In this document: positions 1 to 35,358 of the stretch, one piece after another
Layout of the letters: every line of letters starts with the position of its first letter
Position numbering within the stretch: the first letter of the stretch is position 1
IMG/VR virus record: IMGVR_UViG_3300025323_000018
Location: 1 to 35,358 of that record
Length of the DNA stretch: 35,358 bases
Source: a virus
Strand: one strand, 5' to 3'
Notes under the pieces: model-generated
What the model was told of the DNA's origin: nothing
Seen by the model: the letters and a program-made list of their open reading frames with translations, nothing else
The model's database searches: none
Translations under genes and position numbers: made by a program

Positions 1-86
1 GCGGTGGCATTTATGTTGTCAACACTTACAATGCCGTTTTTCAAAAAGTTATGGGTGAAAAGAAATCAAAAATCCCTGTGGGATAG
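1..86 (+). CDS. C-terminal remnant of a gene entering from the left edge
   Basis: Reading from base 3, the frame is open for 27 codons and stops at TAG 84-86, ending in VMGEKKSKIPVG. The residue mix (GGIYVVNTYNAVF, then a basic tail) looks like an ordinary protein end. The full gene lies outside the window and the family cannot be named. It is probably a host gene left of the prophage, or the last gene of another phage operon. Such a short open frame could also arise by chance. Confidence 0.4.
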   Translation, partial: GGIYVVNTYNAVFQKVMGEKKSKIPVG

Positions 87-168
87 GAAAGAAATTTAAG
101 AAGTGTCATGGTTCGTAGAGGATAGGGAAAACCCCGAAAAACCTCGTAAATAGCTCGAAAAAAGGCGA

Positions 169-197
169 AAGCCCCGTGAGAAATCACGGGGCTTTTG
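169..197 (+). terminator. Strong intrinsic terminator
   Basis: A perfect 11-bp stem (AAGCCCCGTGA with TCACGGGGCTT) closes on a GAAA tetraloop and runs into TTTTG. It sits 82 bases after the stop of the left-edge frame and insulates the phage early genes from upstream transcription. Confidence 0.85.
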
Positions 198-202
198 TAT
201 TG

Positions 203-242
203 CGATTTGAGCCGACGAGAAAAACAGGCACGGCTCAAATCG
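203..242. repeat. 12-bp perfect inverted repeat
   Basis: CGATTTGAGCCG at 203-214 is matched exactly by its complement at 231-242 around a 16-base A-rich loop. No U-tract follows, so it is not a standard terminator. It lies just after the terminator at 169-197 and just before another large fold. It could be an RNA stem or a protein-binding palindrome at the left end of the phage. Confidence 0.7.
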
Positions 243-315
243 GAGCGCACAAGCCCCCCGCTGAATCGACGCGCTGGCGAAAGCGAGCGCCATCGGGAAG
301 GCGGGAGGGTGCTCC
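242..315 (+). other. Long three-tier stem-loop upstream of first phage gene
   Basis: GGAGCGC (242-248) pairs with GTGCTCC (309-315). Then 254-261 pairs with 301-308 at seven of eight positions. Then GCGCTGGC (271-278) pairs with GCGAGCGC (283-290) around a GAAA tetraloop with one G-G mismatch. The tiers are nested, so the whole interval can fold as one rod. No convincing promoter was seen in 197-374; the remaining bases 316-374 hold no gene. Confidence 0.6.
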
Positions 316-374
316 TCAAAGGTCGGGCAGCCGACGCCAAAGATCGGCAAACATTAATCACGTAGCACAAGCAG

Positions 375-629
375 ATGACTACAAAACAAGAGATAGCAAA
401 AATTATCCGCAAGCGGATACCGAGCGTAGTCGAGGAGCGAATCCTCCCGCCGACGCTCGACGAAATCGCCGACTGGAGCGGAGAGCTCGCAGGAGAGCTC
501 GCCACCCTTTCCGCGGATGACGAAAAAAAGGTCGACAAGGCATGGGAAGCGCTGCATCGGGCGCTGATTGCAGAGACGCTCAAGCAGCTTAAAAGCCATG
601 CCGAAAAGAGAAATTACAAATCAAACTAA
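375..629 (+). CDS. Small early protein, unknown
   Basis: An 84-residue protein with no recognised domain. It is rich in charged residues, with predicted helix over most of its length (VVEERILPPTLDEIADW, then KKVDKAWEALHRALIAETLKQL). The frame is open from ATG 375 and is the first plausible gene after the left-end fold. It precedes the Sak4-like ATPase by 80 bases. The codon pattern (NNC/NNG-rich) matches the following genes, which supports it as real. A small DNA-binding or regulatory helical protein would fit the position, but nothing in the sequence shows it. Confidence 0.65.
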   Translation: MTTKQEIAKIIRKRIPSVVEERILPPTLDEIADWSGELAGELATLSADDEKKVDKAWEALHRALIAETLKQLKSHAEKRNYKSN

Positions 630-631
630 AA

Positions 632-678
632 GACCCCCCGAAGGGAGTCCCGAGACAAGCTAACAACTCAATCGTCTC
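632..678 (+). other. Gap stem-loops and first copy of a 15-mer
   Basis: A hairpin at 632-649 (GAC, one mismatch, CCC, loop CGAA, GGG, GTC) is followed by CGAGACAAGCTAACA at 651-665. GAGAC (652-656) can pair with GTCTC (674-678). The same 15-mer recurs exactly at 2038-2052, also in the leader of an early gene. Confidence 0.5.
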
Positions 679-709
679 AAAACTGCCTTCGGAAGTCAAT
701 AGCAACATT

Positions 710-1966
710 ATGCACAACACATTAAACACACCGCAGGCGCAAGTTCGCAGAGGGCAGCCGACAAAGGCGGCAGCGCCAACGGCTCAAAAGCCGCAGCCCC
801 AAGACACATTCTTCACGCCGATCGGAAACACAAAACCCTACTTCAAAGCAGGATTCGAAGGTTTCGCTGGATCGGGAAAAACCTACACCGCAGCGCTGGT
901 GGCGATTGGACTCCATAAGAAAATCCAATCGAAAAAGCCCGTCGTCATTTTCGATACCGAAAAGGCGGCGAAATTCCTCAAGCCGATTTTCACCGAAGCA
1001 GGCATTGAGGTGCTCGTCCGCGAGTCGAAATCGCTCGCCGACCTCAAAGAGACAATGACCCGCTTAAGGCAGGGCGCAAGCGACGTCCTCCTTATCGATT
1101 CAATCTCCCACGTCTGGGAAAACTTCCTGCAATCCTACGCCGAGAAGGTGCGCCGCACCCGCCTCGAATTCCAAGATTGGGGCGTGATCAAGCCGACGTG
1201 GAAACGGGAGTTCAGCGACCTGTTCGTGCAAGACCCGTACCACATCATCATGAACGGGCGCGCGGGCTACGAGTACGACAACGAAAAGAACGCCGATACG
1301 GGCAAGCGCGAGATATTCAAATCGGGAATCAAGATGAAGGTGGAGGGCGAAACCGCCTACGAACCCGATATGCTCGTCCTCATGGAACGCTTCGAGGAAG
1401 TGCTCGGAGACGACAAAAAAGTATGGCGCGAGGCAACGGTTATCAAAGACCGCTCGACGCTCCTCGACGGCAAGACATTCAAGAATCCGTCGTTCGAGAA
1501 CTTCGCCCCGTCAATCGACGCTATGCTTGAAAATCCGCTGCCCCGAGACGCATTCGCAATGCCCGAGGGCGACACAGGACTCCTGTTCAGAACAGAGGAG
1601 GAAAAATTTGAGTGGCGCAGGGAGCGCGACAAGGCGCTCGAGGAGCTGGACGGCTTGCTTACCCGAATTGACCCAGCGTCAACGGGCAAGGGAAAGCAAC
1701 TCAAGCTCGACCTGCTCGACAAGATATTCGGCACAACCAGCATGACCGCAATCGGAGAGCTCCGACCCGAGCAGATCATGGAAGGATACAAAAAAATCGG
1801 GCTCGAAGCGGTCAAGATGGGCATCGCCGAGATTGTCGAAGTGGACGGACGAAAGCGGCTCGTTGCCAAGCCGACGGGCAATGGCAATGGGAACGGTAAC
1901 GGAAATGGGCACGGGGACGAACCCAATAAAAAACCCGCCGAGGCAAGAAGGGAAGCTAAGAAATAA
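710..1966 (+). CDS. RecA-fold ATPase, Sak4-like recombination protein
   Basis: A 418-residue P-loop ATPase. Walker A is GFAGSGKT at residues 51-58, a second strand with FDTEKAAKF follows near 81-89, and Walker B is DVLLID at 125-130. The P-loop, the FDTE strand and a short RecA-like core are typical of phage Sak4/AAA_24 proteins, which act in single-strand annealing and homologous recombination of phage DNA. The N-terminal 40 residues are Ala/Gln/Pro-rich. The C-terminus carries a Gly-Asn run then a basic tail, probably a disordered contact site, perhaps for an SSB that is not visible in this window. A 9-bp inverted repeat (1951-1959 with 1972-1980) places the stop codon in its loop. Confidence 0.8.
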   Translation: MHNTLNTPQAQVRRGQPTKAAAPTAQKPQPQDTFFTPIGNTKPYFKAGFEGFAGSGKTYTAALVAIGLHKKIQSKKPVVIFDTEKAAKFLKPIFTEAGIEVLVRESKSLADLKETMTRLRQGASDVLLIDSISHVWENFLQSYAEKVRRTRLEFQDWGVIKPTWKREFSDLFVQDPYHIIMNGRAGYEYDNEKNADTGKREIFKSGIKMKVEGETAYEPDMLVLMERFEEVLGDDKKVWREATVIKDRSTLLDGKTFKNPSFENFAPSIDAMLENPLPRDAFAMPEGDTGLLFRTEEEKFEWRRERDKALEELDGLLTRIDPASTGKGKQLKLDLLDKIFGTTSMTAIGELRPEQIMEGYKKIGLEAVKMGIAEIVEVDGRKRLVAKPTGNGNGNGNGNGHGDEPNKKPAEARREAKK

Positions 1967-2032
1967 GGCAATTAGCTTCCGACTCAGCCCTCATCGCGGG
2001 AGCGTGAGGTCTGAGATGGGAAGCGAATCCCA
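1951..2032 (+). other. Three consecutive stem-loops in gap
   Basis: Stem one: GGAAGCTAA 1951-1959 with TTAGCTTCC 1972-1980, with the ATPase stop in the loop. Stem two is nested: CTCAG 1983-1987, CCTCA 1989-1993 and CGC 1995-1997 pair in order with GCG, TGAGG and CTGAG up to 2015, around loop GGGA. Stem three: TGGGA 2017-2021 with TCCCA 2028-2032, loop AGCGAA. None has a U-tract. The second 15-mer CGAGACAAGCTAACA follows at 2038-2052. Confidence 0.6.
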
Positions 2033-2068
2033 AAGGTCGAGACAAGCTAACACAAAAATTTAAAAACA

Positions 2069-2368
2069 ATGAAATACCAATTCAACCTTGAATGGGACGA
2101 ACTGCCCGAGGATTTCAAGGAGCAAAAAATAAAAGAGTGGATCGAGGGCGGCGATCCCCGCGACTGCGAGGACTGCGACGGAACGGGCAGCATAACCGAA
2201 AAAATTCCCGCGCACCAAGAAGCTGGAGAAGTCGTGGACGAGCAGGTCAAAGAATGGGGATGCAAAACCTGCGACGGGGAAGGAAAGGTTGACCCCGATC
2301 CCGACGATTTGCACCAGCAAGAGGAAGCAGAGGAATACATCAAAGCGCACTTCCCCATTTATTTCTGA
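2069..2368 (+). CDS. DnaJ-type zinc-finger small acidic protein
   Basis: A 99-residue, very acidic protein with two CxxCxGxG motifs: CEDCDGTG near residues 33-40 and CKTCDGEG near 68-75. Two such motifs make one four-cysteine zinc site as in the DnaJ cysteine-rich domain, without the J domain. Stand-alone versions are common in phages, where the role is unknown; protein folding or nucleic-acid contact are the usual guesses. It is preceded by the gap stem-loops and the 15-mer. The start ATG at 2069 is the only sensible one. Confidence 0.75.
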   Translation: MKYQFNLEWDELPEDFKEQKIKEWIEGGDPRDCEDCDGTGSITEKIPAHQEAGEVVDEQVKEWGCKTCDGEGKVDPDPDDLHQQEEAEEYIKAHFPIYF

Positions 2369-2378
2369 TGGCTCTCGA

Positions 2379-2506
2379 CACTGCTCCTCGCGAGAGCGGG
2401 GGCAGTGATGGGGAGCGATCCCCAGCAGAAACATTAAAAACGCAGGTCGAGCGTGCCCTGCAGCAAAGGCAGGAAACTCGGGACTTTTGATCCGAGCTTT
2501 TCTTCT
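2379..2506 (+). other. Run of stem-loops in gap, last one terminator-like
   Basis: CACTGC 2379-2384 pairs with GCAGTG 2402-2407, and the stem continues inward to a GAGA loop. TGGGGA 2409-2414 pairs with TCCCCA 2419-2424 on a GCGA tetraloop. GCAGG 2442-2446 pairs with CCTGC 2457-2461. CTCGGG 2477-2482 pairs with TCCGAG 2491-2496 and is followed by CTTTTCTTCTTC, a weak terminator or attenuator. The first two hairpins resemble the pair at 1983-2032 in order and in the GGGAGCGA-like loop region. Confidence 0.6.
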
Positions 2507-2540
2507 TCTCGCGCCGAACAGGGCGAAGCGTCAAAAAATT

Positions 2541-3560
2541 ATGACGCCTTCTTTTCTTCCCAACAACATGGATGAGCAAAATAAAAAATCAATAATCCCA
2601 AACACCACGCAAGTCCCGAATTTTGTGCTTGACGAACTTCTGCCGACGCTGAGCGACGTCGAGCTTCGGATCGTCCTCATTGTTACGCGCCAAACCCTCG
2701 GCTGGGTTGAGGACAAGGAAACTGGAAGGCGAAAGGATCGGGACTGGATCAGCCGATACCAGCTTCAGAAAAAAACAGGCAAGAGCGGCTATCGAATCAG
2801 CAAAGCGATCGACTCGCTTATTAAGGGCAGAGTCATAGAAGCGTACAGCGAAAAGGGCGAGCTTTTGGATACAGCAGACAAAAGAGCAAAAGTCGGCGGC
2901 AAAATTTACTACCGCCTGCAGACACAACAGCAATCCCTGTTCAGCAGGCAGAACAGACCCCGCACAAAAAGTGCAGGGGCAGGAAGTTTCCAAGAAACGC
3001 CTCAAAAATTTTCACACCCCGAACAAAAAGTGCCCCCCACAAAAAGTGCCCCTACAAAAGAAACCTCTTCTACAAAAGATATAGCTAAAGCAAGCGAGCT
3101 TGATTCCAATAAGAAAAAACTGCCGACGATAGCGCTTATGGGGGCGTTCAAGCGCTACTGCGAAAGGATACGGCGCGAAAAGCCGACGTTTGAGCGCGGC
3201 AAGGACGGAAACCTCATAAAGCGAGCGCTGAAGCACCTCACCCCGTTCCAGCTCGAGATGCTTTTTATTTGGCATTTGCAGGAAAACAAAAAAATGCGGG
3301 CTACGATCGGCGCTGCGCTTTGCACGGAAGTCATCGATTCGTTTCTTGAGGCGAGTGGCAAGCAATACGGATTTTACGGACGGCTCGAGGGCATGGCTCG
3401 AAACTGCGATGCGGGGCTTGCCGACCGCAAGGACGAGCTGGTGACAATGCGCGAAATGGTCGATAGGTTAAAGCGCTCGCTCGCAATGCCGTTTTCATTT
3501 CAAGAGCGCGCGGAGATGGCGGTAGAAGCGTCGCATGCGGAACGCGCAATAAAAACATGA
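2541..3560 (+). CDS. Phage replication initiator, winged-helix N-terminus
   Basis: A 339-residue protein. The first 130 residues follow the phage replication protein O / DnaD-like pattern: VPNFVLDELLPTLSDVELRI, then RQTLGW, a helix-turn-helix segment (SRYQLQKKTGKSGYRISKAI) and a beta wing ending KIYYRL. The middle is a polar linker with repeated PTKSAPTK-like stretches. The C-terminal 130 residues form a helical domain. Initiators of this kind bind repeats at the phage origin, often inside their own gene, and recruit the helicase. ATG 2541 (or ATG 2568) is preferred; the upstream TTG at 2487 lies inside a terminator-like hairpin. Its stop overlaps the next start as ATGA. Confidence 0.7.
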   Translation: MTPSFLPNNMDEQNKKSIIPNTTQVPNFVLDELLPTLSDVELRIVLIVTRQTLGWVEDKETGRRKDRDWISRYQLQKKTGKSGYRISKAIDSLIKGRVIEAYSEKGELLDTADKRAKVGGKIYYRLQTQQQSLFSRQNRPRTKSAGAGSFQETPQKFSHPEQKVPPTKSAPTKETSSTKDIAKASELDSNKKKLPTIALMGAFKRYCERIRREKPTFERGKDGNLIKRALKHLTPFQLEMLFIWHLQENKKMRATIGAALCTEVIDSFLEASGKQYGFYGRLEGMARNCDAGLADRKDELVTMREMVDRLKRSLAMPFSFQERAEMAVEASHAERAIKT

Positions 3561-3763
3561 AAATTGGAAAACTTATGAAAATTACATCGGGAAAAAATCA
3601 CGCGTGGTACGAAACAGACCTCGGATATCCAATCCGAAAACCGCTGGGCGTCATACGGCGGCCATTTACGGAAATCGAAAGGATACCGCTTCCGCAGGAA
3701 ATCGAAGCGGCAAAGCCGTGGTGGAGGCGGATCATTGAATTTTTCCGAGGACTATGGAGATAG
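3557..3763 (+). CDS. Small basic protein, unknown
   Basis: A 68-residue basic protein coupled to the replication initiator by a 4-base ATGA overlap, and overlapping the next gene by 10 bases. The tail KPWWRRIIEFFRGLWR is an amphipathic helix rich in Trp, Phe and Arg that could bind membranes or a partner protein. No family was recognised. The tight overlaps on both sides support it as a real, translationally coupled gene. Confidence 0.6.
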   Translation: MKIGKLMKITSGKNHAWYETDLGYPIRKPLGVIRRPFTEIERIPLPQEIEAAKPWWRRIIEFFRGLWR

Positions 3764-4203
3764 CGTTCACGATTTACGGAAACCAAGACGATCCGACTGG
3801 CAACCCGATTCCGAAATTGCGGAAAACCCTTCGGTCGCAGTGGACGCCCGAAGCGCAAAGATACGGCGCATGGAAAAGCTGGGTGCAGAAAAGCTGGCTC
3901 GGATGCTTAAACCAGCGCGGAGAATACAAGGCGATCGACATCGCAAACGTCGCAATCATGCACCACGGCAAGCCGATCATTCTCCTCAACAATCAGAAGG
4001 CGCGGATGGACATTCGGATTTTTTGGAAAAACGGGGCGCACGGCGATCCCGAGAACGTGTTCGGAAGCATTGCCGACGCGCTGTTTGAAAACGACAAGAA
4101 CCTCGACGGCTCGTTTGAAAGCGGGCGAGCGCCAGATGGCAGGGGTCGGGTCGAGGCAAAAATAATCATTAACCAAGAAAAACAATGGAAAACAGAAAAT
4201 TAA
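3754..4203 (+). CDS. Possible RusA-like Holliday junction resolvase
   Basis: A 149-residue protein. It starts MEIAFTIYGNQDDPTGNPIPKLR, like the opening strand of RusA proteins. It later has HGDPENVFGSIADALFEND, which resembles the RusA signature in which acidic residues near DxDN, and a D further along, hold the metal, followed by a final strand (RVEAKIII). The size fits. RusA resolves four-way junctions during phage replication and recombination, which suits a place beside the initiator and a Sak4-like ATPase. The classic DxDN is changed to DPEN, so activity is uncertain. Confidence 0.55.
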   Translation: MEIAFTIYGNQDDPTGNPIPKLRKTLRSQWTPEAQRYGAWKSWVQKSWLGCLNQRGEYKAIDIANVAIMHHGKPIILLNNQKARMDIRIFWKNGAHGDPENVFGSIADALFENDKNLDGSFESGRAPDGRGRVEAKIIINQEKQWKTEN

Positions 4204-4445
4204 AATTCGTCCGCATCAAGCAGAGAATCCTCGCGGAGATGCTGATGCAGGGAATCCAGCATTACGAAATTATAAAAAACGCATTGCCCGAGGACGCGCA
4301 TATCGTGAACGCGTCCTACTGCGCGCCGTGCCAAGCGGTCGATCTCGTCGTGTGGTCGAGCGAATACGAGACCGTCCCCGAGGGATACCCGATTCCGATG
4401 GCTGACGCGACAGAGGCAAAACAGATAACCGAAACAAAACAATGA
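4185..4445 (+). CDS. Small early protein, unknown
   Basis: An 86-residue protein overlapping the end of the RusA-like gene by 19 bases and the next start by 4. A basic helical N-terminus (NRKLKFVRIKQRILAEMLMQG) leads into a compact beta-like region with two cysteines (SYCAPCQAVDLVVWSSEYETV) and a Thr/Lys/Glu tail. The SYCAPC pair could be a metal or redox site, but only two cysteines are present. No family was recognised. The chain of short overlaps marks it as part of the early operon. Confidence 0.65.
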   Translation: MENRKLKFVRIKQRILAEMLMQGIQHYEIIKNALPEDAHIVNASYCAPCQAVDLVVWSSEYETVPEGYPIPMADATEAKQITETKQ

Positions 4446-4816
4446 GATTCATTCAAAGATTTTTTTTCAAGAGGCAGTTCCTCCGCAAGCTCGCTGGCGA
4501 ATCGTGGGTGAAGGAAGCCATGGCGGAATACAGCTTGAGCGTCGTGCCCGAGCTTGAGAATTTGCAGAGGGCGGAGGAAGCGAGAAAAGAGGAAATCGAA
4601 AAGAAAATCGCGGAGCTCGGAGAGAATCCGAGCTACAATTCGCGCCAAGAACGCAAGGCGCAGGAAAAGGAATTGGAGCAGGTCGAAAAAATGATCGCCA
4701 AGTACAAGGCGGACGCCGCGAACGTCATGCAGGAGGCCGCGATCCTTCGGGCGCAGGTGGCGGAGACCGCGCATCGGCGCGAAGTCGTAAAGCGGAAATT
4801 CAGCGTATGGAAATAA
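4442..4816 (+). CDS. Coiled-coil protein, unknown
   Basis: A 124-residue protein that is mostly one long charged helix: heptad-like Leu/Ala spacing runs from about residue 35 to 110 (LENLQRAEEARKEEIEKKIAEL, then a Glu/Lys-rich second half). A basic, Phe-rich N-terminus (MRFIQRFFFKRQFLRKL) could touch DNA or membrane. It overlaps its neighbours by 4 and 10 bases, so it is co-translated with the methyltransferase fusion downstream. The function is unknown; a dimeric scaffold or regulator is the simplest reading. Confidence 0.6.
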   Translation: MRFIQRFFFKRQFLRKLAGESWVKEAMAEYSLSVVPELENLQRAEEARKEEIEKKIAELGENPSYNSRQERKAQEKELEQVEKMIAKYKADAANVMQEAAILRAQVAETAHRREVVKRKFSVWK

Positions 4817-6111
4817 CAACAATTAAAATCAAAGAGCTTCGGCGCGCGGAATACAATCCGCGGATCATGCCCGCGCAGGAGATGGCGGCGTTGAAGCAAA
4901 GCATCAAGACGTTCGGCTTCGTTGAACCCGTCGTGGTGAACCAGCACCAGTGCGAGGAATGCGGAGACCGAAGGAACATCCTCGTCGGCGGACACCAGCG
5001 GACGTCGGCGGTGGACGAAATGATTTCCGAGAACGCGGGCGCGGAAATAAAAGGGATTGAAACCGCGGACGGGACGGCGCTCGTTCCCGCAATGCCCGTT
5101 GATTTGCACCTTGCAGACGAGAAGCTCCTCAACCTTGCGCTCAACAAGATACGCGGGCGCTGGGACGAGGCAAAGCTCGCCGAAATTATCGTGGAGCTCA
5201 AGGAGTCGCCCCGCATTCCCGCAACGGGATTCAAGGAGGACGAGATCAGCCGAATACTCGATGCGTCGCTCCCAGACGACGCGGAGGAGGAAGGCGGGAT
5301 CGGAATCGCAAAGGAGGCGCGCTCAAAGCTCGGGGAAATTTACGAGCTCGGGGAGCACCGCCTGATTTGCGGGGACGCGACCGATCCGACGATTTATCAA
5401 AAGCTCCTCGGGGACATGCGCGCAGAGATGATATTCACCGATCCGCCCTACAACGTGAACTACCATTCGCGCGGAAAAAAGCTGAAGGAGGAGGAAGCGG
5501 AAAACATAAAAAACGACAACCTCGAAGCGGATGCATTTCGGCATTTGATAGACGCGAGCTTCCAGCAAATGTTCGCCTACGCGATGGAAGGCGCGCCATT
5601 TTATATTTGCTCGGGCTGGTCGAGCTACCCGCAGTTTTTGGAGTCAATGCTTAAAAACGGCTTCCAGCATTCGGGCGTAATCATATGGGTTAAGAACGTG
5701 CCGAGCATGGGCTGGAACGACTACCGCTATAAGCACGAATGGATAGCCCGCGCAAAAAAGCCCGACCGAAAAACAGCAGAGGGCATCGTTTACGGATGGA
5801 AAAAAGGAACGCACAAATTCTTCGGTGACAACGAGTTCGATGTTTGGGAAATGCCGAGAAAAGCGGTGACGGAATACCTGCACCCGACGGAAAAACCCGA
5901 TTGGCTCGCGATGCGCGCATTGAGGAATTCAACCAAGCGCAACGACATCGTACTCGATCCGTTCGCTGGGTCGGGAAGCACGATGGCGGCCGCGGAAAAA
6001 ACAGGGCGTCGGGCGTTTATGGTCGAACTCGACCCCGCCTTTTGCGACAAGATTCGGGACAGGTGGGAGCGCATAAAAAGAAGCCATAGCGCGCCGCTTA
6101 AGGTGAAATAG
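4807..6111 (+). CDS. ParB-domain / DNA methyltransferase fusion
   Basis: A 434-residue fusion. Residues 1-150 are a ParB/Sulfiredoxin-type domain with the GGHQR motif at 61-65. An inserted CEECG is seen at 49-53. Residues 165-430 are an N6-adenine or N4-cytosine methyltransferase of the beta class: DPPY catalytic motif at 212-215, and the AdoMet motif DPFAGSGS near 384-391. Such fusions are common in phages and prophages, where they modify phage DNA, often just upstream of terminase genes as here. The target sequence cannot be read from the protein. No restriction enzyme adjoins it, so it is probably a solitary, protective or regulatory methylase. Confidence 0.9.
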   Translation: MEITTIKIKELRRAEYNPRIMPAQEMAALKQSIKTFGFVEPVVVNQHQCEECGDRRNILVGGHQRTSAVDEMISENAGAEIKGIETADGTALVPAMPVDLHLADEKLLNLALNKIRGRWDEAKLAEIIVELKESPRIPATGFKEDEISRILDASLPDDAEEEGGIGIAKEARSKLGEIYELGEHRLICGDATDPTIYQKLLGDMRAEMIFTDPPYNVNYHSRGKKLKEEEAENIKNDNLEADAFRHLIDASFQQMFAYAMEGAPFYICSGWSSYPQFLESMLKNGFQHSGVIIWVKNVPSMGWNDYRYKHEWIARAKKPDRKTAEGIVYGWKKGTHKFFGDNEFDVWEMPRKAVTEYLHPTEKPDWLAMRALRNSTKRNDIVLDPFAGSGSTMAAAEKTGRRAFMVELDPAFCDKIRDRWERIKRSHSAPLKVK

Positions 6112-6129
6112 CGCAGAGTAGAGCAGACG

Positions 6130-6732
6130 ATGAAAATCCTTCACGAACATAAAATCAAAAAGGCAATACGGGACATTTTGGCGGTCGACCCGCTGGTTTC
6201 GGCGGAGCGGATGCAAAACCTTCTGTTCGAGCGGGGCTTCAAAACCGCGGGCAACCAGCCGATGACGTGGAGGTACGTCAACAAGCTCGTGCGGAAAGTC
6301 GACCGCGAAGTCCTCGAGGAAACGCTCCGCAACACGCCCGAAAAAGAGGTGGCGAAATTCAAAGAGCACGCGCGGATCGTATTCGAGCGCCTCATGCGGA
6401 TCGCCTTTTACACGGAGGATTTGCAAAAACAGGGCATGCCCGCGCCGAGCTACAAGGATCAGATCGCGGCCTTGACCGCGCTCGTAAAGCTCAAGGCGCT
6501 TATTATCAACATCGAAATGGACATGGGAATTTTTGAACGGCACATCGGGACGCTTGAGGTCGAGAAGCGCTACATCCCCCTGCCCGCCGAGGTGAAGGAG
6601 CAGATGATGCGCGCGTTCCAAAACCTCGGATTCGTCCTGCCCGAACAGCCAAAGGAAATCGAACCGCCGAAAGCGGAAACAATCAATGCAAACAATGGAA
6701 CAGCACAAAGCACACAGCCAGCCGCGCTTTGA
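6130..6732 (+). CDS. Putative small terminase subunit
   Basis: A 200-residue protein ending inside the large terminase gene (47-base overlap). The N-terminal 60 residues have a helix-turn-helix look (AIRDILAVDPLVSAERMQNLLFERGF, then MTWRYVNKLVRKV), followed by long helices that could form the oligomer core and a Pro/Thr-rich tail. Small terminases bind the packaging start site through such a domain and feed DNA to the large subunit. The call rests on position, size and architecture; sequence similarity to a known family was not recognised. Confidence 0.6.
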   Translation: MKILHEHKIKKAIRDILAVDPLVSAERMQNLLFERGFKTAGNQPMTWRYVNKLVRKVDREVLEETLRNTPEKEVAKFKEHARIVFERLMRIAFYTEDLQKQGMPAPSYKDQIAALTALVKLKALIINIEMDMGIFERHIGTLEVEKRYIPLPAEVKEQMMRAFQNLGFVLPEQPKEIEPPKAETINANNGTAQSTQPAAL

Positions 6733-8155
6733 CGTCTTCGACGATTTCGAAGTAAGGCGAAAGCTCCGTCGAACCTTGAAAGGATTTTGCGGGCAATATT
6801 TAATGCACTACTTCACGCTTTCGCGCGCGGATTTTCACGACGAGTTTTTTTCGCTCCTTGAGGACTGGAGCATAAAATTTTTATCGGTCATAGGATTCCG
6901 CGGGTCTGCCAAGAGCTCGATCGGATCGCTCGCGCTCCCCCTATGGGCTGCGCTTGAGGAAAAGGCGAAATTTATCGTGCTCATTGCCGAGACGTCGGCG
7001 CAGGCGCAGCTTTTGATTGCAAACTTGCGGTACGAACTCGAAGGAAATGAATGCGTCCTGCGCGACTACGGCGACGTCTCAAAAGGAATTTCAAAACAGG
7101 AGGAATGGACGAAGCGAAACCTCCTGCTTGCAAGCGGAGTGCGAATCGTGGCGATTTCGCGCGGACAGCGCATTCGCGGCTTGAGGCACAGGCAATTCCG
7201 CCCCGACCTTGTGGTGATTGACGACCCCGAGGAAATAAAAAAAGTCGAGAAAAAAGAATACCGCGACCGAACCGAAAAGTGGCTGCGCGACGAAGTGATT
7301 CCCGCAATTGAGGAAGCGAGCGCGCGCCTCGTCGTCCTCGGAAACATCCTGCACACTGACGCTTTAATGGCGCGCTTGAAAAACGATCCGATTTTCATGC
7401 ACCGCGACTACCCGCTTTTCAAGGGAGAGGAAAAATGGGAGAACTGCGCGTGGAAAGGAAAATACCCGACGCAGGCATCGATCGACAATCAAAAAAGGAA
7501 AGTGCGCCACACGGCGTGGCTTCGAGAATACATTTTGAAAGTCGTGCCTCCCGAAGGGCAGGAGGTCAAGGATGAGTGGATTCAATACTACGACGCGATT
7601 CCCCAGCCGTACAAAGACGAAAAAACAAAAATAGAAATAAACCCGATCATGCAATCGGGCGTTGCGGTAGACCTTGCGATCAGCAAAAGCCAAGGTGCGG
7701 ATTCGACTGCGATGGTCGCTGGCGTCACTTCGCAGGTCGAAGGCATGACGAAACTTTTTATATTGCCGAATCCCGTCAACGCCCAGCTTTCGTTTTTTGA
7801 AACCATCCAGCAGATGCGGTCAACCTACGCCGCCATGAAGCGCCTCGCGATCCCGATGTTTTACGTCGAGGACGTGGCGTACCAGCGCGCGGCAATCGAG
7901 GAAGCAATGAGGCACGGCATACCGACTACGCCGATAAAGGTCGGAACGGACAAGCGGGCGCGACTGCGGGCGGCCGCAACCTTCATACAAAACGGAACGG
8001 TGCTGTTTCCGAGAAAAGGCGCGGAGGATTTGATCGCGCAATTGACGGGCTTCGGCATCGAGGATCACGACGACCTGATGGACGCCTGCGTGCATTTGAT
8101 CCTCGGCATGCGGAGCGAGGGCATGGAAAAACCAGAAGTCATAGAACTGATTTGA
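6686..8155 (+). CDS. terL: Terminase large subunit
   Basis: A 489-residue DNA packaging motor and nuclease. The ATPase part has Walker A GFRGSAKSS at residues 70-78, a coupling region with QRIRGLRHRQ near 161-170, and Walker B LVVIDDPEE at 175-183. The C-terminal RNase H-like nuclease starts with VAVDLAIS (Asp 329), followed by FYVEDVAYQ, and ends with DHDDLMDAC, giving the expected acidic residues. It pumps DNA into the prohead at the portal and cuts concatemers. ATG 6695, three codons in, is an equally good start. The gene for its small partner overlaps upstream. Confidence 0.93.
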   Translation: MQTMEQHKAHSQPRFDVFDDFEVRRKLRRTLKGFCGQYLMHYFTLSRADFHDEFFSLLEDWSIKFLSVIGFRGSAKSSIGSLALPLWAALEEKAKFIVLIAETSAQAQLLIANLRYELEGNECVLRDYGDVSKGISKQEEWTKRNLLLASGVRIVAISRGQRIRGLRHRQFRPDLVVIDDPEEIKKVEKKEYRDRTEKWLRDEVIPAIEEASARLVVLGNILHTDALMARLKNDPIFMHRDYPLFKGEEKWENCAWKGKYPTQASIDNQKRKVRHTAWLREYILKVVPPEGQEVKDEWIQYYDAIPQPYKDEKTKIEINPIMQSGVAVDLAISKSQGADSTAMVAGVTSQVEGMTKLFILPNPVNAQLSFFETIQQMRSTYAAMKRLAIPMFYVEDVAYQRAAIEEAMRHGIPTTPIKVGTDKRARLRAAATFIQNGTVLFPRKGAEDLIAQLTGFGIEDHDDLMDACVHLILGMRSEGMEKPEVIELI

Positions 8156-8156
8156 T

Positions 8157-8351
8157 ATGGACTCGCAACTTTTCAAAAACCTAAACATCGAATGGCAGAA
8201 AACCATCAAAGAAATCGCCGTCAAAGCGACACAGATTAAACACGGAGAACTCATCGTGAAGATTCAAGACGGCAAACCGCTCCTGTCCGAGTACAGGATT
8301 CGGCGCAAGCCGCCTGACACGGACGATTTTGTGGTGACCGACATCGCTTAG
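8157..8351 (+). CDS. Small protein resembling YezD/DUF2292
   Basis: A 64-residue protein beginning two bases after the terminase stop. The core IKHGELIVKIQDGKPLLSEY followed by RIRRKP matches the DUF2292 (YezD) pattern: a short helix, a beta hairpin around QDGK, and a closing basic strand. The function of that family is not established. The packaging-gene position suggests a phage-specific use, perhaps a terminase accessory, but this is inference. It is the last gene before the promoter and folded RNA at 8379-8536. Confidence 0.6.
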   Translation: MDSQLFKNLNIEWQKTIKEIAVKATQIKHGELIVKIQDGKPLLSEYRIRRKPPDTDDFVVTDIA

Positions 8352-8378
8352 CGGCCGCTTTTTATGCACAATTGTTCC

Positions 8379-8407
8379 TTGTGGACATCCCCCCTCCGTT
8401 GTATAAT
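8379..8407 (+). promoter_or_regulatory. Sigma-70-type promoter before the portal gap
   Basis: TTGTGG at 8379-8384, a 17-base spacer, and a perfect TATAAT at 8402-8407. The expected transcript start is near 8414. It lies in the non-coding gap after the terminase block and would drive the folded RNA and, by read-through, the head genes. Confidence 0.7.
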
Positions 8408-8413
8408 TTCAAT

Positions 8414-8536
8414 GTAGGGATTTGAAAACTTATTTTTGCGGGAATCCGCAAGCAACCTGACCATTACATGGAGGGCTTGTGACGTTATTTCTCTTTTGAA
8501 CGATCAAAAGAGGGCTGGCGTCGCAAGCCCTTTTTT
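8414..8536 (+). ncRNA. Candidate structured RNA between terminase and portal
   Basis: From the promoter-predicted start, the transcript first makes a 6-bp hairpin (8436-8441 with 8446-8451, loop GAAT). It then makes a 13-bp stem (8472-8484 with 8519-8531, one G-U pair) enclosing a perfect 9-bp hairpin (8491-8499 with 8504-8512, loop ACGA). The outer stem runs straight into six Ts, a terminator. No open frame of note lies inside. The portal ATG follows at 8546. It could be a free small RNA, an attenuator for the head operon, or a packaging-related RNA. Confidence 0.55.
8472..8536 (+). terminator. Nested-hairpin intrinsic terminator
   Basis: A 13-bp GC-rich stem with an inner 9-bp hairpin, followed by TTTTTT at 8531-8536. 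It lies 10 bases before the portal start, so the head genes need read-through, antitermination or processing. Confidence 0.65.
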
Positions 8537-8545
8537 ATTTTCAAA

Positions 8546-10714
8546 ATGACATTCGTAGAAAAAATTTTGAGCAAGTGGGGATACTCCCGAAAGGGAGCAC
8601 TGCAATCGAGCGCCTCGGGCGGAAGCGATCCTTTTATTATTTGGCGCTCGTCGAAAAAAGTCCCCGTCGACCGCGCCTTTGAAGTTTACGCGGGGTGGGT
8701 TTACGCCTGCATCCGCGCGATCGCGGAGGAGATCGCGTCGATGGAGCTCCAGCTTTTCAAAGTCGGAGCGGACGGAGACGAGGAAATTTTCGAGCACGAA
8801 ATACTCGACCTGCTCGATGCGGTCAATCCTTATCAGACGGGACTCGAGCTCAAGTACAACATCGCGGCTCATTTGGAAGCCGTCGGCAACGCCTACGTTT
8901 ACCTCGAAGGAGTGAAAAGCGAGAAGGGCAAGCCGACGGCGCTTTACGTTTTGAATCCCGCGAAGGTAAAGGTTGTCGTCAACCGAAACACGTTCCCGAC
9001 CGCAGTGGAAAAATTCCAATACCGCACCGAAACGAAGGTCTACGAATTCAAGCCCTATGAAGTGCTCCACATAAAATACCCCGACCCGAGCGATTCGTTC
9101 GAGGGCATCGGGACGGTGCAGACGATCGCGCAGTGGATCGACGCCGACAATTACGCGATGGAATTCAACCGTCGCTTCTTTTTGAACGGAGCGCGCCTCG
9201 GCGGATTTTTGGAATCGGAAAACGCGCACACGCCCGAACAGCTCGACTATTTGAAAAAATCGTTCGAGTCGATTTTCAAAGGCGTGGAAAACGCCTACAA
9301 AGTGGCGGCGCTTCCCAAGGGAACGAAATTCAGCGCGGCGTCGGAGACGCAGAAGGACATGGACTTCTCGACCCTCATGGACAAGATGCGCGACCGAATC
9401 CTTGCGGGTTTTCGCGTGCCGAGGACGGCGCTCGGAATCACCGACGACGTGAACCGCGCGAACGCCGAAGCAACGAACTACGTGTTCGCGCTACGGACGA
9501 TCAAGCCAAAGATGGAGCTCATAACCTCCTACTTTAACGAATTTTTAGTGCCGAGATACGGCGACGATGTTTATTTGAGCTACGCCGATCCCGTTCCCGA
9601 AAACCGAGAACAGCGCGTCGCGGAAATGCAGGCGTCAGTCGGAAGCCAGCCCGTGCTTTCGGTGAACGAAGCCCGCGAGGAATACTTCGGACTCGAAGGA
9701 GTCGAGGGCGGAGACGAAGTAAGGCGACCGTTCCAGTTCACTTTGAGCTCGGGCAAGCCGAGACCGAAAGCGACGAAGCGCCCGAGCAAAAAGGCAAACG
9801 GCAGGATTCGCACTACGCGCCATGCCAAAAACGCCAAGGCGCGAAAAGACATCGCCTCGGAGCTTGCAAAAAAACTCGCCAAAGACCTGCTCGAGGCGCA
9901 GGAGAATATTCGAAAAACAAAAAACATTTCAACATTGAGCGACAACGAATGGGAAATTTTGTGGAAAGGATTCGTGACGCGCGTGACGCCCTACGAAAAC
10001 CTGCTGAAGGAAGCGATCCGCGATTTCAACGCAAAGCAGAAACGGGAAGCGGAGCGAAACCTTTCGGGCGCGATCAAGTCGGCAAAGGGTATCGACAAAG
10101 AGGCGCTGTTCGACAGGGAGGATTGGGTCGGCGCGCTCGTAGACGTAAGCGAGCCGATACTCGGGGAGCTTATGGCAAAGGAAGGCAAGGAAGCGGCCGC
10201 ATTGCTCGGAGTTTCCGACATCGACATCATGATGCCCGAAGTGAAAAAAGCATTGAGGCGTGCCTTGGAACTCATGAGCGATTCCTACAACGAAACCACG
10301 CTAAACCTCCTCAAGGAACGGCTCGAGCAGGGGCTCGACGAAGGGCTTTCGCTCGCGGAGCTCAAAGACAGGATCGCCGAGGTTTACGAATTTTCTGACG
10401 AGCGGAGGGCGGAGCAGGTGGCGCGCACGGAAACATTCAGAATCGCAAACGAGGCGACGCACGAAGGATGGAAGCAGACGGGCGTCGTGAGATCAATCAA
10501 GTGGTACACCGCCGCCGATGAGAGGGTCTGCCCGTATTGCGACCCGCTTCACGGAAAGGTCGTCGGCATCGATGAGAACTTTTTCGAGAAGGGCGACGTA
10601 GCGAGAGGATCAGACGGAACGACGCTCCCGCTTGAATACGACGACGTAGGAAATCCTCCGCTCCACGTATCCTGCCGCTGCTACATCCGACCCGAGGAAA
10701 TTTCAATCGAGTAA
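8546..10714 (+). CDS. Portal protein fused to MuF-type head morphogenesis domain
   Basis: A 722-residue protein. Residues 1-400 match HK97-type portals: YAGWVYACIRAIAEEIASME, the HYF-like lipid or stem region, then RILAGFRVPRTALGI. A charged linker follows (to about 440), then helices. The last 160 residues are a MuF/SPP1 gp7-like domain: ARTETFRIANEATHEGW, a CPYC pair, and PPLHVSCRCYI. The portal ring is the DNA gate and terminase docking site; MuF proteins enter the prohead with it. They are usually separate genes, so the fusion fixes a 1:1 ratio. It has no CCATG context, unlike most later genes. Confidence 0.9.
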   Translation: MTFVEKILSKWGYSRKGALQSSASGGSDPFIIWRSSKKVPVDRAFEVYAGWVYACIRAIAEEIASMELQLFKVGADGDEEIFEHEILDLLDAVNPYQTGLELKYNIAAHLEAVGNAYVYLEGVKSEKGKPTALYVLNPAKVKVVVNRNTFPTAVEKFQYRTETKVYEFKPYEVLHIKYPDPSDSFEGIGTVQTIAQWIDADNYAMEFNRRFFLNGARLGGFLESENAHTPEQLDYLKKSFESIFKGVENAYKVAALPKGTKFSAASETQKDMDFSTLMDKMRDRILAGFRVPRTALGITDDVNRANAEATNYVFALRTIKPKMELITSYFNEFLVPRYGDDVYLSYADPVPENREQRVAEMQASVGSQPVLSVNEAREEYFGLEGVEGGDEVRRPFQFTLSSGKPRPKATKRPSKKANGRIRTTRHAKNAKARKDIASELAKKLAKDLLEAQENIRKTKNISTLSDNEWEILWKGFVTRVTPYENLLKEAIRDFNAKQKREAERNLSGAIKSAKGIDKEALFDREDWVGALVDVSEPILGELMAKEGKEAAALLGVSDIDIMMPEVKKALRRALELMSDSYNETTLNLLKERLEQGLDEGLSLAELKDRIAEVYEFSDERRAEQVARTETFRIANEATHEGWKQTGVVRSIKWYTAADERVCPYCDPLHGKVVGIDENFFEKGDVARGSDGTTLPLEYDDVGNPPLHVSCRCYIRPEEISIE

Positions 10715-10738
10715 TTATCAACCAATTAAAAAAACACT

Positions 10739-11029
10739 ATGACATACGCAGGGAAAATCAGAAAAATCGAAAAGTTTATTTTGCAAGCGGACAATCAAAC
10801 CTACCTTGACGTCGAAGTCGAAGTGCTCAAGGACGGCGAGATTGCGGAAATACGAAAGCTCGGATTCCCGCTTGATACGGGGAGCGAGGAGGTCGAGGCG
10901 CAGGTCAAAAAATTCATAGAGACCTACGCGAACGATCAGGCGCTCGCCGAGCAAAACAAAAAGGTCGAAGTCGCCCATAAAAAGGCGGACGAGGCAATCG
11001 CCTCATTAACAGGCAAGGAAATTAATTAA
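10739..11029 (+). CDS. Small head-region protein, unknown
   Basis: A 96-residue acidic protein. The first half looks beta-rich (KIRKIEKFILQADNQTYLDV, then EVEVLKDGEIAEIRKLGFPL) and the second half is a helix (ETYANDQALAEQNKKVEVAHKKADEAIASL). It sits 24 bases after the portal gene and 10 before the next. No family was recognised. A small head or tail accessory protein would fit the place; many siphophages carry similar short beta-plus-helix proteins of unknown role next to structural genes. Confidence 0.65.
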   Translation: MTYAGKIRKIEKFILQADNQTYLDVEVEVLKDGEIAEIRKLGFPLDTGSEEVEAQVKKFIETYANDQALAEQNKKVEVAHKKADEAIASLTGKEIN

Positions 11030-11039
11030 TAAAAAAACC

Positions 11040-11618
11040 ATGAACATCACATCAGCACGCGGACGATTCAACCTCAAAAACAACGTTGAGTACGTCCTTC
11101 GGGACAAAGACGGAAACATCAAGCCGATTTTCCGCACGTGGGGATTCGTGCAAAAGCTCGTCAACAAAGGTCTGCTTTCGCCGACGCACCCGAAAATCCC
11201 GTTTTTATTCGGCTACTGGGCGAATTCGCTCGTGTGGTCGAACCTCGTCGTCGACGCGGGTAAAGCTGGCGTCGCGTCGCGCATCAACGGCGCGGGCGCG
11301 GAGGCGGCATTCACCTTTATCGCGATCGGAACGGGAACGGTAGCGCCAGCGGCGGGAGACACTGCGCTCGGCGCGGAGATCACGACTGGCGGCGGAGCGC
11401 GCGCGGCCGCAACCGCATCGCGGGTGACGACCGACGTCACGAACGACACCGCGCAATTGGTATTGACCTTCAACTTCACCGCCACATTTGCGGTCACCGA
11501 GTCGGGATCATTCAACGCGAGCTCCGCAGGCGTAATGCTTGCGCGGCAAACCTTCTCGGCAGTGAACGTAGTGAGCGGCGACAGCTTGCAGGTCACGTGG
11601 AAATTCGACGTCGATTAA
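11040..11618 (+). CDS. Structural protein, tail-fibre-like beta domain
   Basis: A 192-residue protein with an N-terminal segment (VEYVLRDKDGNIKPIFRTWG) and then a Gly/Ala/Thr-rich domain with FIAIGTGTVAPAAGDTALGA and a run of alternating beta residues to the end (VSGDSLQVTWKFDVD). The gene at 25216-25707 has the same order (a leading strand, GEIGTGTNAPANSDTALQT, and a closing VEVEFSVN), so the two look like distant paralogues. Such domains occur in phage tail and fibre proteins. It starts in the AAAACCATG context. Confidence 0.65.
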   Translation: MNITSARGRFNLKNNVEYVLRDKDGNIKPIFRTWGFVQKLVNKGLLSPTHPKIPFLFGYWANSLVWSNLVVDAGKAGVASRINGAGAEAAFTFIAIGTGTVAPAAGDTALGAEITTGGGARAAATASRVTTDVTNDTAQLVLTFNFTATFAVTESGSFNASSAGVMLARQTFSAVNVVSGDSLQVTWKFDVD

Positions 11619-11627
11619 AGATTAACC

Positions 11628-11678
11628 GAGCAGAACGTGCCGACGCCGAACGCGCAATAGAAAACAGCACGCCTGCTC
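11628..11678 (+). other. Bipartite inverted repeat in gap
   Basis: GAGCAG 11628-11633 and CGTGC 11636-11640 pair with GCACG 11667-11671 and CTGCTC 11673-11678, enclosing a 26-base loop. There is no U-tract. It lies just before the start of the giant repeat protein and is one of a series of gap stem-loops. Confidence 0.5.
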
Positions 11679-11687
11679 ATTGAAACC

Positions 11688-14600
11688 ATGGCGATTAACT
11701 TTATCAGCGGCTACGAATCGGGCGACACCCGCGAATGGTCGGGAGTGGGAGCAGGAACGCCCTCCTTCGACACAGCGATTGTCCGATCGGGAGCTCGCTC
11801 GCTGAAGTGCGCCATGGCAGCGAGCACAGCAGCTCACTTCCTGTTCTTTGACTACAACGACGCAAAAAAAAGCGGAAACGGTGGAGCAGCGGTAGCGAAC
11901 AGCTACGGAAAATTCATGTTCCGCTGGTCTCACAACGGAGCATCGGCATACGCGCCGAATGAATACAAAATCCTCGTGCTTGAGCAAGCCGACCTCGGCA
12001 ATATCATGTCGATTCGGTTTTATCAAGACAGCGCGACGACGGGACACCTTGAGCTTTGGTACGAACTGGACGGGCAAACCGCCGTTCAAGTCGGAGCAGA
12101 CGTCTCGGTCGCCGAGGATGCGTGGGTTCGGATCGAGTGGAAATGCGCGATAAGCGCCACGGTCGGCATTCTTGAAATGAAAGTCGACGGAGGCAATACG
12201 CAGACGGGAACGTCCCTCAACACGGGAACGGAAAACGTGAACTCGGTAAACCTCGGAGGCATTACGAACGCAAACAGCCAGCCGATCGACTTTTACTTCG
12301 ACGACGTCGCGGTTCGGGACGACCAATACCACGGCGACAGCAAGGTGATAAACCTTCTGCCGAATGCGCTCGGAGATGCAAACCAATTCGATACCTTGAA
12401 CGGGAGCGGGACGAACCGCTGGAACTACGTCGACGACATTCCAACGAACGAAACCAACAACATAGTTCAGGCAGGCACTGCGGTGGCAAAGGAAATGTTC
12501 GGGCTTGAGGATTCAACCCCGATAGGGGCAAGCGATACCATCAATGCCATCGCGTTTTGGATTTTATATTTTCTGTCGTCCGCGGGATCGACGCCGACGC
12601 AAAACCTCGTAGGAAAGGAAAGCTCGCAGTTTACGTGGCATGCAACCCCGCCGACTGGAAAATTTCTTTATTCGAGGACATACGCGGCGCGACCAGTAAG
12701 CGGAGGAGCATGGACGAAAGCGAGCATTGATTCGCTTCAGGTCGGCGCAGACAAAACAACCACGGGCGGAAAAGACATCACAATATACGACTTGGGAATC
12801 ATGGCGGATTACACCCCAGCTTCGGGGCAGAACTTCACGCAGACGCTGACGGAAGCGGTCGTGGTTGCGGAAGCGCTCGCGCGGCAACCGCAAAAGGCGC
12901 AGAACGAGGCAGTAATGCTCGCCGACTCAATAGCAAAATCGACAACCAAGGGAGCATTCGCGGAAACGATAACGATTATTGACACGCTGCTTCGCCAAGC
13001 TCAAAAAGCATTGAGCGAAGCGCTGACGATTGTCGACCCGACGGTGATTGTAAAAATTACTGCAAAAATTCTTTCCGAGGCGGTAACGATTGCGGACTCG
13101 ATAATTCGGGACGCAGCGAAAGCGCTCGGGGAGATTGTGGCAATTGCTGACAGCATAGCGAAACAAACGCTGCGCGCATTCAGCGAAGCGCTCGCGATTG
13201 CGGACGCAATCAACAAGCAAGCGCAGAAGGTGCTCGCGGAAATCGTCGCGGTTATTGACCCGACGACAGCCCTCAAGATCACGGCAAAGATTTTCACTGA
13301 AGCGGTAATTATTGCCGACGCGTTCGCGCAGCGAATCACCGCAAAGGTGCTCGAGGAGACGGCGATTATAGCGGACGCGATCGCCAAGCAAGGATTGAAA
13401 AACTTCAGCGAGATCGTGGCGCTTGCAGACAGCTTGACTCGGCAGGCAACGAAAGTCCTGACGGACGTCGCTGCGATTGCGGACACGATCGCGCGCCAAA
13501 CCGTTCGAACATTCGAGGAGGCGGTCGCAATCGCAGATACGGCACTGAAACAAGTTCAAAAGAGTTTCGCGGAAGCGCTCGTACTCGCAGATTCGCTGAC
13601 GGCGAAAATTATAGGCAAGACGCTCGGCGAAGCATTGGCAATCGCCGACAGCTTGACCCGAAGCATGACGCGGATATTCGCCGAAGCGGTAGCGATCGCG
13701 GATACCGCAACAAACCAAGCGCAGAAAATTTTTGCGGAGGCAATAGCGGTCATTGATTCAATCGTTAACGTCAAGCAGTACAACCGCACGCTCGAGGAAG
13801 CAATTATTCTCGCCGACACGATCGCAAAAAGCATCGGGCGCGCGCTTGCAACAGAGGCAATAGCAATCGCCGACGCCGCGGAAAAACAGACGGCAAAGGC
13901 ATTCGCCGAGATCGCCGCAATCGCAGACGCAATGGAACGCCAAACGATAAAGATTTTTGCGGAAGCAATCGCGCTGGCGGACACCCTGCTCAAGCAGGGA
14001 ACGAAAGTCCTCGCAGAAGCCGTAGCGCTCATTGATTCAGTGGCGGCAAAAATTACTGCCAAAGTCCTCGAGGAAGCCGTGGCAATTGCAGATGCAATAA
14101 GCCGACAGGCAACAAAAATCTTCGCAGACATTGTGGCAATTGCCGATACCCTAACCCGACAGCCAATCAAGGCGCTCGCGGAAACGCTCGCAATCGTAGA
14201 CGGCATAACGGCAAAAATCACGGCAAAGATTTTCGAGGAAACCGCCGTGATTGCAGATTCGATCGCAATGCAGGGACTGAAAACCCTTGCCGAAGCAATC
14301 GCCATCGCCGATTCGCTGGCAAGGCAGGCAACAAAACTCCTCGCCGAAGCAATAGCGGTAGCCGATTCAATCGCGCGGAGCATAACGCGCGTGATTGCGG
14401 AAGCGGTGACAATTGCCGACTCAACTGCAAAGCAGGCAGGCAAAACATTCGCGGAGGCGTTGGCGCTTGCGGACGCCGCAATCCGCATGGCGGGCAAAGC
14501 CGTCGGCGAAACCATCGCCATCGCCGATTTATTCGCCCGAACGATTACTGCATCAAGGATATTCGAGGAAGCCGTACTGATTGCAGACAGCATCGCAAAA

Positions 14601-15287
14601 CAAGCGGGCAAAGCAATTAATGAAGCAATCACGATAGCGGACAGCATCGCGCGAAACGCAATCAAGGTCTTCGCTGAAGCCGTCGCAATTGCAGACAGCA
14701 TCATTCGTCAGGCGGCGAAAACAATTGCCGAAACGATATCAGCCATCGACAGCGTTGCTACACAGCTCACGGGACTGCAATTTAAAACCCTCACTGAAGC
14801 AATTTCAATCGCAGACGCCATAAACCGCACCGCAACAAAAGTGATTTCCGAGATCGTGGCAATCGCCGACAGCATCGCAAGAACTGCGAGCCGAACTATC
14901 CAAGAAACAATCACGCTCGCCGAATCACTCACGAAGCAAACAGGCAAAGCGATCGCGGAAGCAATAACGCTCATTGAAACCCTCGCTTCAAGAATTACCG
15001 CAAAAGCATTGACCGAAATCGTAGCGGTGGCGGACGCAATCAATCGTTCGATAACGAGAACCTTTCAAGAAGCAATCGGCATCATCGACTCGGCGTTCGC
15101 CGAATTTGTGAAGCCGATCGGAGAATTCATAATCGCGGGCATTTACGGGCTCGCAAAAGCGATCAGAGGAGAAGCCGCATCGTTCGCCGTCGTAGCGACA
15201 AGCACAAGCTGGACGGCAAAGGTCGAATCGCGCGACTTGAAACTCGCCACGGGCATCAGGAGCTTCACCGTAAAACTAAAGCAATAA
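11688..15287 (+). CDS. Giant repeat protein, probable fibre or decoration
   Basis: A 1199-residue protein. Residues 1-385 are beta-rich and resemble a LamG/concanavalin-like carbohydrate-binding fold (SGYESGDTREWSG, RSGARSLKCAM, HLELWYELDG, PIDFYFDDVAVRDDQ). Residues 386-1142 hold about 41 copies of an 18-residue repeat with consensus close to FAEAVAIADSIARQATK. The last 57 residues are a beta domain (ATSTSWTAKVES to FTVKLKQ). Similar ESLTLSDS-type repeats occur in some phage and archaeal surface proteins. The likely role is a long fibre or head/tail appendage with a binding head. Its place between portal and protease is unusual for a fibre. Confidence 0.75.
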   Translation: MAINFISGYESGDTREWSGVGAGTPSFDTAIVRSGARSLKCAMAASTAAHFLFFDYNDAKKSGNGGAAVANSYGKFMFRWSHNGASAYAPNEYKILVLEQADLGNIMSIRFYQDSATTGHLELWYELDGQTAVQVGADVSVAEDAWVRIEWKCAISATVGILEMKVDGGNTQTGTSLNTGTENVNSVNLGGITNANSQPIDFYFDDVAVRDDQYHGDSKVINLLPNALGDANQFDTLNGSGTNRWNYVDDIPTNETNNIVQAGTAVAKEMFGLEDSTPIGASDTINAIAFWILYFLSSAGSTPTQNLVGKESSQFTWHATPPTGKFLYSRTYAARPVSGGAWTKASIDSLQVGADKTTTGGKDITIYDLGIMADYTPASGQNFTQTLTEAVVVAEALARQPQKAQNEAVMLADSIAKSTTKGAFAETITIIDTLLRQAQKALSEALTIVDPTVIVKITAKILSEAVTIADSIIRDAAKALGEIVAIADSIAKQTLRAFSEALAIADAINKQAQKVLAEIVAVIDPTTALKITAKIFTEAVIIADAFAQRITAKVLEETAIIADAIAKQGLKNFSEIVALADSLTRQATKVLTDVAAIADTIARQTVRTFEEAVAIADTALKQVQKSFAEALVLADSLTAKIIGKTLGEALAIADSLTRSMTRIFAEAVAIADTATNQAQKIFAEAIAVIDSIVNVKQYNRTLEEAIILADTIAKSIGRALATEAIAIADAAEKQTAKAFAEIAAIADAMERQTIKIFAEAIALADTLLKQGTKVLAEAVALIDSVAAKITAKVLEEAVAIADAISRQATKIFADIVAIADTLTRQPIKALAETLAIVDGITAKITAKIFEETAVIADSIAMQGLKTLAEAIAIADSLARQATKLLAEAIAVADSIARSITRVIAEAVTIADSTAKQAGKTFAEALALADAAIRMAGKAVGETIAIADLFARTITASRIFEEAVLIADSIAKQAGKAINEAITIADSIARNAIKVFAEAVAIADSIIRQAAKTIAETISAIDSVATQLTGLQFKTLTEAISIADAINRTATKVISEIVAIADSIARTASRTIQETITLAESLTKQTGKAIAEAITLIETLASRITAKALTEIVAVADAINRSITRTFQEAIGIIDSAFAEFVKPIGEFIIAGIYGLAKAIRGEAASFAVVATSTSWTAKVESRDLKLATGIRSFTVKLKQ
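12843..15113 (+). repeat. 41 tandem protein repeats of about 54 bp
   Basis: The units are mostly exactly 18 codons, a few 19-22, each with an acidic E at position 4, a hydrophobic run, then D and a basic end (K or R at position 18). The DNA copies have drifted so that no two adjacent units are identical, pointing to old duplication rather than recent slippage. Longer units (KITAK variants) recur every few repeats (4, 8, 9, 22, 25), hinting at duplication of multi-unit blocks. Confidence 0.9.
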
Positions 15288-15291
15288 AACC

Positions 15292-15621
15292 ATGACCCAG
15301 ATCAAAGTTTTCAAAAGCGACAAGCTATACGACATCAACTTCACGCTACAGGACGCAAACGGCGCGGCTTTTGATTTGACTGGGAATTCAGGGCTTTTAT
15401 TCAAAGTCCAAAAACAGGGCGCAACAGCATTGAAATTCAGCGGAGCAATGACGGTTATCAGCGCGACGGCGGGAACGTGCAAGTACAACGTCGCCGCCAC
15501 GGACTTCGACGACGCAGGGCAATACTACGCCGAGATCGAGGTTACGTTCGGATCGGGCAAGGTCGTCACGTTCGGCGACATCGTGGTGATCGTCCAGCCA
15601 GAGCTTCCGCGAACCATTTAA
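15292..15621 (+). CDS. Ig-like / BppU-N-like structural protein
   Basis: A 109-residue all-beta protein: DINFTLQDANGAAFDLTGNS, LLFKVQK, TAGTCKYNVAATDFDDAGQY, YAEIEVTFGSG. The order of strands and the AGQYYAEIEV signature resemble the N-terminal domain of baseplate upper proteins (BppU/DUF2479) and phage Ig-like domains. These serve as adaptors joining fibres to the virion. It follows the giant repeat protein by four bases, so it may be its adaptor or chaperone. The AAAACCATG start context is present. Confidence 0.6.
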   Translation: MTQIKVFKSDKLYDINFTLQDANGAAFDLTGNSGLLFKVQKQGATALKFSGAMTVISATAGTCKYNVAATDFDDAGQYYAEIEVTFGSGKVVTFGDIVVIVQPELPRTI

Positions 15622-15664
15622 AAGTAAAAGGTCGAACCATTACTAACCATTAAAAATTAAAACC

Positions 15665-16840
15665 ATGAACGAAGCAGCAAAAAAACTTACCGAGGAAATA
15701 AAAGCCAAGATGACCGAAATTCTGCAATCGGCAGAGATGCGGGAATTCGTCGAAAAAACGAAAGCCGCAACGGACTCGGGCAGCTTTGAGGTCGTAATTT
15801 CAACCGCCGACATGGATCGGCAAGGCGAATCGATAGACCAGAACGGCTGGGATTTGACGCACTACAAAACAAACCCCGTCGTTTTGTGGGGTCACGATTA
15901 CTGGAGCTTGCCGATCGGCATCGCAGACGAAATCGAAACGCGCGACGGCAACCTCGTAGCCAAGGGACGATTCGCGCCTGAGGAAGCGAACCCGTTCGCC
16001 CAGCAGGTGCGGCGGCTTTATGACTTGAAAATTGTTCGCGCGACGTCGGTCGGCTTCATTGCCCGCGAGATGCAGGGCAGCGTGATCGTCAAGGCGGAAT
16101 TGCTCGAATTTTCATTCGTGCCAGTTCCCGCCAATCCCTTCGCCCTGTCTTTGAGCAAGGCGCAGGAGCTCGGACTCGATACGGCGATGCTTGCAACCAA
16201 AGGCATCGAAATAAAGATCGAGGACGAGAAGCCGAAAGAGACAGAGGAAAAGAAAACCAAGCCCGAAATTTGCGAACCCGATTCGGAGAACTACGATCCC
16301 GAAGCGTGCGCCGCGATTTTCTGCGATCCGCAAAGCCCCGACTACAACCAAGAATTCTGCGACCTGATGAAGGCGCACGAAGCGGAAAAAGCGAAAGCGG
16401 GCGCGGAGCAGAAAAAAGACGCGGAGCAGATCGGCGCGGAGCTTTCGGCAATGCAGAGCGAGATCGACAACGCGGTAATCGTCCATTCGAAGCGGATCAT
16501 TGAAATCGTGCAGAGCGAATACGGAGCAGGAGAGGAAGGAAAGGCGAAAATCGCCGAGGTCTTAAAGACCGTTCAATTCAACCAAGCCATCGAATTATTG
16601 AAAAAAGCAATCGCCGCCTTTGAGGGTTTGATCCCCAAGGGTGGCGAGGGGGAGGAACAGCGCGGCGATGGCGCTGCCCCGAAGCAAAGGTCGGATAGCG
16701 CAGGGGTCGATGCCGCCATCAAGGAACTCGACGAGTACCTGATGGCTCGGCAGCTTCTGAGCTCAATTAGCACAGAGTTAAGCGTTGCGCTTGAGCGGAT
16801 GAATAAAAAAATCCGCGAAAGGCGCAATGCAAAACGGTAA
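15665..16840 (+). CDS. HK97-family prohead protease with scaffold-like tail
   Basis: A 391-residue protein. Residues 35-160 are the serine protease domain: His 77 in LWGHDYWSLPIG, Ser 128 in RATSVGF, and ELLEFSFVPVPANP near 145-158. It cleaves scaffold and capsid precursors during head maturation. After residue 185 the protein continues as an acidic, helical region, probably the fused scaffold, with an odd segment of four cysteines (EICEP, EACAAIFCDP, EFCDL near 204-243). The next gene is the major capsid protein two bases on, the classic order. Confidence 0.9.
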   Translation: MNEAAKKLTEEIKAKMTEILQSAEMREFVEKTKAATDSGSFEVVISTADMDRQGESIDQNGWDLTHYKTNPVVLWGHDYWSLPIGIADEIETRDGNLVAKGRFAPEEANPFAQQVRRLYDLKIVRATSVGFIAREMQGSVIVKAELLEFSFVPVPANPFALSLSKAQELGLDTAMLATKGIEIKIEDEKPKETEEKKTKPEICEPDSENYDPEACAAIFCDPQSPDYNQEFCDLMKAHEAEKAKAGAEQKKDAEQIGAELSAMQSEIDNAVIVHSKRIIEIVQSEYGAGEEGKAKIAEVLKTVQFNQAIELLKKAIAAFEGLIPKGGEGEEQRGDGAAPKQRSDSAGVDAAIKELDEYLMARQLLSSISTELSVALERMNKKIRERRNAKR

Positions 16841-16842
16841 CC

Positions 16843-18024
16843 ATGAACGAGACAATAGTCAAACAGCTTGAGGAAAAGATGGCGGCAGTGTTCGACTCCG
16901 TAATGGAGGAGAAGCTGAAAACCGTCGTCGGCGACCTTGTCGCTTCCGAGACGCGAAAAATCGTCGAGGAATTGCGGCTGGAGCGCGCCCTTACTGGGAA
17001 AGACCGCACGGGACTGACTGATGAGCAGAAAACGTCGTTCGTCGAGATCGCGAAAGCCGCAGCAGGCATCAAGACCAAGGCGAACGAAGCGCTCATCGAG
17101 GAGCAGGACAACCGAGGCGGATACCTTGTGCCGAAGGAAGTCGCGGCCGCGATCGTAAGGATTGCGGCGTCGGTTGGCATTGTTATGAGCCAAGCCCAAA
17201 AGTGGCCGCTCAACACCGACGAGCTCGACATCCCCGCGTACACGGGAGCTTTCCTTGAAGGCGAGTACCTCGGCGTCGACGCCGCTGGCGCGGTAACGGG
17301 TCTCACGTTCGGACAAGCCAAGCTGATCGCCAAAAAGTGGCAGCTTGCGTTTGTTACGGGCAACGACCTGATACAGGACGCCACGGTGAACCTCGCGGAC
17401 TGGCTGCTTGCCCTTGGAGGCGAATCGCTCGCCAACATGATCGACAAGCAGGCATTTATCGGAACGAGCAATCCGTTCGTCGGCATTTTGGAAAATGCGG
17501 ACGTCAATGTATTCACACTTCCGACTGGCGAGGACACTTTCGCGGAGTTCACGCTCGACGACGCTTCCGACATGATCGCCCAAGTGGAGGAATCCGTGCT
17601 TGACGGCGCGGCCTTCTACTTCGAGCGAACCGTCTGGGCAAAGATTCGCATGAAAAAGGATACCGCAGGGAATTACGTACTGCCGCAGGCAGGCGCTCCC
17701 TCGGCTGCCCTCCTTGCGAATTACCCGACGGGCGGAGGCATCCGACCTGCTGGCGAAATCCTCGGATTCCCTGTTTACACCGTCCGCCACCTGCCGACAA
17801 ACGCTCAAACCGCAGTATCCAAAAAATTCTGCGTGTTCGGGAATTTGAAAGCGACGGCGTTCGGCGACAAAGGGGAACTTCGAGTCGCGCAGTACCAGTC
17901 GGGCAGCTTCGGCGGAAAGGAAATCGCGCTCGCGGATCAGACGGGGCTTGTGTACAAGCACCGCCACGCGCTCGTGATCACGCTTCCGAAAGCGTTCGTT
18001 GTCGGAAAGACGGCAGCGTCCTAA
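16843..18024 (+). CDS. Major capsid protein, HK97 fold
   Basis: A 393-residue protein. The first 85 residues are a charged helical delta-like domain (KQLEEKMAAVFDSVMEEKLK), which the adjacent protease would remove. The rest reads as HK97 gp5-type: GGYLVPKEVAAAIVRIA, WPLNTDELDIPAYTG, KKWQLAFVTGNDLIQDA, FIGTSNPFVGILEN, a P-domain helix around DDASDMIAQVEESV, and the late GFPVYTVRHLP and FGDKGELRVAQYQSG strands. It forms the shell. The start at 16843 follows the protease stop with CC between, in the CCATG context. Confidence 0.93.
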   Translation: MNETIVKQLEEKMAAVFDSVMEEKLKTVVGDLVASETRKIVEELRLERALTGKDRTGLTDEQKTSFVEIAKAAAGIKTKANEALIEEQDNRGGYLVPKEVAAAIVRIAASVGIVMSQAQKWPLNTDELDIPAYTGAFLEGEYLGVDAAGAVTGLTFGQAKLIAKKWQLAFVTGNDLIQDATVNLADWLLALGGESLANMIDKQAFIGTSNPFVGILENADVNVFTLPTGEDTFAEFTLDDASDMIAQVEESVLDGAAFYFERTVWAKIRMKKDTAGNYVLPQAGAPSAALLANYPTGGGIRPAGEILGFPVYTVRHLPTNAQTAVSKKFCVFGNLKATAFGDKGELRVAQYQSGSFGGKEIALADQTGLVYKHRHALVITLPKAFVVGKTAAS

Positions 18025-18031
18025 CCATAGG

Positions 18032-18089
18032 GCTTCGGTTTTGGCAATCATCGCCTCCTTCCTCGGGGCGATGCAGCCAGAGCCGAAGC
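18032..18089 (+). other. 14-bp nested stem-loop after capsid gene
   Basis: Bases 18032-18045 pair fully with 18076-18089 (14 bp, two G-U). Inside, ATCGCC 18050-18055 pairs with GGCGAT 18067-18072. No U-tract follows. The G-U pairs are expected only if the structure works as RNA. It may limit transcription beyond the capsid gene or protect its mRNA end. Confidence 0.65.
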
Positions 18090-18132
18090 AAAAGGTCGAA
18101 TCGGCTTATAAGTAATAAACAGAGAAAAAGCC

Positions 18133-18417
18133 ATGAGCGATAAAAGAAAATACAAAGTCATTCACCCTACCAACGGCTACAACGAGGGCGATATCGTCGA
18201 ACTCACTGAAGCCGAAGCCGCGAATTACAACGGCGGCGAACCCGAACCAAGAGTCGCGCTGGTAGAGGAAGGTTCGGAAGCCACTCCTCCCGCAGGCGAA
18301 GGCGAAAGCGGCGCAGGCGGCGAAGGCGGGGGCACTTCAAACGAGACGGACAATCCGCCCGCGTCGGGCGAGGGGCAACCCGAGAACGGCGAAGGCGGCG
18401 AGAAGGGGCAGGAGTAA
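18133..18417 (+). CDS. Small acidic Gly/Glu-rich protein
   Basis: A 94-residue protein. Residues 1-45 look like a small beta domain (YKVIHPTNGYNEGDIVELTEAEA, an SH3-like opening). The rest is low-complexity Gly, Glu, Ser and Pro. It lies just after the capsid gene, where many phages place head decoration or head-fibre proteins, and the compact N-terminus plus flexible tail would suit that. No family was recognised with certainty. Confidence 0.6.
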   Translation: MSDKRKYKVIHPTNGYNEGDIVELTEAEAANYNGGEPEPRVALVEEGSEATPPAGEGESGAGGEGGGTSNETDNPPASGEGQPENGEGGEKGQE

Positions 18418-18449
18418 TTAAAAGAACCTTCGGGCACACCTGCCGCCCG

Positions 18450-18497
18450 CTCGTTCGTAGATGGCGCGTCCGCAGCCATAAAGAGTCGACGAACGGG
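18450..18497 (+). other. Nested stem-loop in gap
   Basis: CTCGTTCGT 18450-18458 pairs with ACGAACGGG 18489-18497 (one G-U). Inside, ATGGC 18461-18465 pairs with GCCAT 18475-18479. Same design as the structure at 18032-18089. Confidence 0.6.
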
Positions 18498-18535
18498 GAG
18501 CTGACAAGCTCATAGGTACAAGAAATTAAAAAACC

Positions 18536-18919
18536 ATGCGTTCAGTTTACGATGCGATCAAATCGGTCTTTACGTTGAGACCGCAGACAGCGACCTCGAC
18601 GCAAACGGGAGCGGCGATCGATACCCTCGGGTACAATTCCGCTTCCGTCGCGCTTGAAGTCGGGGCAGTTTCGGGCACAAGCCCGACGCTTGACGTCGCA
18701 ATTGAGGAATCGGCAGACGGATCGACTGGGTGGGCAAACGTCGCGTCCTTCACGCAAGTAACCGCGAGCAACAACTCGCAGGCAAAGCGCGTCGACGGAC
18801 TCGGCACTTCGCGCAAGCGATACCTCCGCACAGTCGCAACCATCGCAGGGACATCGCCAAGCTTTGCTTTTGCGATAAACCTTCTCCTCGGTCGCGCCTT
18901 CAAAGAGCCAGTGCAATAA
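18536..18919 (+). CDS. Putative head-associated structural protein
   Basis: A 127-residue protein with a beta-sandwich look: GAAIDTLGYNSASVALEVG, SPTLDVAIEESADGSTGWANV, KRYLRTVATIAG. Similar short proteins occur beside capsid genes in many tailed phages and are thought to decorate the head; their exact role is not settled. Starts with AAAAAACCATG. It is flanked on both sides by gap stem-loops. Confidence 0.6.
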   Translation: MRSVYDAIKSVFTLRPQTATSTQTGAAIDTLGYNSASVALEVGAVSGTSPTLDVAIEESADGSTGWANVASFTQVTASNNSQAKRVDGLGTSRKRYLRTVATIAGTSPSFAFAINLLLGRAFKEPVQ

Positions 18920-18944
18920 AAGCGTTTGTGTCTCGGCTGACGTG

Positions 18945-18999
18945 CCCTCGAGCAATGCTCGGGGGCTCGGAGCGGGGACATTAATAAAAACCCCGAGCC
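18945..18999 (+). other. Two stem-loops in gap
   Basis: CCCTCGAGC 18945-18953 pairs with GCTCGGGGG 18957-18965 around AAT (one G-U). An overlapping alternative pairs GGCTCGG 18964-18970 with CCGAGCC 18993-18999. The two share bases 18964-18965, so they partly compete. Confidence 0.55.
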
Positions 19000-19008
19000 A
19001 AAAATCAT

Positions 19009-19635
19009 ATGGCAGAAAAAGTCGTGGGCTACGCCCTAACCACAAAAAACAGAATCAAGGATCGGTTGCAGCTTACCACTGCGCAGCATGACGTCCTGCT
19101 CGATCGCCTCGTAAGCACGGCTACTGATTATATAGAAGCCGAATGCAGCAGGCGGTTTAAAAGCACGCCATACGCAAACGAGGTTTATTCGGTCTACGGC
19201 GAACGGCAGGAATTCGTCCTGCTCAAGCAAGCGCCAGTGACGGCGCTGACATCCGCGCAATACCGCGCGGGAACGCCGTCGAACCCGAGCTGGACTGGAT
19301 ACACCGCAGACGAGTTCGAACTCGCCGAGGACGGCAAAAGCGGAATTGTAAAAATTTACGGGCGCGCGCCGAAAGGCACGAATACCCTGCGGTTTAGCTA
19401 CACGGCGGGATACCTGATCGACTTCGACAACGTGGGCGATACGACGAAGCACACGCTTCCGCTCGATTTGAGCGACCTCACGGAGCGCCTCGCCGTCAAA
19501 CTTTTCAAAAAGCGCGACGCAGAAGGAAAAGCAACCGAGTCGTACGAAGGCGGATCGGTGACATGGAATGAACTGCTTGACGAGGTCGACAGGCAGATAC
19601 TCGCCCGCTACCGCAGATTGCCAACATTTGTATAA
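19009..19635 (+). CDS. Head-tail connector protein
   Basis: A 208-residue protein of the HK97 gp6 / SPP1 gp15-like connector type: helical N-terminus (TTKNRIKDRLQLTTAQHDVLLDRLVSTATDYIEAEC), a beta insert (VYGERQEFVLLKQAPVTALTS, IVKIYGRAPKGTNTLRFSYTAGY), and C-terminal helices ending DEVDRQILARYRRL. Connectors form a ring under the portal and seal the filled head. It is the first gene of the neck block, followed within five bases by the HK97 gp10-like gene. Confidence 0.75.
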   Translation: MAEKVVGYALTTKNRIKDRLQLTTAQHDVLLDRLVSTATDYIEAECSRRFKSTPYANEVYSVYGERQEFVLLKQAPVTALTSAQYRAGTPSNPSWTGYTADEFELAEDGKSGIVKIYGRAPKGTNTLRFSYTAGYLIDFDNVGDTTKHTLPLDLSDLTERLAVKLFKKRDAEGKATESYEGGSVTWNELLDEVDRQILARYRRLPTFV

Positions 19636-19639
19636 AGCC

Positions 19640-20170
19640 ATGCCAGCCATCGCAGTAGAAATTCAAGGATTAAAAGAATTGCGGTTCGCTTTGCGGGAAT
19701 ACCCGAAAATTGCGCGCCCGATCATACAAAAGGCGGTCGACGCGACAAGCGCGGTTTTCGCAAAGCACACGTTGAAAAACAACCCCGTTCCGTTCCGCAC
19801 TGGATTCCTCCTGCAGAGCTTCCGCTTCGTGCGGGGCAACCTGCAGGCGCGGTGGTTTCCAACAGCGAAGTACGCGCCGTTCGTGGAATACGGAACGAAA
19901 CCGCATTTGATCCTTCCCGTGCGCGCGCGGGCGCTCCGCTGGGAAACGGGCGGAGGAGCGCGCTACGTCACGGCATCGAGCGGAAGGCGCTACTACAGGC
20001 GAACCGAAGGCAATGCAGTGTTCGCAATGCGGGTTCACCACAAAGGAACGAAGGCGAAGCCGTTCATGAGACAAATCGTTCGCAATTCCCAAGGCGACAT
20101 AAACGCATTATTCCGCCAAGCGCTTCAGCTTGTAGCAAGGACAATCGCAAACAAAACAAAACCGATATGA
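19640..20170 (+). CDS. HK97 gp10-like neck protein
   Basis: A 176-residue protein. Signature region: PVPFRTGFLLQSFRF, then AKYAPFVEYGTKPH, as in the HK97 gp10 family of head-closure or tail-completion proteins. A basic C-terminus (VHHKGTKAKPFMRQIV) completes the family pattern. ATG 19640 is chosen over upstream in-frame starts because they would overlap the connector gene and carry no family residues; it also has the GCCATG context. Its stop overlaps the next start (ATGA). Confidence 0.78.
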   Translation: MPAIAVEIQGLKELRFALREYPKIARPIIQKAVDATSAVFAKHTLKNNPVPFRTGFLLQSFRFVRGNLQARWFPTAKYAPFVEYGTKPHLILPVRARALRWETGGGARYVTASSGRRYYRRTEGNAVFAMRVHHKGTKAKPFMRQIVRNSQGDINALFRQALQLVARTIANKTKPI

Positions 20171-20625
20171 GCGTGCCAACAGACATAAAAAACAAAATAA
20201 AAGCGCTACTCGACGAAATGGTAAACAGCCAGACGCTCAAGGAAGCGCACGTCGACGATTTGAAAATGGGAGCGCTTGAGCGCGACTACGGCGGATACCC
20301 CGCGGCCGTGCTTTCAACGCCGACCGTGGACAGCGCGGCCGAGACGAACCGCGACAACGCGCGCATTTACACCTTCGAGATTTTGATAATTCACAAAGCG
20401 GAGGAAGTGCAGGACGCGGAGACGATCGAGAACCTGATGGAAGCGATCCTAAACAAATTCGACAATGACGCCCTGAACGTTTCGAGCTCGAAGCTTCGGG
20501 CTGCAGGCGCGGACGGCGGAGTCGAGCCGTCCACAAGCCCCGTGGAGCAGGTCACTTCAAGGGGCAAGGCGTTCATTGTGTTTTCGGTTATTTTGCGGTG
20601 CAAAAACATTTATCGGGGAACATAA
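20167..20625 (+). CDS. Putative tail terminator protein
   Basis: A 152-residue protein beginning in the 4-base overlap with the gp10-like gene. An N-terminal helix (VPTDIKNKIKALLDEM) and alternating strand/helix pattern (AETNRDNARIYTFEILIIH, then ETIENLMEAILNKFDND, and FIVFSVILRCKNIY) match the architecture of tail terminators (lambda gpU, SPP1 gp17), which cap the tail tube. Position between neck and tail tube is as expected. No diagnostic motif, so the call rests on order and fold pattern. Confidence 0.6.
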   Translation: MSVPTDIKNKIKALLDEMVNSQTLKEAHVDDLKMGALERDYGGYPAAVLSTPTVDSAAETNRDNARIYTFEILIIHKAEEVQDAETIENLMEAILNKFDNDALNVSSSKLRAAGADGGVEPSTSPVEQVTSRGKAFIVFSVILRCKNIYRGT

Positions 20626-20631
20626 AAAACC

Positions 20632-20823
20632 ATGCAAAAAGATTCAAAAAACAAAATGATTGACGGCTCGGGAGCAAAAGACAAATCCGCGGAAGCGACG
20701 CCCGTCGAGGAGCATCACTTCGCGGGAGGGCTCGAGTACGAGCCATTAACGGTCAAAGCCGCAAGCCGAGAGGAAGCCGAAAAATTGTGGCAGCAATTAA
20801 GAAAAAAGGTCGAGAAAAATTAA
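20632..20823 (+). CDS. Small protein before tail tube, unknown
   Basis: A 63-residue polar protein: a Lys/Ser-rich start, HHFAGGLEYEPLTVKAAS in the middle, and a charged helix EEAEKLWQQLRKKVEKN. No family was recognised. It begins seven bases after the terminator-like gene in the AAAAAACCATG context, which supports translation. Confidence 0.55.
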   Translation: MQKDSKNKMIDGSGAKDKSAEATPVEEHHFAGGLEYEPLTVKAASREEAEKLWQQLRKKVEKN

Positions 20824-20852
20824 TAGCAAAAAATTAACGGCAACAAACCACC

Positions 20853-21839
20853 ATGAGCAAAGGAATAGGCAGATTAATACAAATCGGAATCGCTCGGGAA
20901 ACGACCCGAGGAACTTCGCCAGCATCGGCGACGTACTGGATTCCGCACAACGAGTTCGACATTTTCGAGAAGGATACAAAAATCACCGACGAACAGACGC
21001 GAGGCGTCATTGAGGACTCGGTCGGGCAATCGATCGTAAAAAAATGGGCTGAAGGCGGCCTGAAAGCTCCGATCGGAGACAAGCACTTCCCGCTCCTGCT
21101 TTACGGCATTTTCGGAACGCTGGCATCAAGCGTGAAGGCGGGCGAGACGCTGGTCTACGACCACAACATAAGCGTCCAGCAGGGAGCGCAGCACCAGAGC
21201 TTGTCGCTTTACATCGACGATCCGCTCGGCGGGCAAGATTACACCCACGCGCTCGCGGTGCTGGCATCGTTCGAGATCGCGTACGAACAGGGCAAGTTTA
21301 TCGACTACGCCGCAAACTTCAAATCAAAGAAGGGAGCGACGGCAACCCTGACCCCTTCTACGACCGCGGAAAACAGATTCCTTCCACAGCACCTCACCTT
21401 CAAGCTGGCATCGACGCAGGCGGGACTCGACGCCGCGGGAGCGACGGTCATCAAATCGCTTTCGCTCAAGATCGAGCAAAACATCGAGGACGACGACGTG
21501 CTCGGAAACTCCGCGCCCGCGGATTTCCTCAACAAGCAGTTCGCAATCGAAGGCACGCTCGAAGCCATATGGCAGAACGAGACCGACTTCAAAAACGCGG
21601 CGCTTGCGGGAACGGCGCAGGCGATGCGGATCGACCTCGTGAATTCGGACGTTACGATCGGCACGGCTTCGAACCCGCGGGTCAAGATCGACTTCCATTC
21701 GGTCGTATTCAAGGAAATTACCCGACCCGTTCGGATCAACGAGCTGGTCAAGCAGACGGTTTCGTTCAAGGCGCACTACAACACCACCGATTCAAAGATG
21801 GCAAGCGTGCTTTGCAACAACCTCGTCAGCTCCTACTAA
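20853..21839 (+). CDS. Major tail tube protein
   Basis: A 328-residue protein: IGIARETTRGTSPASATYWIPHNEFDI opening, ADFLNKQFAIEGTLEAIWQN in the middle, and a closing beta region with NPRVKIDFHSVVF and NELVKQTVSFKAHYN. This arrangement, with the pre- and post-tape-measure context, fits tube proteins of siphophages that stack into the tail. It is longer than many (often 140-250 residues), so it may carry an extra domain around residues 130-220. The tail assembly chaperone follows, as expected. Confidence 0.8.
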   Translation: MSKGIGRLIQIGIARETTRGTSPASATYWIPHNEFDIFEKDTKITDEQTRGVIEDSVGQSIVKKWAEGGLKAPIGDKHFPLLLYGIFGTLASSVKAGETLVYDHNISVQQGAQHQSLSLYIDDPLGGQDYTHALAVLASFEIAYEQGKFIDYAANFKSKKGATATLTPSTTAENRFLPQHLTFKLASTQAGLDAAGATVIKSLSLKIEQNIEDDDVLGNSAPADFLNKQFAIEGTLEAIWQNETDFKNAALAGTAQAMRIDLVNSDVTIGTASNPRVKIDFHSVVFKEITRPVRINELVKQTVSFKAHYNTTDSKMASVLCNNLVSSY

Positions 21840-21873
21840 AGGTCGAAATTAAAAATTAACGGCGCAAAAACCA

Positions 21874-22206
21874 ATGGAACGCGAAACAATCAAAACAAAA
21901 ACTCCGAGCGGAAAAGAGCTCGAGCTTAAGGCATGGCTCACCGCGCGGGAGCGCAACGAGCTTCGGCGCGTATTCCTCGAGGGCGTCAGCATCGACCCGA
22001 ACAGGAAGGATGCGAATCTCAAAGACCTTTCGGGCGACGTGCTCGAAAAAGCGGAGCACAAGTACGTCGAGATCGTCGTTGCGAAATACGACGGCTCGAA
22101 CGAACGAGTGCTTGAACGGCTTCTCGACGCAAGCCCCGCGGAGTACGACTTCGCAGTGGCGGAAGCGGGAAAAATCGACAAGGGAAATTTTACGCAAGCG
22201 AAGTAG
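21874..22206 (+). CDS. Tail assembly chaperone, G form
   Basis: A 110-residue helical protein (LELKAWLTARERNELRRVFLEG, NERVLERLLDASPAEYDFAVAEAGKI) between tube and tape-measure genes, the fixed place of tail assembly chaperones. Near its end, A AAT TTT (22185-22191) is a textbook -1 slippery heptamer in the correct phase. The zero frame stops at 22204-22206. Lambda G and G-T proteins hold the tape measure while the tube polymerises. Confidence 0.82.
   Translation: MERETIKTKTPSGKELELKAWLTARERNELRRVFLEGVSIDPNRKDANLKDLSGDVLEKAEHKYVEIVVAKYDGSNERVLERLLDASPAEYDFAVAEAGKIDKGNFTQAK
22185..22191 (+). promoter_or_regulatory. -1 ribosomal frameshift site AAATTTT
   Basis: The heptamer has the X XXY YYZ form in the zero frame (A AAT TTT). 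Both tRNAs can re-pair one base back. It stands 12 bases before the zero-frame stop. Confidence 0.8.
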
Positions 22207-22403
22207 CGTACGAATGGGAGCGCTACTTCGCTGCGGGCAGGGGTTCGCTTACGGACGAGATGACGGTGGCGATCGTATGCAGGGAGATGGGATGGACAAA
22301 GCAGGAATTCGACGAACAGCCCGCAAACTTTGTCGACACGATAGTCGAAATGCTCCGCGCGGAAGGAAAAGAAGCGGAGCGCCGAATCAAGGAAAACCGA
22401 TAA
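22191..22403 (+). CDS. T extension of chaperone, reached by -1 frameshift
   Basis: After slippage on AAATTTT (22185-22191) the -1 frame reads 70 codons, YASEVAYEWERYFAAG through CREMGWTKQEFDEQPANF to KEAERRIKENR, stopping at 22401-22403, just before the tape-measure start. The fusion would be about 176 residues. The sequence looks like a true T domain (helical, Trp/Phe-rich, with VAIVCREMGWTKQEF). No good start lies inside it, so frameshifting is the likely route. Confidence 0.82.
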   Translation, partial: YASEVAYEWERYFAAGRGSLTDEMTVAIVCREMGWTKQEFDEQPANFVDTIVEMLRAEGKEAERRIKENR

Positions 22404-22409
22404 AAAACC

Positions 22410-23783
22410 ATGGCAACTGAATCCAACGCAATACTGCAGATTTTGGTAAGAGTGCGGGACGAAGCCGCAGGAGCTTTGTCGCGCATTTCAAACGACGTCT
22501 CGGACTTGGGAGGCAGCTTCAACTTTGCGTTCGGAAAGGCGGACGCGCTCGCAAGCGCGCTTTCGGCAATCGGCGCTGGAGCGATTATCGGAAAAGCGAT
22601 CAGCGCGTTCGGCGATGCGGAGGTAAAGGCGGCGCAGTTCGGCGCGATCATGCAGACGCTTCCCTCGAACCTCCAAACGCTTCGGGAAAAAATACTGCAG
22701 ACGGCGGACGAAGCGCTCGCAAAATTCGGATTCGACAACGACGAGGCGGCGCTTTCAATGGGTCGGCTTTTGCAGGCGACCAAGGACGGAGTGCTTACCT
22801 TCGACGCATTCCAAGCGGCGATGGATTTGGCGAGAGCCAAGCAGATCGGGATCGAGGACGCGACGCGCCTCGTCATTCTGGCATTGGGAGGCAACACCCG
22901 CATGCTCAAGGAATACGGAATTGAAATCGACGAGCATGCAAGCAAGGCGACGGTTCTTGCGGGCATACAGGCGCAGCTCCGCGGACAGGCGGAAGCATAC
23001 AGCCAAACCCTCAACGGACAGCTTGAGACCATGAAGCGCCTCATTGGAGAAGGGCTCGAGGCGCTCGGGGCGCAGTTTGCGCCCGCGGTGGGAGCGGTGG
23101 CGGAAATGGTGCGCGACTGGATCAAGGCGCAGGGCGGGATCAACGCTGTGCTTGAGAAGCACCAGCTCCTAATAAAAATCGTAGCGGCGCTTCTTGTGGG
23201 AGTACTCGTCGCGGGATTTATCGTCGCTGTGGCGGCGGCGCTTGCCTTAATGGGAACGTTCGGAACGCTCCTCGCGTGGCTTGCGGCGATCGCGGCTGGC
23301 GTCATTTTTTTCGTGACACTTTGGAAACTTTACTGGGACGACGTCAAAAACTTTTTCATAGGAGTTTGGAATTCAATCCGCGACTTTTTTTCGAACCTTT
23401 GGCGAGACATGCTCGGAATCGTTGAAAGCGCGACAAGCGGGATAAGAAACACCCTCTCGAGCATCCTCGGATTTTACAACAGCGTGAAGGCGACCGTGAG
23501 CCAGCCGATCCAGTCGGCGGCATCCGCGGTTTCGGGATTCGTCGGCAGGGTTTTCGGATTCCAGCACGGAGGCATCGTGACGCGCCCGACCTTCGGGGTC
23601 GTAGGCGAAGCGGGAGCGGAAGCGGTCATACCGCTCAACCGCCTCGGCGCGCTCGGAGCGGGCGGAGGAATCAACGTGTACCTGCAGGGCGACTTTTACA
23701 CCGACGCGGAGACGGCGGAAAGATTCGCTAACGAAATCGCGCGCGTTATTAAAAACCAGCTCAATTTAGCAATCAGGGCATAA
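22410..23783 (+). CDS. Tape measure protein (short)
   Basis: A 457-residue protein. An N-terminal helical domain (LQILVRVRDEAAGALSRISND), a central region with KAISAFGDAEVKAAQFGAIM typical of phage tape measures, a hydrophobic stretch of about 60 residues (LIKIVAALLVGVLVAGFIVA onward to FFVTLWKLYW, near 249-305), and a C-terminal GGIVTRPTFGVVGEAGAEAVIPL signature. It sets tail length; at 1.5 angstrom per residue the tail would be about 70 nm. The hydrophobic segments may pass DNA across the cell membrane. Confidence 0.9.
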   Translation: MATESNAILQILVRVRDEAAGALSRISNDVSDLGGSFNFAFGKADALASALSAIGAGAIIGKAISAFGDAEVKAAQFGAIMQTLPSNLQTLREKILQTADEALAKFGFDNDEAALSMGRLLQATKDGVLTFDAFQAAMDLARAKQIGIEDATRLVILALGGNTRMLKEYGIEIDEHASKATVLAGIQAQLRGQAEAYSQTLNGQLETMKRLIGEGLEALGAQFAPAVGAVAEMVRDWIKAQGGINAVLEKHQLLIKIVAALLVGVLVAGFIVAVAAALALMGTFGTLLAWLAAIAAGVIFFVTLWKLYWDDVKNFFIGVWNSIRDFFSNLWRDMLGIVESATSGIRNTLSSILGFYNSVKATVSQPIQSAASAVSGFVGRVFGFQHGGIVTRPTFGVVGEAGAEAVIPLNRLGALGAGGGINVYLQGDFYTDAETAERFANEIARVIKNQLNLAIRA

Positions 23784-23789
23784 ACCACC

Positions 23790-25211
23790 ATGGCGCTCGT
23801 ACTGAAAATAAACGGAATAGACAGAAGCAACCACGTCAAGTGGGATACGCTTCAAAAAACGGAAATCCTCACCAAGGAGGTCGACCGCATGGAATTTCAA
23901 ATTTTGAAAACGCCCTCAAAGACCATTCCCGACATCAGCGACGAGGTGACGCTCGAGGAGGGAGCGGTCAAGATTTTCGGCGGGGTCGTCGTCGAGCGGA
24001 ACGAAGTGTCGAGGGGCGGGCTTTTGCTCGGATACCAAATCCGATGCAAGGACTACTCGCAGTTCCTCGACCGCAAAGTGGTGACGAAAAGCTACGCGAA
24101 TCAAACCGCGCGTGCAATCGTCCTCGACATTATCGCAACCTTTACGTCGGGATTTACCACGGCGAACGTGGCCGCAGCGACCCCTTCGGTCAAGAGCGTC
24201 AAATTCAACTACGAGCAGGTGACGCGTTGCCTCACGCAGCTTTCCGACCAGATCGCGTGGGACTGGTACGTCGACTACGACAAGGACATTCACTTCTTCG
24301 ACGAGGAAACGTCGCTCGCGCCGTTCAACCTCGACGACATCAGCGGAAACTTTGAATGGAACACGCTCGAAATAAATAAAAACCTTTTGCAATTGAAAAA
24401 CGCCGTGTACGTGCGCGGAGGCGAATACAAAAAAACGATCGCGGAAGCCGACGCCATCGATAAGTACGTCGCGGCCGCGGGACAAAAAACCTTCCCGCTC
24501 GCCTACAAATACGACAACGTCACGGTCAAAAAGAACGGAGTCGTGCAGACCGTCGGCACAGACCAGCAGACCGACCCGTCGAGCGTTCAAGTCCTTTACA
24601 ATTTCAACGAAAAATTCGCCACGTTCACCGCGGCGCTTGCGAGCGGAGACAGCGTGACGGTTTACGGCGACGCTTTTATTCCGATCATCGCGCTCGTGCG
24701 CGACCAGATTTCAATAGCAACCTATGGCGAATACCAAGCCGCGCTCGTCGATAAGTCCATAGAATCGGTGAGCGAGGCGCAGACGCGGGCAAAGGCGGAG
24801 CTTAAAAAATATTCGCAGACGGTATTCGAGGCGAAATTTAAAACAACGAAAACGGGGCTTCGGGTCGGACAGAAAATCACCCTGAATTCGTCGCTCCGAA
24901 GCATCAACAAGGAATTTAAAATCAACCGAATCGTTGGGAAGGCGCGCGGGAGCGGCGAGATGGAGTACGAGGTCTCGCTTATTGCTTCGGGGCAGATCAC
25001 CTTTACCGACATCATGGTGAACCTGCTCGGGCAGGACAAGAAAAACATCGTGATCGCGCTCAACGAAGTGCTCCAGCGCCTCGAGTCGTTTTTTGAAACC
25101 GCAGTGATAGCGGAAAGCAAGGCGGCGGACGCGATAAAAGACAGCCCGCCCTACAAATGGGGAATCGGATCGTCGAACGATTTTCGGTGGAATTTTGCAA
25201 CGTGGTCTTAA
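23790..25211 (+). CDS. Tail tip / baseplate hub-like protein
   Basis: A 473-residue protein following the tape measure. N-terminal part (LKINGIDRSNHVKWDTLQKTEI, VKIFGGVVVERNEVS) resembles the distal tail or gp27-like hub opening; the middle has ARAIVLDIIATFTSG and QIAWDWYVDYDKDIHFF, a frequent pattern of hub proteins; the C-terminal third has LRVGQKITLNSSL. The hub closes the tube and carries the fibres. The final residues (PPYKWGIGSSNDFRWNF) form an aromatic tail. No lysozyme or peptidase domain is seen. Confidence 0.75.
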   Translation: MALVLKINGIDRSNHVKWDTLQKTEILTKEVDRMEFQILKTPSKTIPDISDEVTLEEGAVKIFGGVVVERNEVSRGGLLLGYQIRCKDYSQFLDRKVVTKSYANQTARAIVLDIIATFTSGFTTANVAAATPSVKSVKFNYEQVTRCLTQLSDQIAWDWYVDYDKDIHFFDEETSLAPFNLDDISGNFEWNTLEINKNLLQLKNAVYVRGGEYKKTIAEADAIDKYVAAAGQKTFPLAYKYDNVTVKKNGVVQTVGTDQQTDPSSVQVLYNFNEKFATFTAALASGDSVTVYGDAFIPIIALVRDQISIATYGEYQAALVDKSIESVSEAQTRAKAELKKYSQTVFEAKFKTTKTGLRVGQKITLNSSLRSINKEFKINRIVGKARGSGEMEYEVSLIASGQITFTDIMVNLLGQDKKNIVIALNEVLQRLESFFETAVIAESKAADAIKDSPPYKWGIGSSNDFRWNFATWS

Positions 25212-25215
25212 AAAC

Positions 25216-25707
25216 ATGAAGCGGAAAAACCTACAAGAGAATAGCGGAATCACTGGGATCGTAACGATCCGCAAGTTTCGCGCGGGCACGAAGGAGCTCC
25301 TCGCCGAGCTGAAGTTCCGAAACCTCGTGGTGTCTGGCTCGGGCGGATACGGGCGAAACATCGTCGCCCGCCGCCTCGGATCGGACAACACCTATTCGCT
25401 CAACGTAACGCACGGCGAGATCGGGACGGGAACGAACGCGCCTGCAAACAGCGATACTGCACTGCAGACGCCGACCGTCCGCGTAGCGACGACGCTCGCA
25501 ACCATCACTAACAACATCGTGAACCTTCAGTTTTTCTTTTCTGACGCGACGCTTCCCAACGGAACGTACCGCGAATTCGGAACGTTTATTGACGGCACGG
25601 CGACGCTCGGATCAGGTCGATTGTTCAACCGAGCATTATTTTCAACCGCCTATGCGAAGGCAAGCGGCGAGGACACCACGGTCGAGGTGGAATTCTCCGT
25701 CAATTAA
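25216..25707 (+). CDS. Tail protein, paralogue of the 11040-11618 product
   Basis: A 163-residue protein. After a basic lead (KRKNLQENSGITGIVTIRKF), it has LAELKFRNLVVSGSGGYGRN, then GEIGTGTNAPANSDTALQTP and a beta run ending VEVEFSVN. The order and the GTGT-P-DTAL motif match the protein encoded at 11040. ATG 25216 is chosen; the TTG at 25195 lies inside the previous gene. It is probably a short tail tip or fibre-base protein, between hub and adhesin. Confidence 0.68.
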   Translation: MKRKNLQENSGITGIVTIRKFRAGTKELLAELKFRNLVVSGSGGYGRNIVARRLGSDNTYSLNVTHGEIGTGTNAPANSDTALQTPTVRVATTLATITNNIVNLQFFFSDATLPNGTYREFGTFIDGTATLGSGRLFNRALFSTAYAKASGEDTTVEVEFSVN

Positions 25708-25725
25708 AAGCAATTTTTCAAAACC

Positions 25726-27363
25726 ATGAGATCAACAGCAGTCAACATAGGAGACAACGCAGCGGCAGCGCAGTACAACGACCTGCGAAAAGACGCGTTC
25801 GCCTCCGCGCACCTGCTTCCGCACGAACAGGCAGCGCCCGACCTTACGCTCAAGGTCGAATCGGGCGTCTGCTTTATAGGAATCACGAAGGTCGTGTTCG
25901 CGGGCGGAAACAGCCCGAGCTTTACCGCGCCGACCACGAATCCGCGCATCGACCTCCTCACCATAGACAACGCGGGAGTTTTGGCGCGTGTGGCAGGAAC
26001 GGAAGCGGCAAGCCCGAGCATTCCGACATACCCGACGGACAAGGTGGTGCTTTGCGAGGTTTTCAACCGCGTGGGGCAGACCACGATCCGCGATACCGAC
26101 GTCGCGGGGCAGGGCTACATCCAGCGCGACACGCGACCGTTCCTCGGCGGAACTTTTATATCGGACAATACACAGGTGGCAGCTGGCGCGAACATCAGCC
26201 CGTCGAAATTGAACGCGGGAAACGTTGACGCAAACTGGCTTCCCGACGCAGACCTAACCCGCAACCTCGGAAGCACAACAAGGCAATGGAATGAAATACG
26301 AGGGGGCACGATTTACGCGGCTACCGCACTTTACATCGCTGGCATTCTCGTTGCTTCGTTTGCAAGCGCATTCTACGGAGACGGATCGGACGGGGACGTG
26401 ACGATCAGCGGAAGCACAACGCTTTCGCGGGACATGTTCTACAACAACCTCACCGTCAATTCGACGCTCAATCCGAGCGGATACCGAATTTTTGTAAAAA
26501 ACACGCTCACGATCAACAGCGGAGGAAAAATATTCCGCAACGGAAACAACGGAGGGGACGGTGGAAACGGAAGCGCCTGTTCGAGTTCGGGAAGCGGAGG
26601 GGGCGCAGGCGGAGCGTTAAGTGACGGATATTTGAAAGGCGCGCCAGCGGGAGGCGCTGGCGGGCAGGGCGGAGGTTCGGGCGGAGGCGCGGGAAGCGCG
26701 GGAAGCGGAGGAGGTTCAACCTCGTCGTCGCTCGGAGTAAGCGGAGTCAGCGGAGGCACTGGAGGTGGAAGCCAAAACGGAGCTGGCGGAGGAGGCGGCG
26801 CAAGCGCGCCGAACATTCCGTTCCGCGCGAATATCGGAATGTACTGGAACATCGCCCACATGCTCGACACAACGACAAGCTGGACGTTTACGCCTTACGG
26901 AGGCACTGGCGGATCGGGAGGGTCGTCGGGCGGAGGTGGCGGTTCGCAAACTGGATGCGGAACTGGCGGTACGGGAGGAGGCGGAGGCGGAGGAGCATCG
27001 GCTGGAGGCATTATCGCCGTCTACGCAAAAACGATCACCATCAATACGGGAGGCAAGATTGAAGCCATAGGAGGCGCTGGCGGGAACGGCGGAAACGGGA
27101 CGAATCCGTGCAATTGCTCGTGCAATGGTGCGAACGCAGGAAACGGAGGCGGATGCGGAGGAGGAGGATCGGGCGGGGTCGCGGTGCTGGTTTACTCAAC
27201 CCTGACAAACAGCGGAACGATAGACCTTGCTGGAGGAGCGCACGGAGCAAGCGTCGGATCGGGCGGGGGCTGTGGCGGATGCACGCAATCGTGCACCGCT
27301 GGATCGAGCGGCAACCACGCTGGCAACGGAAACACTGGCGCAAGTTATCAATTCCAAATTTAA
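25726..27363 (+). CDS. Tail fibre / glycine-rich adhesin
   Basis: A 545-residue protein. Residues 1-230 are a tail-fibre-type region (SFTAPTTNPRIDLLTIDNAG, PSKLNAGNVDANWLPDADLTR, LGSTTRQWNEI). From about residue 270 the protein is extraordinarily glycine-rich, with GGAGG, GGGGG and CNCSC-like blocks and scattered cysteines. It ends ASYQFQI. Gly-rich blocks recall the polyglycine-II layers of T-even-like gp38 adhesins. Likely receptor binder. Confidence 0.78.
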   Translation: MRSTAVNIGDNAAAAQYNDLRKDAFASAHLLPHEQAAPDLTLKVESGVCFIGITKVVFAGGNSPSFTAPTTNPRIDLLTIDNAGVLARVAGTEAASPSIPTYPTDKVVLCEVFNRVGQTTIRDTDVAGQGYIQRDTRPFLGGTFISDNTQVAAGANISPSKLNAGNVDANWLPDADLTRNLGSTTRQWNEIRGGTIYAATALYIAGILVASFASAFYGDGSDGDVTISGSTTLSRDMFYNNLTVNSTLNPSGYRIFVKNTLTINSGGKIFRNGNNGGDGGNGSACSSSGSGGGAGGALSDGYLKGAPAGGAGGQGGGSGGGAGSAGSGGGSTSSSLGVSGVSGGTGGGSQNGAGGGGGASAPNIPFRANIGMYWNIAHMLDTTTSWTFTPYGGTGGSGGSSGGGGGSQTGCGTGGTGGGGGGGASAGGIIAVYAKTITINTGGKIEAIGGAGGNGGNGTNPCNCSCNGANAGNGGGCGGGGSGGVAVLVYSTLTNSGTIDLAGGAHGASVGSGGGCGGCTQSCTAGSSGNHAGNGNTGASYQFQI

Positions 27364-27371
27364 ACAAAACC

Positions 27372-27740
27372 ATGTTTGAACTTAGATGCAAAACCTGCAA
27401 CAAGCTCATCGGAGAAACCTCGGTCGAAGGCGACGCGACGCATGAATGCGGAGAGTGCTACGAGGAACGGATGCTCGAGGAAAATCTGCGGGCTGGCTTC
27501 AACTTCACTGCGCGCGAGTTAAGCGCGGCAAAAATAAAGGCGGTGGCGGAAAAAGTAGCCGACAGCGATCCGCAGGTATTTATCGAAAAAGGATTCGACG
27601 GCGAAATCGGCACAATTGTTAAAAACCATCCAAAGGTTATGGCGCTTCGGGACGAAATCGAACGCATCGGTTTGGAACAGGCGGCCGAGCGGGAGCGTAC
27701 CCATGAAAAAGCTCCCGACGGAACGTACAAATTCATATGA
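27372..27740 (+). CDS. Zinc-ribbon protein, Com-like N-terminus
   Basis: A 122-residue protein. Two CxxC pairs (RCKTCNKL at residues 4-11 and HECGECYEE near 28-36) make a zinc ribbon like that of phage Mu Com. A helical C-terminus follows. ATG 27372 with AAAACCATG context is chosen over an upstream frame that overlaps the adhesin. Com regulates translation of a neighbouring gene in Mu; here the neighbours are adhesin and lysis genes, so the role is open. It overlaps the next gene by 4 bases. Confidence 0.7.
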   Translation: MFELRCKTCNKLIGETSVEGDATHECGECYEERMLEENLRAGFNFTARELSAAKIKAVAEKVADSDPQVFIEKGFDGEIGTIVKNHPKVMALRDEIERIGLEQAAERERTHEKAPDGTYKFI

Positions 27741-28006
27741 TCGAGGAACTTTTCCTAAAAACGCTTCCAAACCTCGGAGTCGGCATCGCTGCGGTCGCCG
27801 TGCTTTACCTTGTGTTCCGAACCGCAATCGAAGCCCTCAACAGGCGCGACGAGGCATTCCAAAAATTCGTAGAAGCAAACAATCACAAATCGATAGAGGT
27901 CATGACGGAATGCCGAGACGCGATCCGCGAAGCGGCGGAGAACATCAGGACAAGCACCGAAATTCAAAAACAGGCGGTCGAGCATTTGATTAAGGACAAA
28001 AACTGA
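27737..28006 (+). CDS. Single-pass membrane protein, lysis region
   Basis: An 89-residue protein with one membrane segment at residues 10-26 (LPNLGVGIAAVAVLYLVF), followed by a charged coiled-coil helix (EAAENIRTSTEIQKQAVEHLI). It precedes the amidase by one base. It could be a holin partner (XhlA-like arrangement, though reversed in order), a spanin component, or a tail-lysis link. The gene overlaps the zinc-ribbon gene as ATGA. Confidence 0.6.
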   Translation: MIEELFLKTLPNLGVGIAAVAVLYLVFRTAIEALNRRDEAFQKFVEANNHKSIEVMTECRDAIREAAENIRTSTEIQKQAVEHLIKDKN

Positions 28007-28007
28007 C

Positions 28008-28598
28008 ATGCCGAACCAAAACATAATTCAAAAGCCGTCGCCGAATTTTTGGCAGGGGCGGGACGGATACAAGCCCGAAGCTGTCGTCGTTCACATCATG
28101 GATGGAACGCTTGCGGGCACGGATTCGCACTTCGCTTCGCCAGCAACGGAAGTGAGCGCGCACTACGGAATAGGGCAAAGCGGAGAAACGCACCAGTACG
28201 TCAATGAGGAAAATTCCGCATGGCACGCGGGGAGAGTCAACAGCCCGACATGGAGCTTGCTCAAAGCGGGCGTCAACCCGAACCACTACACGATCGGAGT
28301 CGAGCACGAAGGGAATGCGGGAAGCGCATGGAGCGCAGCAATGAAGCTCGCGAGCGCAACGCTTATCGCCGACATTTGCAAGCGGTGGAGCATTCCGACA
28401 GACCGCGGACACATCATCGGGCACTACCAGATCGATGGCGTTCGGCGGCCGAACTGCCCCGCATACGACAAGCGAATCATAGACGAGATTGTAGCGCTCG
28501 CAAAACTGCAGGCGCAGCCAAAACTCCCTCCAGAGGTCGAGGATGGCATTAAAAAAATAGAGGAAGGGCTCGCATTGATAAAGCGAGCCGCACACTAA
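28008..28598 (+). CDS. Endolysin, N-acetylmuramoyl-L-alanine amidase (Amidase_2)
   Basis: A 196-residue enzyme that cuts the amide between muramic acid and the peptide of the cell wall. Zinc ligands expected for the T7-lysozyme/PGRP fold are visible: His 29 (VVVHIMDG), His 139 (IIGHYQID) and Cys 150 (RRPNCPAYD). The SAHYGIGQSGETHQYVNEENSAWHAG stretch is typical. Residues 165-196 form a short helical tail, not a known wall-binding repeat. No signal peptide, so release needs a holin. The hidden membrane protein starts one base after its stop. Confidence 0.9.
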   Translation: MPNQNIIQKPSPNFWQGRDGYKPEAVVVHIMDGTLAGTDSHFASPATEVSAHYGIGQSGETHQYVNEENSAWHAGRVNSPTWSLLKAGVNPNHYTIGVEHEGNAGSAWSAAMKLASATLIADICKRWSIPTDRGHIIGHYQIDGVRRPNCPAYDKRIIDEIVALAKLQAQPKLPPEVEDGIKKIEEGLALIKRAAH

Positions 28599-28599
28599 C

Positions 28600-28776
28600 A
28601 TGGAAATTTTGAAGTCAGCAAGCAAAACCGTATTCGTCCTGATGGCGATCGCAACCGTCGCCGCCCTTTTCGGTGGCAAGATTTCGGGCGAGCAGTTTTT
28701 AGTGCTCGCAGGAATGGCGTTCTCCTTTTACTTCAGCAACAAAGGAGACGCGAGCCAGCCGTACGCGGGCAAATAA
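28600..28776 (+). CDS. 58-residue putative holin
   Basis: ATG 28600 to TAA 28774-28776 encodes 58 residues with two membrane segments: TVFVLMAIATVAALFGG (about 10-26) and FLVLAGMAFSFYFS (about 33-46), joined by KISGEQ, and a polar tail. This hairpin layout fits a class II-type holin. It follows the amidase by one base. Similar two-helix proteins occur next to endolysins in many phages. Its stop codon lies in the 5' arm of a 12-bp inverted repeat. Confidence 0.75.
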   Translation: MEILKSASKTVFVLMAIATVAALFGGKISGEQFLVLAGMAFSFYFSNKGDASQPYAGK

Positions 28777-28859
28777 TTTTTCGCTTGCCTTCGGGCGTAA
28801 GGCGGAACGCTTCAGGTTTGAGTAAACAGAAGGTAGCACTGGCGGCCTTATTTGCCCGC
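28765..28859. repeat. 12-bp inverted repeat closing the late region
   Basis: GCGGGCAAATAA 28765-28776 (with the holin stop) is complementary to TTATTTGCCCGC 28848-28859. Between them is a smaller hairpin around GCCTTCGGGC (28790-28799). There is also a 7-bp repeat, GCGGAAC 28802-28808 with GTTCCGC 28869-28875. No U-tract follows. The region has no gene and may end the late transcript. Confidence 0.6.
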
Positions 28860-28861
28860 AA

Positions 28862-28889
28862 TTGACTTGTTCCGCAGTTTTTTTATAGT
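28862..28889 (+). promoter_or_regulatory. Promoter upstream of restriction island
   Basis: TTGACT 28862-28867, 16-base spacer, TATAGT 28884-28889. A second possible site is the extended -10 TGGTACAAT ending at 28935. Bases 28890-29048 hold no convincing gene. Confidence 0.65.
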
Positions 28890-29033
28890 GTTCCGTGAAG
28901 CGCGCGTTTCGCAACCGAACGAAGTATGGTACAATTCAAAAAGAAGCCCGCGTTTTCAAAGAATTAAAGGCGCAACAGGTTCGGCGAGTGTGCACAAATC
29001 CACAAAATAGGTGCTGCATTTTTTCGCTGGATT

Positions 29034-29048
29034 TGGTAAAATTTAAAT
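29034..29048 (+). promoter_or_regulatory. Extended -10 giving a near-leaderless methyltransferase mRNA
   Basis: TGGTAAAAT at 29034-29042 is seven bases before ATG 29049, so transcription would begin at or next to the start codon. The -35 region is weak. Compare the similarly placed promoters at 32295 and 34811. Confidence 0.45.
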
Positions 29049-30056
29049 ATGAAGAATCCGCCCAAAACAATCGATTTATTTGCAGGGATAGGCGGGATCA
29101 GAATAGGGTTTGAGCGGGCAGGATTTGAGACCCTTTTCGCAAACGATTTTGATCCCTACTGCAAAGCCACCTACGACCTTAACTTTAAGGACGTGCCCCT
29201 CACCGTTGCAGACATTGCGAAGGTGAAAAGCTCGGCTTTGCCTAACTTTGACCTCATCCTTGGCGGATTTCCGTGCCAGCCATTTTCAATAGCAGGATAC
29301 AGAAGGGGCTTCCTCGACACAGGGCGGGGCGATTTATTTTTTGAGATTGTCAGAATCCTCCGCGATAAAAAACCGACGGCGGTTTTCCTCGAGAACGTAA
29401 AGAATTTGAAGTCGCACGACAAGGGCAAGACATTTAAGATTATTTCGGACGCGCTCGACGACCTCGGCTACAACGTCAAAATGCAGGTGCTCAACAGCAT
29501 GCGCTACGGCAACGTCCCGCAGAACAGGGAGCGGATTTATATTGTCGGATTTAAAAATAAAAAGCACGCAGACGCATTCGAATTCCCGCCGCCGATTCCG
29601 CTCACAAAAACCGTCGCAGATTTTCTTGACGATGACGCCGATAAAAGGTATTACTACAACGAACATCCCCTCTATAAAGAATTGAATAAGATCATGAAAA
29701 CGAAGGGGACGGTTTACCAGTGGCGGAGAGCTTACGTCCGCGAAAACAAAAGCGGAGTTTGCCCGACGCTTACCGCGAACATGGGAATGGGCGGGCACAA
29801 CGTTCCGCTCATACGCAACGGCAAAGGAGTCAGAAAACTTACGCCGAGGGAGTGCGCGCGGCTTCAAGGATTCCCCGAGAGCTACAAGCTTCCGAATCTT
29901 CCCGACACAAAGCTGTACAAGCAATTCGGCAATTCGGTGACGGTGAGCGTGATCGAAAGGATTGCGCACCAAATCAGAAAAGCCCTCGCTTCAAACGACA
30001 ATGTTTATAGAAACCCAATCAAAAGAACAGGTAGGGCATTACGAGCGGCTGCTTAA
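29049..30056 (+). CDS. C5-cytosine DNA methyltransferase
   Basis: A 335-residue enzyme with all key motifs: AdoMet motif LFAGIGGIRIGFERAG (residues 10-25), catalytic Cys 76 in GFPCQPFS, ENV near 105, QNRERIYIVG, and the late motifs LTPRECARLQGFP and QFGNSVTVSVIERIA. It transfers a methyl group to C5 of cytosine. The target is unknown; the region between about 200 and 250 is the recognition domain. It overlaps the endonuclease gene by 56 bases. With Vsr at the end of the cassette, the methylated base should be at risk of T:G mismatch. Confidence 0.93.
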   Translation: MKNPPKTIDLFAGIGGIRIGFERAGFETLFANDFDPYCKATYDLNFKDVPLTVADIAKVKSSALPNFDLILGGFPCQPFSIAGYRRGFLDTGRGDLFFEIVRILRDKKPTAVFLENVKNLKSHDKGKTFKIISDALDDLGYNVKMQVLNSMRYGNVPQNRERIYIVGFKNKKHADAFEFPPPIPLTKTVADFLDDDADKRYYYNEHPLYKELNKIMKTKGTVYQWRRAYVRENKSGVCPTLTANMGMGGHNVPLIRNGKGVRKLTPRECARLQGFPESYKLPNLPDTKLYKQFGNSVTVSVIERIAHQIRKALASNDNVYRNPIKRTGRALRAAA

Positions 30057-31173
30057 GGCGGTCGGCTCGCTGTCTAAACTTTTTTCGGAAGCACCCGAGC
30101 CGTACCTCGCATACCGAGCTGCGGAAAATTTATTTTGCAAAGCATTCAAAGCCGAAAACCTTTCGCGCTCCGATGCGTCGGCAGACGCCTCAAAAGAAAA
30201 AACGGGATTCGGCATAAAAACATTCCTCTATAAGAACGGCAAGTCGTTTGAAAAAATAGCCGAATTCAACAGCGATCATGCGCTTTTCAGAACCCTGCCG
30301 TTAGACGAGAAAATAAAAAAAATAGCAGAGCTTAGAAACGAGCGCCTCGAAACCACGCGGCGCATTTTCGGGCTTGATCGGATTATTTACCACTGCATTA
30401 CAAGGCAGGTGGGAAAAATTCTCGTATACGAGACCCCGATGCCGCTTATAAAAATCGATGCGATCAAAGAACTTAAAGCCAACGGCAACACGATCCAATT
30501 TTCCGATCCCTTTGCCGAATATTCATTCAGCGTCCCCAAAAGCACGCTTTACAAGAGATTCGTGACCGAAAATGTCCTCCTTGAAGTGCCCGTGAGAATC
30601 CTGCAAGACCCGTTCGACCAGATTGAAAAGCTCATAGCGGAGACGGGGCTCATTTTTGCGCCGATCAAAGAAGCCCAGCCCCACGTATTCCTTCCGCTTT
30701 ATTCAATGCGCGGAGGGTCAAAGCATGTTCCCGAGAAAAGCGGGCTCAATCAGTGGAACGCCGCAGGACGCCCGCGCGATCCGAATGAAATTTATATTCC
30801 GATACCCGCGTGGATTCACCAAAGCTTCCCTAAATTCTTTCCGCCGCGCGACGAGCCGTTCGAACTTGTCCTGCCCGACCGAAAAGTTTTGAGCGCAAAA
30901 GTATGCCAAGACAACAGCAAGGCGCTCATGAGTAATCCTAACTCGGCTCTCGGGCAGTGGCTTTTGCGGGACGTTTTGAATTTAAAAGAGCGCGAGCTCC
31001 TCACGTACGACAAGCTTCAAGCGATCGGGCTGGATACCGTCGTCGTGTACAAGGTGGACAGCCACACATACGACATTGACTTTACGCGCATCGGCTCATA
31101 CGAAAGCTTCCTCGCGGAAAACAATAAAAAAGCGGAGGAGGTTGCTGCCGAGGAGGACGATGACGACGAGTAA
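30001..31173 (+). CDS. Restriction endonuclease with B3-like DNA-binding domain
   Basis: A 390-residue protein. The C-terminal part (about 255-365: IYIPIPAWIHQSFPKFFPPR, PFELVLPDRKVLSAKVCQDN, SALGQWLLRDVLNL) matches the B3-like recognition domain of R.NgoAVII and BfiI. The N-terminal 250 residues lack the HxK motif of phospholipase D-type nucleases found in those enzymes. Instead there is DASADASKEKTGFGIKTF, which may be a PD-(D/E)XK-like core. Start ATG 30001 overlaps the methyltransferase. An acidic tail (EEDDDDE) ends it. Confidence 0.75.
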   Translation: MFIETQSKEQVGHYERLLKAVGSLSKLFSEAPEPYLAYRAAENLFCKAFKAENLSRSDASADASKEKTGFGIKTFLYKNGKSFEKIAEFNSDHALFRTLPLDEKIKKIAELRNERLETTRRIFGLDRIIYHCITRQVGKILVYETPMPLIKIDAIKELKANGNTIQFSDPFAEYSFSVPKSTLYKRFVTENVLLEVPVRILQDPFDQIEKLIAETGLIFAPIKEAQPHVFLPLYSMRGGSKHVPEKSGLNQWNAAGRPRDPNEIYIPIPAWIHQSFPKFFPPRDEPFELVLPDRKVLSAKVCQDNSKALMSNPNSALGQWLLRDVLNLKERELLTYDKLQAIGLDTVVVYKVDSHTYDIDFTRIGSYESFLAENNKKAEEVAAEEDDDDE

Positions 31174-31178
31174 AATTT

Positions 31179-31382
31179 ATGGCAAAGTATTCCGACGATC
31201 CCAAAAACAGGGATTTGAGCATCGTGAAAGCATGCGACGGTTGCAAAGAGGAGTACCATCCTCGGCGAAACAGCTATCAAGTCGTGAGCAGGTTCTGCTC
31301 CGCCGAGTGCGCGCGGAAAGGACTGCGCGGCACGATGCAGCAATCGTGGGGAAAAAAGAAAAGCCCCGACTTCAATGGCTGA
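31179..31382 (+). CDS. Small zinc-finger protein in restriction island
   Basis: A 67-residue protein: ACDGCKEEYHPRRN, then RFCSAECARKG, giving CxxC and CxxxC that could bind one zinc (or use the His). A basic C-terminus (SWGKKKSPDFNG) overlaps the Vsr start by 8 bases. It lies five bases after the endonuclease. It could be a controller or an accessory of the R-M system, though no helix-turn-helix is seen. Not recognised as a named family. Confidence 0.6.
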   Translation: MAKYSDDPKNRDLSIVKACDGCKEEYHPRRNSYQVVSRFCSAECARKGLRGTMQQSWGKKKSPDFNG

Positions 31383-31797
31383 TGTTTTTTCAAAAAAGAA
31401 ACGGAGCGAGATCATGTCCCGCATCCGTTCAAAAAATACGCGCCTCGAAAATGATTTTTGCAGAGCGCTAAGCGCCCGCCTTTACAAAAAGGGGCGGAGA
31501 TACCGCAAGCACTACGCGAAACTGGCTGGGAAGCCAGACATTGTTTTTATTAAGCAGAGGGTGGCGGTGTTTTTGGATGGTGATTTTTGGCACGGGCGCG
31601 ATTTTGAAAAGCAGAAAAGCAGGTTGCCAAAAAAATACTGGCTTGCAAAAATCAAGAGAAATATTGAGCGCGACAAGCAAGTCGGCAAAGAACTTAAAAA
31701 GTCGGGTTGGCGAGTTTTGAGATTTTGGGAGCATGATATAAAAAAAAATTCAGCAAAAATTATTGCACGAATTGGCGAAATCCTCCAAAAAAGGTAA
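31375..31797 (+). CDS. vsr: Very-short-patch mismatch endonuclease
   Basis: A 140-residue enzyme that nicks 5' of the T in T:G mismatches made when 5-methylcytosine deaminates. Signature GKPDIVF (catalytic Asp 55), VAVFLDGDFWHGRDF (His 73), PKKYWLAKIKRNIERD and GWRVLRFWEHDI are all present. Pairing with the C5 methyltransferase three genes upstream is the usual arrangement. Two of the metal-binding cysteines known from the E. coli enzyme (WHGCxxHxC) are not visible, so the zinc site is reduced. Confidence 0.9.
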   Translation: MADVFSKKKRSEIMSRIRSKNTRLENDFCRALSARLYKKGRRYRKHYAKLAGKPDIVFIKQRVAVFLDGDFWHGRDFEKQKSRLPKKYWLAKIKRNIERDKQVGKELKKSGWRVLRFWEHDIKKNSAKIIARIGEILQKR

Positions 31798-31808
31798 AAT
31801 AGGCAAAA

Positions 31809-31832
31809 GGGCTACAGTGTTACCTATAGCCC
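31809..31832 (-). terminator. Terminator for the GIY-YIG gene
   Basis: GGGCTA 31809-31814 pairs with TAGCCC 31827-31832. Read on the - strand it is followed by TTTTGCC, so it ends the leftward transcript. It also lies 12 bases after the vsr stop and may block convergent reading. Confidence 0.6.
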
Positions 31833-31859
31833 CTCCCTTCGCCAAAGACCTTTTAGCGA

Positions 31860-32171
31860 TTACCGAAATACTGTTTTGCCCTGCTCATTGTATTTCGGCT
31901 GGTGTTTTCTGATCTCGGTGGCTTCTAAAGCTTCCGCCTCATTTTGGGTGGAGCACCTTATGTAGCCGAAGTGGGTTATTCCGCGCAAATCGCCACTGCT
32001 GATATGGCTTTGCAGACGTTCGCGGATACTGACCGACTTTCCGATGTATAATGGCACAAGCTCGTTCCGAAGATTGAGTTGGCCGCAATAGTAAACACCG
32101 ATTGCCATCGGCGCGTTAGCGCCTACGGACAGGGCACTGTACAGGTAGTGCCCGATGTAAGTATTGATCAC
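31860..32171 (-). CDS. GIY-YIG nuclease
   Basis: A 103-residue protein, the only well-supported leftward gene besides that at 33183. GVYYCG and PLYIGKS are the paired GIY and YIG strands; RERLQSH and EALEATEIRKHQPKYNEQ contain the Arg and Glu of the active site. It starts with GTG at 32171. No DNA-binding extension is present. Small GIY-YIG proteins occur as homing enzymes or phage nucleases; its divergence from the repressor suggests a regulated phage function. Confidence 0.8.
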   Translation of the reverse strand: MINTYIGHYLYSALSVGANAPMAIGVYYCGQLNLRNELVPLYIGKSVSIRERLQSHISSGDLRGITHFGYIRCSTQNEAEALEATEIRKHQPKYNEQGKTVFR

Positions 32172-32201
32172 GGTAGTAAAACTAAGATTAGTTGATAATG
32201 G

Positions 32202-32249
32202 CGGGACATCGACCGCCGACCCAAATCGGCTATTATCGTCCCGATAATA
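32202..32249. promoter_or_regulatory. Operator palindrome and nested stem, leftward leader
   Basis: TATTATCG 32231-32238 is mirrored by CGATAATA 32242-32249 with a 3-base spacer, a perfect operator-like palindrome. It overlaps the expected start of the leftward transcript. As RNA, CGGGAC 32202-32207 pairs with GTCCCG 32238-32243 and encloses GCCGA 32215-32219 with TCGGC 32226-32230. Confidence 0.65.
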
Positions 32250-32251
32250 TC

Positions 32252-32281
32252 ATTTTATCAAAAACGAAACTATCCCGTCAA
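32252..32281 (-). promoter_or_regulatory. Leftward promoter for the GIY-YIG gene
   Basis: On the - strand: TTGACG (complement of 32276-32281), an 18-base spacer and TAAAAT (complement of 32252-32257). The start would be near 32245, inside the palindrome 32231-32249. Confidence 0.55.
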
Positions 32282-32294
32282 GCGCCTCTGGGGG

Positions 32295-32328
32295 TTGCTA
32301 TCCTTTTTTGATAGGTGTATATTATCAA
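32295..32328 (+). promoter_or_regulatory. Repressor promoter with embedded operators
   Basis: TTGCTA 32295-32300, a 17-base spacer and TATATT 32318-32323; transcription would start at about the ATG 32330 (leaderless). The inverted repeat CTATC 32298-32302 / GATAG 32310-32314 lies between the -35 and -10. TTGATA 32308-32313 / TATCAA 32323-32328 covers the -10. Both fit autoregulation by the XRE protein. Confidence 0.65.
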
Positions 32329-32329
32329 T

Positions 32330-32668
32330 ATGATGAATATGCCACAAAACAAGTTAATTGGGATCAGGATTAAAGAAGCTCGAGAAGCGGTTGGAATATC
32401 GCAAAAAGCGCTTGCAGACGCTGTGGGATTTGAATCAGCAACGGCAATATCGCTTATAGAGGCGGGCGAAAGGAAGGTGAGGGTTGAGGATTTGGAAAAA
32501 ATGGCAAAAGCGCTTGAGAGAGACATCAAGTATTTCATTGGACAAGAAGATCGTCCAATAGACGTGAGGGTTGCAGTTAGGGCAACGAAAGATTTATCCG
32601 AGAAGGACAAAAATGCCATTCTCCGCTTTATTGAATTGGCTAAAAAGAAAAAGCATGGAGGAAGTTAG
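32330..32668 (+). CDS. XRE-family repressor
   Basis: A 112-residue regulator. The helix-turn-helix spans about residues 9-60: IGIRIKEAREAVGISQKALA, then ATAISLIEAGERKVRVEDLEKMAKAL. The C-terminal 45 residues (VRATKDLSEKDKNAILRFIEL) probably dimerise. It pairs with an ImmA-type protease as in ICEBs1 ImmR/ImmA, where the protease inactivates the repressor. Expected to repress its own promoter and the leftward one. ATG 32330 fits the leaderless promoter. Confidence 0.88.
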   Translation: MMNMPQNKLIGIRIKEAREAVGISQKALADAVGFESATAISLIEAGERKVRVEDLEKMAKALERDIKYFIGQEDRPIDVRVAVRATKDLSEKDKNAILRFIELAKKKKHGGS

Positions 32669-33176
32669 CATTGAAGCAATAAAAAACAGTCCGCGGACAT
32701 TAGTGGCACGGAAACTCGCGAAAGCTTTGACAAAGCAGGTGGGCTTTAAAAGCCCCCCTGTTTCGTTATGGAAGATAATTGTTCATTTAAAACTGGAGTC
32801 CAAGTTTGACGTGCAGCCAGTTGAAGATTTTGGCGAAAACGTGTCAGGGATCATTGTGGTAATAGACGATAGCACCACTATCGGATTCAATAAAAAACAG
32901 CATTGGTATAGGCGAAGATTTACTATCGCCCATGAGATCGGGCATTTTAAGATGGGGAGCATGCACAACGATCTGATGGCCGCCCTTACCAGTAACGCTC
33001 CCGCAGAAATTGAAGCTAACCAATTTGCGGCAGAACTTTTGATGCCTTACCAATTTTTGAAAGCTGATTTTCAAAGCAACATAAAATCTATTGACGAACT
33101 TTCAAAAAAATACTGCGTTAGTAAGGAGGCGATGGGGTGGAGAATATCAAAGTCAGGATTATTAACCAAATTTTAA
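32655..33176 (+). CDS. ImmA/IrrE-family metallopeptidase
   Basis: A 173-residue zinc protease. HEIGH at residues 93-97 binds zinc; EIEANQFAAELLMP near 118-131 supplies the third ligand. The pattern is standard for the ImmA/IrrE (DUF955) family. It overlaps the repressor gene by 14 bases, a coupled pair. It most likely cleaves the XRE repressor to release lysogeny after damage or another signal. ATG 32655 is chosen; the upstream in-frame part would lie inside the repressor gene. Confidence 0.88.
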   Translation: MEEVSIEAIKNSPRTLVARKLAKALTKQVGFKSPPVSLWKIIVHLKLESKFDVQPVEDFGENVSGIIVVIDDSTTIGFNKKQHWYRRRFTIAHEIGHFKMGSMHNDLMAALTSNAPAEIEANQFAAELLMPYQFLKADFQSNIKSIDELSKKYCVSKEAMGWRISKSGLLTKF

Positions 33177-33182
33177 TTTTAA

Positions 33183-33464
33183 TTAAGATTTTGCTCCGTT
33201 GAGCATTTTTTCAATCACCTCGACTTCCTTTTTGAGATGCTCGAATTGATCGAAGGGAAGCTCCTCGTTTTTGAATTCGATTTTTTGAGTGCCGCCGACC
33301 TCCAAAAACAGGCGGCGTTTTTCGTTGCCGAAGTCGTAGAGGATCAGTAAGGTGAAAGAACCGCCGACCGCGCCCTCGGTATACCAGATCAAAGTATTTT
33401 CGCCGCGCCAAACGTGGGCATTTTTTCGGAGATTTTCAAAAGGATTGATTTTGATTTGAGCCAT
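33183..33464 (-). CDS. Unknown small protein, leftward
   Basis: A 93-residue protein. It looks like one alpha-beta domain: WRGENTLIWYTEGAVGGSFT, LILYDFGNEKRRLFLEVGG, then a helix FEHLKKEVEVIEKMLNG. It is convergent with the ImmA gene, with only six bases between stops. No family was recognised. Its promoter would be right of 33464; no strong candidate was seen. Confidence 0.65.
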   Translation of the reverse strand: MAQIKINPFENLRKNAHVWRGENTLIWYTEGAVGGSFTLLILYDFGNEKRRLFLEVGGTQKIEFKNEELPFDQFEHLKKEVEVIEKMLNGAKS

Positions 33465-33509
33465 GTTCGGATGTTAGCATAGTGCCAAAAAAGGTGATAA
33501 TAAGCGCCA

Positions 33510-33566
33510 GCTTGACTTCAAAAAACTTCGGGGCGTTGCGTGCGGAGGGCGCTTGACTTCAAAAAC
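33510..33566. repeat. Direct repeat GCTTGACTTCAAAAA
   Basis: The 15-mer occurs at 33510-33524 and 33552-33566, 42 bases apart. Each contains TTGACT, a -35-like hexamer, but no -10 lies at the proper distance. ACTTCGGGGCG at 33525 recurs at 35061 beside another TTGACT. Role unknown; a protein-binding site is possible. Confidence 0.6.
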
Positions 33567-33589
33567 GGCTTCGACCAGTGTTATAGGTG

Positions 33590-33644
33590 ACGCTCCGAGA
33601 GATAAAATTTTTCTAAAGTTTTTCTAAAGTCGGAAAAGGAGCGT
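33590..33644. repeat. Inverted repeat around a tandem 11-mer
   Basis: ACGCTCC 33590-33596 is complementary to GGAGCGT 33638-33644. Between them TTTTTCTAAAG occurs twice in tandem (33608-33618, 33619-33629). Located 230 bases before the integrase gene, this could be an integrase arm-type or excisionase site, or an origin-like element. Confidence 0.6.
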
Positions 33645-33646
33645 TC

Positions 33647-33675
33647 TTGACACCCCTCAATCAGTATGCGATTAT
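33647..33675 (+). promoter_or_regulatory. Promoter upstream of the integrase leader
   Basis: A perfect TTGACA 33647-33652, a 17-base spacer and GATTAT 33670-33675. The start would be near 33682. Confidence 0.6.
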
Positions 33676-33713
33676 AGAGGAAACTTAATAGAAATTTCTG
33701 TCGCCCGAAAGGG

Positions 33714-33740
33714 TCGAGTCCCGTTAGTCACGGGGCTTGA
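33714..33740 (+). other. 10-bp stem-loop in integrase leader
   Basis: 33714-33723 pairs with 33731-33740 (10 bp, two G-U; loop TTAGTCA). A small hairpin with a GAAA loop lies just before it (33704-33713). It overlaps the -35 of the next promoter. Confidence 0.5.
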
Positions 33741-33765
33741 GGCAAACGACGGGAGGTGCTATAGT
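33737..33765 (+). promoter_or_regulatory. Second promoter, start of the leader RNA
   Basis: TTGAGG 33737-33742, a 17-base spacer and TATAGT 33760-33765. The start is expected near 33772, at the first base of the first hairpin. Confidence 0.65.
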
Positions 33766-33771
33766 GGTAAT

Positions 33772-33875
33772 GACAGACGACGGTCTGTCCCGCCACGTGG
33801 CGGCAACGCCCATGTTCGCAAGAACATGGAAACGGCACTAAACCCCCGATTTGCCTCGGCGGGTTTTGTGCTTTT
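33772..33875 (+). ncRNA. Candidate structured RNA before the integrase
   Basis: Four consecutive folds fill about 100 bases. GACAGAC/GTCTGTC (33772-33778 with 33783-33789, loop GACG); the palindrome CCGCCACGTGGCGG (33790-33803); CCATGTTC/GAACATGG (33810-33817 with 33822-33829, loop GCAA, a GNRA tetraloop); and a terminator stem. No open frame of note. It could be a free RNA, an antiterminator (like the put RNAs of HK022), or an attenuator of integrase. Confidence 0.6.
33840..33875 (+). terminator. Intrinsic terminator directly before integrase
   Basis: 33840-33849 pairs with 33856-33866 (10 bp, one bulged C), then TTTTGTGCTTTT. The integrase ATG 33876 begins at the last T. Confidence 0.7.
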
Positions 33876-34781
33876 ATGGAGTTTAAAGAGGCAATCGAAA
33901 AATTCAAAAATTGGAGACAATTCAAAGTAAAGAAGCAAACCGTCAGAGGGTATGATCGGGAGCTTCGCACTTTCTGCCTCTTTTTGCGCAACCCTCAAAT
34001 TGAGTACATTACCCTTGACCAAGTAATGGAGTACCTCAACGGGATGGCGGAGCTTGGATGGGATCGGAACAGCTTCGTCGGCAAATGCATGGCGCTCCGA
34101 AAGTTTTTTGAATTTTACCGACTGCAAGGATACCAAGTGATCGACGAAAACCTGATACCAATACCGAGCAAAGAATACAAAATCCCGCGCATCGCCGACG
34201 AGGATGGTTATAAAAAACTCCTCACTGCGATACCAGCAAAGACCAACGATCCAAGGCACATCCGCAACTTGGCAATCATAAACCTATTGTGGGATACGGG
34301 AGCGCGAAACGGCGAAGTTTTATCGCTCGACATAGGAGACCTGCAAATGGACAAAAGGAGGGCAATAATTCGAACGGAGAAATCCAAGGGCAGGCGTCCC
34401 ATTCGAGAGATTTTCTGGACGGCTGACACTCACGGAAATTTAGTCCAGTGGCTTAAGAAGCGCGAGCATTTGAAAAAGACGATGGAATTTAGAGACGCCG
34501 ACGCGCTGTTCCCGTCAATCGGAAGCCAAAAAGCTGGGCAGAGGTTAAGCATAAAAGGCGTCGGCGAGATGCTTCGACACTACTCGAAAAAAGCAAAGAT
34601 ACCCCACATGAACGCGCACAGCTTTCGCCACCACATGGGGCACGACATTATTAAAAAGGGCGGATCGACGGCAGACGTAATGAACATACTCGGGCACGCA
34701 TCGATTCAAAGCACCACGGTCTACACGATGATGACAGACAACGAACTCGAGAAGCGCTACCGCAGCTTCAAGGGGAATTGA
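33876..34781 (+). CDS. int: Tyrosine recombinase (phage integrase)
   Basis: A 301-residue recombinase. The N-terminal SAM-like core-binding domain spans about 1-90. The catalytic domain has Arg 144 (DTGARNGEVL), a Lys in RTEKSKGRR, His 248 and Arg 251 (NAHSFRHHMGH), His 274 (LGHASI) and Tyr 283 (TTVYT). It carries out site-specific integration and excision between attP and attB. It begins right after a terminator, so its expression probably depends on read-through or on initiation at the terminator end. No attachment core could be identified by eye. Confidence 0.93.
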   Translation: MEFKEAIEKFKNWRQFKVKKQTVRGYDRELRTFCLFLRNPQIEYITLDQVMEYLNGMAELGWDRNSFVGKCMALRKFFEFYRLQGYQVIDENLIPIPSKEYKIPRIADEDGYKKLLTAIPAKTNDPRHIRNLAIINLLWDTGARNGEVLSLDIGDLQMDKRRAIIRTEKSKGRRPIREIFWTADTHGNLVQWLKKREHLKKTMEFRDADALFPSIGSQKAGQRLSIKGVGEMLRHYSKKAKIPHMNAHSFRHHMGHDIIKKGGSTADVMNILGHASIQSTTVYTMMTDNELEKRYRSFKGN

Positions 34782-34810
34782 TTATCCCCAATTTACTCAC
34801 CGATCGGCAT

Positions 34811-34845
34811 TTGACTCGTTGGGAGTGTCGCGTTAGAATTATTGC
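34811..34845 (+). promoter_or_regulatory. Promoter for the small HTH gene
   Basis: TTGACT 34811-34816, a 17-base spacer and TAGAAT 34834-34839; the ATG 34846 is at the expected start, so the mRNA would be leaderless. The spacer contains CGTTGGGAGT (34817-34826). Confidence 0.65.
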
Positions 34846-35076
34846 ATGAAGGCAAATGCGACTCGAAACAAACAACTCGTAGAGCTTCGGGACAAAGACC
34901 CGAAGCAAAATTCGTTCCGCGAATTGGCGCGGATTTTTCGTATAAACACCTCGACAGCTTTTGAAATTTACCACAGGGAAAAAGCCAAAAAGAGCAAAAG
35001 GGCAAAGCGACCCCAGTACCTCCTCAAAAAGTACCCGAAGTTAGGCGTTGGGAGTTATCCACTTCGGGGCGCTTGA
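34846..35076 (+). CDS. Small helix-turn-helix protein
   Basis: A 76-residue basic protein. Residues 25-45 (RELARIFRINTSTAFEIYHR) fit a helix-turn-helix like resolvase or sigma region 4 domains. A Lys-rich tail follows. It begins leaderless at the promoter 34811, and two copies of CGTTGGGAGT flank or end it, with a third at 35080, so it may regulate itself and the next gene. It lies after the integrase, so it could be either phage or host. Confidence 0.6.
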   Translation: MKANATRNKQLVELRDKDPKQNSFRELARIFRINTSTAFEIYHREKAKKSKRAKRPQYLLKKYPKLGVGSYPLRGA

Positions 35077-35100
35077 CTCCGTTGGGAGTATAGCGATAAT
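35073..35100 (+). promoter_or_regulatory. Promoter sharing operator with the HTH gene
   Basis: TTGACT 35073-35078, a 16-base spacer and GATAAT 35095-35100. ACTCC-GTTG-GGAGT is a 5-bp inverted repeat over the -35 edge. The same block, one C shorter, is in the promoter at 34811. Confidence 0.6.
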
Positions 35101-35238
35101 GGTGGTGTAGCACATTAAAAAGCCAAAGCCGAACGTTCGCCCGCAAGGAGCGAGGGATAGAGGGGCAAGACCCCCAAGACGCAAGTCGTCCCCCGCTTTT
35201 CGCGGACGAGCAACTCACGGCGAGCTATAAAAACCACC
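35101..35238 (+). other. Folded leader before the Nudix gene
   Basis: Gap with no gene. GGTGGT 35101-35106 is complementary to ACCACC near the 3' end of the gap (about 35231-35238). Inside lie the palindrome CGAACGTTCG, a GGGG/CCCC hairpin, GAC-GCAA-GTC, and CCGC/GCGG. It may be the leader of the next gene or a separate RNA. The first few bases are just upstream of the expected transcript start. Confidence 0.4.
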
Positions 35239-35268
35239 ACGGCACACCCAAGAAATATAAAAAGTATC

Positions 35269-35358
35269 ATGGAAAATAAAGAAAACAACAGAATACGCAT
35301 TAAGGTCATGTGCGTGATTACCGATGGGGATAGGGTGCTTGCGGGCCATGGACGCGAC
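35269..35358 (+). CDS. Start of a Nudix-like hydrolase, cut by window end
   Basis: The 30 visible residues (MENKENNRIRIKVMCVITDG, then DRVLAGHGRD) match the opening strand and turn of Nudix hydrolases, which cleave nucleoside diphosphate-linked substrates. The Nudix box would lie beyond the window. Probably a host gene right of the prophage. The start ATG 35269 has no clear Shine-Dalgarno sequence. Confidence 0.55.
   Translation, partial: MENKENNRIRIKVMCVITDGDRVLAGHGRD

Follow-up and report, generated by a model that had tools for sequence, protein, structure and literature searches.

What does the densely paired DNA directly in front of a phage integrase gene encode, and does it govern integration? 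The question is posed by a virus record of IMG/VR that we analyzed over its full length of 35,358 bases (the window), in which a first-pass annotation had described positions 33737-33875 as an apparent RNA gene with three possible roles: a cis-acting antiterminator like the put RNAs of phage HK022, an attenuator controlling integration, or a free small RNA. Comparison with related prophages lends support to the second and third roles and none to the first; attenuator and free small RNA appear from these comparisons to be aspects of a single device. We consider it probable that the element is a two-state leader (attenuator) of the integrase gene, int, and also the source of a trans-acting small RNA (sRNA) from an internal promoter.

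Prophage and host

The record encodes phage portal, protease, tail and integrase proteins, together with an amidase recognized by eye. The att cores are the repeats 89-111 and 35250-35272, in direct orientation, with the letters AAGAAATWTAARAAGTRTCATGG (AAGAAATTTAAGAAGTGTCATGG / AAGAAATATAAAAAGTATCATGG), and because they lie near both ends, the record is an essentially complete prophage flanked by short stretches of host DNA. Four related loci (L004, L006, L007 and L008) have sequence in common up to the same att core and then diverge; the prophage boundary lies approximately 430 bp downstream of int. The int gene itself (33876-34781, plus strand) encodes a tyrosine recombinase (PF00589, E = 9.5e-27; phrog_1, E = 1.4e-30) and is the proposed target of the element. 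Since relatives of this integrase are present in Doudnabacteria and Komeilibacteria genomes, the phage probably infects one of the Patescibacteria. These bacteria are tiny and mostly uncultured, and to our knowledge, the choice between integration and lysis in their phages is largely unexplored.

Elsewhere in the window, a second RNA-like stretch lies between int and attR (35090-35240), with a promoter-like TTGACT-16-GATAAT, a closing stem GGTGGTG/ACCACCAC and the palindrome CGAACGTTCG; a similar layout with a different sequence occurs in L004. Close to the left prophage end is a large GC-rich hairpin (240-330) whose 5' arm, GCACAAGCCCCCCGCTGA, is similar to an int-leader hairpin arm. An open reading frame at 11688-15287 (1199 residues) consists mostly of repeats like AEAVAIADSIAKQ and probably encodes a repetitive virion or fibre protein.

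Architecture of the integrase leader

The structured leader occupies 33698-33871, upstream of the int ATG, and all of its features described here, including both promoter patterns and the complementary strands Y and Y', are on the int (plus) strand. The interval annotated at first pass is real but too short: conserved structure begins at 33698, a better promoter lies at 33647-33675, and the annotation had overlooked its upstream half as well as the complementarity of the loop. This upstream promoter, P1 (TTGACA-17-GATTAT), was located by a promoter scan, has a predicted start near 33683, and has a better pattern in the window than the internal promoter, P2, from which it lies 90 nt further upstream. 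An A/U-rich leader, AACTTAATAG (33682-33691), resembles by eye the AATTTAATAG of many homologs. Stem a, assigned by hand and showing covariation, then pairs CUGUCG (33698-33703) with CGACGG (33747-33752) and encloses two hairpins, h1 (CCC-GAAA-GGG, 33704-33713) and h2 (CCCGU/ACGGG, 33720-33734). Directly adjoining its 3' strand is Y', GAGGCAAA (33739-33746), which complements the loop of the last hairpin and overlaps the -35 hexamer of P2. A further strand, X' (33755-33759), complements the 5' arm of the last hairpin, weakly so in the window.

P2 (TTGAGG-17-TATAGT, 33737-33765) is present as first annotated, with a TG that makes it an extended -10 promoter pattern, and its predicted start near 33772 does coincide with the first hairpin, GACAGAC/GUCUGUC (33772-33789), which would form the 5' end of a predicted sRNA of approximately 100 nt. 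Next come a perfectly palindromic hairpin with a self-complementary loop, CCGCCACGTGGCGG (33790-33803), and the hairpin CCATGTTC-GCAA-GAACATGG (33810-33829), whose flanks ACGCC / GGAAACGGCAC recur in several homologs; an ACGCC...GGAACG motif is present in this middle part of the element. The last hairpin (33835-33871) ends 4 nt before the int ATG and displays the loop Y, TTTGCCTC (33850-33857). It is terminator-like and near int, in agreement with the terminator first proposed, but it is imperfect, with a bulge and only four U directly 3' of the stem, and a strict terminator scan of the window did not list it. The promoter scan listed no antisense promoter near the element. The statement that no frame is open needs correction, as the int frame is open for 102 nt upstream of the ATG, yet without a conserved peptide.

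The segment folds to -61.7 kcal/mol, compared with -44.0 kcal/mol for shuffled sequence (z = -4.38; 0 of 200 shuffles as low). All four of the hairpins first described are present, but the minimum-energy fold of 33737-33875 differs from that simple series by including a long-range helix, in which GAGGCAAA at 33739-33746 pairs with the loop TTTGCCTC at 33850-33857. This pairing of Y' with the last-hairpin loop was the first sign of alternative states.

Conservation of the pairing

Searches with integrase sequences identified two close viral relatives and four genome loci, three of them close; three new divergent loci in 380 genomes; 16 viral loci; and hits in 10 of 384 genomes. A wider integrase profile brought the viral loci to 25 in all and added three more genomes, and single-protein scans with the L018 and L020 integrases returned no viral relatives. 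The element is kept in approximately 30 related prophages, drawn from Patescibacteria genomes and IMG/VR contigs, with a common layout of P1, stem a, Y', X', a middle part that varies, and finally a hairpin that has Y as its loop and complements Y'. Stem a encloses one or two hairpins (zero in L025 and L053). The last hairpin lies 1-18 nt before the int ATG in most loci, and Y lies 13-29 nt ahead of it in nearly all; this spacing leaves no space for a promoter between hairpin and gene, and int transcription must cross the last hairpin in nearly all loci.

The layout has exceptions. The element sits farther upstream of int in L042, L045 and L050, a clear U run is missing after the last hairpin in L020 and L030, and several loci have a weak or displaced P2. 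Reading the upstream DNA of L022, L052 and L033, whose integrases are related, revealed no recognizable element, and none was obvious upstream of the second integrases of G1072 and G891 (L153 and L154). The element seems to have been lost or replaced in L022 and L052. Upstream of int in these two loci are different hairpins and a repeated CCGTGGGG.

Sequence turnover between the phages is almost complete, with pairing preserved. The first-pass annotation had suggested looking in homologous prophages for non-compensating changes that break the stems; the opposite emerged, and the changes are massively compensatory. Across the junction alignment, 13 of 15 pairs carry two-sided changes and 84.4% of cells are paired; the corresponding counts are 4/4 pairs with 96% of cells paired for h1 and 5/5 pairs for h2. 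All five junction measures exceed every shuffle (0/500), and slid controls pair at most 48%.

The long-range complementarity is likewise retained. With the loop taken mechanically, an exact upstream complement of at least 8 nt to the last-hairpin loop was found in 14 of 23 loci, compared with 3% for shuffled upstream sequence and 5% for swapped partners. When Y and Y' were chosen by complementarity and stems assigned by hand, Y complements the int-leader Y' in approximately 28 loci, and with these hand-assigned segments Y' adjoins stem a with no gap in 24 of 29. For X' and its partner X, own pairs average -9.9 kcal/mol versus -7.2 kcal/mol for swapped pairs (mean rank 0.24, 29 loci). Over the same number of loci, the mean P1 score is approximately 10 standard errors above mononucleotide-shuffled upstream regions, and that of P2 approximately 11 above mononucleotide shuffles.

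Palindromes of at least 12 nt occur in the middles of 11 of 18 loci (0.54 expected), and the loops of the palindromic hairpins are self-complementary four-base sequences (ACGU, AAUU, GAUC, AGCU and UGCA). Such hairpins could serve as RNA dimers or as a protein operator. On the idea of an operator for a dimeric repressor, we searched the window for a second copy of the palindrome with up to two mismatches, and did not find one.

A predicted two-state switch

RNAfold predicts a mutually exclusive pair of folds in all loci. For P1 transcripts cut at the end of Y, the Y'Y helix has a mean probability of 0.96 and stem a is open; for full-length transcripts, the last hairpin reaches 0.61 and Y'Y 0.36; for transcripts that begin downstream of the stem, like those from P2, the hairpin reaches 0.97. 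Because RNAfold ignores pseudoknots and Y and Y' were chosen by complementarity, these probabilities speak to the consistency of the model and are no proof of it.

In the mechanism we propose, P1 transcripts would include Y' and X', and when the polymerase is just past Y, these strands would base-pair with Y and the last hairpin's 5' arm, respectively, forming an antiterminator. The terminator-like hairpin would then be absent (when formed, it covers the start region of int as well), and int would be expressed. Alternatively, stem a would close and hold Y' in the junction, the last hairpin would form, and int would be off. Transcripts from P2 begin after Y' and would consequently always fold the last hairpin, ending as an RNA of approximately 100 nt that displays Y. 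By pairing with the Y' of a new P1 transcript, this RNA would block the antiterminator and keep int off; in some phages, an early gene has another Y' at its start codon to which the RNA could also bind.

A second copy at an early gene

As an independent test, we ran a covariance model of 51 junction positions, built from junctions before one integrase family, on the loci, on 286 and 397 genomes (some of them shared), and on 36 records or genomes. All strong matches fell either before an integrase or at the start of a single small early gene. Among the former were unprompted matches before a distant integrase family in L148 and L150, each with a matching Y'/Y pair (GACGCGAA/TTCGCGTC, 8/8, and TATGCTAG/CTAGCATC, 7/8).

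The second junction lies on the same strand as the int copy and 34-43 kb upstream of it in G901, G1012 and G1115. The start codon of the early gene falls within one strand of its stem, CAATG; the encoded protein carries the motif RRYGIPA.ILEGKWL or a near variant, and no Pfam match was found for it. In each of these three phages, the early Y' is identical to the Y' of its own int leader (GATGCTAC in G901 and G1012, GATGCTAA in G1115), while the inner hairpins are different. Within 1.5 kb of these early copies there is no Y. Junction copies over the early start codon were mapped in L088 (1501-1551), L077 (1501-1550, minus strand), L087, L093 and the remnant L149, and one is present at the same gene start in a neighboring prophage within L031. 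The L031 (G1115) contig apparently holds two adjacent prophages of this type, each with an early junction copy and with different Y' codes. In G690, a prophage remnant without a related integrase, the early copy GATGCAAC predicts the loop GTTGCATC. In the L004 phage, a 9-nt stretch (GATGCGAC / GGATGCGAC) that matches the phage's own Y precedes a member of this early gene family; the full junction is missing there, and this copy, too, has no separate Y close by.

These second Y' copies are the main reason why we infer that Y acts in trans. The evidence for such action comes from a small number of phages with only a handful of differences in code, and the early target is known from only four virus records or genomes, plus the neighboring prophage and the remnant L149. 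The early RRYGIPA gene is absent from the window, as it is from most phages examined. A second Y' target was not found in the window, where GAGGCAAA appears again at 4153, 4413 and 5167 (five occurrences in total versus 2.3 expected, which is within the range of chance). A 17-nt perfect complement of the last-hairpin loop and 3' arm at 1930-1946 was not accepted as a target, as it is coding sequence. That stretch is the 3' end of a Sak4-like gene, and the match is possibly a coding coincidence.

Alternative explanations

A leader that acts in cis only is an unlikely reading, though one to be taken seriously. It would attenuate int or hide its start in answer to transcription speed, temperature or a junction-binding protein; the trans-acting RNA would not exist, and P2 would be incidental. 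All of the structural evidence fits this account, as do the 1-18 nt between hairpin and int in most loci and the weakness of P2 in some. It leaves unexplained the conserved P2 pattern and the early-gene copies of Y', which lack a local Y and match the Y of their own phage. The recurrence of the junction at the early gene, whose start codon is inside stem a, would also suit an RNA operator recognized by a phage protein. Such a protein (the early protein regulating itself is one example) would contact the junction and Y' of each leader, and Y/Y' pairing would serve only to build the int leader structure. We find this improbable, since Y' is nearly unconstrained across phages and covaries with Y, unlike a motif read by a protein, and the early gene is missing from most phages examined, the window included.

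That the inverted repeats adjoin a tyrosine recombinase gene raises the prospect of a DNA-level device, with the repeats as integrase binding or attachment sites; this is very improbable, given that the stem letters vary freely while pairing is preserved and that the att cores are at 89-111 and 35250-35272, with the boundary beyond the end of int where the four relatives diverge. An attachment site within the element was rejected on the same ground, the att core being downstream of int instead. We also discarded an invertible promoter between inverted repeats, since the partner strand is in every case found in a different hairpin's loop and stem a shows covariation of its own. Scarcely credible, in our judgment, is a processive antiterminator acting on RNA polymerase like HK022 put, the analogy drawn at first pass. 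The put RNA binds the zinc-binding domain of the RNA polymerase beta' subunit. Like put, the element would be a phage leader RNA affecting termination, with hairpins beside an early-type promoter, and some phages here have a second copy; put, however, is an RNA of approximately 70 nt that consists of two stem-loops, lies just downstream of an early promoter and acts on the polymerase for distant terminators (PMC9378689), whereas the present architecture comprises stem a with two inner hairpins, the Y' strand, more hairpins and, where int starts, a terminator-like end hairpin whose loop takes part in long-range pairing within the element.

Known RNA classes were also considered. At the gathering score, no Rfam family was found in the window or four relatives, and relaxed thresholds on the element likewise gave none (the best by score, THF-II, has a chance-level E of 7.9). 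A disguised tRNA or tmRNA, prompted by the GGGGTTCGACAG stretch in L004, was rejected, with none found by ARAGORN. A ligand-binding riboswitch was dropped because a conserved core for a small molecule is absent; Y' is almost free to change, and the inner hairpins number from zero to two. A non-exhaustive search of the literature on Patescibacteria phages found no such element described.

Implications

The proposed attenuator and sRNA source may belong to something wider. Tentatively, and with somewhat less than even confidence, we suggest a new phage RNA family in Patescibacteria: an int-leader sRNA with a loop code of approximately 8 nt that would silence, in trans, int and an early gene within one phage, the code setting immunity groups and the palindromic hairpin dimerizing the RNA in many members. 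The loop code diverges between related phages and would for that reason define such groups, in the way that the copy-control RNAs of plasmids determine incompatibility. The occurrence of the same code at int and at the early gene in a few related phages points to RNA-based control of lysogeny in Patescibacteria phages. As the pairing code can be read, it yields testable predictions about shared control between phages, about the early genes targeted, and about the base-pair substitutions expected to alter integrase expression in a reporter.

Comparison with known systems

Two candidate structured RNAs, Lacto-int and STAXI, have been associated with integrase or XerDC genes (PMC2864571). Their hosts are different (Lactobacillales and Enterobacteriales, respectively); STAXI consists of tandem pseudoknots, and its Rfam family has no match here. 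Attenuation of a leader by a small RNA, as proposed here, is known from the plasmids pIP501 and pT181, with RNAIII of pIP501 causing premature termination in the repR leader mRNA (PMC4981023). Those RNAs are antisense and come from the opposite strand, whereas the RNA predicted here lies on the same strand as its target and itself carries the terminator-like hairpin.

By analogy, the logic of the proposed device is closest to that of the P4 CI and P1 C4 RNAs, and the element is a member of neither. C4 of P1 and P7 (RF01695) is an immunity RNA with loops of variable sequence that determine which target is recognized and occlude a ribosome-binding site (PMC5320573). It is processed and has three stem-loops, a fold different from the one described here, and the main target here would be the integrase leader. 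The RF01695 covariance model matched neither the window nor the four relatives, nor was it among the relaxed matches of the element; the C4-type trait of a loop complementary to phage mRNA near a translation start was found in G901, G1012 and G1115 only, and not in the window. CI is a small RNA of phage P4 that pairs with two complementary sites to terminate early transcription in the lysogen (PMC4825925), and, as we propose for the present RNA, it lies on the same strand as its targets. CI is processed from a longer transcript, and its target sites, located up- and downstream, control replication genes; the RNA predicted here lies directly before int with its own promoter pattern, and a second site, if any, is approximately 34-48 kb away. 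To the two complementary sites of CI would correspond the int-leader Y' of approximately 28 loci and the early Y' of four phages, the latter having no equivalent in the window. If its trans role is true, the element would be an integrase-centered addition to the few known RNA-based lysogeny systems that P4 CI and P1 C4 represent.
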